Below are positions 1 through 64,000 of a stretch of 64,000 nt of DNA, piece after piece; position 1 is the first letter of the stretch, and every line of letters begins with the position of its first letter. Source of the DNA: Nitrosopumilaceae archaeon (GTDB lineage Archaea > Thermoproteota > Nitrososphaeria > Nitrososphaerales > Nitrosopumilaceae). Made by a program: the position numbers and the translations under genes. Under the pieces are notes generated by a model that saw only the letters and a program-made list of their open reading frames with translations, did not search any database and was not told the origin of the DNA. The stretch spans positions 1 through 64,000 of the forward strand of contig JANQNN010000017.1 in assembly GCA_028279545.1 (NCBI GenBank), in the 5' to 3' direction.

Positions 1-96
1 ATATTGAATGTCCAGAAGGTCAGGAACTAGTTGGCAATGAGTGTGTAGATATTGAATGTCCAGAAGGTCAGGAACTAGTTGGCAATGAGTGTGTCG
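1..96 (+). repeat. 48-bp tandem repeat, two copies visible
   Basis: Positions 1-48 and 49-96 are identical except for the last two bases. Each unit encodes IECPEGQELVGNEC plus two residues. The array continues out of the window upstream, so the copy number is unknown. Near-perfect DNA identity, not only protein identity, suggests recent expansion or ongoing copy-number change. Confidence 0.95.
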
Positions 97-1079
97 CATT
101 TAATAAAGGAGGAGATCATCAATGGGATACTAGACCAACTTTTGGAGTAAGCCATGAAACACGAGAAACCAAAATGGTAGATAATGGATTTATCTTTAAT
201 GAAAACACTTTTACAATAACTGATAACCATCACACACCATTTGATCAACAAATTATTGAAATAGGTGCTGTAAACACATTTGCTGCTACTGTTTATGCAG
301 ATAAAGATCTGAAGGTTCAAGAATTCCTATTTGGAGTTCCACAAATAGGACTAGGACACTTAGCAGAAATGAGAGTTGAAGTGTGGTATAATTTGGACGG
401 TCAAATTCAAGATGTAAAAGTTATTCAAGATACTGAAGTAATAGACAGAACAACATTAAGCATTACACATCAAAAATCAAAGTGCTTAGATTCTGATGAA
501 GAATTTAATTGTGATACTACAACAATGTCTGCAGTATTCTTAGAACCACTTCAGGATAATGTAATGGCCATAAAAGCTATGGACTTTAAACTCAGAGACC
601 AAACCACCTATCTAAACGATGGATTTGATATCTCAGGAGATTCTCTAAATCCAATGCCAACTATGAAAATTCCATCACCAACCAAAGGAGAGGGTCTAAT
701 TGAAGTTACTCAAAACGAAAAGTATAGTGATTATTGGAGCACCGAAGATGGAAGAATATTTGAAAGAAATATTTTTGGATCCTTTAAACAGATTAACCAA
801 ATCTTTGAACGATTCCAAGATTCCGGAATTCCCTTAACTAGACAACACTCAGAATTTGGAAAAATTGTAGAATTTGAGAAAAACAGAGCATCTATGATTT
901 TTGATTCAGCCTCATTAGAATCAGAGTTGAAAAATAGTTTTTCATACGATTTCTCAGTAACTGAAAGGTTATCTGATGAAGTAATTCAGGAGATGATAAT
1001 TCAAGAACATATTGCACAAAAAGTTCTTGATGAATTAAATATACAAGCAAGATATTCCAAGCACAGCAGGCCTGGATAA
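1..1079 (+). CDS. Surface protein, C-terminal part (5' end outside window)
   Basis: The reading frame is open from the window edge (codons in phase with position 3), so this is the last ~358 residues of a longer protein. It opens with two 16-residue units, IECPEGQELVGNECVD, each with two cysteines, encoded by a 48-bp tandem repeat. From WDTRPTFG (position 123) to the stop it is a module of about 310 residues that recurs, roughly 70 percent identical by eye, at the C-terminus of the secreted fibro-slime protein at 59438-61855. By that match I infer an exported cell-surface or matrix protein. No transmembrane helix or PEFG-CTERM tail is visible at the C-terminus. The internal ATG at 174 lies inside the conserved module and is not the true start. 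The function of the module is unknown. Confidence 0.85.
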   Translation, partial: IECPEGQELVGNECVDIECPEGQELVGNECVAFNKGGDHQWDTRPTFGVSHETRETKMVDNGFIFNENTFTITDNHHTPFDQQIIEIGAVNTFAATVYADKDLKVQEFLFGVPQIGLGHLAEMRVEVWYNLDGQIQDVKVIQDTEVIDRTTLSITHQKSKCLDSDEEFNCDTTTMSAVFLEPLQDNVMAIKAMDFKLRDQTTYLNDGFDISGDSLNPMPTMKIPSPTKGEGLIEVTQNEKYSDYWSTEDGRIFERNIFGSFKQINQIFERFQDSGIPLTRQHSEFGKIVEFEKNRASMIFDSASLESELKNSFSYDFSVTERLSDEVIQEMIIQEHIAQKVLDELNIQARYSKHSRPG

Positions 1080-1170
1080 ATTTTTAAAAAAAGTATAGCA
1101 TCTTTTATTTCTGAAATAAGAATTAAAAATACCAAAATATACCAATAATTTTTGAGTCATTCTAGATTTA

Positions 1171-2556
1171 GTGAAAACCCTTAGATTAAATTATCATTAT
1201 TCTTTCAAACTGACATTGCAAGGTGACGCCTTTCTCAAATGTATAGATCCCAATTGTGGTTTAGAATACCCAATTAATAGTACCAATGTTCAATGCGAAA
1301 AAGGACATCTTTTAGATGTAAAATACAAAAGAACCCCAAATGAAAAATTAAAAGAAATTTTTGCTCATAGAGGGATGATGGATGAGGGAGTTATCTTTAA
1401 TGAAAGTGGTGTTTGGAGATTTAGAGAATTACTGAACTTTTGTGAGATAGATACGGAAAATATTGAGCAATGTTCAAAATTTTTGGTGTCCTTAGATGGT
1501 GCAGAGGGTAGACAATCCAAACCTTACCATATGACCAAAGTTTCTGCCTTTACCGAAATTTCAAATGATAATTTGTGGTTGCAGCCAGAAGGATACAATC
1601 CAAGTGGATCTTTCAAAGATAATGGGATGGCTAGTGCAGTAACTCATGCAAAAATGATAGGAGCAGAAAAAATTGTTTGTGCTTCAACAGGAAATACTTC
1701 AGCCTCAGCTGGTATGTTTGCGGCAAATGAAGGAATTCAATGTGATGTCTATATTCCATCAGGCCAAATTGCACCTGGCAAACTTAGTCAAGCATACCAA
1801 TTTGGAGCACAAATTGTAGAAATAAATGGAAATTTTGATGATGCTCTCAAACAATCATTGGATGATGCAAAAAATCATAATGGTTATACGGTTAATTCTA
1901 TCAATCCTTTTAGAATTGAAGGCCAAAAAACTATACCATATCGAGCTTTAGAATATCTAAAATGGGAAGCTCCAGATTGGATTGTTTATCCTGGGGGGGC
2001 TTTAGGAAATACTTCAAGTTGTGGAAAGGCTTTAATGGAATTATATGAATGGGGTTGGATTAAAAAAATTCCAAGGATTGCCGTTATTAATTCAGAAGGT
2101 GCAAGTACATTATCTGATTTGTATAATGGAAAATTCCAAGAAGAAGAGTTACGTTGGAATAAAGGAAAACCAAACACAGATTTAATAAAACAATATTATG
2201 ATCATTTAGACCAAGAAGGAATTAAACCAAAAACAAAAGCTACTGCCATTCAAATTGGTAGGCCAGCAAATATTCTAAAAGGACTAAGAGCTTTGGAATT
2301 TACTAATGGTATTGTTACAACAGCTTCTGATTCAGAAATGCTAGATGGTATGTCAGTTGTAGGATTAAACGGATTTGACTGTGAAATGGCATCGGGTGCA
2401 TCAGTAGCTGGAATTAAAAAATTACTTGAGCAAGAAATTATCAAAAGAGATGATGTTGTTGTAGGAATACTTACGGGTCGTCAAAAAGACGCAATGCTTC
2501 CGGTGGATTACCACAATAATCCAAAAAATAGGTTTGCCATTCCACCTAAAATTTAG
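1171..2556 (+). CDS. thrC: Threonine synthase
   Basis: PLP-dependent threonine synthase, converting O-phosphohomoserine to threonine in the cytoplasm. The PLP lysine is K149 in EGYNPSGSFKD. The phosphate-binding run STGNTSAS follows about 30 residues later, and the archaeal-type N-terminus carries cysteines C24, C29 and C42 in a ribbon-like arrangement. The length of 461 aa is slightly above the usual ~400. I chose the GTG at 1171 because an AT-rich box (AAATATA, 1135-1141) lies about 26-30 bp before the expected transcript start. A TTG at 1216 would give a protein beginning just before the cysteine ribbon and cannot be excluded. Single gene with its own promoter, on the same strand as the next gene. 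Confidence 0.93.
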   Translation: MKTLRLNYHYSFKLTLQGDAFLKCIDPNCGLEYPINSTNVQCEKGHLLDVKYKRTPNEKLKEIFAHRGMMDEGVIFNESGVWRFRELLNFCEIDTENIEQCSKFLVSLDGAEGRQSKPYHMTKVSAFTEISNDNLWLQPEGYNPSGSFKDNGMASAVTHAKMIGAEKIVCASTGNTSASAGMFAANEGIQCDVYIPSGQIAPGKLSQAYQFGAQIVEINGNFDDALKQSLDDAKNHNGYTVNSINPFRIEGQKTIPYRALEYLKWEAPDWIVYPGGALGNTSSCGKALMELYEWGWIKKIPRIAVINSEGASTLSDLYNGKFQEEELRWNKGKPNTDLIKQYYDHLDQEGIKPKTKATAIQIGRPANILKGLRALEFTNGIVTTASDSEMLDGMSVVGLNGFDCEMASGASVAGIKKLLEQEIIKRDDVVVGILTGRQKDAMLPVDYHNNPKNRFAIPPKI

Positions 2557-2697
2557 GCTCGAAATATTTCCATAAAATAAAAAATTTTCTTTATCAATCT
2601 TAAGCCTTAATAATGTGTTTTACCAGATTTATAACAACCAAAAGATGGGGAATAAAAAATAAAATGAATAACAAATGTTGTTGTTCTAAAATTTTTC

Positions 2698-2702
2698 GGA
2701 GG
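2698..2702 (+). promoter_or_regulatory. Shine-Dalgarno site for the CNNM-type gene
   Basis: GGAGG stands 5 nt before the ATG at 2708. This is one of the few clear ribosome-binding sites before a first gene here; most other starts look leaderless. Confidence 0.75.
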
Positions 2703-2707
2703 AAATT

Positions 2708-3961
2708 ATGGTAGAGCTTTGGATGGAGTTAGTTGCTCTTGGGGCACTAATTGGATTATCTGGTTTTTTTAGTGGTTTAGAGGTAGCCTTAGTGGGTGTA
2801 AGAAAATCCAAAGTAATTCAATTATTAAATGAGGGCAAAAAAGGCGCCAAAGCATTACACAAGTTAAAAACTAATCCTAGCTGGATGATGGCCAGTGTAA
2901 ATCTTGGAAACAATCTCGTAAATGTTGGGGCGTCTGCGCTTGCAACAAGTGTCTCCATTCGCCTTTTTGGTAATGATGGGCTAGGTATCGCAATTGGTAT
3001 TATGACATTTTTGATTTTAGTATTTGGAGAAATTACACCAAAAACGTATTGTAACGCAAATGCGACTAAAATTGCATTAAGGTACGCACCAGTACTGCTA
3101 GGATTTAGTTATGTATTTTATCCCGTCGTAAAATTTTTTGAAATCATTACAAAAGGTGTAGTAAAAATTACTGGAAGTAGTTATGTCCCACCACCGATTA
3201 CGGAAGAAGAAATCAAAGGAGTAATCGATCAAGGACTTGCAGAGAAAGCCATTGAAAAAGATGAAATGGAATTAGTTCATGGAGCTTTGAAATTTGATGA
3301 TACTGTAATCCGTTCGGTAATGACTCCTAGAACCAAAATGTTTACCCTAAATTCCAAAACTTTACTTTTTGAGGCTTTACCTGAAATTAACCAAAATGGT
3401 TATTCTAGAATTCCAATTTATGGTCAAAGTAAAGATGACATTGTGGGATTTGTTCATGTAAGAGACGTATTAAAAGAATTAGAGGCAGAAAACAAAATGA
3501 AGAGCTTGGAGCAAATTGCAAGAAAACCTGTATTTGTTTCTCAAGAAAAAATGGTGAGTTCTTTACTAAAAGAAATGAAAGGAAGAAAAACACACATGGC
3601 AATTGTAGTTGATGAGCATGGAGGAGTAGAAGGTTTAGTTACCTTAGAAGATTTGATTGAAGAAATTGTAGGAGAGATTGAAGATGAAACGGATGTTTCA
3701 AAACCCAAAGAGTATGATAGAATTGATCAAGACACAGTAATTACTCATGGCGATATAGATATTGATGAAATAAATAAAATTTTTAAAACTCAGGTTCCCC
3801 AAGGAGATGACTACGCAACGCTAAATGGATTATTACACGAAAAATTACAAGATATTCCTCAAGCAGGTGATAAGATTGAAATTGATGATCTAAGAATAGT
3901 TGTAGAAAAAGTCTTCAAAAATGTTCCTCAAAAAATTAGAATAGAAAAAATTAGAACCTAA
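2708..3961 (+). CDS. CNNM/CorC-family membrane protein with CBS pair
   Basis: Integral membrane protein of the DUF21 (CNNM, HlyC/CorC) family, 417 aa. Residues ~1-185 form the DUF21 membrane domain with about four helices, starting at LVALGALIGLSGFFSGLEVAL. Residues ~200-320 hold a CBS pair (VMTPRTKM, then HMAIVVDEHGGVEGLVTLEDLIEEIVGEI), and ~335-415 the CorC_HlyC domain (GDIDIDEINKIF, DYATLNGLL). Family members transport or sense Mg2+ or other divalent cations, with CBS domains binding adenine nucleotides. The substrate here cannot be read from sequence. The start is fixed by the strong ribosome-binding site. Its stop overlaps the stop of the convergent GAPDH gene by 4 bp. Confidence 0.9.
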   Translation: MVELWMELVALGALIGLSGFFSGLEVALVGVRKSKVIQLLNEGKKGAKALHKLKTNPSWMMASVNLGNNLVNVGASALATSVSIRLFGNDGLGIAIGIMTFLILVFGEITPKTYCNANATKIALRYAPVLLGFSYVFYPVVKFFEIITKGVVKITGSSYVPPPITEEEIKGVIDQGLAEKAIEKDEMELVHGALKFDDTVIRSVMTPRTKMFTLNSKTLLFEALPEINQNGYSRIPIYGQSKDDIVGFVHVRDVLKELEAENKMKSLEQIARKPVFVSQEKMVSSLLKEMKGRKTHMAIVVDEHGGVEGLVTLEDLIEEIVGEIEDETDVSKPKEYDRIDQDTVITHGDIDIDEINKIFKTQVPQGDDYATLNGLLHEKLQDIPQAGDKIEIDDLRIVVEKVFKNVPQKIRIEKIRT

Positions 3962-5010
3962 TCTTTTTTAGCAAAATGTTCTTCTAGTTTTTGTTTTTTC
4001 TCTTGCATATGAAAAATAGATTCTGTATGAGTAAATGCTTCTTGGTATGATTTTCCAAAAAGCATTGATTGCAATAACATATGATTTTCTGGAATTACTA
4101 TTCCTGTTTGATCATCAGAATACATTAATTGAACGGTATCACCTATTGATGCCGTCATGTTTGCATGAATGTGAATCATATTAGTATCAGTAAAATTAAA
4201 GCCCATGGTTTCAGCGAAATCTCTTACATCTTTAGTTCCTTTGGCAGTCCATAAAGTCGCAACACCAAATTCATTTACAAAAATATTATGAATTTCTGAG
4301 GGTTTAGGAGATTTGTCTTTAAATCTAATATCCATAATATGCAAATGCATTTGTCTTGTAGGTACTTTAATTGCTCTTACAAACAAAGGAGAATCTTTAC
4401 CAAAGTAAGTTTTTACATCATCTCCATGATGGGGACTTTCTGTCATTTCAATAGTATCTTTTAATTTTTTGTCTGTTTGTTCAATATCTGCCCATCTTCT
4501 CACTAAAGTGACATCAAACCTCAAAAGTTTTTCCCCAAATTTTTCTCTAAGAGGCTCTAAAATTCGTCCCATTCCAGTGACATTACAACTACCTTGCATA
4601 ACATGTCTTTTTCCTAATGAGAGTTCATAATTTGCACGAGAATTAAATAACAAATCTGAAACTGCTTTATCTCCTACGACAGATTCTCCTCCTTGATAAA
4701 TTGCCATAACACTTTTTGGTTCATACAAGTTTTTTTTGTTTAAAAACCCATGACCACCAGGAGCCGCATCTACTACTAAATCACAATCATCTAAGGCAGA
4801 TTCAATACTGCCAGCAATTTCAAAATCCTTAAACTCGTTTAATTTTCTTTCAGGAGCAAAAACCTTCAGTCCCCTCGAAATTGCTAGATTTACCTTTTCA
4901 TCAGGAGAATATTTACCAACCCCAATTATTGAAATTTCAGGATCGTCTTTTAGAAAAGCAGTAATCCTACTTCCAATTGAACCATAACCGTTTATGAATA
5001 TCTTCTTCAT
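3958..5010 (-). CDS. gap: Archaeal-type (type II) glyceraldehyde-3-phosphate dehydrogenase
   Basis: Phosphorylating NAD(P)-dependent GAPDH of the archaeal class, 350 aa (family ~340). The Rossmann motif INGYGSIGSR is at residues 7-16 and the catalytic cysteine is C142 in QGSCNVTGMG. The archaeal signature RRWADIEQ lies near residue 192. In autotrophic ammonia oxidisers it is expected to act in the gluconeogenic direction. ATG start. It lies downstream of the exopolysaccharide operon on the same strand with a 41-bp gap, so co-transcription is possible, and it converges on the CNNM gene. Confidence 0.95.
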   Translation of the reverse strand: MKKIFINGYGSIGSRITAFLKDDPEISIIGVGKYSPDEKVNLAISRGLKVFAPERKLNEFKDFEIAGSIESALDDCDLVVDAAPGGHGFLNKKNLYEPKSVMAIYQGGESVVGDKAVSDLLFNSRANYELSLGKRHVMQGSCNVTGMGRILEPLREKFGEKLLRFDVTLVRRWADIEQTDKKLKDTIEMTESPHHGDDVKTYFGKDSPLFVRAIKVPTRQMHLHIMDIRFKDKSPKPSEIHNIFVNEFGVATLWTAKGTKDVRDFAETMGFNFTDTNMIHIHANMTASIGDTVQLMYSDDQTGIVIPENHMLLQSMLFGKSYQEAFTHTESIFHMQEKKQKLEEHFAKKD

Positions 5011-5051
5011 AATTTTTCACCAATTATTGGGTTATTTAGATTAGTCTAAAC

Positions 5052-7124
5052 CTAAATATCAATTACAACGATCTCCTGATTCACTAAATACGTCAGACCA
5101 AAAATAAAATCATCATCTGAAATTTTACTTTCAGCCCATAAACCTGCATTTTCTTTAATCCAACTTGGAATTTCTTTGTTGCCTGAGCTTTCAATGTTTG
5201 CGGTTACCTGGATTACATCCTTGTTAATCAAATATTGAACCCCTTGAACAAAAGTAGTGTCGCTAATTTGTCCATCTCTCCACCAACCGGCATTATTTTT
5301 TATCCATTTTGGAATTACTTGCGGAAAAATGGAATCAGACTCCTCTTCAACAATAAGTACTTTAGAGATATTCTGTTCAATTTCACTCATGAAAACTGTT
5401 TTTAGGTTTTCAGATTTGATTTTTTCAATTAATTTTTCAAGTTCTTTTAATTGATCCAAATCTACTTCATTATAATGTACACCATCTTCAAGTATTGAGA
5501 ATTCTTGTGGATGAAGGGTTACAACAGCAAAACCATAGTCTTCCAAGGATTTCAAGGTATTTGCAAACGTCACTTTATAAGGCAATCCTACAAATGAACC
5601 AAGAGATTCATCATATTCTCCAGTAGTGGCGCCTTGTGGGAATCTATAAAGAGATTCATTTTCTAATGAATATGGCGGAGTATCAATTTGATCCATAGAG
5701 CTGATGACGGTAAATCCATTAACACGTAATAATGGCATAGTGTCTTTGCTGATTATGTTTTGAGGAGGAATAAACGCCGTAGGAGTAACACTAAGTTTTT
5801 CTTTAAATTGCCTAGTAGATTCTTTTAACATTTTATCAAGTTGTTCTGCATTAAAATCCGTAAGAGGTTGTTCAGAAATGAAGTGATTTACAATTTCTAA
5901 ATCACCATTATTAATTCCATTTTTTACCACATCAACTATGGTAGAATCTTCTCCAAAAGTATCAATAATTACTCCTGTGGAAAGTGGAATATCGTGTTTT
6001 GAAAACATCTCAATAATTGCGATTTGTGAATTAGAAATCCAATAATCCTGAATGTCATCCATTCTAAATGCAACACAATTACAGGATAATGTGTACTCGT
6101 TTATTGTTGATTCATAAACTATGGGCTCAGGTAGGGGGTTTGATTGAGGCTCCTCAATTATTACTGAAATAGCTTCACCAGAAATGGAAGATTCTGAGTT
6201 TGCAAAAGGAACAACTATTGGTTCAAAGTCACTGTTTTGTATTAACTCAAAGTCATTTTGATTACCAGTAATTGGAACTTGAGTATCGGCCCAAGTGATA
6301 TCTTTTTGTCCATCTTTTAAAACAGTAACTGAATATAATGCCGAAGGAATGTTAGAAAAATAAATCAATCCTTTAGAGTTCATAGTAGACTCTACTGAAA
6401 ATTCATTTCTCTGGTCTTCTAACAAAATTGAATAATAGCCATCCTTTTTGAATAGTTTTTGAGAATCAATATTATACAATTCAAACGTAATTAGATCTTC
6501 TACAACTTCAGGTATTGGCACAACAATTTTTTGATTTTGTTGAATCCCTTTTGTTACTGAAATATTTGAAACGCTTGTTGCTAAATATTCTCCTAGATAA
6601 ACATCAGCTACATAATAATCTCCTTCAACTATAGTTGGAGCTATCCAAAACCTCAAAGTGTCTCCATCTTCATTTGTATTTCCTACTTGTTGCTCTTCAC
6701 CATATTGATTTTTTATTTTTATGACAGCGTTTTCAATTGGAGTTTCTCCATCCTCAAAAAATACATTAAATTTTAAACCGCCAGATAAAGGAAGAGTGAT
6801 TTCTAATTTCTCTGGCGAATCAGCCAATTTTACATACCCTACCTCTGAAAAAAGACCATTTGCAAAAACTTCTACTCTATATTGATGATTCTGGGGCAAA
6901 AGTACAGATTCGGGATTCCCTTCAAATTTCTTTTCTAAGTAAGGAGTTGGATTATGGTCTTGATAGACTACAAAGTGTTTTTGAAAACCACTTGCTCTAT
7001 CTCCATTTGTAAATTTTAACTCTATTTGCAAATCTGTTAATTCCTCAGAATATGCGGTACCAATAGGCAGTACCAATGATAAAATTACCGTAAAGGCCAA
7101 AACAAAAAAGATTTTTGAGTTCAT
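5052..7124 (-). CDS. Secreted polysaccharide-deacetylase-like protein
   Basis: Exported protein of 690 aa when started at the ATG 7124. A signal peptide covers residues ~1-26. Residues ~30-330 are beta-rich, possibly carbohydrate- or wall-facing. Residues ~348-590 resemble the polysaccharide deacetylase/DUF2334 fold: VAFRMDDIQ (DD at 356-357) as the metal motif, NHFISEQ at 413, FIPPQN at 451 and TLHPQEF at 536. The usual H-x3-H zinc pair reads H-x3-E, so activity or metal set may differ. The C-terminus has two copies of a ~37-residue repeat (IPKWIKNNAGWW and IPSWIKENAGLW). The start was chosen for the AGGTGG ribosome-binding site 5 nt upstream; a GTG at 7133 would overlap the upstream gene. 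It directly follows the glycosyltransferase, suggesting PgaB-like modification of its product. Confidence 0.8.
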   Translation of the reverse strand: MNSKIFFVLAFTVILSLVLPIGTAYSEELTDLQIELKFTNGDRASGFQKHFVVYQDHNPTPYLEKKFEGNPESVLLPQNHQYRVEVFANGLFSEVGYVKLADSPEKLEITLPLSGGLKFNVFFEDGETPIENAVIKIKNQYGEEQQVGNTNEDGDTLRFWIAPTIVEGDYYVADVYLGEYLATSVSNISVTKGIQQNQKIVVPIPEVVEDLITFELYNIDSQKLFKKDGYYSILLEDQRNEFSVESTMNSKGLIYFSNIPSALYSVTVLKDGQKDITWADTQVPITGNQNDFELIQNSDFEPIVVPFANSESSISGEAISVIIEEPQSNPLPEPIVYESTINEYTLSCNCVAFRMDDIQDYWISNSQIAIIEMFSKHDIPLSTGVIIDTFGEDSTIVDVVKNGINNGDLEIVNHFISEQPLTDFNAEQLDKMLKESTRQFKEKLSVTPTAFIPPQNIISKDTMPLLRVNGFTVISSMDQIDTPPYSLENESLYRFPQGATTGEYDESLGSFVGLPYKVTFANTLKSLEDYGFAVVTLHPQEFSILEDGVHYNEVDLDQLKELEKLIEKIKSENLKTVFMSEIEQNISKVLIVEEESDSIFPQVIPKWIKNNAGWWRDGQISDTTFVQGVQYLINKDVIQVTANIESSGNKEIPSWIKENAGLWAESKISDDDFIFGLTYLVNQEIVVIDI

Positions 7125-7125
7125 T

Positions 7126-8676
7126 CTATCCACCTATCCTCTTTGCACTTGTCCATACTGCCTTTTTACCTGATGCGTGTTCAAATAGAGCTCTTACCAA
7201 CAAGGTATCAACAATTTGTTTAAATCCAAACAAAAGCAATGGAGAGTAAATTAACAGCCTGTAGTCTTCCTTATCAATTCTTAATGCTAAAGTAGTCATT
7301 AAAATATGAACAGCAAAAAATATGGAAACAGCCTCTAAAACCCATTGTAGATCGCCGGTAAATACACCAAAAATTACATTGGCAAAAGATGCAAATCCAA
7401 TAATTGGGGTAACTACCATTCCCAACATTAAAAATGGGAACGAGAGTTTTTGTAAATATCCAAATCTAGGATTTATCAATGCATCTGAATGTCTTGTTAA
7501 TACCTGAATATTCCCACGATACCATCTTTTTCGTTGTTTAACAAAATCATCCATGGTGTCAGGAGATTCTGAATATGCTACTGCTTGTATGCTTCCTTGC
7601 GTTACCATTCCTGCTTTAAGTAATTTAATGGTCTGATCAAAGTCTTCTACGATTGTATCTTTATCATAAGTTCCTGCATCTTGGACAAATTCTTTTCTGA
7701 AAGCACCTAATGCTCCAGGAACAATGGATATTGAACCAAATACATCAAAAGCCCTTCTAATAATTTGAATTCCTATAATATATTCAAGTGCTTGACATTT
7801 TGTAAGCCAATTTGTTCTGTTTTTTACTTTTATATTTCCCGCAACTGCTGCAACGTTTTCATCGCTCTGAAAACCTTTAACAATTTCTGTGATAGCTCGT
7901 CTTCCAATAATTGTATCGGCATCTAAGATAACAATGATTTCTCCTTTAGAATAAACAATTCCATAGTTTATTGCAGAAGCTTTGCCACCATTTTCTTTAT
8001 GTAAAACTTTGATTTGATTTTTAAATTGAGATGCGATTTTTAAAGTATTATCGGAGCTTCCGTCATCAACAAAGATTACTTCTTTTTTTGGATATTGTGT
8101 TTCAATAGCAGCCTCAATGGTCTTTAGAACTACTTTTTCTTCATTATATGCTGGAATAATTATTGAAACTGGAGGATAAGTGTTAGGTTCAGGCTGTCGC
8201 TCTTCTCTACTTCTACTCATTACTGCCATGGGAACAAATAACATTGTAGTCCAAAAAGAAATAGTCATTCCAAATAGCAAAATAATTCTAGAGGGAGATT
8301 CCAATAGTGAAATTCCTTCAAAGGCAACCAAACCTCCCAATAAAAATGGAGTTCCCATTAACACCAACAATAAAAAAGAAGGCCCGCGTCTTCCCTTTCT
8401 GATTTTAGTAAAATCTGTTCTTCTAGAACCCAAAAGGTGGTAAAATGATAAGACACCGCCAATGGCCATGGCAACCATACTTATAGGCCCCATTAGATAA
8501 TACACTCCAATAGCAAGAACCGCAAAAATTACTATAGTAAGTAAAATTTGAACAGGATCGGTTCGGTTTTCCTTTTGATTTCTAAAACTTTGGATTTTTG
8601 CTGAATTCTGATTTGGAATTTTTGTGGAATCAGAAAAATTTTCAGATTCTATTTTTTGCTGATTAGAATTTATCAT
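7126..8676 (-). CDS. Membrane family-2 glycosyltransferase (PgaC/hyaluronan-synthase-like)
   Basis: Processive beta-glycosyltransferase-like membrane protein, 516 aa from ATG 8676. Two helices (~45-82) are followed by two more (~102-155). The GT2 catalytic domain at ~168-390 has DDGSSDN (204-210), DAD (252-254), VED (343-345) and the processivity motif QRKRW (381-385). At least three C-terminal helices (~408-500) follow. This is the arrangement of poly-GlcNAc, hyaluronan and cellulose-type synthases; the sugar cannot be told from sequence. A TTG at 8694 is an alternative start. The response regulator ends 20 nt upstream and the deacetylase-like gene starts 1 nt after the stop, so the three form an operon. 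Confidence 0.88.
   Translation of the reverse strand: MINSNQQKIESENFSDSTKIPNQNSAKIQSFRNQKENRTDPVQILLTIVIFAVLAIGVYYLMGPISMVAMAIGGVLSFYHLLGSRRTDFTKIRKGRRGPSFLLLVLMGTPFLLGGLVAFEGISLLESPSRIILLFGMTISFWTTMLFVPMAVMSRSREERQPEPNTYPPVSIIIPAYNEEKVVLKTIEAAIETQYPKKEVIFVDDGSSDNTLKIASQFKNQIKVLHKENGGKASAINYGIVYSKGEIIVILDADTIIGRRAITEIVKGFQSDENVAAVAGNIKVKNRTNWLTKCQALEYIIGIQIIRRAFDVFGSISIVPGALGAFRKEFVQDAGTYDKDTIVEDFDQTIKLLKAGMVTQGSIQAVAYSESPDTMDDFVKQRKRWYRGNIQVLTRHSDALINPRFGYLQKLSFPFLMLGMVVTPIIGFASFANVIFGVFTGDLQWVLEAVSIFFAVHILMTTLALRIDKEDYRLLIYSPLLLFGFKQIVDTLLVRALFEHASGKKAVWTSAKRIGG
7130..7135 (-). promoter_or_regulatory. Ribosome-binding site deciding the deacetylase start
   Basis: On the minus strand AGGTGG lies 5 nt before ATG 7124, inside the end of the glycosyltransferase gene. 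It supports translation starting at 7124 rather than at the GTG 7133, and coupled translation of the two genes. Confidence 0.6.
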
Positions 8677-8696
8677 GGTTTCAGTATATCCCAAAA

Positions 8697-9647
8697 TTAT
8701 TTTGCTGCAATTTTATAACAACAACTACTTTGCCAGTTTACTTCATCAAGACCAAATCTATGATCACATTTCAAACAAAGATATTCAGTATTAAACTCTG
8801 AAAAGAAGTTAGTGCAACTATTACAGATGAAGTGATTATTCATTGCTCTATAATCTACACCTAAAGCTTTAATTTCCTTACCGCAATCAGGACACTTGTC
8901 ATTTTCATAAGTGTGTTCTTCGGAAATATTTCCACAAGAATAGTGTTCTATTAATTTTCCAACATGAAAATCAGAACTATTGCAAGAGGGGCATGTAAAT
9001 ACTTGAGTAGTATTTACACTAGCACATTCGTTGCAGGCAACTTCCTTTTTCTCTCCTAGATTTATAATATTACCATCTCTTTCTAATTTCTTCAAATGTA
9101 AACGAATATTTTCGTCAGAAAATCCAATCATTTGTTCAATGGAGTTAAGACTGACTTGTTTTGAAGCCTTTAGAATAAAATTTACCCTATCAATAATTTG
9201 AGTTTTAATTTCTGTTTCAACTTCCTGAATTTTTGCTGAATTTTTTGAGAAAAAAATATCTTCCTTTTCAATTGTTTCAAATACTTTTTTTATTTTTTCA
9301 AACCTAATTGGTTTTTCCAAATATTGATAAATTCCATGTCTAATTAGCTCCTTAACCCCTTCATCTTGCTGGTCAGTTGCAGTTTCCAAAATTACTCGGG
9401 TTTTGGGTTGGACATCTAGAATTTGGGTTAAAACTGAACGGCTGTCCATATCTGGAAGCATAAAATCTAAAAGAACAATGGGGGTTTTTTTGGCTTTAAC
9501 TAACTTTTTAAATTCTTGAATTGCATCATTCCCAGTATCAGTTGAATGGACATCAGAATAACCTAGTTTCTTCAAAAATTGCTTTAACATCATAGTGACA
9601 GATTTACTATCTTCTACAATGAGAACTGAGGCCTTATGTATAGTCAT
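8697..9647 (-). CDS. Response regulator with winged helix and zinc ribbons
   Basis: 316 aa. Residues ~6-125 form a receiver domain: acidic pair E12/D13, phospho-acceptor D61 in VLLDFMLPD, T89 and conserved K112 in EKPIRF. After a linker, ~150-205 looks like a winged helix (NSIEQMIGFSDENIRLHLKKLERDG). The rest has four zinc-binding cysteine pairs (CNEC, CPSC, CPDC, CLKC and partners), an unusual output region. No histidine kinase is adjacent. An upstream in-frame codon at 9701 would add a hydrophobic stretch, but the ATG at 9647 gives the canonical receiver start. It is first in a three-gene operon with the glycosyltransferase and deacetylase-like genes, so it may act as their local regulator. 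Confidence 0.88.
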   Translation of the reverse strand: MTIHKASVLIVEDSKSVTMMLKQFLKKLGYSDVHSTDTGNDAIQEFKKLVKAKKTPIVLLDFMLPDMDSRSVLTQILDVQPKTRVILETATDQQDEGVKELIRHGIYQYLEKPIRFEKIKKVFETIEKEDIFFSKNSAKIQEVETEIKTQIIDRVNFILKASKQVSLNSIEQMIGFSDENIRLHLKKLERDGNIINLGEKKEVACNECASVNTTQVFTCPSCNSSDFHVGKLIEHYSCGNISEEHTYENDKCPDCGKEIKALGVDYRAMNNHFICNSCTNFFSEFNTEYLCLKCDHRFGLDEVNWQSSCCYKIAAK

Positions 9648-9931
9648 GATTATGCCTAACAATATTTTGCATAAAAAGAGGTGTTTGGTTAAAATGAACA
9701 AATTTTATCCTAAAACCATTTATCGAATTAAAAATCCACCAAATTTCAAAAATATACATATGAATGGTTTTTTAACGGATTAAACGAAATGTGGGAAATG
9801 TATATCTCACAAAATTCATCAATAAAAAAGTATGAAGAAAATAGCCCTAATTTTGTATAAAAAAAATTTAAAAAAATCCAAATTTTATCAAGAATAAAAA
9901 CTAAAATGACACACGTAAATCAAAAAAATCA

Positions 9932-10642
9932 TTGATTCATTTACAATCGTTGGTTTTAGGTGCAACGATTGCAGCAGTAGCATTTGTAATATCATTTCTA
10001 GTCTTTAATTCTACAAATAATGAACCAGAATTAGTGCTTGTAACAAATCAAAAAACCCAAGAATCAATATTATCAGATTCCATATCGCCAACATTTTTTG
10101 CAAACGGGTCTCCAATACTTGGAAACCCTGATGCTCCAGTAACTTTAATTGAATTTGGGGATTATCAATGTCATTTTTGCAATGTACATTTCCATAATAC
10201 AGAACATAGTCTGGTAGAAAATTATATCATGACTGGAAAAGTAAAGATGATCTTCAAAGACTTTACTATTATTGGTCCAGATTCAGTCAATGCTGCACAC
10301 GGGGCTCATTGTGCAACCGATCAAGGGAAGTTCTGGGAGTATCACGATATTTTATACAATAATTGGACTGGAGAAAATAATGGATGGGCATCATCAGACA
10401 ATCTATTGCAATTTGCCCAAGAAATTGATTTAGATATTGATGAATGGTCTAATTGTATGCTTGATTCAAAATATTCTCAAATCATAATTGATAGCAGTAA
10501 TGACGCAAGAAATTTAGGGATAACTGGAACTCCGGCATTTTTCGTAATTGGTCCTGATAATAAAATCACAAAAATTAATGGAGCAAAACCTTATGAAAAT
10601 TTCAAGGAAATTCTTGATTTTGAATTAAACAAACTAACCTGA
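9932..10642 (+). CDS. DsbA-family thiol oxidoreductase, membrane-anchored
   Basis: Thioredoxin-fold protein of 236 aa with an N-terminal anchor or signal helix (residues ~7-25). The active site is C80-H-F-C83 in GDYQCHFC, and the cis-proline loop GITGTPAFFV sits near residue 204. An insert between the two is typical of DsbA/Com1-like proteins. It is predicted to act outside the membrane, making or shuffling disulfides in exported proteins such as the cysteine-repeat surface proteins of this window. The start is TTG at 9932; no in-frame ATG exists upstream. Stand-alone gene. Confidence 0.87.
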   Translation: MIHLQSLVLGATIAAVAFVISFLVFNSTNNEPELVLVTNQKTQESILSDSISPTFFANGSPILGNPDAPVTLIEFGDYQCHFCNVHFHNTEHSLVENYIMTGKVKMIFKDFTIIGPDSVNAAHGAHCATDQGKFWEYHDILYNNWTGENNGWASSDNLLQFAQEIDLDIDEWSNCMLDSKYSQIIIDSSNDARNLGITGTPAFFVIGPDNKITKINGAKPYENFKEILDFELNKLT

Positions 10643-10800
10643 ACCTAGATAAGCGATCATTTTTATAGTAAAAAAAATTTTTTTTTGTGACTAAAATTGT
10701 ATTTTTTTGATCGGTCAAAATCAACCAACCTTTTTAACTATTTACGCATAAAATGAAAATTATAAAACATTTTTGAAGCAATTTTTATCATAGTTAATCC

Positions 10801-10806
10801 TTATAT
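10801..10806 (+). promoter_or_regulatory. TATA box of HMG-CoA synthase
   Basis: TTATAT centred about 26 bp before the ATG at 10829, predicting a leaderless transcript. Confidence 0.55.
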
Positions 10807-10828
10807 GAGAATTCAAGTTTGCTAGCAC

Positions 10829-12223
10829 ATGGCTGCAGGTATTGACGACATTGCAATGTATATTCCACGTCTCTATGTAGACGCAGGAGATTTTGCCGAA
10901 GCAAGAGGTCTGGACCCAGATAAATTACAAAAGGGTTTAGGAGTTTCCCAAATGGCAATTGTAGATACAAATCAGGACCCTGCCTGTTTAGCTGCCAATG
11001 CATGTTTGAAAATAATGCAAAACAACAAACTATCGCCTGAAGACATTGGAAGACTTTATGTTTCAACTGAATCCTCCTTTGACGAATCAAAGGCAATGAA
11101 TTCTTATGTTATTGGAATGCTTGAGCAAATTTACGGGCAAGGAGCTTTTGAACATTGTGGAGGGATTGAAACTAAATTTGCATGTGTAAGTGGTTCTTAT
11201 GCATTATATGATAACACAAATTGGATTCGAGCAGGAGAAGCAGAAGGAAAAGCTGCTCTAGTCGTTGTTTCAGACATTGCAAAATATGACATGGGAAGTA
11301 GTGGAGAAATGACTCAAGGTGCAGGTTCAATTGCAATGCTTCTTAATGATCAACCAAGATTATTGGCATTTGATCCTAAGGTTACTGCAACATCAATAAA
11401 AGATGAATATGATTTTTACAGACCTTTTGGAAAAGAGACTCCTATTGTTCATGGGCAATATTCAAATTTGTTGTATATGATTCAGGTAAAAAAAGCATTA
11501 GAGAACTATAAGAAAAAATCCATTTCTACTGGATTAATAAAATTAGAAAGTGGAGAGACAATTTTAGATCATATGGATTACATTAACATGCATTTGCCCT
11601 ATAGCAATATGGGCAAAAAAGCATTAGCCTATTTAGTCAGACATGAATGGCGACAGCTTCCACGATGGAAACAAATAATTCAAGAAATAGGAATGGAAGA
11701 ACCGATACCAAAAGATCCTAGAGGTACTATAGAATCAGTTTTAGGAGACCAAGAGTATATGACCAAAGATCATGAGTTTACAAAACTATTTACAAAATCT
11801 CCTGAATTCCAAGAAATTTATGAAGCAAAACTATCAAGCTCACTTATTGCCTCAAAGATGATTGGTAATTTGTATACTGCTTCACTTTATTTGGGATTTC
11901 GTAGTAGTCTTGAATTCGAATATCAAAAAGGAATTAATCTCGAAGGCAAAAGAATAGGATTTGGTTCTTATGGTAGTGGAGCAAGTGCGATGGTGTTTAG
12001 CGGTGTAATTCAACCAGAATATGAAGAAATTGTAAAAGCAATGAACCTAGAAGCTGAATTAGGCCCTAGAAGAAAATTATCTTTGAATGAATATGAAAGA
12101 ATACACGAAAGTAAATTGAGCCCAGAAGAATCCATGTTAAAACCAAAACAAGAATTTTTACTCGTAGATGTTAACAAAACGACTGAATCCAAAGGGGAAA
12201 GAAGGTATATTTTCAGCGAATAA
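10829..12223 (+). CDS. mvaS: Hydroxymethylglutaryl-CoA synthase, long form
   Basis: Condenses acetyl-CoA and acetoacetyl-CoA to HMG-CoA, entering the mevalonate pathway for archaeal lipids. General-base E81 is in STES, the nucleophile C119 in FACVSGSYA, and a histidine in NMHLPYSNMGKKA completes the triad. At 464 aa it has the length and motif style of the eukaryote/bacterial enzyme rather than the ~350-aa form of many archaea. ATG start with a TATA box ~26 bp upstream. An uncharacterised gene follows 3 bp after the stop and is probably co-transcribed. Confidence 0.93.
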   Translation: MAAGIDDIAMYIPRLYVDAGDFAEARGLDPDKLQKGLGVSQMAIVDTNQDPACLAANACLKIMQNNKLSPEDIGRLYVSTESSFDESKAMNSYVIGMLEQIYGQGAFEHCGGIETKFACVSGSYALYDNTNWIRAGEAEGKAALVVVSDIAKYDMGSSGEMTQGAGSIAMLLNDQPRLLAFDPKVTATSIKDEYDFYRPFGKETPIVHGQYSNLLYMIQVKKALENYKKKSISTGLIKLESGETILDHMDYINMHLPYSNMGKKALAYLVRHEWRQLPRWKQIIQEIGMEEPIPKDPRGTIESVLGDQEYMTKDHEFTKLFTKSPEFQEIYEAKLSSSLIASKMIGNLYTASLYLGFRSSLEFEYQKGINLEGKRIGFGSYGSGASAMVFSGVIQPEYEEIVKAMNLEAELGPRRKLSLNEYERIHESKLSPEESMLKPKQEFLLVDVNKTTESKGERRYIFSE

Positions 12224-12226
12224 TTC

Positions 12227-12775
12227 ATGGAAGAAAAAACTAATCCCGTTAAAGAATTTCTTTTTAATCATATAAAAAAATCTGAGAAAAAATACCATAA
12301 ATTATTTTCAGAAACAAAATTGGAAGAAATAATAAATGATATTTTAAAAAATTGTTTTAGTAAAATTTCATCAACCAAAGATAAGGAGGAAAAAATAGCA
12401 ACTCTAGCAACAGGAATACTACATTATATGCTTACAAATTCTTTGATTACAAGCCAAAGGAAAATTATTCATAAAGATATAGAAATGGATATTGTAATAC
12501 CAGATTTAAAAACTTTAGAAAATGATCCAAAAAGAACATTAATAATTTACATTTCAAACACTCTTGATAAAACCAAAATAAAAGAAAAGTTAATTCAACT
12601 TCAAAAAATTCAACCAGAGACAAAAAATATTTGGATTGTTTTAGCAAAAAATCTTGGATTTAAAAATACCTATGTTATTCAACAAAATAATTCTAATTTT
12701 TCAAAAATTATATTTGACATTGGTCAATTTGTCAATGTTCAGGGACAAAACAAATTAAAAATTTTACGTGCTTAG
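12227..12775 (+). CDS. Unknown protein co-transcribed with HMG-CoA synthase
   Basis: 182 aa, lysine- and isoleucine-rich, not recognised. No signal peptide or membrane helix. The N-terminal half (~1-80) looks helical. The middle has IEMDIVIPDLKTL followed by KRTLIIYIS, alternating hydrophobic strands that resemble the core of PD-(D/E)xK nuclease folds, but the key residues are not convincing. ATG start 3 bp after the mvaS stop implies the same transcript. No function is claimed. Confidence 0.75.
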   Translation: MEEKTNPVKEFLFNHIKKSEKKYHKLFSETKLEEIINDILKNCFSKISSTKDKEEKIATLATGILHYMLTNSLITSQRKIIHKDIEMDIVIPDLKTLENDPKRTLIIYISNTLDKTKIKEKLIQLQKIQPETKNIWIVLAKNLGFKNTYVIQQNNSNFSKIIFDIGQFVNVQGQNKLKILRA

Positions 12776-12874
12776 GTTTAAAGATAAACAAAGTTTTTTT
12801 GAGATATAAATTTAAAAAACAATTTTACAAAATCAAAAGTTAAAGAAAAGCAAATTAAACAAAAATTTTAGTTC

Positions 12875-13561
12875 TTATTTTAACAATAAATTTATTTTTA
12901 AATTTTTTTTAAAATTCCTATACAAAGATTCATCACTAAGGTTTTCAATATACGGAATTACACCTAAAATGGGAACTCCTGTTAAAATTTTTAAATCCCG
13001 TTCAAGTACTTTTAATGGATAACCATTTGATTCAAAATTATTTAAAATAATTCCCTTTATTGGAATTTTATATTTTTCACACATTTTGCAAGTCATAATG
13101 GTATGGTTTATTGTTCCAACTCTTGTTCTAGCAACAATAACAGCTGGAATTTTCATATCTTTAATTAAATTTGCAACAAAGTAATTTTTTAAAATAGGAG
13201 CCATTATTCCTCCAATACCTTCAATCAACAAAATTGAATGTAATTTCGATAATTTATGAAAATTAGACATTACCGAATCAAGTCTGACCTTTACTTTCAA
13301 ATTTTTTGAAGCCGTGTATGGTGCTGCCGGCATTTTAAAAAATTGAGGGTTCAATAATTTTTCAGGATCTTTTACTTGAGCAGCCCGAGCCAAAATTTCT
13401 ACATCTTCAGAATTATACCCCTTTTTTTGGGCAGTGCCGGCCGCAAACGGCTTCATAATACCCACATCAAGGCCCATTTTTCTTAGGGAAACTGCCAAAC
13501 CTGCTGTAACATAGGTTTTTCCTACATCAGTATCTGTCCCAGTTACAAAAATGGATTTCAC
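12875..13561 (-). CDS. bioD: Dethiobiotin synthetase
   Basis: ATP-dependent carboxylation and ring closure of 7,8-diaminopelargonate to dethiobiotin. The P-loop GTDTDVGKT is at residues 8-16, the substrate lysine region GIMKPFAAG follows, and LLIEGIGGIMAPI is the second conserved motif. The length of 228 aa is normal. GTG start. It is divergent from bioA with 75 bp between them, so both are probably controlled from one intergenic region. Confidence 0.94.
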   Translation of the reverse strand: MKSIFVTGTDTDVGKTYVTAGLAVSLRKMGLDVGIMKPFAAGTAQKKGYNSEDVEILARAAQVKDPEKLLNPQFFKMPAAPYTASKNLKVKVRLDSVMSNFHKLSKLHSILLIEGIGGIMAPILKNYFVANLIKDMKIPAVIVARTRVGTINHTIMTCKMCEKYKIPIKGIILNNFESNGYPLKVLERDLKILTGVPILGVIPYIENLSDESLYRNFKKNLKINLLLK

Positions 13562-13582
13562 TGATTTTTCCTTGGGATTATT

Positions 13583-13596
13583 ATGGATTTATCCAT
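13583..13596. promoter_or_regulatory. Inverted repeat between bioD and bioA
   Basis: ATGGAT-TT-ATCCAT, a 6-bp perfect inverted repeat, lies in the 75-bp divergent spacer, just before the AT-rich TTTAATTATT box (13601-13610) that would serve bioA. It may be an operator for the divergent pair. It does not resemble the GTTAAC-type site before bioB. Confidence 0.35.
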
Positions 13597-13636
13597 CATC
13601 GTTTAATTATTAAGATGAAATAATCTAAAAAAACAC

Positions 13637-14959
13637 TTGAAAGAAAAAAGTTCTGTTTGGCATCCTAATACCCAAATGAAAGAGTGGGAAACTTTTGATA
13701 AAATTTCACATGCAAAAGGAATGTGGCTTTTTGATTCTCAGGGAAATAAAATGCTTGATGCTGTAGCATCAATGTGGAGTAATGTTTGGGGACATTCAAA
13801 CCCGCAATTAATTAAGGCAATTATCAAACAAAGTAAAAAACTTCAACACTCTTCAATGTTTAATCTTACAAATCCTCCTGCAGAAAAATTAGCTAAGCAA
13901 CTTGTAGAAATTTCACCCAAAATGCATAAGGTGTTTTTTTCTGATAATGGGTCATCGGCAATGGAAATTGCACTAAAGATTGCTTTACAATATTGGCTTA
14001 ATTTAGGAGAAAAACAAAAATCAAAAATTATTACGCTTGAAAACGGATATCATGGAGATACTTTTGGAGCAATGTCTGTAGGATATGTGCCTCAATTTTT
14101 TGGTAAATTTAAAAAACAATTATTTTCAGTAACACAATTACCAGTTCCAATATCATATAGAATTCCAAAAGGTTTTACATTTCATGATTATCAACATTAT
14201 TGTTTAGATAAAATTGAAAAAAGAATTTCTAATGATAATAAAATTGCAGCATTTGTAATGGAAAGTGGTGCACAAGTTGCAGGAGGAGTTAGAATATATC
14301 CAAAAGATTTTCAAAAAAAAATCAGTGCAATCTGCCGAAAAAATGATATTTTACTAATTCTTGATGAAATTGCAACCGGATTTGGACGTATGGGTTCAAT
14401 GGTTCAATATACCGAACAAAAAAGTTTTCCAGATATCGTAGCTTATGGAAAAATGCTTACAGGAGGATATCTTACAATGGCAGCAACTCTAACAAATAAA
14501 AAAATTTACAACTCATTTTTAGGAGACTATAATGAAAGCAAACATCTTTTCCATGGACACACATACACCGGAAATCCAATTGCAGCAGCAGTTTCATTGG
14601 AAAATTTAAAACTTTATAAAAAAAATAACTTGATAAAAAAAATTCAAAAAAACTCTAGAAATTTCATAAAGTATTATGATGAAATTTTAAATTTAGAGAT
14701 TGTTGGCGATGTACGTTATAAGGGCATGCTTATGGGAATAGAACTTGTAAATGACAAGAAGAAAAAAACCCCCATAAACCCAAAAAAATCTATAAATAAA
14801 ATATTCTTTGAATTAGGCAAAAAAAATGGCATTTACCTACGGACACTTGGGAATATAGTAATGCTCGTGCCTCCTTTAGCAATATCAGAAAAGGAGCTTG
14901 ATATCCTCATCATGAGAGCCATTAAAACCATAAAAGATGCAAAAATCCATGTTCTTTAA
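13637..14959 (+). CDS. bioA: Adenosylmethionine-8-amino-7-oxononanoate aminotransferase
   Basis: PLP class-III aminotransferase turning KAPA into 7,8-diaminopelargonate with SAM as amino donor. NGSSAMEIALK (~104-114) binds the cofactor phosphate, YHGDTFGAMS follows at 138, D243 of LDEIATGFGR contacts the pyridine nitrogen and K272 in AYGKMLTGGY forms the Schiff base. SVWHPNTQM near the N-terminus is the BioA-type substrate signature. 440 aa. The start is TTG at 13637, a few bases after the predicted transcript start. First of the plus-strand biotin genes. Confidence 0.95.
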   Translation: MKEKSSVWHPNTQMKEWETFDKISHAKGMWLFDSQGNKMLDAVASMWSNVWGHSNPQLIKAIIKQSKKLQHSSMFNLTNPPAEKLAKQLVEISPKMHKVFFSDNGSSAMEIALKIALQYWLNLGEKQKSKIITLENGYHGDTFGAMSVGYVPQFFGKFKKQLFSVTQLPVPISYRIPKGFTFHDYQHYCLDKIEKRISNDNKIAAFVMESGAQVAGGVRIYPKDFQKKISAICRKNDILLILDEIATGFGRMGSMVQYTEQKSFPDIVAYGKMLTGGYLTMAATLTNKKIYNSFLGDYNESKHLFHGHTYTGNPIAAAVSLENLKLYKKNNLIKKIQKNSRNFIKYYDEILNLEIVGDVRYKGMLMGIELVNDKKKKTPINPKKSINKIFFELGKKNGIYLRTLGNIVMLVPPLAISEKELDILIMRAIKTIKDAKIHVL

Positions 14960-14963
14960 AATG

Positions 14964-14992
14964 GTTAACCATGAATCCTGCATTAGTTAACC
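14964..14992. promoter_or_regulatory. BirA-like operator upstream of bioB
   Basis: GTTAACC, 14 bp, then AGTTAACC, ending 12 bp before the bioB TATA box. Dyad half-sites with this sequence and spacing resemble the known bacterial biotin repressor (BirA) operator, TTGTAAACC-N14/15-GGTTTACAA. A site of the same architecture precedes rpl3 at 22806-22833. Confidence 0.55.
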
Positions 14993-15003
14993 TTTCTAGT
15001 AAT

Positions 15004-15011
15004 ATTATTTA
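15004..15011 (+). promoter_or_regulatory. TATA box of bioB
   Basis: ATTATTTA-type box centred about 26-27 bp before ATG 15035, predicting a leaderless bioB transcript with its own promoter after bioA. Confidence 0.5.
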
Positions 15012-15034
15012 ATGTAAATTTTCTCATAAAATCA

Positions 15035-16012
15035 ATGGATCCAAGAGAGTTTATTCAGGAGTGTAAAGAAAATGTTCTTTCTGGAGTAGGGATTAATTCA
15101 AAGGATGCAAATGAATTATTCCAAATACCTGAAGAGTACATCAAGGAACTTGCAGATGCCGCCAACGAAATTACTTTGGAGGTTAATGGGAATAAAGTCG
15201 ATGTAGAACAGCTAAATAATATTAAAAAGAATTCTTGCAGTGAAGACTGTTCTTTTTGTGGCCAATCTGCATTTTTTGATACAGGAATTGAAACATACCA
15301 ATTACCAACACCTTCTGAAGTTGTTAACAAGGCTCAAAAAGCAAAAGATGAAGGAGCAAAATCTTATTGTCTTGTTGCTGCATGGAGAGAGCCATCAAAT
15401 GAAAATTTCGATGAAGTATGTAATATTATCGAACAAGTAAATAAAAAAGTTGGAATCAGTATAGAATGTAGTTTAGGATTTTTGAAAAAAGAACAAGCAG
15501 AAAAACTCAAAGAACTAAATGTGAAACGTTATAATCACAATCTAGAGACTTCCAAATCAAAGTTTTCTGAGATTTGTACAACTCATACCTATGAAGATAG
15601 AGTGAAAACTTTACAAATTGCAAGAGAAGCTGGATTAGAACTCTGCACAGGAGGAATTATTGGTTTAGGAGAGACCCAAAAACAAAGATTAGAATTATCA
15701 TTAGAGATTGCAAAATTTTATCCAGAAGAAGTTACAATAAACATACTTGTTCCGATTCCTGGAACTCCATTAGATTTACAAACACCATTAAATGAAAACG
15801 AAATAACAAAAATGTTTTGTGTTACAAGGTTTCTATTGCCCGAATCAATCATAAAAATTTCAGGTGGGCGAGAAACCAAATTAGATGACTCGGGAGAAAA
15901 TCTTCTACAAAGTGGGGCAAACGGCATCATTACATCAGGATACCTTACAATGGGAGGAAACAAAGCTACAAAAGACATCAAGATGATTAAAAAAATAGGT
16001 CTTGAAGTCTAA
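15035..16012 (+). CDS. bioB: Biotin synthase
   Basis: Radical SAM enzyme inserting sulfur into dethiobiotin. The [4Fe-4S] cysteines are C68, C72 and C75 in CSEDCSFCGQS. ECSLGFL and YNHNLETS are the usual BioB motifs, the latter with the [2Fe-2S]-region residues, and SGGRETK lies near the C-terminus. 325 aa, normal length. ATG start with a leaderless promoter and a BirA-like operator upstream. The 3' end overlaps bioF by 11 bp, so translation is coupled. Confidence 0.96.
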   Translation: MDPREFIQECKENVLSGVGINSKDANELFQIPEEYIKELADAANEITLEVNGNKVDVEQLNNIKKNSCSEDCSFCGQSAFFDTGIETYQLPTPSEVVNKAQKAKDEGAKSYCLVAAWREPSNENFDEVCNIIEQVNKKVGISIECSLGFLKKEQAEKLKELNVKRYNHNLETSKSKFSEICTTHTYEDRVKTLQIAREAGLELCTGGIIGLGETQKQRLELSLEIAKFYPEEVTINILVPIPGTPLDLQTPLNENEITKMFCVTRFLLPESIIKISGGRETKLDDSGENLLQSGANGIITSGYLTMGGNKATKDIKMIKKIGLEV

Positions 16013-17132
16013 ATTTGGATTTATTGATTCCGAACTTGATGAATTAAAGAAAAATCATCTTTTAAGGGAATTGAAATTTGGTTTGATTAATGGTTCTAAA
16101 ATAACTATTAATGAAAAAAAATGCATAAATCTTTGCTCAAATGATTACCTTGGAATTCCGTCGGAAGGCTTGAAAATTAAACAAATGCAATCAAGTTCTC
16201 GATTGGTATCTGGGAATGATGAAATATTTCATGAATTCGAAAAAAAGCTTGCAAAGCACAAATCCCAAGAAGCAAGTTTAATTTATCCTAGCGGCTATAT
16301 GGCTAATTTAGGAGCAATATCATGTGTTATAAAAAAAGGTGATTTAGTTTTAAGTGACGAGTTAAATCATGCAAGTATTATTGAGGCATGTAGGTTATCT
16401 GGAGGAAAAATCTCAATTTACAAGCATAATGATACAGACGATTTAAAAAATAAATTAAAACAAAAATCAAAAAAAAAAATTGTAATAACTGAAGGGATTT
16501 TCAGCATGGATGGAGATTTTGCAAATTTAAAAGAAATAACAGAAATTGCGGAAAAAAATAATTCAATAGTTATTCTTGATGATGCCCATGGAGATTTTGT
16601 TGTTGGCGAAGATGGAAAGGGAACTAGTAATTATTTTGAGGTAGATAAGAAAATTGATTTGTATATCAGCAGTTTAAGTAAGGGCCTTGGGTCTTTTGGA
16701 GGATACATAGCTTCAAGAAAAAAGATAATTGATTTGAACATAAATAAATCGAAATCCTTCATCTACACTTCTGCTCTTCCGTCAATTTTAGTAAAACATT
16801 CCTTAAGACGCTTTGAATCGAATCGAGAAAAACATCGAAAAAAATTACAAAGAAATATTGGTTTATTTTTAAAAGGTTTTCAGGAAATTGGTTTTGAGAT
16901 AAGATCTAAAACACACATCATGCCAATTTTGATTGGAAAAGAAAAAACTGCAATGGAGTTTGGAAAATATTTATTTAAAAATGGAATTTATGCCCAACCA
17001 ATAAGATACCCAACTGTTCCAAAAAATAAGTCACGGTTAAGAATTTCGGTAACGGGTTTGCTTTCTAAAAATGACATTGAAAATTCGTTATTAGTTTTTG
17101 AACGTGCCTATGAGAAATACAAGAAAAAATAA
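16002..17132 (+). CDS. bioF: 8-amino-7-oxononanoate synthase
   Basis: PLP alpha-oxoamine synthase joining a pimeloyl thioester and alanine to give KAPA. LCSNDYLG at 44-51 is the family signature, the DELNHAS histidine stacks on PLP, DDAHGD at 193-198 binds it and K227 in SSLSKGLGSFGG is the Schiff-base lysine. 376 aa. The start is TTG at 16002 inside the last codons of bioB. No pimeloyl-forming gene (bioW, bioC/H) is in the window. Confidence 0.94.
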   Translation: MKSKFGFIDSELDELKKNHLLRELKFGLINGSKITINEKKCINLCSNDYLGIPSEGLKIKQMQSSSRLVSGNDEIFHEFEKKLAKHKSQEASLIYPSGYMANLGAISCVIKKGDLVLSDELNHASIIEACRLSGGKISIYKHNDTDDLKNKLKQKSKKKIVITEGIFSMDGDFANLKEITEIAEKNNSIVILDDAHGDFVVGEDGKGTSNYFEVDKKIDLYISSLSKGLGSFGGYIASRKKIIDLNINKSKSFIYTSALPSILVKHSLRRFESNREKHRKKLQRNIGLFLKGFQEIGFEIRSKTHIMPILIGKEKTAMEFGKYLFKNGIYAQPIRYPTVPKNKSRLRISVTGLLSKNDIENSLLVFERAYEKYKKK

Positions 17133-17235
17133 AACAAAAATTGTGGAAAAAGACAGATTAAAAGTTTAGATTAAAAATAATCCTAGAGAATTAGAAGGTC
17201 GATAATAGAAATGAAAATAAAATAAAATTTTTAGA

Positions 17236-17340
17236 TCATCTCAAAGCATCAAATCCCCCTAAAGCAGGAGACCCAATTATCACCGCAAGAGCTATCACAA
17301 TTCCTAAGACAACACCCACCAAAATAAAGCGCTTATTCAT
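17236..17340 (-). CDS. Small single-helix membrane protein
   Basis: A 34-codon ORF in the gap between bioF and ccdA, ATG at 17340. It reads MNKRFILVGVVLGIVIALA, then a hydrophobic stretch ending GGFDALR. One transmembrane helix (~5-26) with a basic N-terminus suggests N-in topology. The coding pattern is good and it is the only ORF in a 296-bp gap. No function can be given. The rest of the gap (17133-17235) shows nothing notable. Confidence 0.6.
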   Translation of the reverse strand: MNKRFILVGVVLGIVIALAVIIGSPALGGFDALR

Positions 17341-17428
17341 ACTAAAAAAAAATAACACCTATTTAAAAACGAAATGAATTTCTCCAATCTGGAAGAATGC
17401 TTTAATGGAAAAATTACACATTTAGAGC

Positions 17429-18160
17429 ATGGTAGAGATAACCCTCACGGTTGCTGTATTAGCAGGATTAGGCTCCTTTGTGGCTCCCTGTATTTTACCA
17501 ATGATTCCAGCATTTTTAGCCTATATTTCAGGTTCAACACTAAGCGAACTAAATTCAAGAAACGAGACTAAAACATTATCTGTAAACAGAACTAAAATTA
17601 TTTTAAACACGGTATTTTTTGTACTGGGTTTTTCTATAGTTTTTTCAACCCTTGGCGTTATCATTAACAGCACACTAACAAATTCCACTTATGATATTAT
17701 CAATGGATTCAATCAAGTAGGAGGAATAATCATTATTGGTTTTGGAATTTTTTTGTTATTATCTTCAAAAATTAACAAGTTAAACATTGAAAAAAAATTC
17801 ATTCCCAAAAGATCCAAAGCAAGTTATCCTTTATCTTTTGTTTTTGGACTTGCATTTGCGGCAGGATGGACTCCTTGTGTAGGTCCCATTCTTGGAACAA
17901 TCCTAACTCTTGCAGCTACTACTCCCTCTCTTGCATTCAATCTTTTATTGGCATATTCATTAGGTCTAGGAATACCATTTATTTTGATGGGGGTGTTTTT
18001 CTCAAGGGCAAACAAAATTATCAAATCAATGAATAAACACTTAAAATATTATAATTTGGTTCTAGGAGGATTCATTATTGTTCTTGGGGTTTTAGTTTTT
18101 ACCAACCAATTAGCATATATTGCAAATTTTCCTCTTCTAAATAATTTATTGTTGGGATAA
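17429..18160 (+). CDS. ccdA: CcdA/DsbD-type transmembrane thiol reductant carrier
   Basis: 243-aa six-helix protein of the DsbD transmembrane family. It moves electrons from cytoplasmic thioredoxin through the membrane via two cysteines: C21 in FVAPCILPMIP and the second in AGWTPCVGPILG (near residue 150). ATG start. It lies 5 bp before the thioredoxin-fold gene at 18166, its obvious partner. Together they reproduce the domain order of the actinobacterial fusion protein DipZ. Confidence 0.92.
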   Translation: MVEITLTVAVLAGLGSFVAPCILPMIPAFLAYISGSTLSELNSRNETKTLSVNRTKIILNTVFFVLGFSIVFSTLGVIINSTLTNSTYDIINGFNQVGGIIIIGFGIFLLLSSKINKLNIEKKFIPKRSKASYPLSFVFGLAFAAGWTPCVGPILGTILTLAATTPSLAFNLLLAYSLGLGIPFILMGVFFSRANKIIKSMNKHLKYYNLVLGGFIIVLGVLVFTNQLAYIANFPLLNNLLLG

Positions 18161-18165
18161 AAAAA

Positions 18166-19278
18166 ATGAAATCAGAAATTAAAATCGCAATTGTTTTGGG
18201 AATAGCCATAGTAGTTTCTGTTGGAGCTATTAGCACCTTTTTCTCAACTCTTGATTCAGAATTAGAATCCAAATCAATTTTAGATGATCAAGAAATTTCT
18301 TTAACTAATATTGACAAATCAAATTTTAAAAAGGCGCCAGATTTGGTTGGAATTGCCCATTTTCTCAACACAACACCTGAGGAATTAGTTCTAGAAATGA
18401 AAGGAAAAGTTATTCTTTATGACATATGGACTTACAGTTGTATTAATTGCATCCGTACCTTGCCATACATTACTGCTTGGGACGATAAATATTCTGATGA
18501 GGGGTTACTGATAATAGGAATACATTCTCCTGAGTTTGAATTTGAAAAAGACATTGAGAATGTTAAATTAGCAATTGCAAAACATGGAATAACCTATCCA
18601 GTGGTAATGGACAATGATTGGGAAACTTGGAAAGCATTTGAGAACAGGTATTGGCCTAGAAAATACATTGCAGACCATGAGGGATTTATTAGATATGATC
18701 ATATTGGTGAGGGAGCCTATAAAGAAACTGAAAAAATAATTCAACAGTTATTGAAAGAAAGATCCCAATCTTTGGGATTACAGATTGCATCGGCTGAAAC
18801 TTTTGTAGATTTAGAGGAGTTTAAACACACAAGTTTTAGAACACCAGAATTATATTTTGGGTATAAACTTGCCCAAGGTCGAAATCAATTGGGAAACGAG
18901 GAAGGGTTTAATCCAAACCGAACAATTAGTTACCAAAATCCAGAAAAATTAGACTTGCATAAATTCTACCTTGTAGGTGACTGGAAAAATCTTAAAGATA
19001 GTATGAAATTAGAATCTGGTTCAGGATCTATTAAGGTGTTATATCATGCTAAAGAAGTAAACATTGTTACTTCAAATGTAGCAGAGTTGGAGATTTTCCT
19101 TGATGGAATGCCTCTTGATGAAAAGTATTCTGGGAAGGATATAAAATCAGAAAATAAAATCACTGTTTCAGAGCCTGATTTGTATAATATTGTAACTAGT
19201 GAAAACTCTGCAACGCATGAATTAGAAATTAAAGTTAATCAAAAGGGCTTTGAAATGTATACGTTTACCTTTGGATAG
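18166..19278 (+). CDS. Membrane-anchored thioredoxin-like protein (DipZ C-terminal type)
   Basis: 370 aa. One N-terminal anchor helix (~5-27). The thioredoxin/TlpA domain (~55-200) has active site C92-I-N-C95 in YSCINCIRTLPY and a GITYPVVMDND segment. A C-terminal beta-rich domain (~215-370, FYLVGDWKNL and IKVLYHAKEVNIV) matches the extra domain seen after the thioredoxin in mycobacterial DipZ. It likely receives electrons from the CcdA partner and reduces exported proteins. Translation is probably coupled to ccdA. Confidence 0.88.
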   Translation: MKSEIKIAIVLGIAIVVSVGAISTFFSTLDSELESKSILDDQEISLTNIDKSNFKKAPDLVGIAHFLNTTPEELVLEMKGKVILYDIWTYSCINCIRTLPYITAWDDKYSDEGLLIIGIHSPEFEFEKDIENVKLAIAKHGITYPVVMDNDWETWKAFENRYWPRKYIADHEGFIRYDHIGEGAYKETEKIIQQLLKERSQSLGLQIASAETFVDLEEFKHTSFRTPELYFGYKLAQGRNQLGNEEGFNPNRTISYQNPEKLDLHKFYLVGDWKNLKDSMKLESGSGSIKVLYHAKEVNIVTSNVAELEIFLDGMPLDEKYSGKDIKSENKITVSEPDLYNIVTSENSATHELEIKVNQKGFEMYTFTFG

Positions 19279-19281
19279 TTT

Positions 19282-19326
19282 GTAACTCCTGTCCCCTGTA
19301 ACTAGGGATACAAAGTTCCCAGTTAC
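19282..19326. other. Intergenic hairpin with alternative pairing
   Basis: GTAACT-a-GGGA (19298-19308), loop of 8, TCCC-AGTTAC (19317-19326) forms a 10-bp stem with one bulged A. Upstream, another GTAACT (19282-19287) and TCCC (19293-19296) can compete for the same partners. It starts 3 bp after the thioredoxin gene stop, so it may end that transcript or precede the CdvB gene as an operator. No long T run follows on either strand close by. Confidence 0.5.
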
Positions 19327-19375
19327 AAGTTAGTTTAAAACATATTTCCAAATGAAATTTTGGAGAAATTAAAAT

Positions 19376-20029
19376 TTGATTAGTAACTCATGGAATAAAG
19401 GAGTAGGAGAAAGCTTATCACAAAAGGTAATGAGTCGAGTAAGACCAGACGAACCTTTAAAAAATAAAATTGAATTTGCACAGAAAAAGTTACAAACCCA
19501 AATTTCAAAATTAGAAGGAATTGACAATAAATTACAAAAAAAACACGATATGATTTTTGAAAAAATTGTAAATGCTCAAAAAACTCACAATAATGGATAC
19601 GCAAAGGCCTATGCAAACGAATTATCTCAGATTAGAAAAATGAAAAACATGGTAAGCGGTGCAAAACTATCCATGGAGCAAGTGCAACTTAGACTTAGTA
19701 CTGTTTCAGAACTTGGCGATGTTGTAGTGACGCTTAGTCCTGCGATGTCATTGATAAAGGGAATAAGTTCCTCCTTAGGTGGAATTATGCCAGAGGCCAA
19801 CGCATCAATGCAAGATTTATCATCAATTCTAGGAGATGTTTTAACTGATTCTTCGGTAAATGATTCAAGTTTGCTAAACTCTGGAATTTCTGATAACTCA
19901 GATACCTTAGCAATTCTTGAAGAAGCACATTCTGTTATTGAGGGACAAACGAAGGTTTCAATTCCAGAAATTCCAAATAATCTCAAAGATGAAATAATTC
20001 AAAAAAAATCAGCAGATATTTTAATGTAA
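19376..20029 (+). CDS. cdvB: CdvB-family (ESCRT-III/Snf7) protein
   Basis: 217 aa. Residues ~20-150 form the long charged helices of the ESCRT-III core (LKNKIEFAQKKLQTQISKLEGIDNKLQ followed by KAYANELSQIRKMKN and LRLSTVSELGDVVVTLSPAM). The C-terminus is a loose, acidic tail ending KKSADILM. Thaumarchaea carry several CdvB paralogues that polymerise at the division site. Which paralogue this is cannot be decided here, and no CdvA or CdvC gene is adjacent. TTG start, about 26 bp after an AT-rich box. Confidence 0.85.
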   Translation: MISNSWNKGVGESLSQKVMSRVRPDEPLKNKIEFAQKKLQTQISKLEGIDNKLQKKHDMIFEKIVNAQKTHNNGYAKAYANELSQIRKMKNMVSGAKLSMEQVQLRLSTVSELGDVVVTLSPAMSLIKGISSSLGGIMPEANASMQDLSSILGDVLTDSSVNDSSLLNSGISDNSDTLAILEEAHSVIEGQTKVSIPEIPNNLKDEIIQKKSADILM

Positions 20030-20036
20030 ACTAAAA

Positions 20037-20378
20037 TTACTTTGATTTTTTTTTACTTTTTTGAATTAAGATTTTTTTTATTCTAGAAATCGTTGGATAG
20101 CTGTATCCACGACGTCTATAGTTAGCGATCATCATTTTCCAGTTTTTTAATCGCCATTGAGCTTGTTCAGTTGTTACAGAATGTACTTCTTTTTGAATAA
20201 TGCTCTTTCGACCAACCTTTAGAGTTCCCGAATCCTTGGCAGCCCATCTGTTTTTTGCAAATTTTAATCCAGTTAAAATTTCGTCAACTGGCATTTCTTT
20301 AAAATACTCTTTTAATTTTTTTAATTCTGCATCAGTTGGTTTTTGAGATAGAGTTAATTCAATTAATGACTTTTGCAT
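20037..20378 (-). CDS. Unknown basic protein
   Basis: 113 aa, rich in lysine and arginine, with no membrane segment. Predicted mostly helical (PTDAELKKLKEYFKEMPVDEI), and the C-terminal half has ANYRRRGYSYPTISRIKK, which could bind nucleic acid. Convergent with the CdvB gene, 7 bp between stops. ATG start. Family not recognised; the strong charge pattern and clean coding frame make it a real gene. Confidence 0.75.
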   Translation of the reverse strand: MQKSLIELTLSQKPTDAELKKLKEYFKEMPVDEILTGLKFAKNRWAAKDSGTLKVGRKSIIQKEVHSVTTEQAQWRLKNWKMMIANYRRRGYSYPTISRIKKILIQKSKKKSK

Positions 20379-20465
20379 GAAATATAATAAAACTAGGTAG
20401 TTTAAGAAATTCTTGCTAAACGAGATTTAACCAAATTAAAGAAATTGTACAATCGTGATTTTAAT

Positions 20466-20588
20466 TTAACAACCCAAAAAATCGAGATTAGAGTTTTTGC
20501 AAATTGTGTTATACATACCAAATCCTAGAATTAAGGCCGCAAAAATAGATAATGGAATTAGAAGAAAAATTTTTGTTTTTAGACCCAT
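20466..20588 (-). CDS. Small single-helix membrane protein
   Basis: A 40-codon ORF, ATG at 20588: MGLKTKIFLLIPLSIFAALI then a short soluble tail ending LDFLGC. One transmembrane helix (~6-25). It lies between the unknown basic gene and DUF371, both on the same strand, and fills the gap. Function unknown. Confidence 0.5.
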   Translation of the reverse strand: MGLKTKIFLLIPLSIFAALILGFGMYNTICKNSNLDFLGC

Positions 20589-20627
20589 AAAAAATGCTTA
20601 ATTATTTACTATAAATTTGTCACAATT

Positions 20628-21044
20628 TTATTCAGCAGTAATAGTAAAAGTTCCTCTCTGACTAGGATCCTGTAATAATTTGATCATTTCCCTTGGAATA
20701 AGATCTGATGCCTTATCGCAGTGTACTGCAAGAGTTCTAGGGCATACAAAATTACTTTTTCTGATTACAATATCCTCTTTATGGGCAAAAGTAAGGTCAG
20801 GGTGTCCTTTTCCAGCAACATTAAATTCAAAATTTGAAACTTTTATGGAACATTGAATTTTTGACCTTGGATCTTGAAGTTTTTCTTTTAGCCCGCTCGG
20901 AAGATCAAAACAACTCGAGGATGCATTAACTCCAATAATGCAGTCTCCTCGGAGTGAAAGGTGTGATTCTTTGGTTATTTCAATTGTTTTTTTATGGGTG
21001 GATCTAATATTCTCATGGCCAAAAAATTCAATTTCAAATCTCAC
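20628..21044 (-). CDS. DUF371 family protein
   Basis: 138 aa. FEIEFFGHENIRSTHKKTIEITK and LRGDCIIGVNA are typical of the archaeal DUF371 family, a small beta-rich domain of unknown function. Cysteines at CIIGV, SSSCF, VCPRT and VHCDK could bind metal. ATG start. Divergent from the proteasome alpha gene with 53 bp between them. Confidence 0.8.
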   Translation of the reverse strand: MRFEIEFFGHENIRSTHKKTIEITKESHLSLRGDCIIGVNASSSCFDLPSGLKEKLQDPRSKIQCSIKVSNFEFNVAGKGHPDLTFAHKEDIVIRKSNFVCPRTLAVHCDKASDLIPREMIKLLQDPSQRGTFTITAE

Positions 21045-21097
21045 GGCAAATTAAATAGGCTAGACTTAAATTAATCTTCCAAAGCATTCAAAATTAA

Positions 21098-21835
21098 ATG
21101 CTTCCAGCACAACAAGGTTATGACAGAGCAATTACGGTGTTTTCACCAGATGGAAGATTGTATCAAGTCGAATACGCAATTGAAACCGTTAGAAGAGGAA
21201 CTATCGCAGTAGGGATTAAAAGTAAAGAAGGAATTGTTATAGCGGTTGAAGAAAAACCTAGAAAATTACAAATTTCAGAAGTTGCTCAAAAAATATTTCA
21301 AATAGATGATCATGTAGGTGTTGCTGCAGCAGGATATATCCCAGATGCAAGAAGCCAGGTAGATAATGCACGATTCTTTTCTCAAAGTAACAAATTGATT
21401 TACGATGAACCAGTAGAAGTTGAAACTATCGCAAAACATTTAGCTGATCAATCCCAACAATACACCCAATATGCAGGAGTTCGGCCATTTGGTGTTTCTT
21501 TAATTTTAGGAGGAGTTGTAAACAAATCTCCCCAACTATATTTAACAGACCCAAGTGGAACCTACATTTCATACGATGCAATTGCAATTGGATCAGGTTC
21601 TGATCAAGTTACTGACTTCTTGGAAAAATCATACACTAACGATTTATCTCTTGAGGATGCAACAGCTTTAGCAATAGCATCTATTTACCTTTCAAGTGAA
21701 GATAAGGAAGGGACAAGTCACATTAGAATGGCCCAAATCAAAACTGAAACTGGAGTATTTGAATTAATTTCTGAAGAACAAATTAAAAATTCTGCAAAAA
21801 TGGCTAAAGAGAAATTCCCTCATGGGGATAAATAA
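21098..21835 (+). CDS. psmA: Proteasome subunit alpha
   Basis: Alpha subunit of the archaeal 20S proteasome, forming the outer gated rings. The N-terminal gate QQGYDRAITVFSPDGRLYQVEYA is diagnostic. GTIAVGIKSKEGIVIAVEE and the absence of an N-terminal threonine nucleophile separate it from the beta subunit. 245 aa. ATG start with an AT-rich box about 27 bp upstream. It is followed after 14 bp by the SPOUT methyltransferase gene. Confidence 0.97.
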   Translation: MLPAQQGYDRAITVFSPDGRLYQVEYAIETVRRGTIAVGIKSKEGIVIAVEEKPRKLQISEVAQKIFQIDDHVGVAAAGYIPDARSQVDNARFFSQSNKLIYDEPVEVETIAKHLADQSQQYTQYAGVRPFGVSLILGGVVNKSPQLYLTDPSGTYISYDAIAIGSGSDQVTDFLEKSYTNDLSLEDATALAIASIYLSSEDKEGTSHIRMAQIKTETGVFELISEEQIKNSAKMAKEKFPHGDK

Positions 21836-21849
21836 TTAATTTTATTTTA

Positions 21850-22674
21850 TTGAATGGAATCTTGAATTTATCTATTGCAATTCCAGATTCTGCTTTATCT
21901 GATGAGATTTTAAAAATTGATAAAACTAGAAAAATCTCAATAATTGCAAGAGCTTGTGCAATTTTTCGAGTAAATACAATATACATTTATCATGAGGAAC
22001 ACAACAAAGAAGATAGAAATTTAATATTATTGATTTTGAGATACTTGGACACACCACAATTTTTACGTAAACGATTATTTCCAAAAATGAATGAATTAAA
22101 ATTTGCTGGAGTGCTACATCCTTTGAAAATTCCAAGTCATACCGCATCAATTGATGCAAAAAAAATCAAAAAAGGAGACGTCAGGGATGGAATAACAGTA
22201 AATTTTAAAGGAAAAAAATTTGTAGATGTGGGAATTAATCAACTTATACCATATTTTGGAAAAGAGCCTATCGGAAAAAGAATAACTGTGCAATTCAAAA
22301 AAGATTACCCTAAATTTGAAGTAAAATCAATTACAAAAGAGCAAACTCCAACATATTGGGGCTTTAATGTTAAAGAGAGAGCTAATCTTTTCTCATTAAT
22401 TTCAGAATGGAAAGGATTTACTATTGTGACCTCACGAAAGGGGAAAATTGCAAAAAAGGATCAAATTTTAAAATATACAAAATCTTCTGACCCAATTTTA
22501 CTTGTTTTTGGTTCACCTGAAAAAGGAGTACATCAAATCCTAGGAAAAAAAATGGATAAATTACAAAATTCGAAAATTCTTAACTTTTTTCCCCATCAAG
22601 CAACAGAAACAGTAAGACTAGAAGAAGCGCTTCTAGGTTCGTTAGCAATAATTAATGCATATAATGCAGAGTAA
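21850..22674 (+). CDS. SPOUT-fold putative RNA methyltransferase
   Basis: 274 aa. The N-terminus (LSIAIPDSALSDE, then KISIIARACAIFRVNTIYIY) and the knotted C-terminus (PILLVFGSPEKGVHQIL, FFPHQATETVRLEEALLGSLAIINA) match the archaeal/eukaryotic SPOUT family that includes human SPOUT1. A beta-barrel insert sits in the middle (~95-185). Archaeal genes of this family commonly sit just before the rpl3 operon, as here, which suggests an rRNA target. TTG start; no ATG gives an open frame. Confidence 0.85.
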   Translation: MNGILNLSIAIPDSALSDEILKIDKTRKISIIARACAIFRVNTIYIYHEEHNKEDRNLILLILRYLDTPQFLRKRLFPKMNELKFAGVLHPLKIPSHTASIDAKKIKKGDVRDGITVNFKGKKFVDVGINQLIPYFGKEPIGKRITVQFKKDYPKFEVKSITKEQTPTYWGFNVKERANLFSLISEWKGFTIVTSRKGKIAKKDQILKYTKSSDPILLVFGSPEKGVHQILGKKMDKLQNSKILNFFPHQATETVRLEEALLGSLAIINAYNAE

Positions 22675-22677
22675 ACA

Positions 22678-22788
22678 ATGGTAGAAAAAAAGAATTTTCT
22701 AATTTTAGCAATTGGAATAGGAATTATGGGAATAATAGTTGGAACAGTCGTGATTTGGAATATGGTAAATGAAATTCTAAAGCCCTAA
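22678..22788 (+). CDS. Small single-helix membrane protein
   Basis: A 36-codon ORF with ATG 3 bp after the SPOUT stop: MVEKKNFLILAIGIGIMGII then VGTVVIWNMVNEILKP. One transmembrane helix (~7-27). Tight spacing suggests it belongs to the psmA-SPOUT transcript. Function unknown. Confidence 0.55.
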   Translation: MVEKKNFLILAIGIGIMGIIVGTVVIWNMVNEILKP

Positions 22789-22805
22789 GTTTGATTTAAT
22801 TAATT

Positions 22806-22833
22806 GTTAACCAGTAATTCATTATTGGTTAAC
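22806..22833. promoter_or_regulatory. GTTAAC-type operator upstream of the ribosomal operon
   Basis: GTTAACC, 14 bp, GGTTAAC: a perfect dyad, extended on the left to TTGTTAACC. It ends 14 bp before the rpl3 TATA box. It has the same half-sites and the same N14 spacing as the site before bioB. Confidence 0.55.
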
Positions 22834-22846
22834 GACAATCTCACAT

Positions 22847-22854
22847 GATTTATT
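22847..22854 (+). promoter_or_regulatory. TATA box of the ribosomal protein operon
   Basis: GATTTATTA-type box ~31 bp before ATG 22882, predicting a leader of about five bases. Confidence 0.5.
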
Positions 22855-22881
22855 AGACGGTTATCGAGGGTTTTTTTATCA

Positions 22882-23874
22882 ATGGGAGCTAGAAAGCACA
22901 ATCAACCAAGAAGAGGTAGTCTTGCATATTCACCCAGAGGACGAGCTAAAAGTATGGAAGCAAGAATTCGAGCTTGGCCCAAAATTGATTCTGAAGAGCC
23001 TAAAATTCTAGCTCATTGTGGTTTTAAAGCAGGTTGCGTACAAATTGTAAGTATAGATGATAGAGAAAAAACTCCAAATGCAGGAAAACAACTTGTGAGT
23101 CTGGGGACTGTTCTTGTTACACCACCAATAACCATCTTAGGAATAAGAGGTTATTCAAAAGATGTGGATGGATCACATGCTGAATTTGATGTTTATGCCA
23201 AAGATATTCCAAAAGATATTGCAAAGGAAATATCCTTAAAAAATAAAGATGGTGCACTCGAAGAAGCAGAAAAACATCTTAAAAAAATTAAAGAAATATT
23301 TGCAGTAGTAGCAGTTTCTCCTCGTGCAGCAGGTTTGGAACAGAAAAAACCATATATTTTTGAGGCCTCAGTTAGTGGTGGAGATATTGAAAAACAATTT
23401 TTCCATGTAAAAGAGTTATTAGGTAAAGAAATAAAAATTGATCAAATTTTTGAAACAGGATCAACTGTAGATGTTGCTGCAATTACAAAAGGTAAAGGAT
23501 GGCAAGGAGTAATTCAAAGATGGGGAGCCAAGAAAAAACAACACAAATCAAGAAAAACCGTTAGAGAATTAGGTTCTCTTGGACCAATTTCCCCACAATA
23601 TGTAATGTACACTGTTCCAAGAGCAGGCCAAATGGGTTTTCACCAACGTATAGAATATGACAAACGAATTATGATTATGGGCAATACAGAAGAAAATGAT
23701 TTAAAAATTAATCCAGATGGAGGTTACAAACACTTTGGTTTAGTTAAAGGAGACTTCATTGTTCTTAAAGGATCAGTTCCAGGAACATATAGAAGATTAA
23801 TCAAACTAAGAAATCAAATTAGAAACACTCCCAGTAAAGTAGTAAAACCAAACATTTTGGAGGTTGTGATATGA
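22882..23874 (+). CDS. rpl3: Ribosomal protein uL3
   Basis: Large-subunit protein near the peptidyl transferase centre; archaeal form, 330 aa. The basic N-terminus GARKHNQPRRGSLAYSPRGRAKS, central KGWQGVIQRWGAKKKQHKS and PRAGQMGFHQRIEYDKR are diagnostic. First gene of the operon, overlapping rpl4 by 4 bp (ATGA). Confidence 0.98.
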   Translation: MGARKHNQPRRGSLAYSPRGRAKSMEARIRAWPKIDSEEPKILAHCGFKAGCVQIVSIDDREKTPNAGKQLVSLGTVLVTPPITILGIRGYSKDVDGSHAEFDVYAKDIPKDIAKEISLKNKDGALEEAEKHLKKIKEIFAVVAVSPRAAGLEQKKPYIFEASVSGGDIEKQFFHVKELLGKEIKIDQIFETGSTVDVAAITKGKGWQGVIQRWGAKKKQHKSRKTVRELGSLGPISPQYVMYTVPRAGQMGFHQRIEYDKRIMIMGNTEENDLKINPDGGYKHFGLVKGDFIVLKGSVPGTYRRLIKLRNQIRNTPSKVVKPNILEVVI

Positions 23875-24686
23875 GTAAAACAATTTCTTTATCACTAAAT
23901 GGAACTAAAGAAGAAGAAATAGAATTACCACTAATCTTTTCAACTCCATTTAGAAAAGATTTAATTCATAAAGCTTGGACAAATCTAAACTCACATAAAT
24001 TTCAAAAACAGGGACGACATCCCACGGCAGGAATGGATGTTGTTGCAGATTCTAACTCTCCACCAACTGGTCAAGGTATTGCACGTATTGCAAGAATGAG
24101 AGGTGGTGGCGGAGGCAGACAAGGTCAAGCCGGTGAAGTTGCATCCATTAGAGGAGGTAGACAAGCACATCCTCCAAAAGTAAATAAAAATATTTACAAA
24201 AAATTAAACAAAAAAGAAAATAAACTTGCATTGTGTTCTGCCATTGCTGCAACTGCGTCAAAGGAACAAGTCCAATCAAGAGGCCATAAAGTAGATGACA
24301 TTGATTCATTTCCAATTATTGTGTCAAACGATCTTGAAAATATTTCAAAGGCCAGTGAAATGTCAAAAGTTTTAGAATCTTTAAAACTAGATAAAGATGT
24401 AGCAAGATTAGATTCAAGAAAATCAAGAAGTGGGCAGACTGCCCTTAGAGGAAGAAGTAAAAAAATTGGAAAAAGTGTTTTGTTTGTAACAAAAAATTCT
24501 GAAAAAATTAACAAAGCATGTGGTGCAATTCCAGGTGTAGATGCAACATCTGTTAAAAATCTAAGTGTGCTTGATTTATCGCCAGGTTCAGATCCAATTA
24601 GACTAACTGTATTTTCGAAATCAGCAATTGAGGAGATTGGAAAGATAAAATCAACTCACTTGAAACTAATGGAGAGAAGAAAATGA
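23871..24686 (+). CDS. rpl4: Ribosomal protein uL4
   Basis: 271 aa. The loop extending into the exit tunnel is seen as ARMRGGGGGRQGQAGEVASIRGGRQAHPPK (~78-107), and the archaeal C-terminal half with RSGQTALRGRSKKIGKSVLFV follows. Overlaps rpl3 and rpl23 by 4 bp each, so the three are translationally coupled. Confidence 0.98.
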   Translation: MSKTISLSLNGTKEEEIELPLIFSTPFRKDLIHKAWTNLNSHKFQKQGRHPTAGMDVVADSNSPPTGQGIARIARMRGGGGGRQGQAGEVASIRGGRQAHPPKVNKNIYKKLNKKENKLALCSAIAATASKEQVQSRGHKVDDIDSFPIIVSNDLENISKASEMSKVLESLKLDKDVARLDSRKSRSGQTALRGRSKKIGKSVLFVTKNSEKINKACGAIPGVDATSVKNLSVLDLSPGSDPIRLTVFSKSAIEEIGKIKSTHLKLMERRK

Positions 24687-24949
24687 ACGTTGACCAAGCA
24701 AGTAAAATAATCTTAAAGCCATACATTACTGAAAAGACTTTTGCTTTGGTAGAAAATGAAAGTAAAATTTGTTTTATTGTAGAAAAAGAGGCTAGTAAAC
24801 CTCAAATCACTGAAGCAATTTCCACCCTTTACAATCAAAAAGCGATTAAAGTTAACACTGCAAGAACGATTTATGGAAAAAAGGCTTTTGTTCAATTTGA
24901 AACTATTGAAAAAGCAAGGGACTTGGCCACCAAGATAGGAATGCTATAA
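24683..24949 (+). CDS. rpl23: Ribosomal protein uL23
   Basis: 88 aa, at the tunnel exit where it docks SRP and the translocon. KPYITEKTFALVENESKICFIV is the family signature. ATG overlaps the rpl4 stop. In the usual archaeal order rpl2 should follow; here the next gene is rps19. Confidence 0.97.
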   Translation: MNVDQASKIILKPYITEKTFALVENESKICFIVEKEASKPQITEAISTLYNQKAIKVNTARTIYGKKAFVQFETIEKARDLATKIGML

Positions 24950-24993
24950 TATGGACCATAAAACCTCAAAATCAACAATACAGGTGGAGAAAT

Positions 24994-25389
24994 ATGGTTA
25001 AAGAGTTTTCATATCGCGGAATATCAAAAGAAGAATTAGAAAATGCTTCTTTAGAAAAATTATTTCAATTATTCAATTCGCGACAAAGAAGATCTTTAAC
25101 CCGTGGAATTACAGATGGAAAAAGAAAGTTAATTGAAGAAATTAAAGCTGCTAAAGCAGGGAAATTAAAAACTCCAATCAAAACACATCTAAGAGATTTG
25201 ATTATTCTTCCCTATATGGTAGGGGTAGCAGTAAATGTTTTCTCTGGAAAAGATTTTGTCCCTGTCGTAATAAAACCCGAGATGATTGGGCATTATCTTG
25301 GAGAATATGTTGTTACCAATAAACGAGTAAACCATGGTGCTCCTGGAGTAGGAGCATCTCGATCCAGTCTCTATGTACCACTAAAGTGA
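24994..25389 (+). CDS. rps19: Ribosomal protein uS19
   Basis: 131 aa; contacts 16S rRNA in the head. KEFSYRGISKEELENASLEKL is the archaeal N-terminal extension, and KTHLRDLIILPYMVGVAVNVFSGKDFVPV and MIGHYLGEYVVTNKRVNHG are the conserved core. The 44-bp gap after rpl23 is far too small for the missing rpl2. AGGTGGAG at 24980-24987 may act as its ribosome-binding site. Confidence 0.97.
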   Translation: MVKEFSYRGISKEELENASLEKLFQLFNSRQRRSLTRGITDGKRKLIEEIKAAKAGKLKTPIKTHLRDLIILPYMVGVAVNVFSGKDFVPVVIKPEMIGHYLGEYVVTNKRVNHGAPGVGASRSSLYVPLK

Positions 25390-25394
25390 TTATT

Positions 25395-25853
25395 ATGGGA
25401 AGATACAGTTACGCATTTCAAAATTATGATTCGACAAAGCATGTACGTTCTTCTCTACGTGAAAAAGATATCTCTCACAAACATGCAAGAGAAATTGCAG
25501 TAGCAATTAAAGGATTGTCAATTGAGAAAGCAAGAGATTATCTTCAAGCAGTAGTAAACAAACAAAGAGCGGTTGCTTTTGGAAGATATAAAAATCAAGT
25601 AGGGCATAGGTCAGACCCAGGAATGATGTCTGGTAGATATCCCCAAAAATCTGCTAGAGAGTTTATCAAAGTATTAGATAATTTAGAATCAAATGCAGAA
25701 TACAAAGGAATGGATTTAGATAGATTAAAAATAATTAATGCAACAGTTCACAAAGGTGTTCTAGTAAAACGTTTTATTCCAAGAGCAATGGGAAGAGCAA
25801 CACCAAAGAATAATGTTTTAACACATGTAGAATTAGTGGCACAGGAGATTTAA
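25395..25853 (+). CDS. rpl22: Ribosomal protein uL22
   Basis: 152 aa from ATG 25395; an in-frame GTG at 25386 adds only three residues and overlaps the rps19 stop. [33 protein letters not shown] is the archaeal N-terminus and [23 protein letters not shown] the tunnel-lining C-terminus. Confidence 0.96.
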
Positions 25854-25854
25854 A

Positions 25855-26634
25855 ATGTCATCAGTCAAAAATGTAATCAAAGATAACTATAACATGATGC
25901 TTCTCAAAGATTACTTACGGGAAGCAATTAAGGATGCTGGTTTTTCCCATGCAGAAATTTCCAAAACCCCAACAGGAACACGTGTATCTCTTCATGTAAC
26001 CAGACCTGGAATTGTGATTGGAAGAAAAGGTACCGGAATAAGAGAACTTACTGAAAAACTTGCGACAGATTTTGGTTTAAAAAACCCACAAATTTCAGTA
26101 AATGAAATAGAAAAACCAGAATTATCTCCAAGTGTTATGTGTAATAGAATGGCATCACATTTGGAAAGGGGAACAGCTTTTAGACGAGCTACCATGTGGA
26201 CTTTAAAACAAATTATGGAAGGAGGTGCAATGGGAGTCCAAATTACCATATCCGGAAAATTAAGAGGCGATCGTTCAGCCTTTGAAAAACATACTGCTGG
26301 CGTGTTACCAAGAGCAGGCCATCATGCTGAAGTCATTGTTAAAGAAGATATTGCTCATGTTACCACGGCAATGGGAACAATTGGAATACGAATTCGAATT
26401 GCAATTAAAGAGAATTTTATTCCTGAATTTGAAATAAAGAAAATTAAAGAACAAAAAGAAAAACCAAAGAAAGTTGCTGTGGAAGAGGTACAAATCGAAG
26501 ATGTTAAAGTAGAAGTTGTAAAAGTAAAGGACAAAAAAGATACCGCTAAATCAGAATCAGAGGTTATTGAAATGGAGGAAAAGAAAATGGAAGAATTGGA
26601 AACACTAGAAGATGAAGAGGCGAAAATGAAGTAA
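25855..26634 (+). CDS. rps3: Ribosomal protein uS3 with charged C-terminal extension
   Basis: 259 aa. The KH domain carries [21 protein letters not shown] (~42-62), and the C-terminal S3 domain [19 protein letters not shown] follows. The last ~65 residues are an acidic/lysine tail of low complexity, longer than the core of typical uS3 and similar in style to the tail on uL24 of the same operon. The stop overlaps the rpl29 ATG by one base. Confidence 0.96.
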
Positions 26635-26837
26635 TGTCAAGAATAACTATGAAAACTGTAAAGGGGCTAAGTGAAAAAGACCTCAAGAATAAAATTCAAG
26701 AATCAAGAAGTGAGCTCGCAAAATTAAGGGTTGATGGGTCTAAAGGAACTTTAAGGAAAGAAAGCGGAAAAATAAAGGCAGTAAGACGAGACATAGCAAG
26801 AATGTTAACTAGATTAAATGAGATGAAAAATCAATGA
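26634..26837 (+). CDS. rpl29: Ribosomal protein uL29
   Basis: 67 aa, a two-helix hairpin: LSEKDLKNKIQESRSELAKLRVDGS and IKAVRRDIARMLTRLNE. Overlaps rps3 (ATG shares the A of TAA) and the next gene by 4 bp. Confidence 0.95.
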   Translation: MSRITMKTVKGLSEKDLKNKIQESRSELAKLRVDGSKGTLRKESGKIKAVRRDIARMLTRLNEMKNQ

Positions 26838-27100
26838 TAACTTCAAATAATATTTTACAACATGAATTTATTGGTCTAGATACCAAGGTCGTTGACTCGA
26901 CAAATTCAGAAATTATAGGATTAAATGGAACCATAATCAATGAAACAAAATCAATGTTTACTTTAAAGACAAAAAAAGGAATAAAAATAATTCCAAAAAA
27001 TCATAATAGTTGGAAATTTACTTTAGAAAATCAAGACGTTACCGTAGAAGGATTAAAAATTATAAAAAGATCATTTGACAGGTTGAGGGTAAAAGCATGA
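26834..27100 (+). CDS. rnp1: RNase P protein component 1 (Rpp29/Pop4)
   Basis: 88 aa Sm-like barrel. NILQHEFIGLDTKVVDSTN, GLNGTIINETKSMFTLKTKKGIKIIPKN and the C-terminal VEGLKIIKRSFDRLRVKA match archaeal Rpp29, which helps RNase P RNA process tRNA 5' ends. Its place between rpl29 and rps17 is the standard archaeal location. Overlaps both neighbours by 4 bp. Confidence 0.93.
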   Translation: MITSNNILQHEFIGLDTKVVDSTNSEIIGLNGTIINETKSMFTLKTKKGIKIIPKNHNSWKFTLENQDVTVEGLKIIKRSFDRLRVKA

Positions 27101-27420
27101 AAAAAAATATAGGTTTGAATGTAAAGTTACCCAAAAAAGAATGCAATGACGTACATTGTCCTTTTTGTGGCAAACTTTCGGTCCGTGGTAAATTATTTGA
27201 CGGTAAAATTACAGGAGATAAAGCAAAACAAACCATTACATTGCAAAAAGAAGCACCTGTTTACTTTAGTAAATTTAAAAGATATGCCAGAAGTACAAAT
27301 ACAATCCATGCACATGTACCAGAATGCATTGATGTGTCTATAGGTGATCATGTATTAGCTGCTGAATGCAGACCAATTGCAAAATCAGTATCCTATGTTG
27401 TAGTGGAGGTTAAAGAATAA
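27097..27420 (+). CDS. rps17: Ribosomal protein uS17
   Basis: 107 aa archaeal form with an N-terminal extension carrying CHCPFCGK-like cysteines (CNDVHCPFCG). RGKLFDGKITGDKAKQTITLQKE and KFKRYARSTNTIHAHVPECIDVSIGDHVLAAECRP are diagnostic. The stop shares a base with the rpl14 start. Confidence 0.96.
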   Translation: MKKNIGLNVKLPKKECNDVHCPFCGKLSVRGKLFDGKITGDKAKQTITLQKEAPVYFSKFKRYARSTNTIHAHVPECIDVSIGDHVLAAECRPIAKSVSYVVVEVKE

Positions 27421-27842
27421 TGGCAAAACAAGCAGGAAAAGGTGTAGAAGAATTTAGACCATATGTGACAAGAGTAATTCCTGTTGGTGCAAATATTGTC
27501 TGTGCTGATAACACAGGTGCCAAAATTTTGGAGGTAATTAATGTAACAAAGTACAAAACCAGAGTCTCTAGACTTCCTGCAGGAGGAGTAGGAGATTTTT
27601 GTAATGTTGTAGTAAAAAAAGGCCCAGCAGAGCTTAGAAAGCAAGTTTATGGAGCAGTAATTATTCGACAAAAATATGCTGTTAGAAGATTAAATGGAGT
27701 TAGAGTTTGTTTTGAAGATAATGCAGCTGTATTAATTACGCCAGAAGGAGAGGTAAAAGGAACTGACATTAAAGGACCAGTTGCAGCAGAGGCTTCTGAA
27801 AAATGGCCAAGAGTAGCTAATTTGGCATCAATGGTGGTATAA
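27420..27842 (+). CDS. rpl14: Ribosomal protein uL14
   Basis: 140 aa. The family core NIVCADNTGAKILEVINV, PAGGVGDFCNVVVKKGPAELRKQVYGAVIIRQK and a C-terminal archaeal WPRVANLASMVV are clear. Part of the coupled ribosomal operon. Confidence 0.97.
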   Translation: MAKQAGKGVEEFRPYVTRVIPVGANIVCADNTGAKILEVINVTKYKTRVSRLPAGGVGDFCNVVVKKGPAELRKQVYGAVIIRQKYAVRRLNGVRVCFEDNAAVLITPEGEVKGTDIKGPVAAEASEKWPRVANLASMVV

Positions 27843-27843
27843 A

Positions 27844-28335
27844 ATGAAACCAACAAAAATGAGAAACAAATTGGTTTATCGGGCATCCCATGTTGTTAAG
27901 AGTAAACAAATTTCAAGTCCATTATCGAAGGATCTCCAAAAAAAATATGGTAAAAAAAGTGTTCGTGCCATAGAAGGAGATAGTATAAAAATTGTAAGAG
28001 GGGAGTTTAAGGGAGTTGATGGAAAAATTTCAAAAGTTTCAACTAAAAATAATAGTCTTGCAATAGACGGTGTAAAAAAAGAAAAAACTAAAGGAGATAA
28101 ATTTGATGTTTATGTACACTCATCAAATGTTATTGTGACAAGTTTAAACACTGATGATAAATGGAGAATGTCAAAATTAGCAGGAAAGGATTATGTAAAA
28201 ACAGCAGAAAAACCAACTAAAGAAAAGGAGGAAAAAAATTCCCCAAAAGAAGTTCAAGTGGAAAAACCTGAAGAAAAAATAAAATCAAACAAAACAGAAG
28301 TAGAAAAAACTAAAGAAAAGGATGTTAAAGAATAA
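27844..28335 (+). CDS. rpl24: Ribosomal protein uL24 with lysine/glutamate tail
   Basis: 163 aa. The archaeal uL24 core (residues ~1-118) has RNKLVYRASHVVKSKQISSPLSKDLQKKYGKKSVRAIEGD and a KOW motif GDSIKIVRGEFKGVDGKISKV. The last ~45 residues are a lysine/glutamate-rich tail beyond the usual ~120 aa. Stop and rps4e start overlap by one base. Confidence 0.95.
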   Translation: MKPTKMRNKLVYRASHVVKSKQISSPLSKDLQKKYGKKSVRAIEGDSIKIVRGEFKGVDGKISKVSTKNNSLAIDGVKKEKTKGDKFDVYVHSSNVIVTSLNTDDKWRMSKLAGKDYVKTAEKPTKEKEEKNSPKEVQVEKPEEKIKSNKTEVEKTKEKDVKE

Positions 28336-29051
28336 TGGTAAGCATATCTGGAAGTAAAAAACTAAAACGACAAATGGCCCCACAATTTTGGGGAATAAAC
28401 CGAAAAAATAATCGATTTGTGATTACGGTAAGACCAGGACCTCATAAAAAGGAATCTTCAATTCCAAGTGCAGTTTTTCTTAGAGACACATTAAAAATTG
28501 TAAGTTCCTTAAGGGAGGCTAAAACTGCAATTTACAGTGGAAGAGTAAAGATTGATGGAGTTATAAGAAAATCCCTGCACCATGGAATAGGTTTAATGGA
28601 TGTTGTGGAATTACAAGACGTTCCAGAGATATACCGTTTAGTTCCATATGAAGGTAAAATTTTGAAACCTTTAACAATTAAGGAATCTGAAAAAAACAAA
28701 AAAATTGTTAGAGTTAAAAATAAAAATACTATAAAAAATGGTAAAACCCAAATTGGATTTCATGATGGGCGTTCCGTCATTTCTGATGTAAAAGTAAATG
28801 TGGATGATAGTTGTTTAATTCAAATTCCTGATATGAAAATTATGGAAGTGCTAAAATTAGAAAAAGGTGCTCAAGTTCTAGTAACACGGGGAGTAAACGC
28901 AGGTAAAATTGGTAAAGTAGAAACTATTGAACCAGGTACTTTTATTCTTCCAAAAAGAATTATTTTAGATTTAGAAGAAAGAAAAATCGAAATACCATCT
29001 GATGTAGTTATGGTAATAGGAAAAGAGGAACCAATTATTCAAATAAAGTGA
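28335..29051 (+). CDS. rps4e: Ribosomal protein eS4
   Basis: 238 aa. HPGPH-like VRPGPHKKESSIPSAVFLRDTL, the S4 RNA-binding segment AKTAIYSGRVKIDGVIRKSLHHGIGLMDV and a C-terminal KOW-type VTRGVNAGKIGKVETIEPG identify the archaeal/eukaryotic eS4. Sits in its normal place between uL24 and uL5. Confidence 0.97.
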   Translation: MVSISGSKKLKRQMAPQFWGINRKNNRFVITVRPGPHKKESSIPSAVFLRDTLKIVSSLREAKTAIYSGRVKIDGVIRKSLHHGIGLMDVVELQDVPEIYRLVPYEGKILKPLTIKESEKNKKIVRVKNKNTIKNGKTQIGFHDGRSVISDVKVNVDDSCLIQIPDMKIMEVLKLEKGAQVLVTRGVNAGKIGKVETIEPGTFILPKRIILDLEERKIEIPSDVVMVIGKEEPIIQIK

Positions 29052-29055
29052 TATC

Positions 29056-29577
29056 ATGTCTCAAACTCAAGAAAATCCAATGAAAAAAATCTCACTTGAC
29101 AAAGTGGTCCTAAATATGGGCTTAGGAAAATCAGGAGATGTAATTGAAGTTGCAAAAAAAGCCCTTCAACAAATTTCAGGAAAAATGCCTTCGTCAAGAG
29201 AAGCAAAGGAATCCCAAAGGGATTGGGGAGTTAGAAAAGGAGAGCCAATTGGAGTAGCAATCACAGTCAGAGGAGAAGAAGCAAAAGAATTGTTAAAAAG
29301 ACTATTTGAAGCAAAAGGAAATCAAGTTAAAGGAAAATCATTTGATAATTTTGGAAATTATTCTTTTGGAATAAATGAACATATAGATATTCCTGGTGTG
29401 AAATACGATCCAAAGATTGGAATTCTAGGACTTGGTATCTCTGTTACTTTAACTCGACCAGGTTACAACATTAGATTAAGAAGTAAACACAAAGCAAGGA
29501 TTGGAAAAAATCACGTTATAAAATCTGAGGAAGCAAAAGATTATCTAATCAAAGAGTTTGGGGTGACAGTAGTATAA
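29056..29577 (+). CDS. rpl5: Ribosomal protein uL5
   Basis: 173 aa, binds 5S rRNA. KISLDKVVLNMGLGKSGDVIEVAKKALQQISG and GNYSFGINEHIDIPGVKYDPKIGILGLGISVTLTRPG are diagnostic. The TAA overlaps the ATG of rps14 by one base. Confidence 0.97.
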   Translation: MSQTQENPMKKISLDKVVLNMGLGKSGDVIEVAKKALQQISGKMPSSREAKESQRDWGVRKGEPIGVAITVRGEEAKELLKRLFEAKGNQVKGKSFDNFGNYSFGINEHIDIPGVKYDPKIGILGLGISVTLTRPGYNIRLRSKHKARIGKNHVIKSEEAKDYLIKEFGVTVV

Positions 29578-29756
29578 TGGCTAAAGACAGATCATACGAA
29601 TTTACTGGAAGAAAAAAGCATGATTTTGGACGAGGATCAAGATGGTGTAAAAGATGTGGGGATTATACTGCAGTTATTCAGAAGTATGATCTTTTACTCT
29701 GCAGACGATGTTTCAGAGAAGTAGCAGTTTCTTTAGGATTTAGGAAAAATCAGTGA
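29577..29756 (+). CDS. rps14: Ribosomal protein uS14 (zinc-binding form)
   Basis: 59 aa, easily missed by length cut-offs. ATG overlaps the rpl5 stop (TAATG). The zinc ribbon is CKRC at ~28-31 and CRRC at ~45-48, with RKKHDFGRGSRWC before it and FREVAVSLGFRKNQ after it, as in archaeal uS14. The 3' end overlaps the possible GTG of rps8. Confidence 0.96.
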   Translation: MAKDRSYEFTGRKKHDFGRGSRWCKRCGDYTAVIQKYDLLLCRRCFREVAVSLGFRKNQ

Positions 29757-29761
29757 TAATA

Positions 29762-30154
29762 ATGCCAGCGACAAATATCTTAGCAAATCTATTTGTAACA
29801 TTATACAATAATGAAACAAGAAGAAATACTGATTGTACAATTCTTCCAACATCCAAATTAGGAATAGAGGTTTTGAAAACTTTACAAAAAAATGGGTATA
29901 TTGGAGAGTTTGAACACGTTGATGATAAACGAGGAGGAAAATTCAAAATAAAATTATTAGCAAAAATTACAAAGTGTGGAGCAATTTCCCCAAGATTCAA
30001 AGTAAAAAAAGACGCATACAATTCTTGGGAGCAACAATACTTACCAGCGTATAATCGTGGAATGCTAGTTGTTACTACAAATCAAGGAGTAATGTCCCAC
30101 CATGAAGCTATTTCAAAAGAAATTGGAGGATTTTTGATAGGATATGTCTACTAA
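29762..30154 (+). CDS. rps8: Ribosomal protein uS8
   Basis: 130 aa from ATG 29762; an in-frame GTG at 29753 would overlap the rps14 stop and adds three residues. ATNILANLFVTLYNNETRR and TTNQGVMSHHEAISKEIGGFLIGYVY are the family ends. The stop overlaps rpl6 by 11 bp. Confidence 0.96.
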   Translation: MPATNILANLFVTLYNNETRRNTDCTILPTSKLGIEVLKTLQKNGYIGEFEHVDDKRGGKFKIKLLAKITKCGAISPRFKVKKDAYNSWEQQYLPAYNRGMLVVTTNQGVMSHHEAISKEIGGFLIGYVY

Positions 30155-30698
30155 ACCTGATCAGTTTCAAGAAGTTATTGATATTCCAGAAGGAATTGAC
30201 ATAACAATGAAAAAACACATGATGCAATTTCAAGGACCATTAGGTAAAACCTTCAAAAGTTTTAGAAAAATTCCTGTAAATGTTTCAGTTAATGACGGTA
30301 AAGTTACAATAGAAGCTCAAGGAAAAAGAAAAAAAGATTATTCAATTTTACATACCTCACGTTCATTAATCAAAAATATTTTTGAGGGTTTAACAATAGG
30401 ATACACTATCAAAATGAAAGTTGTTTATGCCCATTTTCCAATTACTGTAAAAGTTAAAGATAAAATAATTTCAATTGAAAATTTTCAGGGAGAGCGGTCA
30501 CCTAGAACAACAAACATTGTGGGCAATACCAAAGTAAACCCTAAAGGAGAAGATTTAATTTTAACAGGAGAGGTTTTGACTGATATCACTCAAACTGCTG
30601 CAAATATTGAATTAACAACCAAAGTTAAAAATAAAGATCATCGGGTATTTTTAGACGGAATTTATATTTATGAAAAAAAGACAGGCATTGAAAAATAA
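30144..30698 (+). CDS. rpl6: Ribosomal protein uL6
   Basis: 184 aa. IDIPEGIDITMKKHMMQFQGPLGK begins the first of two repeats, TSRSLIKNIFEGLTIGYTIKMKVVYAHFPI is typical archaeal, and ERSPRTTNIVGNTKV is in the second. ATG lies inside the end of rps8. It is the last ribosomal gene of the run: eL32, eL19, uL18, uS5, uL30 and uL15 do not follow here. Confidence 0.97.
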   Translation: MSTKPDQFQEVIDIPEGIDITMKKHMMQFQGPLGKTFKSFRKIPVNVSVNDGKVTIEAQGKRKKDYSILHTSRSLIKNIFEGLTIGYTIKMKVVYAHFPITVKVKDKIISIENFQGERSPRTTNIVGNTKVNPKGEDLILTGEVLTDITQTAANIELTTKVKNKDHRVFLDGIYIYEKKTGIEK

Positions 30699-30724
30699 TC
30701 ATAGAAAAATTTGAGAAAAACTTT

Positions 30725-31012
30725 ATGACCTTAGATTCTGAATTTCAAAAACAAACCACAAATTTAATTAAAGAAACTTTAGAATTGTATAAAACATCAG
30801 GGGCTTCTCCTCGTGTTGGTCAAGTATGGGAATGCCAAGCTGTTGGAGATTTTTTATGTGGTTTTTTTGTGGGAGAAATGGTAGGATCAGCTTTAAGTGC
30901 ATTTCAGATTGTGCATAAAAGAGAACCCACAGGTGAGGAACATCTTGAAATAATTGAGCTTGTAGAGAGACATTCCAAGGAAATTAAGGAATTTTTTTCA
31001 CAATTCAATTAA
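30725..31012 (+). CDS. Unknown protein after the ribosomal operon
   Basis: 95 aa, soluble, with no recognised domain. It starts as an acidic helix (FQKQTTNLIKETLELYKTSG), has WECQAVGDFLCGFFVGEMVGSAL, a small-residue hydrophobic stretch, and ends in a charged helix. ATG 26 bp after rpl6, so it may share its transcript. Function not known. Confidence 0.75.
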   Translation: MTLDSEFQKQTTNLIKETLELYKTSGASPRVGQVWECQAVGDFLCGFFVGEMVGSALSAFQIVHKREPTGEEHLEIIELVERHSKEIKEFFSQFN

Positions 31013-31086
31013 GAAGAACAAATTTTGTCAATCTAAAAAGAATCGTAGCAAGGATTAAATCACTTTTCCCAAGTTACAAACTTGTT

Positions 31087-31160
31087 GCCGCCCTAGCTCA
31101 GCGTGGTAGAGCATCCGACTGTTAATCGGACGGTCGCCAGTTCAAGTCTGGTGGGCGGCG
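31087..31160 (+). tRNA. trnN: tRNA-Asn (GUU)
   Basis: Cloverleaf read by eye: acceptor GCCGCCC/GGGCGGC with discriminator G; D arm with AGCTCAGCGTGGTAGAGC; anticodon stem-loop CCGAC-TGTTAAT-CGG with anticodon GTT; T arm with GGTTCAAG-type loop (AGTTCAAGT). No intron at the usual site and no encoded full CCA (only CC then T). Confidence 0.95.
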
Positions 31161-31167
31161 CCTAATG

Positions 31168-31192
31168 TTTCAAATTTCGAGTTTTGAAATAT
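31168..31192. repeat. Palindrome just after tRNA-Asn
   Basis: TTTCAAA-ttTCGAgt-TTTGAAA, an imperfect dyad starting 8 bp past the tRNA. It resembles the TTTCTAAATTCGAATTTAGAAA palindromes at 31836 and 34024. May terminate or process the tRNA transcript. Confidence 0.5.
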
Positions 31193-31280
31193 AGATCGAA
31201 TACAACAATTTGGTGCACTCATTTAGACTGGATAGATCTAATAGATGATCGCATATTTGTAATAATGCAGGAGATTTACA

Positions 31281-31520
31281 TTGGCCAGAATAAAAAGGGC
31301 TAATCGATATTGTGTCGATTGTGGTGCCCGACTGGTATATTATCCAAGATTATCCAACCCCAAAGCACCAAATGAGCATCGAGTTTTAGTCTATGCTTGC
31401 CCTGATTGTACTAAGGATTTTGAAAAACCAAAAATGTTTTCAATAAAAAGAAATCAAGTAGAAGATCCACTTGAAACAGTCGAAATTGAGATTACTCAGA
31501 TTCAAAAAAAATCAAAATAA
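31281..31520 (+). CDS. Small zinc-ribbon protein
   Basis: 79 aa. CVDCGARL near residue 11 and CPDC near residue 40 form a Cys4 zinc ribbon. The rest is basic, then acidic at the C-terminus. The TTG start gives MARIKRANRYCVDCG. Could bind nucleic acid or be a small adaptor; no family is claimed. Confidence 0.75.
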   Translation: MARIKRANRYCVDCGARLVYYPRLSNPKAPNEHRVLVYACPDCTKDFEKPKMFSIKRNQVEDPLETVEIEITQIQKKSK

Positions 31521-31561
31521 AATATGAATACATTTTATTGTCCTAAAAAATAAAAAATATC

Positions 31562-31786
31562 ATGTATCCAGAAAAACGACGAAGTAATTTTTGGTTTCTT
31601 TTACCTATATTTGGAGGATTAATTGGTGGTATTATAGCATATTTTGTATTACGACAAGATGATCCACAAAAAGCTAAGAATTGTCTTTATTTAGGGATTG
31701 TTTTAGCCATTATAGGATTATTCCTAAATATTTTGATATTAACTCAAATTCCAGAGCTGGAACAGGGTTTTAACATTAATCTATAG
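31562..31786 (+). CDS. Small two-helix membrane protein
   Basis: 74 aa: basic MYPEKRRS, helix 1 (~9-28), a charged turn RQDDPQKAKNC, helix 2 (~42-61), short tail. Positive inside rule places both ends in the cytoplasm. Function unknown. Confidence 0.75.
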   Translation: MYPEKRRSNFWFLLPIFGGLIGGIIAYFVLRQDDPQKAKNCLYLGIVLAIIGLFLNILILTQIPELEQGFNINL

Positions 31787-31835
31787 ATATGTTTTAAATT
31801 CATAAAAACAAAGTTTGTTAAATAAAGATATTCCA

Positions 31836-31863
31836 TATTTCCTAATTCGAATTTAGAAATATA
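31836..31863. repeat. Palindromic repeat, copy 1
   Basis: ATATTTCctAATTCGAATTTAGAAATAT, one mismatch pair from perfect symmetry. The same 28-bp sequence, perfect, occurs at 34026-34053. It lies ~65 bp before the DUF2299-like gene, in its promoter region. Confidence 0.7.
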
Positions 31864-31928
31864 AAAAATTGAGTACTGTGATTAAATTATTCATTTAGAA
31901 TAATATAGAACGAAGTAGAGGAGAAATT

Positions 31929-32378
31929 GTGAGTAATTCTAAACTAAGAGACAATGTGGAAAGATGGTTAATTCATGAAAGTCATTCCTTTGAATTTGTA
32001 AAAAATGAAGAGAATTCTTTTCACATTTTAGTAAAACATGCAGGCAAAGAAGGTTTACCTGTTGAAATTTTTGAACCAAAAAAACAACCAGGAATAATTG
32101 TGGTTGGATCCAAAGTAATAATGAAAAATAATCAAATTGCCAGATTTCTAGGATTTAACCCTGAGGAAAAAAAGAGATTTGAGAATAAAGTTGCAGATTA
32201 CTGTTACTCCATTCAGGCTGTTCATAGAATGATTGAAGAAGACGGTAAACAAAAAATTGGAGTTTTTGTTATTTTAGATGATAAAGGTGACATAAACCAA
32301 CAAAGTCTGTTTGAAGCTGTGAATAAGGTTACAGAAATGCATGAAAAAACTGCAAGATTTCTCTTAAAGACCTTTTAA
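31929..32378 (+). CDS. DUF2299-like archaeal protein
   Basis: 149 aa. LRDNVERWLIHESHSFEFVKNEENSFHILVKHAG and GIIVVGSKVIMKNNQIARFLG resemble the small archaeal DUF2299 family; function unknown. The fold looks alpha/beta with no membrane segment. The start is GTG at 31929, chosen because GAGGAG stands 5 nt before it (31918-31923). Confidence 0.75.
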   Translation: MSNSKLRDNVERWLIHESHSFEFVKNEENSFHILVKHAGKEGLPVEIFEPKKQPGIIVVGSKVIMKNNQIARFLGFNPEEKKRFENKVADYCYSIQAVHRMIEEDGKQKIGVFVILDDKGDINQQSLFEAVNKVTEMHEKTARFLLKTF

Positions 32379-32469
32379 CAAAAGACTTCAATTAAAAATT
32401 TGAATTCGTTAATTTTGTTTCATTTATTACATACAAATTAAAAAATGTAAAAATTACCCAGACCAGAAA

Positions 32470-32661
32470 ATGAGCGATTATTTTCTACCCACTGGAAATT
32501 CTAATTTTATTGAAGGAGAGCAGAATATCGTCAATCAAACTCGATTTAATGAAGTTATTGAGCCTATTAGTGGTGTTTTCTCGGGATTAAAAGAGGGTGG
32601 TGAATGGGTATTTCTTGCGTTTTCAAATTGGGTTAACCATATGGCTGGAAATGTTATGTAG
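32470..32661 (+). CDS. Unknown small protein
   Basis: 63 aa: MSDYFLPTGNSNFIEGE start, then FNEVIEPISGVFSGLKEGGEWVFLAFSNWV. An amphipathic rather than clearly transmembrane C-terminal half. ATG start. It stands immediately before the structured region 32789-32976. No function claimed. Confidence 0.6.
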   Translation: MSDYFLPTGNSNFIEGEQNIVNQTRFNEVIEPISGVFSGLKEGGEWVFLAFSNWVNHMAGNVM

Positions 32662-32788
32662 CTCCTAAATTTTTTCTCGAAACCTTAGAAAAAACCCGAT
32701 TTTCTTAAAAAATTGCAATTCTGAAAGGGAATTTTTCCAATTCAAAATTTCCTTTGTTTTGACTATATTTTTTGCAAAAAATAGAATT

Positions 32789-32976
32789 AGGCTTGAAAGC
32801 TAAACCCCTACTGAATTTCCTTCATAACAGGCATAATGTGTTTTTATGAAAAATGTTAGTTTTTTGGGGGGGTTTAACACTCACGCCTAAATATTAGAAC
32901 CAAAGGTAAAACCACCAAGCTAGCTCAGCTATAACCTAGTTGGTTTTTTTACCCAGGCGTAAAAGCTAAACCCCTA
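32789..32976. other. Long structured non-coding element (candidate RNA)
   Basis: The gap 32662-33112 has no gene but holds a nested hairpin. P1 GGGGTTTA (32869-32876) pairs with TAAACCCC (32967-32974). P2 ACGCCT (32883-32888) pairs with AGGCGT (32955-32960). P3 GGTAAAA (32905-32911) pairs with the T7ACC strand (32944-32953). P4 CCAAgCTAG (32915-32923) pairs with CTAGTTGG (32936-32943). A second copy of the 3' strand, AAAGCTAAACCCCTA at 32796-32810 (identical to 32962-32976), can compete for P1. Strand not determined. Confidence 0.6.
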
Positions 32977-33112
32977 ATTTTCAATTAAAAAACGAGAAAA
33001 AACTCGTGTTTTGGAGTGTTATTTTAAAGATGAAAAAAGATAATTATTGATTGTGTCTTTAGGCTAAAAACAGGATTACGTATAGACTATATACTAAATT
33101 TTTTAAAATATA

Positions 33113-33601
33113 TTGTTGGCAGGAATTGGAATTGTCATTGTAATAGCAGCAGTAATTTGTTCTATGGGAGTAGCTTTGTATATGTACACTCAATATCAGA
33201 CAAACTTCATTTCTGTACAATCTGGAGAAGCAGTTATTGTGGGTCCAGTTGAGTATGTTGTTACTTTTGAGGGAACAAGTATGGGAGATGAAGAAACGCA
33301 ACCGGAGAATACATTTGTTAAGATCAAAATTATAGCTCATAATATTAGCGAGGAACTCACAAAAATTTCAGGCGGACAATTTTACCTAGTAGATGAATCA
33401 GATGTAAAACATGAGGCAGTTTATGGTGGATTTTCTGAAGAAGACTTGTATGTTCATCCTTTGGAACCAGGAAAACCTGAAAGTTGGACAACTCAGTTTG
33501 ATGTGCCTTATGATGAAAACGAAAATTACAACATAATTATTCGTCCTCAAAAAGAACAATCAACTGTTGATACTGCTCTGATTTGCATTGCCAATTGTTG
33601 A
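33113..33601 (+). CDS. Membrane-anchored extracellular beta-domain protein
   Basis: 162 aa. One N-terminal helix (~2-24) then a beta-rich domain: VEYVVTFEGTSMGDEET, NTFVKIKIIAHNISEELTKISGGQFYLVDES, LEPGKPESWTTQFDVPYDENENYNIIIRP. This is the layout of DUF4352-like lipoproteins, immunoglobulin-like domains facing outside. The C-terminus has two cysteines (CIANC). TTG start. Stand-alone gene. Confidence 0.72.
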   Translation: MLAGIGIVIVIAAVICSMGVALYMYTQYQTNFISVQSGEAVIVGPVEYVVTFEGTSMGDEETQPENTFVKIKIIAHNISEELTKISGGQFYLVDESDVKHEAVYGGFSEEDLYVHPLEPGKPESWTTQFDVPYDENENYNIIIRPQKEQSTVDTALICIANC

Positions 33602-33680
33602 TCGCAAAAAAACCAATAATTTTTTCAAAAAATATTGTCAATTATTCCTATTTTTGGAACAATAATGTGTGACTCGTACC

Positions 33681-33686
33681 ATATAA
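33681..33686 (+). promoter_or_regulatory. TATA box of the basic H1-like gene
   Basis: ATATAA centred ~28 bp before ATG 33712, giving a nearly leaderless transcript. Confidence 0.5.
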
Positions 33687-33711
33687 CCACGATGAATAAT
33701 CCCGTTTAGTA

Positions 33712-33975
33712 ATGGCATCTACTAAAGCATCACGTGCCGCAGCAGCCAAAAAGGCCGCTCGTACACGAAAAAGAAATGCTGCACTAAAAGCAGCCGCAGC
33801 CGCAAAAGCTGCAGCAAAAAGAAAGCGAAGTCGTGCAGCAAAAAAAGCCGCAGCTACAAGAGCAGCTCCTAAAAGAAGGGCAGCTCCAAAGAGAAAAGCA
33901 GCTAAAAGAGCAGCTCCTAAAAGAAGAACAACAAGACGAGCAGCTCCAAAGAGAAAAGCAGCAAGACGACGATAG
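33712..33975 (+). CDS. Lysine/arginine/alanine-rich protein (histone H1-tail-like)
   Basis: 87 aa made almost only of Ala, Lys and Arg with Pro. The first ~45 residues are AAAKKAA-type runs, then five copies of a RAAPKRK-type motif (AAPKRRAAPKRK...). This is the composition of the C-terminal tail of histone H1 and of bacterial H1-like proteins, so a DNA- or RNA-compacting role is likely. There is no globular domain. ATG start with a good TATA box. The DNA repeats reflect the protein repeats and could vary in number. Confidence 0.8.
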   Translation: MASTKASRAAAAKKAARTRKRNAALKAAAAAKAAAKRKRSRAAKKAAATRAAPKRRAAPKRKAAKRAAPKRRTTRRAAPKRKAARRR

Positions 33976-34023
33976 GCTGCTTTTTTCAACTTTTTTCCCT
34001 AAAGATACACTAGGGTAAAAATT

Positions 34024-34055
34024 AAATATTTCTAAATTCGAATTTAGAAATATTT
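34024..34055. repeat. Perfect 32-bp palindrome, copy 2
   Basis: AAATATTTCTAAATTC and its exact reverse complement meet at 34039/34040. It lies between the convergent H1-like and flavin-protein genes, where it could fold as a shared terminator (T4 follows on either side). The inner 28 bp match 31836-31863. Confidence 0.8.
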
Positions 34056-34061
34056 TATTCT

Positions 34062-34469
34062 CTAGTTATCATTTATTTTTATTTCAGGCATTACAAAAAC
34101 ATGCTCAGGTTTAATTTTTAAAACAATTCTTTTTTCACCTGTTCTCTTAAATGGGTAATGATCAAGGCCCATGTAAATTTGAGTAAGTTTATCGGCATGG
34201 TTGTATTCATAATCAGGAATTATTTCAACAACTTTTCCCCTTACAGTTGTCATATCCAAAGGATTGTCTTTTCCAACCACAGAAACGGCAACTCTAGGGT
34301 CAAGTAAAACATTTTTGTGTTTTATTCTACCTTCGGCTGTATTTACCAAAATATGATTATCTTCATAGTTTGCCCAAACAGGAGATAATTGTGGAGAACC
34401 GTCTCTCATAAGAGTGGCAATAAAAACCAAATTTTTATCCTCGAATAGTTTCTCAGCATTTTTATTCAT
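34062..34469 (-). CDS. PPOX-type flavin (FMN/F420)-binding protein
   Basis: 135 aa from ATG 34469. The split-barrel fold of the pyridoxamine-phosphate-oxidase-like family: LVFIATLMRDGSPQLSPVWANYEDNHILVNTAEGRIKHKNVLLDPRVAVSVV. Family members bind FMN or F420; thaumarchaea make F420. Substrate unknown. The longer frame to 34493 adds only MICSLIVI and is not preferred. Confidence 0.82.
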   Translation of the reverse strand: MNKNAEKLFEDKNLVFIATLMRDGSPQLSPVWANYEDNHILVNTAEGRIKHKNVLLDPRVAVSVVGKDNPLDMTTVRGKVVEIIPDYEYNHADKLTQIYMGLDHYPFKRTGEKRIVLKIKPEHVFVMPEIKINDN

Positions 34470-34538
34470 AATAACTATGAGAGAACAAATCAAATATTTA
34501 TCTTACAGTTTCTCAAAAAAGATATTAGAATAGGAAAA

Positions 34539-35048
34539 TCATTTTATTGGCTTTTCTAAAATATTTGTCATCGCTCTATTCATAATCTCCATAATTAGAT
34601 ATTGTGAATAATTAAAGTGCTCATTTGTCTTACTCTTTTTTTTCTGTGTGGTTTTAGGGGCTAAACCTTTGAGAATTTTTTCAATTCTTTTTGATGTATG
34701 TTCAATTTCTTTAGAATATTTTGAATCAAAATCATCAGGAGCCTGATAGGCTAGTAATTTGGTAGATGTACTATAAAATTTAGTAATAGCACCGCGTGAT
34801 TCTTCAATCTTTACAATTTCAACTAGTCCAGAATTTTTAAGGATTTCCAAATGGTGTCTAACTGTTGTCAAAGCTTTTTTGTATCCTGTCTTTTTTAATT
34901 CAGATGAAATTTGATTTGCAGATAAAGACCGACGGTATAAAAGTTCCAAAATTTTTGCACGAGCAGGGTCTTCAATTGCACGCGCATGTGAAATACTTGT
35001 AGTTTCGATTCGATTCACTTTTAGGGGTTTTTCTATTAATGTAGACAT
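34539..35048 (-). CDS. ArsR-like winged-helix regulator
   Basis: 169 aa. Residues ~20-95 form an ArsR-type winged helix: IEDPARAKILELLYRRSLSANQISSEL, recognition helix KALTTVRHHLEILKNSGLVEIVK and a wing EESRGAITKFYS. The C-terminal third is helical and basic, likely for dimer contact. No metal-binding cysteines. ATG start. Target unknown; its own upstream gap (35049-35387, 339 bp) is AT-rich and holds no gene I can support, only its promoter. Confidence 0.82.
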   Translation of the reverse strand: MSTLIEKPLKVNRIETTSISHARAIEDPARAKILELLYRRSLSANQISSELKKTGYKKALTTVRHHLEILKNSGLVEIVKIEESRGAITKFYSTSTKLLAYQAPDDFDSKYSKEIEHTSKRIEKILKGLAPKTTQKKKSKTNEHFNYSQYLIMEIMNRAMTNILEKPIK

Positions 35049-35387
35049 ACAAATTAAGCCTAAAATTATGATCTAAAAGATCCTTGTATCATATTTTTTT
35101 GTCTAATCGCATTAATTTTTGTCCATTTTTATGGTTTTCATACCAGTACAAAACATCTCATTATCACTACTAAATTTTTGATAGTAAAATTATCTTTCTT
35201 AATACTGCTACAATGAATTTACTATTGATTGTATATTTTTTGTAATTGATAAAAAAAATCAAAAAAAGGCATATTGAAAAAAAATTGTCCCCAATTAAGT
35301 GGATGAGAGAAGATTTAGGAAAATATTGAAATTTCAAATTCGAGTTGAAGGTACAAAAATAGTTCCAGCAGCACCAAATTAAAAATT

Positions 35388-36215
35388 TTAAAGAGAATTT
35401 CCAGTAAAACTGGTAAAAGCTGAAACGTATCGTTTGGTCATTTTTTCAATTATTTCCTCTGGAATATTTGGAGCAATTGGTTCTTTTCCCATATTTCGTT
35501 CATTATCAAATTGTTTTTGATACCCTTGGTCGGTTAACCAATCGCGTAGAATTTGCTTATCATAGGAATCTTGAACCTTGCCTACGGAATATGTCTCTTT
35601 TAACCATAATCTATATTCATCAGGGCCAATCGAGTCCCCCAGAGTAATTTCTCCATCTAAAACACCAAATTCTAATTTTAAATCGGCTAGAATATAGCCT
35701 GCTTCATCTGAAATATCTGCCATGATTTTATAAATTTCAATAGAAGTTTTTTCAAGAAAATTATATTGTTCTTCGGTAACTAAGTTCATTTCAATTGCTT
35801 TGTTTTTATCAATAGGGATATCATGTTCAGATTTTGTAGTAGGGTCAAAAATTGGTTCAGGTAATTTTGCAGCTATTATAGTATCTGTGCCCTTTGGGAT
35901 TTCAACCTCGCCTTTTTCCCATCTTCCTATTAGACTTCCGTAAAAATAACCTCTAACGACACATTCAATGGGTAACATTTTCATTTTTTTTACTACTATT
36001 TCTGTAGAAGAGTATCGTTTTACAAAATGATTTGGTACTGGTAAATTGTTAAACCAAAATTCGGCAAACTTGCATAATACTTCACCTTTTTTTGGAATAT
36101 TTTCTTTGAATTTTACGTCATATGCAGAGACTCGATCAGAAAATTTGAAAAGTAGTTTTTGTTCGTCATATTCATAAAGATCTTTTACTTTTCCCGAGGA
36201 AAGAAATCTCAACAA
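35388..36215 (-). CDS. purC: Phosphoribosylaminoimidazole-succinocarboxamide synthase
   Basis: SAICAR synthetase, joining aspartate to CAIR with ATP in purine synthesis. [27 protein letters not shown] is the N-terminal signature, [14 protein letters not shown] the second, and [18 protein letters not shown] and [13 protein letters not shown] the substrate and ATP motifs. 275 aa. TTG start. Same strand as the purS-Q-L-F cluster but separated by three unrelated genes. Confidence 0.96.
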
Positions 36216-36255
36216 AAAATATCAAAAATAGTACGATTTAACTGCTCGTAAATTT

Positions 36256-36642
36256 TTAAGAACCCATCATACCCACCATCTTTGGCATTTCCCTATATGC
36301 TTTGTTAACAAAAATATCATTATCTGCACTAATCATTACGAATTGCATTGAATTTTCAGATGGGGGTGAAAGTAAAATTTTATCACCTGGTTCTAAAACT
36401 TTTAGATCTAATGTGTCACCGTCTCCAAAGTTTACATGAATGTTGGTAATTGGTTTTGAACCAGTATTTTGAATGGTAATTCGTCCTACATCAAACAAAT
36501 CTTGTTTGTCAATTATAGGATCCACAAAAATTTCATAGTCCTGAATCGGTATTGACATTTTTACAACATCTGAGCCAAAAATGAATCCAACTGCACCAAT
36601 GCCACCCACCATTAAAATAATTAAAATGGTGTAATTTTTCAC
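36256..36642 (-). CDS. Membrane-anchored unknown protein
   Basis: 128 aa, GTG start. An N-terminal helix (~4-25) is followed by a beta-sandwich-like domain with ITIQNTGSKPITNIHVNFGDG, a pattern of extracellular Ig-like or CARDB-like folds. C-terminus MPKMVGMMGS. Secreted or anchored outside; function unknown. Confidence 0.7.
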   Translation of the reverse strand: MKNYTILIILMVGGIGAVGFIFGSDVVKMSIPIQDYEIFVDPIIDKQDLFDVGRITIQNTGSKPITNIHVNFGDGDTLDLKVLEPGDKILLSPPSENSMQFVMISADNDIFVNKAYREMPKMVGMMGS

Positions 36643-36677
36643 AAAATTTACTTAGTAATTCTAATAATTAAGATTGA

Positions 36678-36956
36678 TTATTCAACTTCCACTCCGTTCC
36701 AAAAGGCTACCATTCCTTTTATTTTTGCAGCAGCCTCATTTGGTTCGGCATAATACCAAGCACAATCTTTGTTAGTCTTGCCATTTACTGTGACAGAATA
36801 ATAATTTGCCATTCCTTTCCAACCACAAAAGGTCGTAAAATCTGTTTTTTTAAAATATTCCTTCTTTATAGAATTAATTGGAAAATAATGGTTTCCTTCA
36901 ACAACAACGGTGTTATCACTCTCTGCGATAATCACATTATTCCAAATCGCCTTCAT
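36678..36956 (-). CDS. DUF427 family protein
   Basis: 92 aa. MKAIWNNVIIAESDNTVVVEGNHYFP, CGWKGMANYYSVTVNG and CAWYYAEPNEAAAKIKGMVAFWNGVEVE match the DUF427 family, a small beta-rich cytosolic protein of unknown role. ATG start. Confidence 0.9.
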   Translation of the reverse strand: MKAIWNNVIIAESDNTVVVEGNHYFPINSIKKEYFKKTDFTTFCGWKGMANYYSVTVNGKTNKDCAWYYAEPNEAAAKIKGMVAFWNGVEVE

Positions 36957-37022
36957 GTTCTACTCCTTTCAAGTATCTATTTAAAAAAATTTCCAATTAG
37001 TTTCTTTCAAGATTTTTTAGCT

Positions 37023-37826
37023 CTAGAACTTTATTATGCTTAATCTAGATTTTGATGAAACAAAGATTATTGAAAATATTGCAATTCCCAGAACCATTAC
37101 TGCAATTGTTCCAAATTCTGGAATTATTTTTCCTTCAACAATTTCAACTTCTACAGAATCTTCAAATTCAGAAGATATTCCTTGGTTTGCAGTTACAGTA
37201 TAAGTTCCATCTTCAGCCCATAAGGGACCGCCTGTTTTAATGGTAACCGTGAAATGTCCCAAAGGATTGGGAGTTACTTGTTCCACAGATACCAAGTTTC
37301 CATTTGGAGAATGGATTGAAAAAGTAACATCAGTATCACGAGTAATTGTACTACCAGTCAGTATTATTGTATCTGATCCTTCGACAGCTTCGGCAGAAAT
37401 TTCTAATCCAGGATAAATGATTTTGTTTCCTTCTCCAGTAGATTGTAGTGCTTGTTCTCTAACTAAAGAACTACCAGCTACTGTGAATTGTATTTCTGCA
37501 TCTTCTTCCAGATCGTCATGACTTGCGATAACTGAATACTCCCCAACCTTAAAACTTGGAACAGGGGGGTGGATTAAACGCATAAAGTTTCCATCACTAT
37601 CAAATGAAATTTGTGGTGAAAAAATAATTTCGCCATCAGGAGCTATTACTGATAAAGTCAAAGGAACATAATTGGTAACTCCTGTCACTGAACCATGAAT
37701 TACAATACTGTCAGTGGGCTGAATAATTTTTTGATCAGAATTTAATTCAATGGAACCCTCACCAAATGCAGAATAAACTGGAATAAAAGAAATAACAAAT
37801 AACATTAAAACCAAAAACTTTAGCAT
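37023..37826 (-). CDS. PEFG-CTERM surface protein
   Basis: 267 aa. Signal peptide (~1-22). Repeated beta-sandwich regions: DSIVIHGSVTGVTNYVPLTLSVIAPDGEIIFSP and later VEGSDTIILTGSTITRDTDVTFSIHSPNGNLV. The C-terminus has IPEFG, then a hydrophobic helix, then a basic end (SKSRLSIIKF). That is the PEFG-CTERM sorting signal of thaumarchaea, processed by an archaeosortase and anchoring the protein at the cell surface. No archaeosortase gene is in the window. ATG start. Confidence 0.9.
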   Translation of the reverse strand: MLKFLVLMLFVISFIPVYSAFGEGSIELNSDQKIIQPTDSIVIHGSVTGVTNYVPLTLSVIAPDGEIIFSPQISFDSDGNFMRLIHPPVPSFKVGEYSVIASHDDLEEDAEIQFTVAGSSLVREQALQSTGEGNKIIYPGLEISAEAVEGSDTIILTGSTITRDTDVTFSIHSPNGNLVSVEQVTPNPLGHFTVTIKTGGPLWAEDGTYTVTANQGISSEFEDSVEVEIVEGKIIPEFGTIAVMVLGIAIFSIIFVSSKSRLSIIKF

Positions 37827-37955
37827 ATCAACAATAAAAAAATCCGAATATATATGAATTAGCTAACAACGATCAATAGTAAACCTCTTAACGGACCAAA
37901 ATGTAAAAAATTCTTGTAAATTAAAATTAATTGCTCTAAGAAATTTTAAAAAAAA

Positions 37956-39389
37956 CTATTCTCCCTTAATTTGTTCTCTAGTTTTAAAATCTGGCTTAAT
38001 TCCAAGGGAATCATAATTTCCTGTAGAGCAAGTAAAACACATTGACTCTTGTGAAATTCCCACTGCAGCAGCAAGATTTTCGGCATCATTGTATCCTAAA
38101 AAGTCAGCACCGATATCCCGTCTAACCATATCAGTGATTTCCTCAGTTGATAACTGATGTTTATTGGTATAGGTAGCAAGTTCTTCTTGAGATGGAAAAT
38201 CAATTCCTGCATAACAAGGAAAATTAATTTGAGGATATGTAATTAACATACTAATTTTTTTTGCGCCAGCTCTCCTTAATGCCTTTATGATTGCTTTTGA
38301 GCTTGTTCCTCTTACAAGACTATCATCGACAACGACAACGTGTTTTCCTTCAATAATTTCTCTAATTGGAATAATCCATCTATTAATTTCAATTCTATCT
38401 GTTTGATGTGGTTCAATGAAACTACGCAATGGGCCTTTTTTACTATACCTGTCTTTAAGTAATCCTTCATCAAAAGAAATTCCTAATTCTTGGGCGAATC
38501 CTAGTGCAGCAGGCCTTGCTGAATCAGGAACCGGGATAACTAAATCTGCATCTTTAATTGGAAATTTTTTTGCTAGATATTGCCCAATTCTTTTCCTTGA
38601 CACATAGACATTTTTTCCTTCCATTTTGCTTGATGGATGGGCAAAATACGTGAATTCAAAGGAGCAATGTGCTCTAGAATTATCTGTCGAAAATCTTTCT
38701 GTTTGCAATCCGTCTTTACTTAATTTAATTAATTCTCCTGGAGAAACATCTCTTTGTAATTTTGCTCCTACCGCTGAAAGAGCAGCAGATTCGGAGGCGA
38801 TGATGTAAGTATCATCTGATTCTTTGTGACCTAAAACAAGAGGTCTGAATCCTTTGGGGTCTCGTGCAGCAAAAACAGAATTATCATCAGAGATAAAAGT
38901 AAAACAATAAGATCCGATCATTTCATTTTTTAAAATTGATAACGCCTTGCCCATTTTCCCATTTTCAGAAATTAAAGAAACTAATCTTTGAGCGGCTACC
39001 AGTGTATCACTTGCATTTTGAGGAGTAAATGAACAACCCCCTACTAGGTTAGAAAGCTCTTGAGCATTTGCAATCGTTCCATTATGTGCAACGCAGAGAT
39101 CTTTAACTTTAAGAGGTTGTGCATTTTCAAGAGAACTTCGTCCCATTGTAGAATATCTTACATGCCCTATTACAGATGAAGAGAAATATTCTTCTGAAAT
39201 TTTTTTAAATTCTGATGAAGCCGAAGAAACTAATCCTAGTTTTTTTAAAGGTGGTTTGTTGGGAATAGCTATTCCCCAAGCCTCCTGTCCTCGATGCTGT
39301 AATGCTCGTAATGCATCAATTGCCATTGGGACAACATTAATGTCGCTAAGACTAAAAATTCCCACAACCCCACAATTTTCTTTAACCAA
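37956..39389 (-). CDS. purF: Amidophosphoribosyltransferase
   Basis: First committed step of purine synthesis, PRPP plus glutamine to phosphoribosylamine. TTG start gives MVKENCGVVGIFS, a five-residue propeptide before the N-terminal nucleophile Cys6. VRYSTMGRSS and the ammonia channel glutaminase part follow, then the PRPP loop VVVDDSLVRGTSS. Cysteines near the C-terminus (CYAG, CFTCSTGNY) fit the iron-sulfur type. 477 aa. Overlaps purL by 8 bp. Confidence 0.95.
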   Translation of the reverse strand: MVKENCGVVGIFSLSDINVVPMAIDALRALQHRGQEAWGIAIPNKPPLKKLGLVSSASSEFKKISEEYFSSSVIGHVRYSTMGRSSLENAQPLKVKDLCVAHNGTIANAQELSNLVGGCSFTPQNASDTLVAAQRLVSLISENGKMGKALSILKNEMIGSYCFTFISDDNSVFAARDPKGFRPLVLGHKESDDTYIIASESAALSAVGAKLQRDVSPGELIKLSKDGLQTERFSTDNSRAHCSFEFTYFAHPSSKMEGKNVYVSRKRIGQYLAKKFPIKDADLVIPVPDSARPAALGFAQELGISFDEGLLKDRYSKKGPLRSFIEPHQTDRIEINRWIIPIREIIEGKHVVVVDDSLVRGTSSKAIIKALRRAGAKKISMLITYPQINFPCYAGIDFPSQEELATYTNKHQLSTEEITDMVRRDIGADFLGYNDAENLAAAVGISQESMCFTCSTGNYDSLGIKPDFKTREQIKGE

Positions 39390-41547
39390 CCAATACCATC
39401 TCCCTTAGTGAATTTAACCAAATCTTTTCAGCTTTATCAACGCTTACATCAGCTAAAGATTTTTTTTCTTTATTGAATTGAATTTTTTTGCCGGAAAATT
39501 TTCCAATTACCCCAAATGATACTTTATTTTTTTTCATTATCGATTTTACTTTACTGAGATTTTTTTGTTTTAATACAAGAAGATATCTTGAATGACTTTC
39601 GGAAAACAATACTCTCTCTGGCTCTTGGGTTTTGTGAGGAACTTTATCAAGAGAAATGTTACAGCCAATCTGATTGGTCATACAAATCTCAGATGCTGCA
39701 ATAGCAAGCCCACCTTTTGCACAATCATGAACCACCTTAAGATATTTTTTATTAATCAATTCTAGGACTGTTTTCATATTTTTTTTGGATTCTGAAAAAT
39801 CTACTTTAGGACAATTACCTCCAATGAATTTATGGATGTATTCATAATATTCTGAGCCACCTAGTTCATTTTTTGTGGTGCCAATTATTACTAAACAATC
39901 ACCAGGTTCTACTTTTTGGGAAATTTGAGGGTTTTTTTCTATCAATCCCAAGACACCAATTAGAGGAGTTGGTTTTATGGGACCCTTGGAAGTTTCATTG
40001 TACAGACTGACTTTTCCTCCAATACAAGGGATTTGGAAATAATTTGCAAAGTCAGTTAATCCTTTTAGTGTCTCTAAAAAGGTCCAAAAAATTTCTGGAT
40101 CTTGAGGATTTCCAAATTGTAAATGATCAAGCATTCCTATTGGTTTTGCACCAGTACAAATTACATTTCTACATGCTTCCTCAAAACACCCAATTGCACC
40201 TTCCCTAGGATTAATGAAACAATGTTTTGGATTACCATCAATTTTTGCTGATAAAAATTTTCCATTATCTAATCTTAAAACAGAGGCATCTTGCCCAGGC
40301 TTAATCACAGTTCTTATCCCAACTTCATGATCAAATTGGCTGTAAATCCAAATTTTACTTGCAATATTTGGAGAAGAAAATAACTTCATTAATGTTTTTG
40401 AGATATTTGGAATAGTTGCAATCTTTTTTTCTTTTTGAATGTTTTTAAGATAAGTTGGAATTTTTGAAGGCCTATCTAATAATTTTGCATTTGCAACAAT
40501 TTCAGTTGAAATATCGGCAAATGTTTTTTTCCCTTTCTTCACATGCATTTTATTCCCAGATGTGACACGGCCAATCACTGAGCAAATAATATTGTATTTT
40601 TTACAAATAACTTGAAGTTTTTTTAATTTTTGTTTATTTGTAATTACTAACATTCTTTCTTGAGATTCTGAAATCATTATTTCTTCAGGATTCATTCCTT
40701 TTTCTTTTGTGTGAACTTTTTCAACATCCATTTCAATTCCAATGCCTAACGAGTCTGCAGTTTCAGAAACTGCACAGGATAATCCTCCACCCCCAAGATC
40801 CTTTAAGGCATTTATCAGTTTATGATTTCTAGCTTCTAGTATTGCTTCAATGATTAATTTTTCAATAAATGGATCAGGAATTTGAACGGCAGACCTATCC
40901 TCAGATTCAAGTAAGTCTGATGCAAATTGTGAACCGCCAATACCATCACGTCCAGTTGGCCCTCCCATCAAAATTAAAAGGTCTCCTTTGTTTGCGTGAT
41001 TTTTAATTAAATTTTCTTTTTTTCCAAATCCAAGAGCTGCAACATCTACCAATGCATAATTTGAATAGCAATCATCAAATTCTACCTCGCCACCTATAGT
41101 AGGAATTCCTAAACAGTTCCCATAATCTGCTATACCAGAAACTGCATTTTTAAAAAGCCACCTAGCATGTTTATCCTTTTCAATATTTCCAAACCGCAGT
41201 CCATCAAAAATTGCAATAGGTCTTGTACCAGCAGATAATATGTCACGAATTACTCCACCCACACCAGTCGCGGCACCTCCATAGGGTTCAATTGCTGAGG
41301 GATGATTATGACTCTCAATATGTGCGGTAATAACATATCCTCCTCCAACATCCAAAACTCCAGAGTCATAACCTTTTTCCGAAATAACTAATGGGCCAGT
41401 CATAGGAAGCATTTTTAGATGTTTTTTGGAAGATTTGTAAGAGCAATGTTCGGACCATTCAGCTGCCACTATTTGGAGTTCTGTTGATGATGGTTCTCTT
41501 CCAATTTTAGATTTCAAGTACGATAATTCTTGTGGTTCTAAACTCAT
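39382..41547 (-). CDS. purL: Phosphoribosylformylglycinamidine synthase, PurL subunit
   Basis: ATP-dependent FGAM synthetase, 721 aa, the small PurL form that works with PurS and PurQ. AAEWSEHCSYKSSKKHL, AHIESHNHPSAIEPYGGAATGVGG and GGPTGRDGIGGSQFAS are diagnostic, and a second half repeats the fold (CNISLDKVPHKT). ATG start; overlaps purQ by 4 bp and purF by 8 bp. Confidence 0.97.
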   Translation of the reverse strand: MSLEPQELSYLKSKIGREPSSTELQIVAAEWSEHCSYKSSKKHLKMLPMTGPLVISEKGYDSGVLDVGGGYVITAHIESHNHPSAIEPYGGAATGVGGVIRDILSAGTRPIAIFDGLRFGNIEKDKHARWLFKNAVSGIADYGNCLGIPTIGGEVEFDDCYSNYALVDVAALGFGKKENLIKNHANKGDLLILMGGPTGRDGIGGSQFASDLLESEDRSAVQIPDPFIEKLIIEAILEARNHKLINALKDLGGGGLSCAVSETADSLGIGIEMDVEKVHTKEKGMNPEEIMISESQERMLVITNKQKLKKLQVICKKYNIICSVIGRVTSGNKMHVKKGKKTFADISTEIVANAKLLDRPSKIPTYLKNIQKEKKIATIPNISKTLMKLFSSPNIASKIWIYSQFDHEVGIRTVIKPGQDASVLRLDNGKFLSAKIDGNPKHCFINPREGAIGCFEEACRNVICTGAKPIGMLDHLQFGNPQDPEIFWTFLETLKGLTDFANYFQIPCIGGKVSLYNETSKGPIKPTPLIGVLGLIEKNPQISQKVEPGDCLVIIGTTKNELGGSEYYEYIHKFIGGNCPKVDFSESKKNMKTVLELINKKYLKVVHDCAKGGLAIAASEICMTNQIGCNISLDKVPHKTQEPERVLFSESHSRYLLVLKQKNLSKVKSIMKKNKVSFGVIGKFSGKKIQFNKEKKSLADVSVDKAEKIWLNSLREMVLVG

Positions 41548-42224
41548 TGGTATACACCCATATTGTTTAGTAAAGACTCGAAAATCTTTGAAGATGGTTT
41601 GTTATCAATTGGATTTATTTCAGATTCAACTGCGCGTTCAGGATGAGGCATCATACCAACTACGTTTCCATTCTCATTGCACACCCCAGCAATTTTATCG
41701 GTAGAACCATTTACTACTTCAGCATATTTAAAAACAATTTGATTATTTTTCTTTAAACTTTTCAAAGTGTCTTCATCGACATAATACCTACCCTCACCGT
41801 TGGCAATTGGAATTGGGATTTTTTGGTTTATTTTGAGTTGACTTGTAAATGGGGTTTCATTGTTTTTGACAATCAAACTTGTCCATTTGCACATAAAGTT
41901 CAATGAATTATTTTTTAGTAATACTCCGGGCAATAATCCTGATTCAACTAGAATTTGAAATCCATTACATACTCCTAAAACTGGAATTCCTTTTTCAGAA
42001 ATTTTTTGAATGTCATGAATAATTGGACTATGAGCAGCTATTGCACCTGCTCTTAATCTGTCACCATAAGAAAAACCCCCCGGAAGAATTACTGCGTCAA
42101 TATTTTTTGGAAGACCTTTTTCGTGCCAAAAATATTGAGTGTCAAAGTGAAAAACATCCCTTAAAACATGAAACATATCCCGATCGCAATTACTTCCCGG
42201 AAAAACAATGACTCCAACTTTCAC
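41544..42224 (-). CDS. purQ: Phosphoribosylformylglycinamidine synthase, PurQ glutaminase
   Basis: Glutamine amidotransferase subunit supplying ammonia to PurL. VIVFPGSNCDRDM at the N-terminus, the nucleophile Cys in GVCNGFQIL and the His-Glu pair in PHPERAVE. 226 aa. GTG start. The 140-bp gap before it holds a possible promoter (AAATTTATAAAA near 42314). Confidence 0.96.
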   Translation of the reverse strand: MKVGVIVFPGSNCDRDMFHVLRDVFHFDTQYFWHEKGLPKNIDAVILPGGFSYGDRLRAGAIAAHSPIIHDIQKISEKGIPVLGVCNGFQILVESGLLPGVLLKNNSLNFMCKWTSLIVKNNETPFTSQLKINQKIPIPIANGEGRYYVDEDTLKSLKKNNQIVFKYAEVVNGSTDKIAGVCNENGNVVGMMPHPERAVESEINPIDNKPSSKIFESLLNNMGVYQ

Positions 42225-42364
42225 ATCGTATTTACTTAAAACAGATATTTAATTTGAATCGGGTCGTTTTAAAGAAAATTTACAATTTTTTTGATCGACG
42301 TAAAACAAACTAAATTTATAAAAAATCAAATATGCACATTTTAGAAAATTAGAATTACTTCAAA

Positions 42365-42622
42365 TTAATTAAATACATCTATTTCAATCTTGCTTACAAC
42401 AGGATTGTAAAGGCGCAATTCGTCACAAATTTTTTTAATTTTTATTTCTGCATTCTTTTTATCTTTCTCTTTAATAGTAAATTTTAACATCTTAGCAGTG
42501 GTAATTTTTGATATCGTTTTAGAAGTTCCTTTTAGAACTAAATCATTCAAAATGGTTTCTCCCTCTGGGTCGCTAATTCCAGGTTTATTTTCGATAATTA
42601 CATGAACAGTAAAAATTGCCAT
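42365..42622 (-). CDS. purS: Phosphoribosylformylglycinamidine synthase, PurS subunit
   Basis: 85 aa bridging subunit between PurQ and PurL. FTVHVIIENKPGISDPEGETILNDL is the family signature. ATG start. First of the purS-Q-L-F run on the minus strand. Confidence 0.95.
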   Translation of the reverse strand: MAIFTVHVIIENKPGISDPEGETILNDLVLKGTSKTISKITTAKMLKFTIKEKDKKNAEIKIKKICDELRLYNPVVSKIEIDVFN

Positions 42623-42806
42623 GAATATCTTGAAAAATATTTTGAGGTTAATCTATCTTCCGAAGATTCGTGTGTTTTTATACTTATTTTGGAATCATTC
42701 ACAAGATACAAGGTTTTGAGGATGAGTTGTCAATTATTGCGCCACCCAAGACCTGTATCATTTTTTCCAAAATTAGGAGAAGATAGGAATTTGGTTCAAA
42801 AGGGAA

Positions 42807-42812
42807 TTTATA
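42807..42812 (+). promoter_or_regulatory. TATA box of the gene at 42835
   Basis: TTTATA centred 26 bp before the TTG at 42835. It fixes this start and argues against any coding use of 42602-42823. Confidence 0.5.
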
Positions 42813-42834
42813 CCAGAATATAAAGAAAAAACCA

Positions 42835-43299
42835 TTGTCAAAACAAAGGTATTGGAAATTAACGTCTGAAGAAATTGAAAAATTTACCTATAATGAAAAT
42901 AAATTATTGAATTGGGAAATAAAGTGTGTAAGAGAACCAGAAGATAAGGCTGCCTTTATAGGAGTATTTCTGTATAAGAATGGTACCCCTTGGGATTATG
43001 AATCAATAAAGGGAATTACATATTATCACAATAATATTTCTCGCTCAGAATTACCAACCATAACTAAATTTCTTCAAAATAAATTTGGTGGAAAGGAAAT
43101 GGAAAAAGGGGAGAGAGTATTTTTAAAAGATTCAAAAGAAATCTACTCTCCCAAAGAAATTGCATCTTTGGCCAAAGAAATGGAATTAAAATTCAACACT
43201 AAACCAATCATCACTCTGGAATTTAGAGATCTCAGTCAAGAAGAAATGAAGGAAGGGGGACTTCCAGAATCCAAACTGCTCCCAATTCCGGGAAATTGA
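42835..43299 (+). CDS. Unknown protein upstream of tatC
   Basis: 154 aa, soluble. KQRYWKLTSEEIEKFTYNENKLLNWEIKCVREPEDKAAFIGVFLYKNGTPWDYESIKGITYYH; the C-terminal half ends PESKLLPIPGN. Mixed alpha/beta; no motif recognised. TTG start, leaderless by TATA distance. It is 37 bp before tatC and may share its transcript. Confidence 0.72.
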   Translation: MSKQRYWKLTSEEIEKFTYNENKLLNWEIKCVREPEDKAAFIGVFLYKNGTPWDYESIKGITYYHNNISRSELPTITKFLQNKFGGKEMEKGERVFLKDSKEIYSPKEIASLAKEMELKFNTKPIITLEFRDLSQEEMKEGGLPESKLLPIPGN

Positions 43300-43336
43300 T
43301 AAGTTAATTTAGCATAAAATTACATCAGGTGCCGAG

Positions 43337-44122
43337 TTGAATGAAATTCGAGAACATCTTGACGAGCTTAGAAAACGTGTTGTACGAATTGTTCTAGTAA
43401 TTGGAATAATTACAGTTTTTTTATTAACCTTTCATGCGGTCCCTTTTGAATTTGCTGGAATGACCCTTTACTATCCCACACCTCAACCCTTGGACAACAT
43501 GGCTGCACAAATAACAAATCATATGAAAAATAATTTAGTTCCAGAAAACGTTACTTTAATTCAAACCGCTCCTGGGCAAGCCTTTTTTGCTCAAGTATAC
43601 ATTGCGGCTTTGACTGGCATCGTAATAGGAATGCCTGTAATAATCAAAGAATTAGTAGGCTTCATTAAACCTGCACTAAAGGAAAATGAAATTAATGTTA
43701 GTCGCAGTATTTCCATTCCTGCAATAGGGTTGTTTGTAGCAGGGGGCGTATTTTCTTATAACTTTGTAATACCATTCATTTTGGATTTCTTATATCGGTA
43801 TGGGGAATCAGCAGGTCTTGTTACGTTTCTTAATGTGATGGATTTTGTTACCTTTGTTTTACAATTTTTATTAGCTTTTGGTTTTTCATTTCAACTTCCC
43901 CTAGTTATGTATGCAATTACAGCTTCAGGTATGACCGACGCGGATTTTTGGAGAAAAAATATTCGATATGCAATAGTTATTATTGTAATATTTGGAGCAG
44001 TAATTACTCCGGATGGAAGTGGGGTAACCATGTGGTTTATTGCAGGCCCTATGATTGCCCTTTACGTTTCAGGAATGATAATAATTGAGCGTAAAGAACG
44101 AAATAGATTGAAAGCCCAATAA
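43337..44122 (+). CDS. tatC: Twin-arginine translocase subunit TatC
   Basis: 261 aa, six membrane helices. The N-terminus EIREHLDELRKRVVRIV is the signal-peptide-binding signature, FIKPALKENE follows in the second cytosolic loop, and FSYNFVIPFILDFL in helix 3. Exports folded proteins with the RR signal, for example copper and iron-sulfur proteins. TTG start. TatA follows. Confidence 0.95.
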   Translation: MNEIREHLDELRKRVVRIVLVIGIITVFLLTFHAVPFEFAGMTLYYPTPQPLDNMAAQITNHMKNNLVPENVTLIQTAPGQAFFAQVYIAALTGIVIGMPVIIKELVGFIKPALKENEINVSRSISIPAIGLFVAGGVFSYNFVIPFILDFLYRYGESAGLVTFLNVMDFVTFVLQFLLAFGFSFQLPLVMYAITASGMTDADFWRKNIRYAIVIIVIFGAVITPDGSGVTMWFIAGPMIALYVSGMIIIERKERNRLKAQ

Positions 44123-44256
44123 AAAATCTAAAAAACCTAGTTTTTTCATAAAAAATTATGAATAAAAGTGTAACATTTTCTTGTGACATTTGATAATCGT
44201 GTAAACATTTGAACCAAAGAACACTTAAATCTAAAAAATGCTAAAACAAAATCATA

Positions 44257-44490
44257 ATGTTCTTGATGAATATTGCAAATTTTGTTCCTGGGGGTACAGA
44301 ACTAATAATCTTAGTTGTTGTAATTGGTGTTCTAATTTTTGGCGCAAAGAAAATACCAGAACTTGCAAAAACCTTTGGAAAAGCAAAAGGGGAATTTGAA
44401 AAAGGGAAAATGGAAGGAGAAAAAGAGCTTAAAGATTTTAAAGAAAAAACCTCCGAAGACGTTAACGGTAATAAGCCCAAATCAGACTAG
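44257..44490 (+). CDS. tatA: Twin-arginine translocase subunit TatA
   Basis: 77 aa. Short N-terminal helix (~12-28), glycine hinge and amphipathic FGAKKIPELAKTFGKAKGEFEKG, the typical TatA/E shape. The upstream 134 bp hold three near copies of a TGTAACATTT-type motif (44169-44212), perhaps a promoter element. Stop overlaps the convergent SRPBCC gene by 4 bp. Confidence 0.93.
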   Translation: MFLMNIANFVPGGTELIILVVVIGVLIFGAKKIPELAKTFGKAKGEFEKGKMEGEKELKDFKEKTSEDVNGNKPKSD

Positions 44491-44915
44491 ATTTCAGCAA
44501 CTTTTATTAATTTATCCAAAATAATGGGAAATTCATTTTCAATTTGGTTTTTATTAAAAAAATTGGAAAATTTGTGTGAGATTTTTGGTTTTAAATCTAG
44601 ATTTACTTCTATCCTTACCTTGTCTTCAAGTTGTTCAAATTTTTCTATAATTTTAGATCCTTTCAAATCTCCACCAACAAAATAAACTTCATGACGATAT
44701 GGCCTTTCAATTACATGCTTTGCCATCACAACAAATTCTTTTTGTGCCAGCTTTAGATGTTGTTCAACAAGAGTGTTATTTGGTCTAGAAGAAATTATTC
44801 TCATAGATGGGAAAAATTCTGGAATAAGTGTTTGAAGAGATTCATAATTTGTAACTATATCAAAAATTTTTTCTCTAGATACTTTGGAAAATTTTTCAAA
44901 CTTTACTTTTGCCAA
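44487..44915 (-). CDS. SRPBCC/START-like lipid- or ligand-binding protein
   Basis: 142 aa, one START-like domain. FEKFSKVSREKIFDIVTNYESLQTLIPEFFPSMRI and RPYRHEVYFVGGDLKGSKIIEKFEQLEDKVRIEV look like the coenzyme-Q-binding (COQ10/polyketide cyclase) branch. It sits 11 bp after ubiX on the same strand, which hints at a role around quinone or prenylated molecules. TTG start. Confidence 0.78.
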   Translation of the reverse strand: MAKVKFEKFSKVSREKIFDIVTNYESLQTLIPEFFPSMRIISSRPNNTLVEQHLKLAQKEFVVMAKHVIERPYRHEVYFVGGDLKGSKIIEKFEQLEDKVRIEVNLDLKPKISHKFSNFFNKNQIENEFPIILDKLIKVAEI

Positions 44916-44925
44916 TTGTTGTTTA

Positions 44926-45489
44926 TTATGTTCCCCATCGTGGGTATAAATTATGTTCTAAATCAAATTGATCCAAACATTTGCCAACACCATGATTTAC
45001 AATGTCGTCTATAGATTTTGGTTTTGTATAAAATTCAGTAACAGGTGGCAGAATAACAACTCCAATTCTAGATAATTTTAACATGTTTTCAAGATGAATT
45101 GGAGAAAGAGGAGTTTCTCTAACCATTAAGATTAATTTTCGTGATTCTTTGATTGTAACTCCAGCCGCTCTTGCAACCAGAGTATCATCATATCCATTTG
45201 CAATGGCAGAAAGTGTTTTCATACTACATGGCGCCACAATCATCCCATCAACCTTATGGGTTCCACTTGAAACACTTGATGCCATATTTTTTTCATCAGA
45301 ACAAGTCGTTGCTAAAGATTTTAAATCATCCAATGAGTAATCCGTTTCCATTTTGACACATTTTTCAGCCCATTCAGACATAACAAGATGGGTTTCAATA
45401 CCTATTTTTTTAAGAATTTCAAGCATTCTAATTCCATAAATTACACCAGTACTTCCAGTTATTCCAATAATTAATTTCATAATTTTCAT
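44926..45489 (-). CDS. ubiX: Flavin prenyltransferase UbiX
   Basis: 187 aa. Makes prenylated FMN for UbiD-type decarboxylases. IGITGSTGVIYGIRMLEIL binds FMN, APCSMKTLSAIANGYDDTLVARAAGVTIKESRKLILMVRETPLSPIHLENMLKL is the diagnostic core. ATG 45489; ATG 45480 is also possible. No ubiD in the window; MqnD and MqnE genes elsewhere suggest a link to menaquinone. Confidence 0.93.
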   Translation of the reverse strand: MKIMKLIIGITGSTGVIYGIRMLEILKKIGIETHLVMSEWAEKCVKMETDYSLDDLKSLATTCSDEKNMASSVSSGTHKVDGMIVAPCSMKTLSAIANGYDDTLVARAAGVTIKESRKLILMVRETPLSPIHLENMLKLSRIGVVILPPVTEFYTKPKSIDDIVNHGVGKCLDQFDLEHNLYPRWGT

Positions 45490-45544
45490 AATGATTTACA
45501 GTATTTTATCTAATTGTTTTAAAGTAGAAATTATCACTAGAAAA

Positions 45545-45679
45545 TTAGTAGTTTTGCGCATCCTCATTTTGGGATTCATTATTATTAGCTTCATCCAATT
45601 CTTTTTGGGCCCTCTTTTTCTTAATCCAAAGAGACACACCCCCAGCTGCCATTGCAGTCAATAAAATTACTCCTGCCAT
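45545..45679 (-). CDS. Small membrane protein with charged tail
   Basis: 44 aa, ATG 45679: MAGVILLTAMAAGGVSLWIK then KKRAQKELDEANNNESQNEDAQNY. One helix and a polar tail. It fills the 247-bp gap between ubiX and purP. Function unknown. Confidence 0.6.
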   Translation of the reverse strand: MAGVILLTAMAAGGVSLWIKKKRAQKELDEANNNESQNEDAQNY

Positions 45680-45802
45680 CTGTAGCTCAAAGGAATAAAA
45701 CACAATTCAGGTTAAACGGCTTTAAAAAAAAATCTTTTGATATCTAAAAAGATCAAGAATTTTTTGAAATTAGTTATATTACCTCTATTTTGTACAAAAA
45801 AT

Positions 45803-46894
45803 ATGATAAAGAGTTCTGAGATCAAAAAAATAGTAAATAATTATTCAGACGTTCGAATAGGCGTGTTAGGAAGCCATTCTGCCCTTGAAGTGATGGATGG
45901 TGCCAAGGAAGAAGATTTTCAAACTACAGTATTTTGCCAAAAGGGAAGGGAGGGGCCATATCAAAGGTTTGGAAGAATTGCAGACGAAATAGTGGTTTTA
46001 AATAAATTTAAAGATATGGCATCGGCCACAAATCAAAAAAACCTCAGAGAAACAAACACTATAGTTGTGCCACATAGATCACTTACTGTTTATCTTGGCT
46101 ACAAGATCCTTGAGAATTCATTTAAGGTTCCAATTTTTGGCAATAGAAAATTATTTCAAGCAGAAGAACGTACTGCAAAGAGAAATCAATATTATTTGTT
46201 AGAAAAAGCCAGGATCAAATTTCCAAAGTTATTCAAAAATCCCAAGAACATAAACAAACCCTGTATAGTTAAGGTTCAAGAAAAGAATAGACCCCTTGAA
46301 CGGGCATTTTTTACGGTTTCTTCTTACAAGGATTATTTAGAAAAATCTGAATTGAAAATAAAACAAGGACTAATTTCAAAAAAAGATTTAGAAAAATCAA
46401 GCATTGAGGAATTAGCAATTGGCACATACATGAATTTTAACTATTTTCATACTCCAATATCAGACCAGGTGGATTTTATTGGAATTGAGCGTAGACTACA
46501 AACAAATCTTCACGATTTTAATGCCCTTCCTGCAAGACAACAATTGGAAATTGACCTAGACCTTCAAAATATAGAAGTAGGCCATACACCAGCAAGTATT
46601 AGGGAATCTCTTCTTGAAAAGGTGATAAAGATGGGAGACAAGTTTGTAGCAGCAGTAAAAAAAGAATACGCACCTGGAATAATAGGGCCATTTTCCCTTC
46701 AGAGTGTAATTACCAAAGATCTTGAACTAATTGTTTATGATGTTTCACTTCGAGTTCCAGGAAACCCAATAGTTGCTACAACTAGTCCATATACCAAATA
46801 TCAATATGGTCAGACATTTGGAGTGGGAAGAAGAATAGCTATGGAGATAAAAAGAGCTCAAGAAGAAGGGCGTCTAGATGAAATAGTAACCTGA
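45803..46894 (+). CDS. purP: FAICAR synthetase PurP
   Basis: Archaeal ATP-grasp enzyme that uses formate in place of PurH transformylase, AICAR to FAICAR. RIGVLGSHSALEVMDGAKEEDFQTTVFCQKGREGPYQRF is diagnostic, with AERTAKRNQYYLLEKA, the ATP-grasp IVKVQEKNRPLERAFF and YAPGIIGPFSLQSVIT. 363 aa from ATG 45803; the frame extends back to 45737, but those 22 residues are hydrophobic and not typical of PurP. Confidence 0.94.
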   Translation: MIKSSEIKKIVNNYSDVRIGVLGSHSALEVMDGAKEEDFQTTVFCQKGREGPYQRFGRIADEIVVLNKFKDMASATNQKNLRETNTIVVPHRSLTVYLGYKILENSFKVPIFGNRKLFQAEERTAKRNQYYLLEKARIKFPKLFKNPKNINKPCIVKVQEKNRPLERAFFTVSSYKDYLEKSELKIKQGLISKKDLEKSSIEELAIGTYMNFNYFHTPISDQVDFIGIERRLQTNLHDFNALPARQQLEIDLDLQNIEVGHTPASIRESLLEKVIKMGDKFVAAVKKEYAPGIIGPFSLQSVITKDLELIVYDVSLRVPGNPIVATTSPYTKYQYGQTFGVGRRIAMEIKRAQEEGRLDEIVT

Positions 46895-46912
46895 ATAAAA
46901 TTAAAAATAAAT

Positions 46913-47032
46913 AAAAAAATTTTTAGATAAAATTAAGGGCGTAAACCTCTTTTTTACAGAACTTTGAGAGATTTCCTCCCGTTGTCAGGTCTTTGAATGC
47001 CTGATTGCCTTTTTCGTTCTGCGAGGTTACGC
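46913..47032 (-). ncRNA. Candidate structured RNA (minus strand)
   Basis: Read on the minus strand, GCGTAACCTC (47032-47023) pairs with GAGGTTTACGC (46949-46939, one bulge). CAGAAC pairs with GTTCTG inside it. Between them are a CAGG/CCTG hairpin with a 10-nt loop and a GGGAG/CTCTC hairpin containing a G-U pair possible only on this strand. A T7 run at 46919-46913 could end transcription. No protein frame with a start exists. Family not recognised. Confidence 0.55.
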
Positions 47033-47206
47033 GGTTTTAATCGTCAGATTTTTCAACTAACGACATCAATTACTATAAGAATTTCTAGTATTTAACATTC
47101 TGTATTAAATTTTTTAATTAATTATAATATTTTATGTAAAATTTTTAGACCATGCCCTTTTTACTAACAATAAATTCAGAGGGATTTAGTTAATTTACAA
47201 AAAAAA

Positions 47207-47212
47207 TTTATT
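47207..47212 (+). promoter_or_regulatory. TATA-like box of the candidate RNA at 47234
   Basis: TTTATT preceded by an A-rich BRE-like run, centred 25 bp before 47234, where the outer helix of the predicted RNA begins. Confidence 0.4.
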
Positions 47213-47233
47213 CATTTTAAAATTAAATTAAAC

Positions 47234-47336
47234 TGTTAATTGGCCTGATTGGGAAATATGTTGAATACCTAACGTTTTGTTTCAAATAATTAAACGGTTT
47301 GATGTTTGAAATAGAACTGCTGGGCGCCAATTAACA
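47234..47336 (+). ncRNA. Candidate structured RNA (plus strand)
   Basis: About 103 nt. P1 is a perfect 11-bp helix, TGTTAATTGGC (47234-47244) with GCCAATTAACA (47326-47336). P2 is TTGGG (47249-47253) with CCTAA (47268-47272). P3 is 13 bp, GTTTTGTTTCAAA (47274-47286) with TTTGAAATAGAAC (47305-47317), with two G-U pairs that exist only on the plus strand. A TATA box lies 25 bp upstream, and a separate hairpin plus a T run follows. No known family recognised. Confidence 0.6.
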
Positions 47337-47340
47337 CCTA

Positions 47341-47377
47341 AATTTTTCGTAGGAAAAATTCCAAAATTTGTTTTTTT
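47341..47377 (+). terminator. Hairpin and T-run terminator after the candidate RNA
   Basis: AATTTTTC-GTAG-GAAAAATT, a perfect 8-bp stem, is followed by TTTTTTT at 47371-47377. Confidence 0.5.
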
Positions 47378-47422
47378 AAAAAAGAGATTTAGATACCAAA
47401 AAATTTTAAATCATTGAGATAC

Positions 47423-47682
47423 ATGACAAGAAATATTTTCATTCGCGAAATAATTACCATCCTAAAAGAACCAAAATTGTGTCCTACCTGTAAAAAAGAA
47501 GACAGATTGGAAAAAGAAATAGTACGTGAAAATAGGTCGGGGGGGAAACTATTTTGTGCTCCCGTTGTGAAGCATTAATTGTTATTACAAATCACAATTT
47601 AAAAACCGTGGAACTAGATGCTTTTGATGATTCCATAATTATGTTAAAAGAGCCTCACTTGATACGAAAGGTAACTTATTGA
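47423..47682 (+). pseudogene. Zinc-ribbon gene interrupted at a G7 run
   Basis: Frame 0 from ATG 47423 encodes MTRNIFIREIITILKEPKLC then PTCKKEDRLEKEI, but ends at 47578 (51 aa) soon after the seven G at 47539-47545. Shifting to the -1 frame at that run joins the first CPTC to a second CSRC and continues to 47682, giving one ~86-aa protein with a complete Cys4 ribbon. Either one G is lost (true or sequencing error), or a -1 frameshift at the slippery G-GGG-GGG makes the full protein. Function unknown. Confidence 0.7.
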
Positions 47683-47746
47683 TCAACCAATATATTCAAG
47701 AAAATGATTATTTTTTTGCTGATGATTAAGAAAGCATAACTGAAAA

Positions 47747-48397
47747 ATGATGATTTTGCCGAATTATGAAGCATTTTATTTTAAAAAGCTGAAAATTGAA
47801 AACTCTACATATTATTCAAATTTATTAAAGATATTGGAAAATTCACCAGAAATAATTGTAAAGGCACAAAAGTTTGCACTTGAAAAACACCGAAATCAAA
47901 AAAGAAAGGATGGCGTGGTTTTGTTTATAGAACATCTTGTGGAGGTTGTAAATCGATTAAAAAATTTGGGAATTTTTAATCCAAATGTATTATGTGCTGC
48001 TTGGTTACATGACACCATAGAACACACTGACACCACCTTTGATGAAATAAACGAAATATTTGGAAATACAATTGCTGTTTTAGTTTTGTCACTGACAAAA
48101 GACATGAATCTTCCTAAAAAAGAAAGAGAGTTACAATACGTTAAACAGTTGAGGGAAGCAAGTTGGGAGGCAAAAATAATCAAATTTTGTGATATTTCTA
48201 CAAACCTAAAAGACATTTCAAATTCTCCAATGTCAAAAAATAAGAAAAATAAAAATGTAAAAAAATTATTCCATTATTTGAGAATTATCAAAAAAGATTT
48301 GGCCGAAAATAATTCATCTTATTTGAAAATTCAAGAATTTATAGAAGGAATAAATGTAATTGGAGCCAAATATAGACAAAAACCAATTTTCATTTAG
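47747..48397 (+). CDS. HD-domain ppGpp-hydrolase-like protein
   Basis: 216 aa. SpoT/MESH1-type HD domain: AQKFALEKHRNQKRKDGVVLFIEHLVEVV (H48, H63), the CAAWLHDTIEHTDTT motif with H88-D89, and IKFCDISTNLKDI for the last metal and substrate ligands. It lacks the synthetase and TGS parts, so it matches small alarmone hydrolases. Archaea are not known for ppGpp signalling, so another nucleotide may be the substrate. ATG start; a second ATG one codon later is equally good. Confidence 0.85.
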   Translation: MMILPNYEAFYFKKLKIENSTYYSNLLKILENSPEIIVKAQKFALEKHRNQKRKDGVVLFIEHLVEVVNRLKNLGIFNPNVLCAAWLHDTIEHTDTTFDEINEIFGNTIAVLVLSLTKDMNLPKKERELQYVKQLREASWEAKIIKFCDISTNLKDISNSPMSKNKKNKNVKKLFHYLRIIKKDLAENNSSYLKIQEFIEGINVIGAKYRQKPIFI

Positions 48398-48457
48398 ATT
48401 TTTTCAAAATTATTAGGCAAAAAGTAATTTATCTTTCTAAATAAAATATGGCAACAT

Positions 48458-48652
48458 ATGAGTAAATTGCCGAAAAACTTTCCAGAATATATGATAATGA
48501 TTAAGAGCTTGAATAGAAGAATTTCTGATTTGCAAATAAAAATTAAAAAAATTAATGAGACAAAAGAAAAAAAGCAAATTCAATCAAATATAGAAAAATA
48601 CCAAGAGGAAGTACAAAGAATAAAATCTTTATTTCCAAAGGTTTTTTTTTGA
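48458..48652 (+). CDS. Small coiled-coil protein
   Basis: 64 aa, almost all one coiled coil: MIKSLNRRISDLQIKIKKINETKEKKQIQSNIEKYQEEVQRIKSLF. No membrane segment. Follows the HD gene by 60 bp. Function unknown. Confidence 0.65.
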   Translation: MSKLPKNFPEYMIMIKSLNRRISDLQIKIKKINETKEKKQIQSNIEKYQEEVQRIKSLFPKVFF

Positions 48653-48666
48653 GGAAATTACTTGAT

Positions 48667-49092
48667 TTAAACTTCCATGCTTTCTTTAAGTAGATTATTT
48701 CTAACAAGAATTGGTATCTTGTAAAAGGCACCTAATGCCAAGGCATCAGAAGCCCTATAATTTCTTAAAACCATGTCCTTTTTGCCGGTAAAATAGAGAT
48801 TTGCGCGCAAAACGTTTCCACTCTCATAAATTTTTACTTTAACCAAATACAGTTCATTTTCCTCGCAAATATCTTCAATTAATTTGTAAATAGATGGGAC
48901 AGAATCATCAGGAGTTTCAGAAAAACTTGAAATATGTTTTGCAACTTCGCCAGAAAACGCTCTCATGTGAAATTCTTTTCCATCTGATGCTTTGAGAACC
49001 ACCATTCCTTCTACAGCATATGGATCTACAAATCCTACATAATCAATTGTTATTGGTTCGTAACCATGATCTAATTTTTGTTTGATATCCAT
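48667..49092 (-). CDS. DUF151 bifunctional-nuclease-family protein
   Basis: 141 aa from ATG 49092. ITIDYVGFVDPYAVEGMVVLKASDGKEFHMRAFSGEVAKHI and SDALALGAFYKIPILV are the DUF151 core; relatives have been reported as DNase/RNase, and some bind nucleotides. A TATA box at 49121-49128 predicts a transcript start near 49099, so the longer TTG start at 49110 would lie upstream of the RNA and is rejected. Confidence 0.88.
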   Translation of the reverse strand: MDIKQKLDHGYEPITIDYVGFVDPYAVEGMVVLKASDGKEFHMRAFSGEVAKHISSFSETPDDSVPSIYKLIEDICEENELYLVKVKIYESGNVLRANLYFTGKKDMVLRNYRASDALALGAFYKIPILVRNNLLKESMEV

Positions 49093-49120
49093 GGATAGGT
49101 TATCATACAAATTTTGTGCT

Positions 49121-49128
49121 TATAAATA
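49121..49128 (-). promoter_or_regulatory. TATA box of the DUF151 gene
   Basis: On the minus strand TATTTATA lies ~33 bp before ATG 49092; it settles the start of the gene. Confidence 0.5.
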
Positions 49129-49218
49129 TATTAATTTTGTAATAAATTTGAAATACGTTTCTGACGATCAGTTTCAAAGACCCCAAATTATTTAACATGA
49201 GTAATAAATCAAAGCTTA

Positions 49219-51033
49219 ATGTCAACAAATCCAGAAAAAGCGGTTTCTTACATACTTACAAAATCCGTGTCAGAACACATGAATAAAGATGTATTATTAT
49301 TAAATCAAAATACCCTTACAAGAGAAGCTGCAAGAATGCTTCAGCATTATGAAACTGATGATATTATTGTAACTGATGAAAAAACAGATCCTATTGGAAT
49401 TGTTACCGACGAGGATATTTTAAGAAAAGTAAGTGATGTTACTGTTAACGCAGAAGCTACATCATTAAAGGATGTAATGAGTACCCCATTAATTGTAATA
49501 AATGAAAAAGCAACTCTGCAGGATGCACTCCATAAAATGAGAGATAACAATATTAGGAAATTACCTGTCATCAATAAAAAAAATCAAGTTATTGGAATTA
49601 TTTTTCAGGCTACAATTGCAAATGCAATCCGAGAAGCTACTGCCACTCAACCTCGGCTTTTAAGTCCTCCAATTAAAGCAATTTTAGGAAATTTGGGATT
49701 TGTTCTGCAATTTGCTGGAGTTTTACTACTAGTTCCCGCTATTGTTGCTACAATCTTAGCTGAGACCGATATTGCCACAGGGATTTATCTCAATACAGTT
49801 TTGTTGTTGGTAACTGGATTTTTCCTTAATTCTTACGGGGAAAAAGCAAGCTTAAATTTACAACAAGCTTCGGTTTTGGTGTTTTCTAGTTTGTTCCTAT
49901 TAACATTATTTGGAACAACACCATACTTGTACATCTCCACTCCAGATTTGACCCCAGTAGAGGCATTTTCTAATGCATTTTTTTCAAGTGCAGCTGGATT
50001 TACAACAGGAGGAATATCACTATATGACGAACCCGAAAATTTGCAACAAAGCTTTACTTTCTATCGAAGTTTTACTCAATTGGTTGGAGGAATGAGTTTC
50101 ATTTATCTGGTTATTACAGCTTTTTATCCAGAGTCTAAGCTAAGATCTATGAGAGGTTTTATTTCAGGTAGAACCCTACACATGAGAGAACTGTTTGGAA
50201 CAATTACGGTTATTTTTGCCCTTTACATTGTAATTGTCGCTCTTTTATTGTGGATTTTTGGCGAAAATAACCTTATGGATGATTTTTCTTTGGCTATGAG
50301 CACGTTAGCTACTGGAGGGTTTGTTCCAGATTCAAAAATTTTACAAGATTTGTTATGGCAAGAACAAATTGTTTTAATGGGTGCAATGATTCTAGGTGCA
50401 CTACCATTTACTTTTCACTATGCCTTTGTAAGGAAAAAGTTTCTATCTCCAAAACTTGGAAAAGAAGTTCTAACATATTTTGCAATCTTAAGTGGTGCAA
50501 CATTGCTTTTCATTCTTATTAGTGGTTACAATCCTTTGGACAGTGCTTTTTACACTGTATCTGCCAGTACAACTGCCGGGCTCCAAAATGAAAGCTTGTC
50601 AGGGCTAAATCCAACAGGCCATGGGATTTTAATGGTTTTAATGATCATTGGTGGATGTGGTTTTTCCACAGCAGGCGGTTTTAAAATATATCGACTATTA
50701 CATTTAAAAAATTTTAGAGCGGTATTGGAAAAGGAAAAACGTCTAAAACTTTCAAATGAAACAAAAAAAGAAGTTTACTCTACAATAATAATTCTAACTT
50801 TATTTCCAATTATCTCATTAATTACTGCAGCCCACTTGGCATCTATTGAAGATGTAAGTTTTGAGAACGCATTTTTTGAATCAGTTGGAGTAATTACGAC
50901 CGGAGGACTATCTGCAGGAGTAATTGACATTGATACCGATTCGGCAACAAAAATGGTGTTAGGATTTCTTATGATTTTTGGAAGATTGGAAATTATAGCT
51001 ATTATCTATATTTTTGTTCCTAAATTAATTTAA
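49219..51033 (+). CDS. CBS-pair fused to TrkH-type K+ transporter
   Basis: 604 aa. Residues ~15-135 form a CBS pair (VSEHMNKDVLLLNQ, DPIGIVTDEDILRKV, LPVINKKNQVIGII). From ~165 it is a TrkH/KtrB membrane protein with four pore loops: FSSAAGFTTGGIS, STLATGGFVPDS, SASTTAGLQNES and ESVGVITTGGLSAG. In Trk/Ktr systems control usually comes from a separate TrkA/RCK protein; none is adjacent. The CBS pair may instead sense ATP/ADP or SAM and gate the channel. ATG start. Confidence 0.9.
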   Translation: MSTNPEKAVSYILTKSVSEHMNKDVLLLNQNTLTREAARMLQHYETDDIIVTDEKTDPIGIVTDEDILRKVSDVTVNAEATSLKDVMSTPLIVINEKATLQDALHKMRDNNIRKLPVINKKNQVIGIIFQATIANAIREATATQPRLLSPPIKAILGNLGFVLQFAGVLLLVPAIVATILAETDIATGIYLNTVLLLVTGFFLNSYGEKASLNLQQASVLVFSSLFLLTLFGTTPYLYISTPDLTPVEAFSNAFFSSAAGFTTGGISLYDEPENLQQSFTFYRSFTQLVGGMSFIYLVITAFYPESKLRSMRGFISGRTLHMRELFGTITVIFALYIVIVALLLWIFGENNLMDDFSLAMSTLATGGFVPDSKILQDLLWQEQIVLMGAMILGALPFTFHYAFVRKKFLSPKLGKEVLTYFAILSGATLLFILISGYNPLDSAFYTVSASTTAGLQNESLSGLNPTGHGILMVLMIIGGCGFSTAGGFKIYRLLHLKNFRAVLEKEKRLKLSNETKKEVYSTIIILTLFPIISLITAAHLASIEDVSFENAFFESVGVITTGGLSAGVIDIDTDSATKMVLGFLMIFGRLEIIAIIYIFVPKLI

Positions 51034-51086
51034 AATTTTTAAAAAATAAAGATAAAATTTAATGTTACAAGGACAGAGTTATTTCC

Positions 51087-51917
51087 ATGAATGAAAAATT
51101 TTCAAGTAATAGAAAAAGTGGTCAAAAGTTAATCATTCTTGGTTTTGCATCAATTGCCTTTTTGTTTTTAATTTATTCTAGATATCAAAACCCAGAATTA
51201 TTAACACCTGATGCAATTGACTCAATTCAAAGAATTGCTTATGGATTTTATATTATATTATTAGCATGTTTAGGAGCAATTGCCTATGGATTGTACATTT
51301 TCCATAGACAAAAGGTAGAACAAAAAGATAAAGATCTATTTGCAATTATTGCTTTAACCACATGGGATAAAAAATCAAAAAAGGTTTTTTTTGTAACGTT
51401 TGTAATTTATGGAGTGTTTTTTTCTTTAGTTTCAGGTACACTAGTTTACCAACCTGAAGTTAATTTTGTAACACATTATGGTGCAGAAATTCCTTCTGGA
51501 TTTGTGGCACCTTGCTGCGATGACCCAGGGTATATGCCAAAAATTATTGTGTATATAACTGAGCATGTGGGGTTACAAATTATACCAATAAATTTGGTTT
51601 TGCAAATTACAGTATCTTATTTGGTTGGACTGAACACTGCTATAGCGGTTAATGCTTTTTCTTTGTCAAAGAAAGGAAGGGGCATTAGCACAATAGGTGC
51701 TGCCACTGGTTTGTTTATTGCTTGTCCAACTTGTGCAGGATCATTTTTATCAATTTTTGTGGGGACTGCTAGCGGGATTGCATTAACTATAGCCTTAGTC
51801 CAATTACAGACATTATTTATTGCAATCAGTATTCCTATTTTGTTAATTACGCCTTTTTTAATGGCTAAAAAATTAAGAAATGCAGACGGAAGTTGTAAAA
51901 TAAATCCTAAAGTTTAA
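51087..51917 (+). CDS. Multi-helix membrane protein with conserved cysteine pairs
   Basis: 276 aa, about six helices. A loop after the third helix carries FVAPCCDDPGYMPK, and helix 5 begins LFIACPTCAGSFLSIFVG. Two Cys pairs suggest metal (possibly copper) or thiol chemistry near the membrane. Family not recognised. 54 bp after the CBS-TrkH gene. ATG start. Confidence 0.75.
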   Translation: MNEKFSSNRKSGQKLIILGFASIAFLFLIYSRYQNPELLTPDAIDSIQRIAYGFYIILLACLGAIAYGLYIFHRQKVEQKDKDLFAIIALTTWDKKSKKVFFVTFVIYGVFFSLVSGTLVYQPEVNFVTHYGAEIPSGFVAPCCDDPGYMPKIIVYITEHVGLQIIPINLVLQITVSYLVGLNTAIAVNAFSLSKKGRGISTIGAATGLFIACPTCAGSFLSIFVGTASGIALTIALVQLQTLFIAISIPILLITPFLMAKKLRNADGSCKINPKV

Positions 51918-51957
51918 TTTTTATCGCCATTATTTTCTAAAAAAAATCAGAAAAAAT

Positions 51958-52203
51958 TTGGCAATTAAAACAATTTGGGACTATGTTGATTTTTTTATTA
52001 ATTTAGAAATGGGAAATAAAGTAACACTCTTGAGTTTTGTAAATAATGAGAAGATAATACTAAAAAATAAATTAAAAAATAAAGAAATTAAAAAAGAAAA
52101 AATTCTTAAGGCAATAAAGATTTTAGATGAATTAAACCTGGAAATAAAATTAAATGGTGAAAAACAAATTTTTGAGAAATTTTTTAAAAATAAGGTAGAG
52201 TAA
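51958..52203 (+). CDS. Unknown small lysine-rich protein
   Basis: 81 aa: IKTIWDYVDFFINLEMGNKVTLLSFVNNEKIILKNKLKNKEI. Helical, charged, no membrane helix. TTG start. Function unknown. Confidence 0.6.
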   Translation: MAIKTIWDYVDFFINLEMGNKVTLLSFVNNEKIILKNKLKNKEIKKEKILKAIKILDELNLEIKLNGEKQIFEKFFKNKVE

Positions 52204-52216
52204 ATTGTTTTTCAAA

Positions 52217-52501
52217 TTAGGTTAACATGCGAAGTTTTTCTAAAACAATTTTGAAGATCTCTTCATTATCTAGAAGGATAAAAGGCAGATTATTTTCTTC
52301 ACAAGCTTGACCACTTTCGGTATCTCTGGTTACTAAAATCATATTATTCTCTCTTGCGTAATTAATTACTGAATAATCAGTACGAAGTTTTTTTCCCTTT
52401 GTTCGAAGTTTTTTAACACTATATGCATCAAAACCCAATTTTTGAAGTCTTTCATCCCAACCATCATCCATTTCATCAATTAAAATTTTAATTTTAGCCA
52501 T
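52217..52501 (-). CDS. PIN-like (DUF5615/Mut7-C type) nuclease-fold protein
   Basis: 94 aa from ATG 52501. KIKILIDEMDDGWDERLQKLGFDAYSV gives the first acidic strand, then DYSVINYARENNMILVTRDTESGQACEENNLPFILL, the typical DUF5615 PIN-like core. Such proteins are often toxins of toxin-antitoxin pairs, but no antitoxin-like gene is obvious; the next gene (52554-52931) lies upstream on the same strand with 52 bp between. The longer frame to 52546 is not preferred. Confidence 0.78.
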   Translation of the reverse strand: MAKIKILIDEMDDGWDERLQKLGFDAYSVKKLRTKGKKLRTDYSVINYARENNMILVTRDTESGQACEENNLPFILLDNEEIFKIVLEKLRMLT

Positions 52502-52553
52502 AAATAACATTAAAAAAAATTCAATATTAGTGTAAAGAATAAACAAAAAAATG

Positions 52554-52931
52554 TTAAAGATCTTTGGTAATTTTTTTAATTTTTGTTATTAATCTTATCT
52601 TTTTATCAATGGGAGTTTCTGGTTCCATCGTAAAATAGACTATATTTCGTTTAGTATAAACAACCATTTGTGTAACTTTTTCTCTTTCTACATGTACATA
52701 CCTTACTTTTCCAAGAGATTTATTGAATTCTTTTCTCATTGCTCTTCTTTGTGCTACCTGTTGGCAAAAATGTTCTTCCTCTTTTTGGGTTTTAAGCGAG
52801 GTTTTACCACTTTTCATTATCGCTTCTCGAATATTCCCTTTTGCATTAATTATTGCTGCAAACCGCATTTTTGGATCTAAATCTATTATATCTTCAACAA
52901 TTTTTAATAAATCAATATTATTTTTTGCCAT
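52554..52931 (-). CDS. Unknown protein, possibly roadblock-like
   Basis: 125 aa. MRFAAIINAKGNIREAIMKSG then VEREKVTQMVVYTKRNIVYFTMEPETPIDKKIRLITKIKKI. The order helix, strands and long helix resembles roadblock/profilin-like sensor domains, but this is not certain. Soluble. ATG start. Common type of thaumarchaeal orphan. Confidence 0.72.
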   Translation of the reverse strand: MAKNNIDLLKIVEDIIDLDPKMRFAAIINAKGNIREAIMKSGKTSLKTQKEEEHFCQQVAQRRAMRKEFNKSLGKVRYVHVEREKVTQMVVYTKRNIVYFTMEPETPIDKKIRLITKIKKITKDL

Positions 52932-53045
52932 TAACCCAATGAAATTTTTACTAAATATAATCTATTGAAAAGGTCTCTAAAATTAAAAATTAATTCATTT
53001 TTTAAAAAAATTGGATTTATTAATTATTATCAAAAATGATGTAAT

Positions 53046-53273
53046 ATGAAAAGCGAATCAATCATAATTTTTGTTGGTATAATTATGATTATTGTAGGAT
53101 TGATATTATTTTATTTGATTGAAATATTTATCAACATTGATCCCATTACACAATATCTTAATCACAGTGGCCTGTTTTTGGGACTAATTGGGATAGGAGT
53201 CGCCATGGCTGGGGCCTTGCTTCGATTAATGGCAAGAGAAGATGTTCCAATACAAGAAGACTTTGATGTTTAA
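53046..53273 (+). CDS. Small two-helix membrane protein
   Basis: 75 aa: helix 1 (~6-28) and helix 2 (~42-63) with acidic tail REDVPIQEDFDV. ATG start. Function unknown. Confidence 0.7.
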   Translation: MKSESIIIFVGIIMIIVGLILFYLIEIFINIDPITQYLNHSGLFLGLIGIGVAMAGALLRLMAREDVPIQEDFDV

Positions 53274-53406
53274 AATAAAAAAAATATTGCATTTGTGATT
53301 TTTTGATTAAAAATATTTTTGTAGTTTGAATTTAAATTTTTAAAAAATATGAAAAAAGGCAAGATATTTACAAAATTATTATAACGCAAAAAAGTGAATA
53401 AAAAAA

Positions 53407-53829
53407 TTGTCAAATAAAATTTGGTTAGGAGGGATTTATTTGAAAGATGAAGGGGGTTACGAAATTTTGTTGCGCTCGTTAATCCATTACAAAAAAAGAC
53501 TAATGGTGGTTGATAAAAGTCCCGAAATTAAAGATTCAGCTGCAATGTTTGGTGAAATTCTAAGATCTGCAGCCAAAAAAACAATTCCTGAAATTGATGA
53601 AATCACTCAAAAAATAAAACAAAGCCTCCCTGAATTACATCAGATAAATGACCTAAGTGAAAAAACCCCTATTTTGGAAAAAGCCCTCCTGTCTTATGAA
53701 TCAGATATTCAAAAAGCTCAAAATTCTGGACATGAGTATTATCTTAGTTTAGTTGGAGATTTACAAAAGGCAGAAGATGACTTGAAGATGATAAAAGTAG
53801 CTAAATTAAAAATAAAACAGTTCGAATAA
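53407..53829 (+). CDS. Unknown helical protein
   Basis: 140 aa. NKIWLGGIYLKDEGGYEILLRSLIHYKKRLMVV then long helices (~45-140). Soluble, no motif known. TTG start with an AT-rich box (TTATTATA) ~28 bp upstream. Convergent with the next gene, 7 bp between stops. Confidence 0.7.
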   Translation: MSNKIWLGGIYLKDEGGYEILLRSLIHYKKRLMVVDKSPEIKDSAAMFGEILRSAAKKTIPEIDEITQKIKQSLPELHQINDLSEKTPILEKALLSYESDIQKAQNSGHEYYLSLVGDLQKAEDDLKMIKVAKLKIKQFE

Positions 53830-53836
53830 AAGTTCT

Positions 53837-54067
53837 TTAATTTCCTTGAAGATACCAATCAAAATAGGGTTTTAGATTTTTACAAAGTTTTTTTCTTTCT
53901 TGTTCATTAGTAGTATTGGAAATTGTGTCTATTTTCCCCCTCAAATAATCTTGAGTAATCGAGCTTTGAAAATGATTTTGAATTTGGTTTAGGGTTTCGA
54001 TAATTTCTTCCGATGAGGTATTTTCAAAATTTGAAAGAATTTTTTTTATATTATCTTCTAATGTCAT
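53837..54067 (-). CDS. Unknown small helical protein
   Basis: 76 aa: LEDNIKKILSNFENTSSEEIIETLNQIQNHF and a C-terminus LKPYFDWYLQGN. All-helical, acidic. ATG start. Function unknown. Confidence 0.6.
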   Translation of the reverse strand: MTLEDNIKKILSNFENTSSEEIIETLNQIQNHFQSSITQDYLRGKIDTISNTTNEQERKKLCKNLKPYFDWYLQGN

Positions 54068-54113
54068 GATTTTTGTAAAAAACAGCCTATTTTTATCATT
54101 TTCAATTTTTCAT

Positions 54114-54344
54114 TTAAATTAAAACTTCATCATTATCCCATGTCAATCGAAATTTTCCCACAACTCTAAAAAGATTAATTTTTCCACCTTTTTTAAATTT
54201 CAAATGATGAGATTTTTGAGAAGTATCCATTATTTCAAGATGTACATTATCTTTTAGTGACTCAAACGTTATTGGTGTGTTTGAAATTTGCTTCCATTCT
54301 TCTGGTTCAAAATCAACATATAATTTGGTATACAGTAACCCCAT
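54114..54344 (-). CDS. Unknown small beta-rich protein
   Basis: 76 aa from ATG 54344; the frame extends to 54368 without good reason. LLYTKLYVDFEPEEWKQISNTPITFESLKDNVHLEIMD and KINLFRVVGKFRLTWDNDEVLI. Beta-strand pattern; no function recognised. Confidence 0.6.
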   Translation of the reverse strand: MGLLYTKLYVDFEPEEWKQISNTPITFESLKDNVHLEIMDTSQKSHHLKFKKGGKINLFRVVGKFRLTWDNDEVLI

Positions 54345-54544
54345 CCTGGTTTGTATAAAAAATACCAAAATAAAAACCTCAATTATGACATCTTTTTCGA
54401 ACTATTTTTTTAATGGGCTCAAATTTAGCCAAAATTGGGTTTTTTTGCAAATTATTTCTACTAAAAAAAATCATTGTTTATTGACAGAAAGTATAATGAA
54501 TACTACGTAGGCTTTTTTAATTATTATTTGGAAATAGAAAAATG

Positions 54545-54604
54545 GCGAAGTAGGACGATCTTTTGAATGGTCTTCTGACCATGCTTAATGTGAACCTACT
54601 TCCC
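54545..54604. other. Two-part hairpin in gene-free region (candidate RNA)
   Basis: GAAGTAGG (54547-54554) pairs with CCTACTTC (54595-54602), enclosing a second perfect hairpin ATGGTC-TTCT-GACCAT (54567-54582). The gap 54369-54940 holds no gene I can support; it contains this and the next element. Strand not determined. Confidence 0.45.
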
Positions 54605-54730
54605 GAATTATTATTTTTAATTTGAGGTTTGTTAAAAGAATTATTATGAATTTGACAAAACAAATTTTTTTAAATTAAATGGAAATATTTTTTTTAATTT
54701 AAAAAATTAAATTTAAAAATTAAGGGAGCC

Positions 54731-54812
54731 CAGACTGGATTTATCCAAGGTCTGAACTATGGTCAGAGTTTCAGACCAAAAACGGTTAGTTGTTTGGTGA
54801 GGACTCTTTTTT
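54731..54812 (+). other. Competing hairpins ending in a T run (attenuator-like)
   Basis: A (CAGAC, 54731) pairs with B (GTCTG, 54750), holding a TGGA/TCCA hairpin. B as GGTCTGA (54749-54755) can instead pair with C (TCAGACC, 54771-54777). C also overlaps the base of a terminator-like hairpin AGAGT...ACCAAA / TTTGGT...ACTCT (54765-54807) followed by T6. These pairings exclude one another. No gene lies downstream on the plus strand, so a free-standing RNA is also possible. Confidence 0.45.
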
Positions 54813-54940
54813 GACTCGTTTCAAGATTATGTGAGAATAATTTTGAATTAAATTTCTGTTTGTTCAAAATAAACAAACAAACCCTTCATCAAAATTGGAA
54901 TTTTGTTATTTTGGAAGTCTATATTGAGCCGATACTATTT

Positions 54941-57133
54941 TTACTCTTTGTCGATAAACTCGTTTACATTTGGAGGATCTGGCGAAAGACCCTTTCTCTT
55001 TCTAATTTCTGCAATTGCACTTCCAATCAAAGATTTGGGAACCTCAGACCATGATTTAAAAGAAGTGTTCCAGGTTGCTCGCCCTGCAGTTTGGCCTCTC
55101 ATTTCTTCAGATAAAGTAAACGTCTCAGAAGCTGGAATTTCTCCAGTAACAATGCTGTTTGCTCCTTTTTGTTGCATGTCAAGTACTTTACCCCGTTTTC
55201 CGGAAATGACAGTTGCCACATTTCCAACAAGATCCGTTGGAACTCTAACTTCGATTGCAAGCATGGGTTCAAGAACAGTAGTTCCTGCTGTAAGTAAGGC
55301 ACCCATACAAGCACGTCTTGATGCAGGTCCTAATTGAGATAATCCTCTATGGGCAGTATCTTCATGAGGAACAAAGTGAGTAAAGATAAACTTGCAATCC
55401 CTCATTTGTTCTTTGCATAATGGACCTTCTTTCATCACGTCATCAAATCCAGAATTAATTGAATCAGTAGATTCGTGGACAAACTGAACCCCTTTGGTTC
55501 CATTTATGAGAACATTTCCGCGAGAATCAAATTTCATCACTCGTTTAATAGTATCAGTATCCCAACCTTCTTTTTTCAAAAGATCAGATACCACCTTTTT
55601 GTCTTTCAAATCACTAATTTCTCCTGTTCTAAGCATTTGTGCAATGTTTGGCTCTAGTGGTTCAACTTTCATGAATAATTTGTTGTGTCGATTTGGAGAT
55701 TTTGACATTATTGGTTCACAAGTGCCCTTTACAGTTTCTCTGTAATTGATAAGTGGTTCAGAGGTAATAATTTCTATTTTGGAGTCTTGAATTCTATGTG
55801 TTGCAACATCTAGATGCAGAACACCCATTCCTGCAACAATCGTTTCCCCACTTTCTTCATCAATTTTTACAACAAGATTTGGATCCTCAATGGTAAGTTG
55901 CTTTAAAATTTCAACAAGTTTTGGAAGGTCTTTTGGATGCTTGGGTTCAATTGCTATTTGGACTACCGGTTCTGAGACATATTTTACGCCCTCAAACATT
56001 GGCATGTCTTTTATTGAAGAAATTGTGTTCCCAGCCCGCGCTTCTGTCATTCCAAGCAGCGCAGGAATATTTCCTGAACCCAATTCCCCTACTTGTTCTC
56101 TTTGATTTCCCATAAAGAAATTAACCGATTGAACCCTACCTTCTCTTTTGGAATCAATAATGTTGATTGTTTGTCCATCTTTAATTTTTCCAGAAAATAG
56201 TCTTCCTATTGCAACTGGGCCAGCTGCAGGATCTAGTACCATGTTTACTACCATCATAATTGTGGGCCCATCGTCACTGCAAGCCAAAAGAGCCTTTCCA
56301 ACATCAGAATCAAGATCTCCCTTCCAAATTTGAGGAATTCTGTATTTTTGTGCAACGTGGGGAGGAGGATGATGTTTTACAACCATTCCTAAAACAGCAT
56401 CTGCCAAAGGAGCCTTTTCAACCAGCATGTCAACTTTTTCATTTTGATATGCATCAATTACATCTTTGAAAGTAATTCCTCTCTCTTTCATTAAATCTAC
56501 ATTAATAGCCCATCTGTCTTTTGCAGAACCAAAAGTTACACTTGCGTCTTGAATTGACACTTTCCATTTGTCTTTGTATTCGGGTTCAGCGTAGGTCTCA
56601 ACCAGCTGATTAAAATTAGAAACCAAGGAGGCCAAAGTCTCTTGCATTTTCTCTGGAGTTAATCGTAATTCTTTGATTAGTCTATCTACTTTATTTATGA
56701 AAAGCACTGGTTTTACCCTTTCTTCAAGTGCCATTCTGGTAACAGTCTCAGTTTGAGTCATAATGCCTTCAACTGCATCACAAACGACAACGGCGCCATC
56801 AATGGCCCTAAGACTCCTAATTACCCTACCACTAAAATCGACATGTCCCGGAGTATCAATCATGTTAATGACATATTCAGTCCCTTTGTGGGTATAGTGT
56901 AAAGTCACATTTGCCTGATAAATGGTAATTCCTCGCTCTTGCTCTTCTTTATCAAAATCCATAGCAAGCGCTTTGCCTGCTGCAGAAGGTGCAATAATTC
57001 CAGAATAAGCCAATAAACTGTCACTCATGGTGGTTTTGCCATGATCTACGTGTGCAATTACACCAAAATTTCTAATTTGATCTTGATTTTTAATAATTTT
57101 TAGAACCTCAGTTGTAGACTTGTATTTTACCAT
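54941..57133 (-). CDS. fusA: Translation elongation factor 2
   Basis: Archaeal EF-2, the GTPase that moves tRNAs and mRNA through the ribosome, 730 aa. G1 AHVDHGKTTMSDSLL, switch-2 region DTPGHVDFSG and G4 NKVDRL; domain IV holds the diphthamide histidine in DTAHRGLSQ. ATG start. Transcribed toward the gene-poor region 54369-54940; a TGTTTGTT/AACAAACA hairpin at 54859-54882 may help end it. Confidence 0.97.
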   Translation of the reverse strand: MVKYKSTTEVLKIIKNQDQIRNFGVIAHVDHGKTTMSDSLLAYSGIIAPSAAGKALAMDFDKEEQERGITIYQANVTLHYTHKGTEYVINMIDTPGHVDFSGRVIRSLRAIDGAVVVCDAVEGIMTQTETVTRMALEERVKPVLFINKVDRLIKELRLTPEKMQETLASLVSNFNQLVETYAEPEYKDKWKVSIQDASVTFGSAKDRWAINVDLMKERGITFKDVIDAYQNEKVDMLVEKAPLADAVLGMVVKHHPPPHVAQKYRIPQIWKGDLDSDVGKALLACSDDGPTIMMVVNMVLDPAAGPVAIGRLFSGKIKDGQTINIIDSKREGRVQSVNFFMGNQREQVGELGSGNIPALLGMTEARAGNTISSIKDMPMFEGVKYVSEPVVQIAIEPKHPKDLPKLVEILKQLTIEDPNLVVKIDEESGETIVAGMGVLHLDVATHRIQDSKIEIITSEPLINYRETVKGTCEPIMSKSPNRHNKLFMKVEPLEPNIAQMLRTGEISDLKDKKVVSDLLKKEGWDTDTIKRVMKFDSRGNVLINGTKGVQFVHESTDSINSGFDDVMKEGPLCKEQMRDCKFIFTHFVPHEDTAHRGLSQLGPASRRACMGALLTAGTTVLEPMLAIEVRVPTDLVGNVATVISGKRGKVLDMQQKGANSIVTGEIPASETFTLSEEMRGQTAGRATWNTSFKSWSEVPKSLIGSAIAEIRKRKGLSPDPPNVNEFIDKE

Positions 57134-57181
57134 ATTCGCAAACCAAGATATTCAGCTATTAAACCTTATGAGACGAGAAGA

Positions 57182-58090
57182 TCAGTAGATCATATTATCG
57201 CTAACCTTGCGAAAATTTTTTGCCAAAACAAAATGGCAATCTTTTTTGTTTCTTTTTTTTGCCTCAAAAAGAGCTAGTAATTGTGAAAAATAGGTATAAT
57301 AGATAATTTGTAAAATTTTATTTTTAGAATCCAGATTTGGATGGACTACATTTAATCCAATTTTTTTCAAATTTTGGGAAAGAATAGAATTATGATTATT
57401 TTTTTCTTCAAAAATTATCACCGTGTCTCCCTTTTTTGCAGAAAATAATTCCATATGTGAAAACTGTTCAATATGCTCAAAATGTGCATCATATCCTAAA
57501 AGCTCGTAAAATTTTGCTGCGCAATACATTGCCACGGGGTAGGTAAACATATTTCCGAGAATGAAGAGTCTATTTTGAATTCTGGCTTTTTTTGCCTCCA
57601 AGTTTGCTTGTTTGAAAATATCATTATTTTTAGGTATGGAAAAGGGAGTTACTAAAGAAATACAAGTCAAAGCACTTTCTAAAAAACTAATACTTCCACC
57701 TGTAAAGACATCCGAATTAGGTGATTGAAGTAAAATTAAAGATTGACAAGATTTTGCAAGTCTGCTGTGAGGTTTGGCTGTAATTGCAATAGATTTTTTT
57801 GCAGTTTTTGATACCTTGATATTTGAAATAGTGTTTCCAGAAATAGAGACAAAATAAATGGTCTTGTCATTGGTAAATTTTTTGTTTTTAGCCAAATCAA
57901 GAGGATCCATGCTTTTCACTCTAAAAAATGAAAAAGATTCAGCTAATTTTGCAGAGGCAAGTGAATCACCGCTCCCGGTGAAAATTATATTTTTTTGTTG
58001 AATTTTTGGTATGGGTTTTTGTTTTTTAAAATTTTCCAAAAATTTTGGTTGTAATAAAATGTCTTTTTCAAATGCTTCTATGGTATTCAC
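57182..58090 (-). CDS. SIS-domain sugar-phosphate isomerase (PGI/PMI-like)
   Basis: 302 aa. Two SIS domains: IIFTGSGDSLASAKLAESF and YFVSISGNTISNIKVSKTA for phosphate binding, then the second half with FYELLGYDAHFEHIEQFSHMELFSAKKGD. Resembles archaeal bifunctional phosphoglucose/phosphomannose isomerases; a different sugar phosphate is possible. GTG start. Upstream of fusA on the same strand with a 48-bp gap. Confidence 0.85.
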   Translation of the reverse strand: MNTIEAFEKDILLQPKFLENFKKQKPIPKIQQKNIIFTGSGDSLASAKLAESFSFFRVKSMDPLDLAKNKKFTNDKTIYFVSISGNTISNIKVSKTAKKSIAITAKPHSRLAKSCQSLILLQSPNSDVFTGGSISFLESALTCISLVTPFSIPKNNDIFKQANLEAKKARIQNRLFILGNMFTYPVAMYCAAKFYELLGYDAHFEHIEQFSHMELFSAKKGDTVIIFEEKNNHNSILSQNLKKIGLNVVHPNLDSKNKILQIIYYTYFSQLLALFEAKKRNKKDCHFVLAKNFRKVSDNMIY

Positions 58091-58267
58091 AATTTTTTCA
58101 GAAAAGATTCCATATATTAGAAAAACGATTTTGTAAAAAAATTTTTATCAAAAATATACCTAAAGATTTTAAAAATTGTAGAAAATTATAAAAAATCACT
58201 CAATGCACCAATTCTAACTCATAAATTTCAAGTTTTGATTTTTATTACCACTTTTCAGAAATTATGT

Positions 58268-59095
58268 ATGGAAATTTCTGTTGGACATACCCCAGATTCA
58301 GATGATGCCTTTATGTTTTATGGAATGTTTACCAACAAAGTTAATTCGCCCGATTTTACAGTAAATCATGTAATAGAAGATATTGAGAAATTAAACAGAA
58401 AAGCGACTGATCCAAAATTAGACGTGACTGCAGTTTCAGTCCATGCTTGTGCCTATATACCTGGATATACAATTTTGAGAAGTGGTGGAAGCTTTGGAAT
58501 TGGATACGGTCCAATTGTTACTGCAAAAAAGCAACTTACCGTTGATGAATTGAAAACTTGTAAAATTGCAATACCAGGAAAAATGACTTCGGCATTTTTG
58601 TTACTTCAACTAATGATTGGAAAATTTGATTTTGTAGAGATGAATTTTAGCGATATTCCTCTAGCTGTAAAAAATGGTAAAGTTGATGCAGGATTAGTTA
58701 TTCATGAAACCCAATTGTCATATCAGCAAGAAGGAAACATCAAAATTCTAGACGTAGGTGAATGGTGGAATAAGACTACAAAAGGGCTTCCCGTGCCCCT
58801 GGGGATTAACGTAATGAAGACAAGTTTAGGAATGGACTTGATTCATAAATTTGACCAATACCTCCAAAAATCTATTGAATATGGTTTGGACAATTTTGAT
58901 GATGCAATGGATTACGCAATGCAATACAGCAGAGGAAAACCACGTGAGTTAATTGAAAAATTTGTAAAAATGTACGTTAATTCGGTTACTGTCAATATGG
59001 GAGATAAGGGAGAAGAATCAATTAAGAAAGTTTTTGAAATGGCTAGAGCAAAAAATCTTGTTCAGGATTTCAATCTAAGTATTGCCATCAAGTAA
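58268..59095 (+). CDS. mqnD: 1,4-dihydroxy-6-naphthoate synthase family protein
   Basis: 275 aa from ATG 58268; the frame back to 58235 adds a few unlikely residues. EISVGHTPDSDDAFMFYGM, the TAVSVHACAYIPGYTILRSGGSFGIGYGPI stretch and DAGLVIHETQLSYQQEG are typical of MqnD (futalosine pathway of menaquinone). The histidine of VIHETQ is the expected catalytic residue. Thaumarchaeal membranes hold menaquinones, which fits. MqnE lies 4 kb away on the other strand. Confidence 0.9.
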   Translation: MEISVGHTPDSDDAFMFYGMFTNKVNSPDFTVNHVIEDIEKLNRKATDPKLDVTAVSVHACAYIPGYTILRSGGSFGIGYGPIVTAKKQLTVDELKTCKIAIPGKMTSAFLLLQLMIGKFDFVEMNFSDIPLAVKNGKVDAGLVIHETQLSYQQEGNIKILDVGEWWNKTTKGLPVPLGINVMKTSLGMDLIHKFDQYLQKSIEYGLDNFDDAMDYAMQYSRGKPRELIEKFVKMYVNSVTVNMGDKGEESIKKVFEMARAKNLVQDFNLSIAIK

Positions 59096-59122
59096 TTATA
59101 TTACAAAAAAATTTAATACATA

Positions 59123-59413
59123 ATGGGAGATGGAATTGGCGGTTCAATTGTTGCTTTTTTATCCAATAATTCATTTGAGTTATTGATAACACACCATCGT
59201 AAAGACAACAAAGAAGAATATGGTAGAACAGAAAAAATAATCATAGCTAAAGTAGATAATCCTGACAATCCACAATATGAAGAAAAAACTCAGATAGATT
59301 TAGAGAGGGCCCTTAAAGGGAGATTCGTTACTTGTAATGTACAATATAGAGATTCAAAGACGGATGCCTTGGTGTGTAATATTTTTGTTCAAAATCCACC
59401 TGAAGGATTTTAG
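59123..59413 (+). CDS. Unknown protein after mqnD
   Basis: 96 aa. MGDGIGGSIVAFLSNNSFELLITHHRKDNKEEYGR and ERALKGRFVTCNVQYRDSKTDALVCNIFVQNPPEGF. Beta-rich, soluble. ATG 27 bp after mqnD, with an AT box at the mqnD end, so it may have its own promoter. Function unknown. Confidence 0.65.
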   Translation: MGDGIGGSIVAFLSNNSFELLITHHRKDNKEEYGRTEKIIIAKVDNPDNPQYEEKTQIDLERALKGRFVTCNVQYRDSKTDALVCNIFVQNPPEGF

Positions 59414-59437
59414 GATTTTAAATTTTTAAAAAAAAGA

Positions 59438-61855
59438 TTAATGCCATCTGGCTTGTTTGGACATTTCATCTAGTACATTTTGAGCCAAGTGTTCTTGAAT
59501 TATCATTTCCTGTATTACTTCTTCTGTAATTCTCTCAGTAATTGTAAACTCGTATGAGAAACTATCAGGTAATTCTGATACCAATGAACTTGCATCAAAT
59601 ATGTCGGATGCTCTGTTTTGTTCATAGTTTACTATCTTTCCAAATTCAGAGTGTACCCGTGTAAATGCATTTCCTCCATCTTGGAATCGCTCAAATGATG
59701 GGTTTATTTGCTTGAATGAACCAAATGAGTTCATCTCAAATATTCTACCATCTGAAGTACTCCAAAAGTCACTGTACTTTTGGTTTTGTGTAACTTCGAT
59801 TAAGCCTTCTCCTTTAGTTGGAGATGCAATTAGTTTAGTTACCATTGGATTAAGTGAATCGCCCGATATATCAAATCCGTCGTTGAGATAGGTTGTTTGG
59901 TCTCGTAGTTTAAAGTCCATAGCCTTTATAGCCATTACATCGTCTTTTAGTGGTTCTAAGAACACTGCAGACATGGTAGTAGTATCACATCTCAACTCAG
60001 TATCAGCATCAAGACACTTTGATTTTTGGTGAGTAATTCGTAGAGTATCTCTGTCAATTACTTCGGTATCTTGAAGAACCTTAATCTCTTCTATTTTGTT
60101 GTCGTTATCAAACCACACCTCAACTCTTAATTCTGCTAAGTGACCAAGACCTACTTGAGGAACTCCAAAGAGGAATTCTTGAACCTTTAGAGCCTTGTCA
60201 GCATAAACTGTTGCTGCAAATGAGTTTACAGTTCCAATTTCGATTTTTTGTTGATCAAAGGGAGTGTGGTGGTTATCAGTTATGGTAAATGTATTTGCAT
60301 TAAATTCAAAACCATTGTCTACCATCAAAGTTCCACGTGTTTCATGGTTGATTCCAAATGTTGGTCTTGTATCCCATTCATTATCACCAGTTGATGATTC
60401 ACACATATCGCCAATTCCATTTCCGTTTGTGTCAATTTGTTCTGGATTGGCAACATTTGGACAGTTGTCAAACTCATCTGGTATTGGGTCAGAATCAGAG
60501 TTTAATTTATCATCAATTATTATTGTACATAATAGTGAATCTCCAGCACCTATTGAGACCATGCTAGAAGCAGCCCGTAAATCATCAACACATGACCATT
60601 CTCCAAAATCAAAATAGTTTGACCCTGTTGCGCTAAGAGAATACGTACCTGGAACTATACCGTCACCACTTTCAACAATTGGTCCGGGACCTGAGAAATC
60701 TATTGGTCCATCAGCTGATAATACAAAGTCTCCTGGTGTGGCTACTCCATTATCATCTAGTACTAGTATCATTTGCAATGTTAAACCTGCTGCAATATCA
60801 TCATTGGTTATTGTACATGTGTATTCTTCTCCTAGCTCTGCCACAAAATTACAATCACCCAAACCACCATCGCCTGCATAAGTCAAAGATGGATTCTCGG
60901 TTACTACAGTTTCACCTGCATCAATGGTAATAGTAACACCCTCACCAGAGGCTCCAGCAAAACTAGTTGAGTCAAATAATGGGTTTGAGACATTAATTGT
61001 AAAGTCAGAAGGCACTGCAGTACCGCCATTATCATTTACTACATTTTTAATTACTGTTAGAGTTGGTGGGTCTCCTTGTAATGGCTTGTCTTCTAATAAG
61101 ATATTAGTTGTTACTATAAAGGTAGAAGCCGTAGTGTGACGTTCTGCAAAGAAAAGGTCAAAGGTATAGGTTTCTCCAGGAGTTAGTCCCAAGGTATCCA
61201 AGTTAACAAAACCAGGTAAAGCACCATGAAGTCCACCCAAATCAATTACCAATTCTCCATTAATGAAAACAAAGGCATCATCATTTGCAAGTATTGAGAA
61301 GGTTTCACCACCTAGATATGTAAAGGTAGAATGTTGTTCAAAAGTAAAAGAATAGTTGTGTGGTCTATCTTGATTTCCAAAGTGTGAACCTGATTCACAA
61401 ATTGGGGATTCTTCATCGATTGGATAAAATGCAGGAGCAGAATATTGATACATTAAGGGAAGATCAGAAATTTTTGATAAAGTAAGAGTACAATCACCAG
61501 AACTGTTTACCCCTTCAACATCATTATACCATTGATTAAAGTCTGTTTCATTTGTTGTTGTTGGGTTTCCAGCAGGACCCGTGTAAACTGGTTTACCATC
61601 TACTCCAAGAGTACTTTCGACAATGCCGGGGTCAAGTAAAATTGGAGTGTCTTCAAAGTTTGGATGATCAATGCATGAACCAGGAATTGCAGGTTCACAA
61701 AAGTCTCTTATTGTTCCACCAAAAGGAATTTCCTCAGGTACTGCAACTCCTGCAAAAGCAGGAACTGCTAATCCAGAAACAATAACCAAAGCTAAAGTTC
61801 CCATTAAGAGTTTAGACAAATTGTTTAGTATCTTTGAATCGGTTTTTTCTTTCAT
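59438..61855 (-). CDS. Secreted fibro-slime/TSP3 surface protein
   Basis: 805 aa from ATG 61855; an upstream extension to 61972 is rejected because the signal peptide (~1-36, ending PAFAG) starts at this ATG. Domains: a fibro-slime/PA14-like domain (~45-255, NDDAFVFINGELVIDLGGLHG), two prealbumin-like beta domains (~264-355 and ~358-450), a thrombospondin type-3 calcium repeat (~453-486, DSDPIPDEFDNCPN) and the conserved C-terminal module (~494-805) shared with the protein at 1-1079. Likely secreted to or assembled on the cell surface. No PEFG or transmembrane anchor at the end, so attachment is unclear. Confidence 0.88.
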   Translation of the reverse strand: MKEKTDSKILNNLSKLLMGTLALVIVSGLAVPAFAGVAVPEEIPFGGTIRDFCEPAIPGSCIDHPNFEDTPILLDPGIVESTLGVDGKPVYTGPAGNPTTTNETDFNQWYNDVEGVNSSGDCTLTLSKISDLPLMYQYSAPAFYPIDEESPICESGSHFGNQDRPHNYSFTFEQHSTFTYLGGETFSILANDDAFVFINGELVIDLGGLHGALPGFVNLDTLGLTPGETYTFDLFFAERHTTASTFIVTTNILLEDKPLQGDPPTLTVIKNVVNDNGGTAVPSDFTINVSNPLFDSTSFAGASGEGVTITIDAGETVVTENPSLTYAGDGGLGDCNFVAELGEEYTCTITNDDIAAGLTLQMILVLDDNGVATPGDFVLSADGPIDFSGPGPIVESGDGIVPGTYSLSATGSNYFDFGEWSCVDDLRAASSMVSIGAGDSLLCTIIIDDKLNSDSDPIPDEFDNCPNVANPEQIDTNGNGIGDMCESSTGDNEWDTRPTFGINHETRGTLMVDNGFEFNANTFTITDNHHTPFDQQKIEIGTVNSFAATVYADKALKVQEFLFGVPQVGLGHLAELRVEVWFDNDNKIEEIKVLQDTEVIDRDTLRITHQKSKCLDADTELRCDTTTMSAVFLEPLKDDVMAIKAMDFKLRDQTTYLNDGFDISGDSLNPMVTKLIASPTKGEGLIEVTQNQKYSDFWSTSDGRIFEMNSFGSFKQINPSFERFQDGGNAFTRVHSEFGKIVNYEQNRASDIFDASSLVSELPDSFSYEFTITERITEEVIQEMIIQEHLAQNVLDEMSKQARWH

Positions 61856-62268
61856 TTGAATCTGTATTTTGAAAAGACACACAAATAGTATTAAGGGTAT
61901 TTTTATGTCACACAAATTTTTTACACATTTAGGAAATTTACAGGTATAAATCCGTATGGTGTTATTTTTCATTGTTACAACATTTTAAAAAATATTTTTT
62001 TCGTAAGAAATTACGTTTAAAAAATATTTTTTCATTTGATAAAAAATTTTTTAAATCATTTGTTTTCATTTTGCAAATTTTCTTAAAAAAAATATTTCTG
62101 AATCTATGAAAAAATCTTTTTTTGGTTGATAAAAAATATTTAAATTCTAATTAAAACTATTTTTTTTAAACTAAATTAGGAATCAATTCTTAACGGAAAA
62201 TAACAAAAATATCTTTAAAAATACAACATTCCTAATATATTATAAACTCCAATGAAATTTGAATAACA
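61856..62268. other. AT-rich gap between divergent genes with repeats
   Basis: No ORF supported. It holds two AAAAAATATTTTTT copies (61987, 62019) flanking a perfect hairpin CGTAA-GAAA-TTACG (62002-62015) with a GNRA loop, then several further A/T runs. Likely promoter and long leader region of the surface protein on the minus strand; an AT box at 62236-62246 serves the plus-strand gene. Confidence 0.5.
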
Positions 62269-62550
62269 TTGGTATTGGTGGATAAAAAAATCCTGTTTGG
62301 AGGCTTGGCAATGGTTATCACAGGCTTGATTCTGCTTGCCATTATTAATGCAAATACGCCTATTGGACAACCTGGAATGAGTGAGGAAGAAATTATCGAC
62401 CTTCTTACACAAGAACAGGAAAATAAAGATATGAACACTTTGGCCAGTATATTGACTGGTGTTGGGTTTTTACTTGTTTTAATTAGTTTTGGGGCCAGAA
62501 GAAGAAATAAAGAAAGTTCAAAAAAAGAAGAAAAAAAACCTCAAACCTAA
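62269..62550 (+). CDS. Small two-helix membrane protein
   Basis: 93 aa from TTG 62269 (GTG 62278 is an alternative, three residues shorter). Helix 1 (~10-28), a polar loop with MSEEEIIDLLTQEQENKD, helix 2 (~58-75), and a lysine-rich tail. The AT-rich box CCTAATATATTATAAAC near 62236 stands ~28 bp before the TTG. Function unknown. Confidence 0.65.
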   Translation: MVLVDKKILFGGLAMVITGLILLAIINANTPIGQPGMSEEEIIDLLTQEQENKDMNTLASILTGVGFLLVLISFGARRRNKESSKKEEKKPQT

Positions 62551-62589
62551 ATTCAAACCTTTTAACCAAAAAAAGAAATAGAAAACATA

Positions 62590-62898
62590 TTGATTCATGC
62601 AGAAATTAGTATTTATCCCATAGGGACTTCAAATACGAGTTCCAGTTTCTACATTGCCAAGAGTATTGAATCCATTCAAGATATTGAAGGGATTAGATAT
62701 GAAATTAATCCCATGGGAACAGTTTTAGAATCAAATAGCTTCGAAAAAATTTATGATGCCTCTAAATCCATGTTGGAAGTAGTCCACAATCTAGGCGTAA
62801 AAAGAGTAGAAATAATACTAAAAATTGATTCAAGAATAGGCCAAAATAAAAAAATGGAAGAAAAAATTGAATCAGTAAAAAAGCATCTAAAACAATAA
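62590..62898 (+). CDS. MTH1187/YkoF-like thiamine-binding protein
   Basis: 102 aa. HAEISIYPIGTSNTSSSFYIAKSIESIQDIEGIRYEINPMGTVLES and LEVVHNLGVKRVEIILKIDSR are the DUF77 (MTH1187) ferredoxin-like fold; relatives bind thiamine or its precursor. TTG start. Convergent with mqnE, 9 bp between stops. Confidence 0.88.
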   Translation: MIHAEISIYPIGTSNTSSSFYIAKSIESIQDIEGIRYEINPMGTVLESNSFEKIYDASKSMLEVVHNLGVKRVEIILKIDSRIGQNKKMEEKIESVKKHLKQ

Positions 62899-62907
62899 TT
62901 ATCGAGG

Positions 62908-64000
62908 CTAAAATTTTCTAATTTCATTAAAAAAGGTGTCGCGCTGAATCGGGGTTCTGCCAATTTCTTTAACTAAAATTTCAAGTTCTTGAAGCGAAGA
63001 AGCCGTAGGTTTTCCTGCTGCTCGATATACTTCTTCTGAAAAGGCCGTTCCTACCAAATCACTTCCTCCATTTGATAGAGCAACTTGGGCAAGTTTTTTC
63101 CCAAATGGTACCCAATAAACGGAAATATTATTCAAAACGTTTGCCAACATCAATCTTGATACCGCAATAACCTTTAGGTCATAAACAGATGAGCACTCAT
63201 TGTTCACTAAATGTTCTTTTTCAAGTTCGGTGTTATCCAAGCTGAATTTTAGTGGGATCAAAGTTATAAAACCGCCAGTCTTTTTTTGTAATTCACGGAT
63301 TTTTATTAAATGATCAATTATGTGTTCAGGTTTTTCAATATGACCATATAGCATTGTAACATTGCTTTTAATTCCCAGACTATGAGCTACTTCAATTGTA
63401 TCCAGCCACTCTTGTCCAGTACATTTTCCTCTTGCAATTTTGGGCCTTATTTCGGGATGAAACAATTCAGCACCACCTCCTGGCATTGAATCCAATCCTG
63501 CCTCTTTGAGTCTAGATAAAATTTCTTTTGTAGAATTTTTTGTTAATTTTGACAAGAAAAATATTTCAGCAGCCGTTAATGCCTTTATCTTCAATTCAGG
63601 ATGATTTTTTTTAATTATCCTCATCATATTTTCATAATAGTCAATTCCGAGTCGTGGATGAAACCCTCCAACGATATGAACTTCTGTTGCACCCATCTGT
63701 TTAGCAATACCCACTCTTTGCTCAATTTGTTCAGCACTCAGAGTGTAAGCGTCTTTTTCTCCTTCTTTCCTATAAAATGCACACATTTGACAACTTGCTG
63801 CACAAACATTTGTGTAATTCATATAGTATGATGCTGTGAAAGATACCTCATCTCCAACCAAATTTTTTCTAATATAATCTGCAGTTGCACCCAAAACGTG
63901 AAGATTGTCATAATTCATTAACTCCAAACCATCTTCCATAGTTAGCTCCTTTCCTGAAATAGCCTTATCAAGGGCTTCACAGTCTCGCACTAATTGGTTT
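62908..64000 (-). CDS. mqnE: Radical SAM aminofutalosine synthase (MqnE)
   Basis: Frame open to the window edge; GTG 63990 is a possible start but the true one may lie outside. Radical SAM cysteines are C63, C67 and C70 in NVCAASCQMCAF (numbered from GTG). PGGGAELFHPEIRPKIARGK and NVTMLYGHIE favour MqnE over CofH, which has PGTAAEI at this place; CofH/MqnC cannot be excluded. Makes aminofutalosine, the first step of the futalosine menaquinone pathway, and pairs with mqnD at 58268. Each of these genes stands apart. Confidence 0.85.
   Translation of the reverse strand, partial: NQLVRDCEALDKAISGKELTMEDGLELMNYDNLHVLGATADYIRKNLVGDEVSFTASYYMNYTNVCAASCQMCAFYRKEGEKDAYTLSAEQIEQRVGIAKQMGATEVHIVGGFHPRLGIDYYENMMRIIKKNHPELKIKALTAAEIFFLSKLTKNSTKEILSRLKEAGLDSMPGGGAELFHPEIRPKIARGKCTGQEWLDTIEVAHSLGIKSNVTMLYGHIEKPEHIIDHLIKIRELQKKTGGFITLIPLKFSLDNTELEKEHLVNNECSSVYDLKVIAVSRLMLANVLNNISVYWVPFGKKLAQVALSNGGSDLVGTAFSEEVYRAAGKPTASSLQELEILVKEIGRTPIQRDTFFNEIRKF

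Follow-up and report, generated by a model that had tools for sequence, protein, structure and literature searches.

A conserved three-way-junction RNA downstream of purP in Nitrosopumilaceae, probably a stand-alone small RNA

Results

The region studied here lies between purP and an HD-domain gene (HD_4) in a window of 64,000 nucleotides, the whole stretch of DNA that was analysed (contig JANQNN010000017.1, positions 1 to 64,000, assembly GCA_028279545.1, Nitrosopumilaceae archaeon). It holds a three-way-junction RNA, which we call RNA1, followed on the same strand by a small zinc-ribbon-like gene, and a second structured RNA, RNA2, on the opposite strand (Table 1). An earlier note on this DNA had described a complete small RNA gene in the gap between purP and the HD gene; the placement was right, but the zinc-ribbon gene and the second RNA had been missed.

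Table 1 Features between purP and the HD-domain gene, in window positions.
Feature	Position	Strand	Basis or remark
RNA2, second undescribed structured RNA	46937-47068	-	between purP and RNA1; fold z, covariation
BRE-like A-rich stretch and TATA-like box of RNA1	47200-47212	+	sequence, 52 relatives
TATA-like AATTTATT	47205-47212	+	22-29 bases ahead of first paired base
RNA1, three-way-junction RNA, 103 nt	47234-47336	+	fold z, covariance model R1, compensatory changes
P1 closing helix, 11 bp	47234-47244 / 47326-47336	+	sequence; 5' arm 99.4% of cells paired
P2 short hairpin (span 47247-47273)	47247-47253 / 47268-47273	+	stem pairs covary
P2 loop, 14 nt, AAATATGTTGAATA	47254-47267	+	nearly invariant
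P3 long variable hairpin, 15 bp including G-U pairs	47274-47288 / 47303-47317	+	covariation
J3/1 junction strand TGCTGGGC, family consensus UGCU[G]GAU	47318-47325	+	column conservation
Hairpin (47341-47348 / 47353-47360) and T7 (47371-47377)	47337-47377	+	not conserved
Zinc-ribbon-like (CxxC..CxxC) small gene, frameshifted	47423-47682	+	two tblastn pieces, two frames

All the parts that had been described from the letters alone are present at this place, including the 11-bp closing helix, the third short helix (P2) and the inner helix with its G-U pairs, which had been given as 13 bp and measures 15 bp (P3), and the model matches, covariation and strand scores described below lift RNA1 above chance. 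The fold energy of RNA1 is -30.4 kcal/mol compared with -17.0 +/- 3.0 for shuffles (z -4.5), and 0 of 200 shuffles folded as well.

Other genomes in this archaeal family yielded 21 homologues in a DNA search, and a covariance model, R1, was built from a re-oriented alignment of RNA1 homologues. Run across relatives, as the earlier note had proposed, R1 finds RNA1 in 116 of 250 Nitrosopumilaceae genomes (74 of the 131 of good quality), with full-length matches in genomes of the family; in the window's genome RNA1 is intact, in single copy, and scores 112 bits. Among 300 genomes of the class, the sole match outside the family was a doubtful one (G353, E 0.02), which we rejected as false because it crosses an open frame of the opposite strand. 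Relatives that keep neither the arms nor the synteny, which the note had named as counting against it, are not what we see: 52 of 80 purP loci carry RNA1 downstream on the same strand. Many genera lack RNA1, as do some species of the window's own genus (G001, G002, G003 and G005), and it is therefore not essential.

Standard pairs fill 95.8% of pair cells in 61 distinct type-A sequences, against 86.2% in shuffles and 30–44% in slid controls, and two-sided compensatory changes are found at 20 of 32 pairs in this set and at 27 of 32 over three subtypes, counts that come from model-fitted alignments biased towards the structure. A model-free MAFFT alignment of 22 sequences gives 9 two-sided compensated pairs with 95.7% paired. 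P1 shows a C-G/U-A exchange at the inner pair and both C-G and G-C at pair 3, and P3, which drifts in sequence and length, has two-sided changes in 13 of its 15 pairs. Two unpaired segments of type A, the P2 loop and the junction strand, roughly equal the closing helix in conservation: across the 61 sequences, conservation is 100% at loop columns 22-25 and 30-34 (consensus AAAUA..nUGAAUA), and J3/1 columns 91-94 and 96 are 97–100% conserved. Scores reach up to 117 bits on the forward strand but 16.5-18 bits on the reverse, which identifies the forward strand as the functional one. Positions 47234-47336 thus almost certainly encode a structured RNA.

The inverted repeats at its ends, its several locations across genomes and the presence of two copies in G225 and G268 might instead suggest a mobile or repeat-derived element, or a chance hairpin. 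However, there is one copy in the window's genome, the position and strand after purP recur across those 52 loci, the inner helices covary, and the sole viral-contig match is a chance one inside an open frame; given the conserved position and the covariation, we regard this reading as refuted. Viral carriage was likewise rejected, as the phage-like contig gave this single pattern match and no model match. A peptide was discarded because relatives do not keep the AUG found in the P2 loop of the window, as was a leader or tail of purP, since RNA1 lies 50 to 2300 bp downstream and in some genomes there is room for genes between.

Most type-A copies, of about 103 nt, follow purP. Genus g15 has type B (about 97-110 nt) as an additional copy, close to an S25e-like ribosomal protein gene, and in the g19 genomes read type C (75-82 nt, with a short P3) is flanked by a FEN1-like gene and another, small gene; the S25e-like and FEN1-like labels come from reading the translations. 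P3 is shortened in type C and replaced in type B, and the gene neighbourhoods of types B and C are unrelated. Type B keeps the architecture and has lost the loop and junction sequence, a change with which its partner may differ as well. About 30 bases before type-B RNAs, loci L172, L173, L174 and L184 carry AAACTCTTTATTGATG or AATTCTTTAG, similar to the motif of the zinc-ribbon gene, and type-B RNAs and that gene perhaps share a special promoter.

Upstream of RNA1, 52 relatives show information peaks at -35 to -30 (A-rich, BRE-like) and at -28 to -21 (CATATTTT-like), relative to the first RNA base. The TATA box noted about 25 bp upstream is the AATTTATT of Table 1, and a TATA-like box at -28 to -21, the spacing to the RNA start expected of an own promoter, is kept in 48 of the 52 relatives. 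In 400 kb of genome G040, TTTAWA is enriched at -30 to -26 before start codons (leaderless genes), which is the same spacing as that of the RNA1 box.

At the 3' end, the hairpin and T7 described earlier are both present, with the T7 10 bases after the hairpin, but the terminator role assigned to them did not hold, the hairpin being private to this genome. Relatives carry ATACAAACTCTTTT in its place, which goes with the downstream gene no less than with RNA1 and may end RNA1, start the zinc-ribbon gene, or both. Runs of at least four T follow RNA1 in 30 of 52 relatives, a modest excess over the 22 of 52 in an upstream control. The conserved ATACAAA directly 3' of RNA1 is kept in some copies from which the gene has moved (G195, G248 and G256), which makes both the RNA1 3' end and the separate promoter tentative. 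ACAAACTCTTTT stands before the zinc-ribbon gene even where RNA1 is elsewhere (G067, G195 and G218, with similar sequences in G003 and G226) and is hence, at least in part, a feature of the gene; in G195 it is kept both at RNA1 and at the gene, so that a double role is possible. As a general promoter ACAAACTCTTTT was rejected, given that 400 kb of G040 showed no genome-wide enrichment.

The zinc-ribbon gene is intact in relatives, where it encodes 86 aa, and has weak similarity to Pfam families below their cut-offs (DUF6510, Lar and treble-clef). In the window it is interrupted by a frameshift close to a G7 run, either a pseudogene or a sequencing error, beside an intact RNA1. Its position brings in an explanation absent from the earlier note because the gene had been missed, namely that RNA1 is the 5' UTR of this gene, a riboswitch- or attenuator-like cis-regulatory leader in which the T-run is a conditional terminator. 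In 87 of 105 strong RNA1 copies the gene starts 136-150 nt after the RNA1 start on the same strand, a tight spacing as expected of a leader, which we count against a stand-alone RNA; the T-rich stretch between RNA1 and the gene is conserved, and the invariant loop and junction resemble a ligand- or protein-sensing core.

The same survey shows that RNA1 and the gene are separable, which argues against a leader. In 18 of the 105 copies the gene is arranged otherwise, several of them clearly unlinked or on the other strand, so RNA1 is not always in cis upstream of it. The gene lies on another contig in G067, G213 and G218 and was not found in the RNA1-bearing G043, G163, G169 and G198, some of which cases draft assemblies could account for, but this does not apply to those on the same contig: the gene is on the opposite strand in G226 and for one copy of G268, upstream of RNA1 in G021, and at a distance of 200 to 4900 nt in the window, G088, G194, G195, G225, G236, G248 and G256. 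No RNA1 was detected in G003, G030, G033, G046, G062 and G070, though the gene persists there. Further points against a leader are that the gene keeps a promoter-like motif, some 36 to 26 bases ahead of its start, where RNA1 lies elsewhere, that displaced or type B and C copies have no consistently following gene family, and that the gene-adjacent copy decays where a second exists, having lost the P1 5' arm in G225 and G268 while the other copy is intact. A leader is accordingly an unlikely reading, and because the gene arrangement varies and the gene has a promoter-like motif of its own, RNA1 is best read as stand-alone and trans-acting.

Two loci show RNA1 partly or wholly lost beside the gene. 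At L127 (the G155 place), RNA1 has an internal deletion that leaves the TATA box, the first ~22 nt and the downstream motif, either a natural deletion or an assembly fault. At L073 (the G062 place), a TATA-like box and ACAAACTCTTTT are kept and RNA1 is replaced by ~26 nt with a possible tiny hairpin.

The Rfam scan proposed in the earlier note was run with Rfam 15 at gathering and relaxed thresholds and gave no family at the locus; the best score was 18 bits, far below gathering. Across the window, Rfam and tRNA scans returned only a tRNA-Asn, away from the locus. As a small, stable-looking archaeal RNA similar in length to H/ACA and C/D guide RNAs, with ACA at the P1 3' end in type A, RNA1 could be taken for an unusual guide for rRNA or tRNA modification. 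This is very improbable, since the ACA is a paired P1 arm that covaries with its partner (UGU/ACA to UGC../..AGC and GGU/ACC) and no unpaired ACA (ANA) box 3' of a hairpin was found in RNA1; neither alignment A6 nor the column profile contains conserved C (RUGAUGA) or D (CUGA) boxes near the ends, and duplex energies of the loop and junction strands with G040 16S and 23S rRNA are no better than those of shuffles.

The chance-level rRNA complementarity also weighs against a trans-acting antisense RNA whose P2 loop and junction strand would base-pair to target mRNAs. That these unpaired segments are invariant within an otherwise drifting RNA speaks for pairing, but the loop is AU-rich and would make a weak seed, and type B loses the sequence of both segments and keeps the architecture, which makes antisense action quite improbable.

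RNA2 has a hairpin on its 5' side and a closed multi-branch domain, with a T-rich stretch after them in relatives. Its fold z is -4.2 in the window and reaches -6.4 in relatives, 98.6% of pair cells are paired, and 6 pairs show two-sided compensation. The corresponding model, R3, matches in 173 of 400 genomes of the class from 17 genera, often in two copies, and no Rfam family matched RNA2. Pairing between the two RNAs (AUUGCU/GGCAAU) was rejected, as it spans only 6 bp and is lost in several g15 sequences.

Discussion

We favour, at a probability of about 0.6, the reading that RNA1 is a separately transcribed, trans-acting structured RNA, a figure that leaves the protein step aside. Judged from the sequences compared here, it is probably transcribed on its own and likely acts in trans, and we tentatively suggest that it binds protein and does not work by base-pairing or by sensing a ligand. 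Transcription would start at or beside the first base of the closing helix, driven by an own BRE/TATA-type promoter, and the transcript folds, as the covariation shows, into a three-way junction of P1, the short P2 hairpin and the long, drifting P3. Together, the invariant loop and junction strand would probably make up a single binding site, with a protein as the most likely partner, and RNA1 would work in trans, either within a small RNP or as a regulatory RNA that binds protein, and not mainly as a cis leader of the neighbouring zinc-ribbon gene. The earlier proposal of a stand-alone small RNA gene outside any described family thus gains comparative support and agrees with the Rfam result, except for its terminator.

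RNA1 is new as a family, and a stand-alone structured archaeal small RNA is a known kind. Archaeal stand-alone intergenic small RNAs are short and structured and have their own TATA-type promoter. RNA1 appears to resemble them in being short, structured and placed between protein genes with such a promoter, and it differs in having no Rfam match, in its restriction to Nitrosopumilaceae and in its conserved three-way-junction core. With three-way-junction riboswitches and leaders it shares an invariant loop and junction, a drifting helix and a position often just upstream of one gene; unlike them, it has no constant neighbouring gene, the gene that usually follows it has its own promoter-like motif, and no Rfam riboswitch matches. 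Tan1, an abundant non-coding RNA of marine group II Euryarchaeota (PMC5069720), is also marine archaeal, from an abundant lineage and with a conserved fold, but by its description it is set apart from RNA1, being 229 nt long, from another phylum and discovered by RNA-seq. No earlier description of RNA1 was found in the literature searched, which is weak evidence given that subscription journals were not covered.

RNA2 is undescribed, more widespread than RNA1 and located in the same gap, and merits its own study. A bolder reading, which we consider doubtful, is that RNA1 and RNA2 are two new families of ammonia-oxidizing archaea, often back to back on opposite strands, and that RNA1 with a protein, perhaps the usually adjacent zinc-ribbon protein, forms a lineage-specific RNP without known archaeal counterpart.

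Nitrosopumilaceae rank among the most abundant cells of the ocean and account for much of the ammonia oxidation there, and the literature searched yielded no described regulatory RNA family for them. RNA1 is a covariation-backed gene whose start is predicted and whose invariant nucleotides can be mutated, which makes its existence and role directly testable in cultured Nitrosopumilus.
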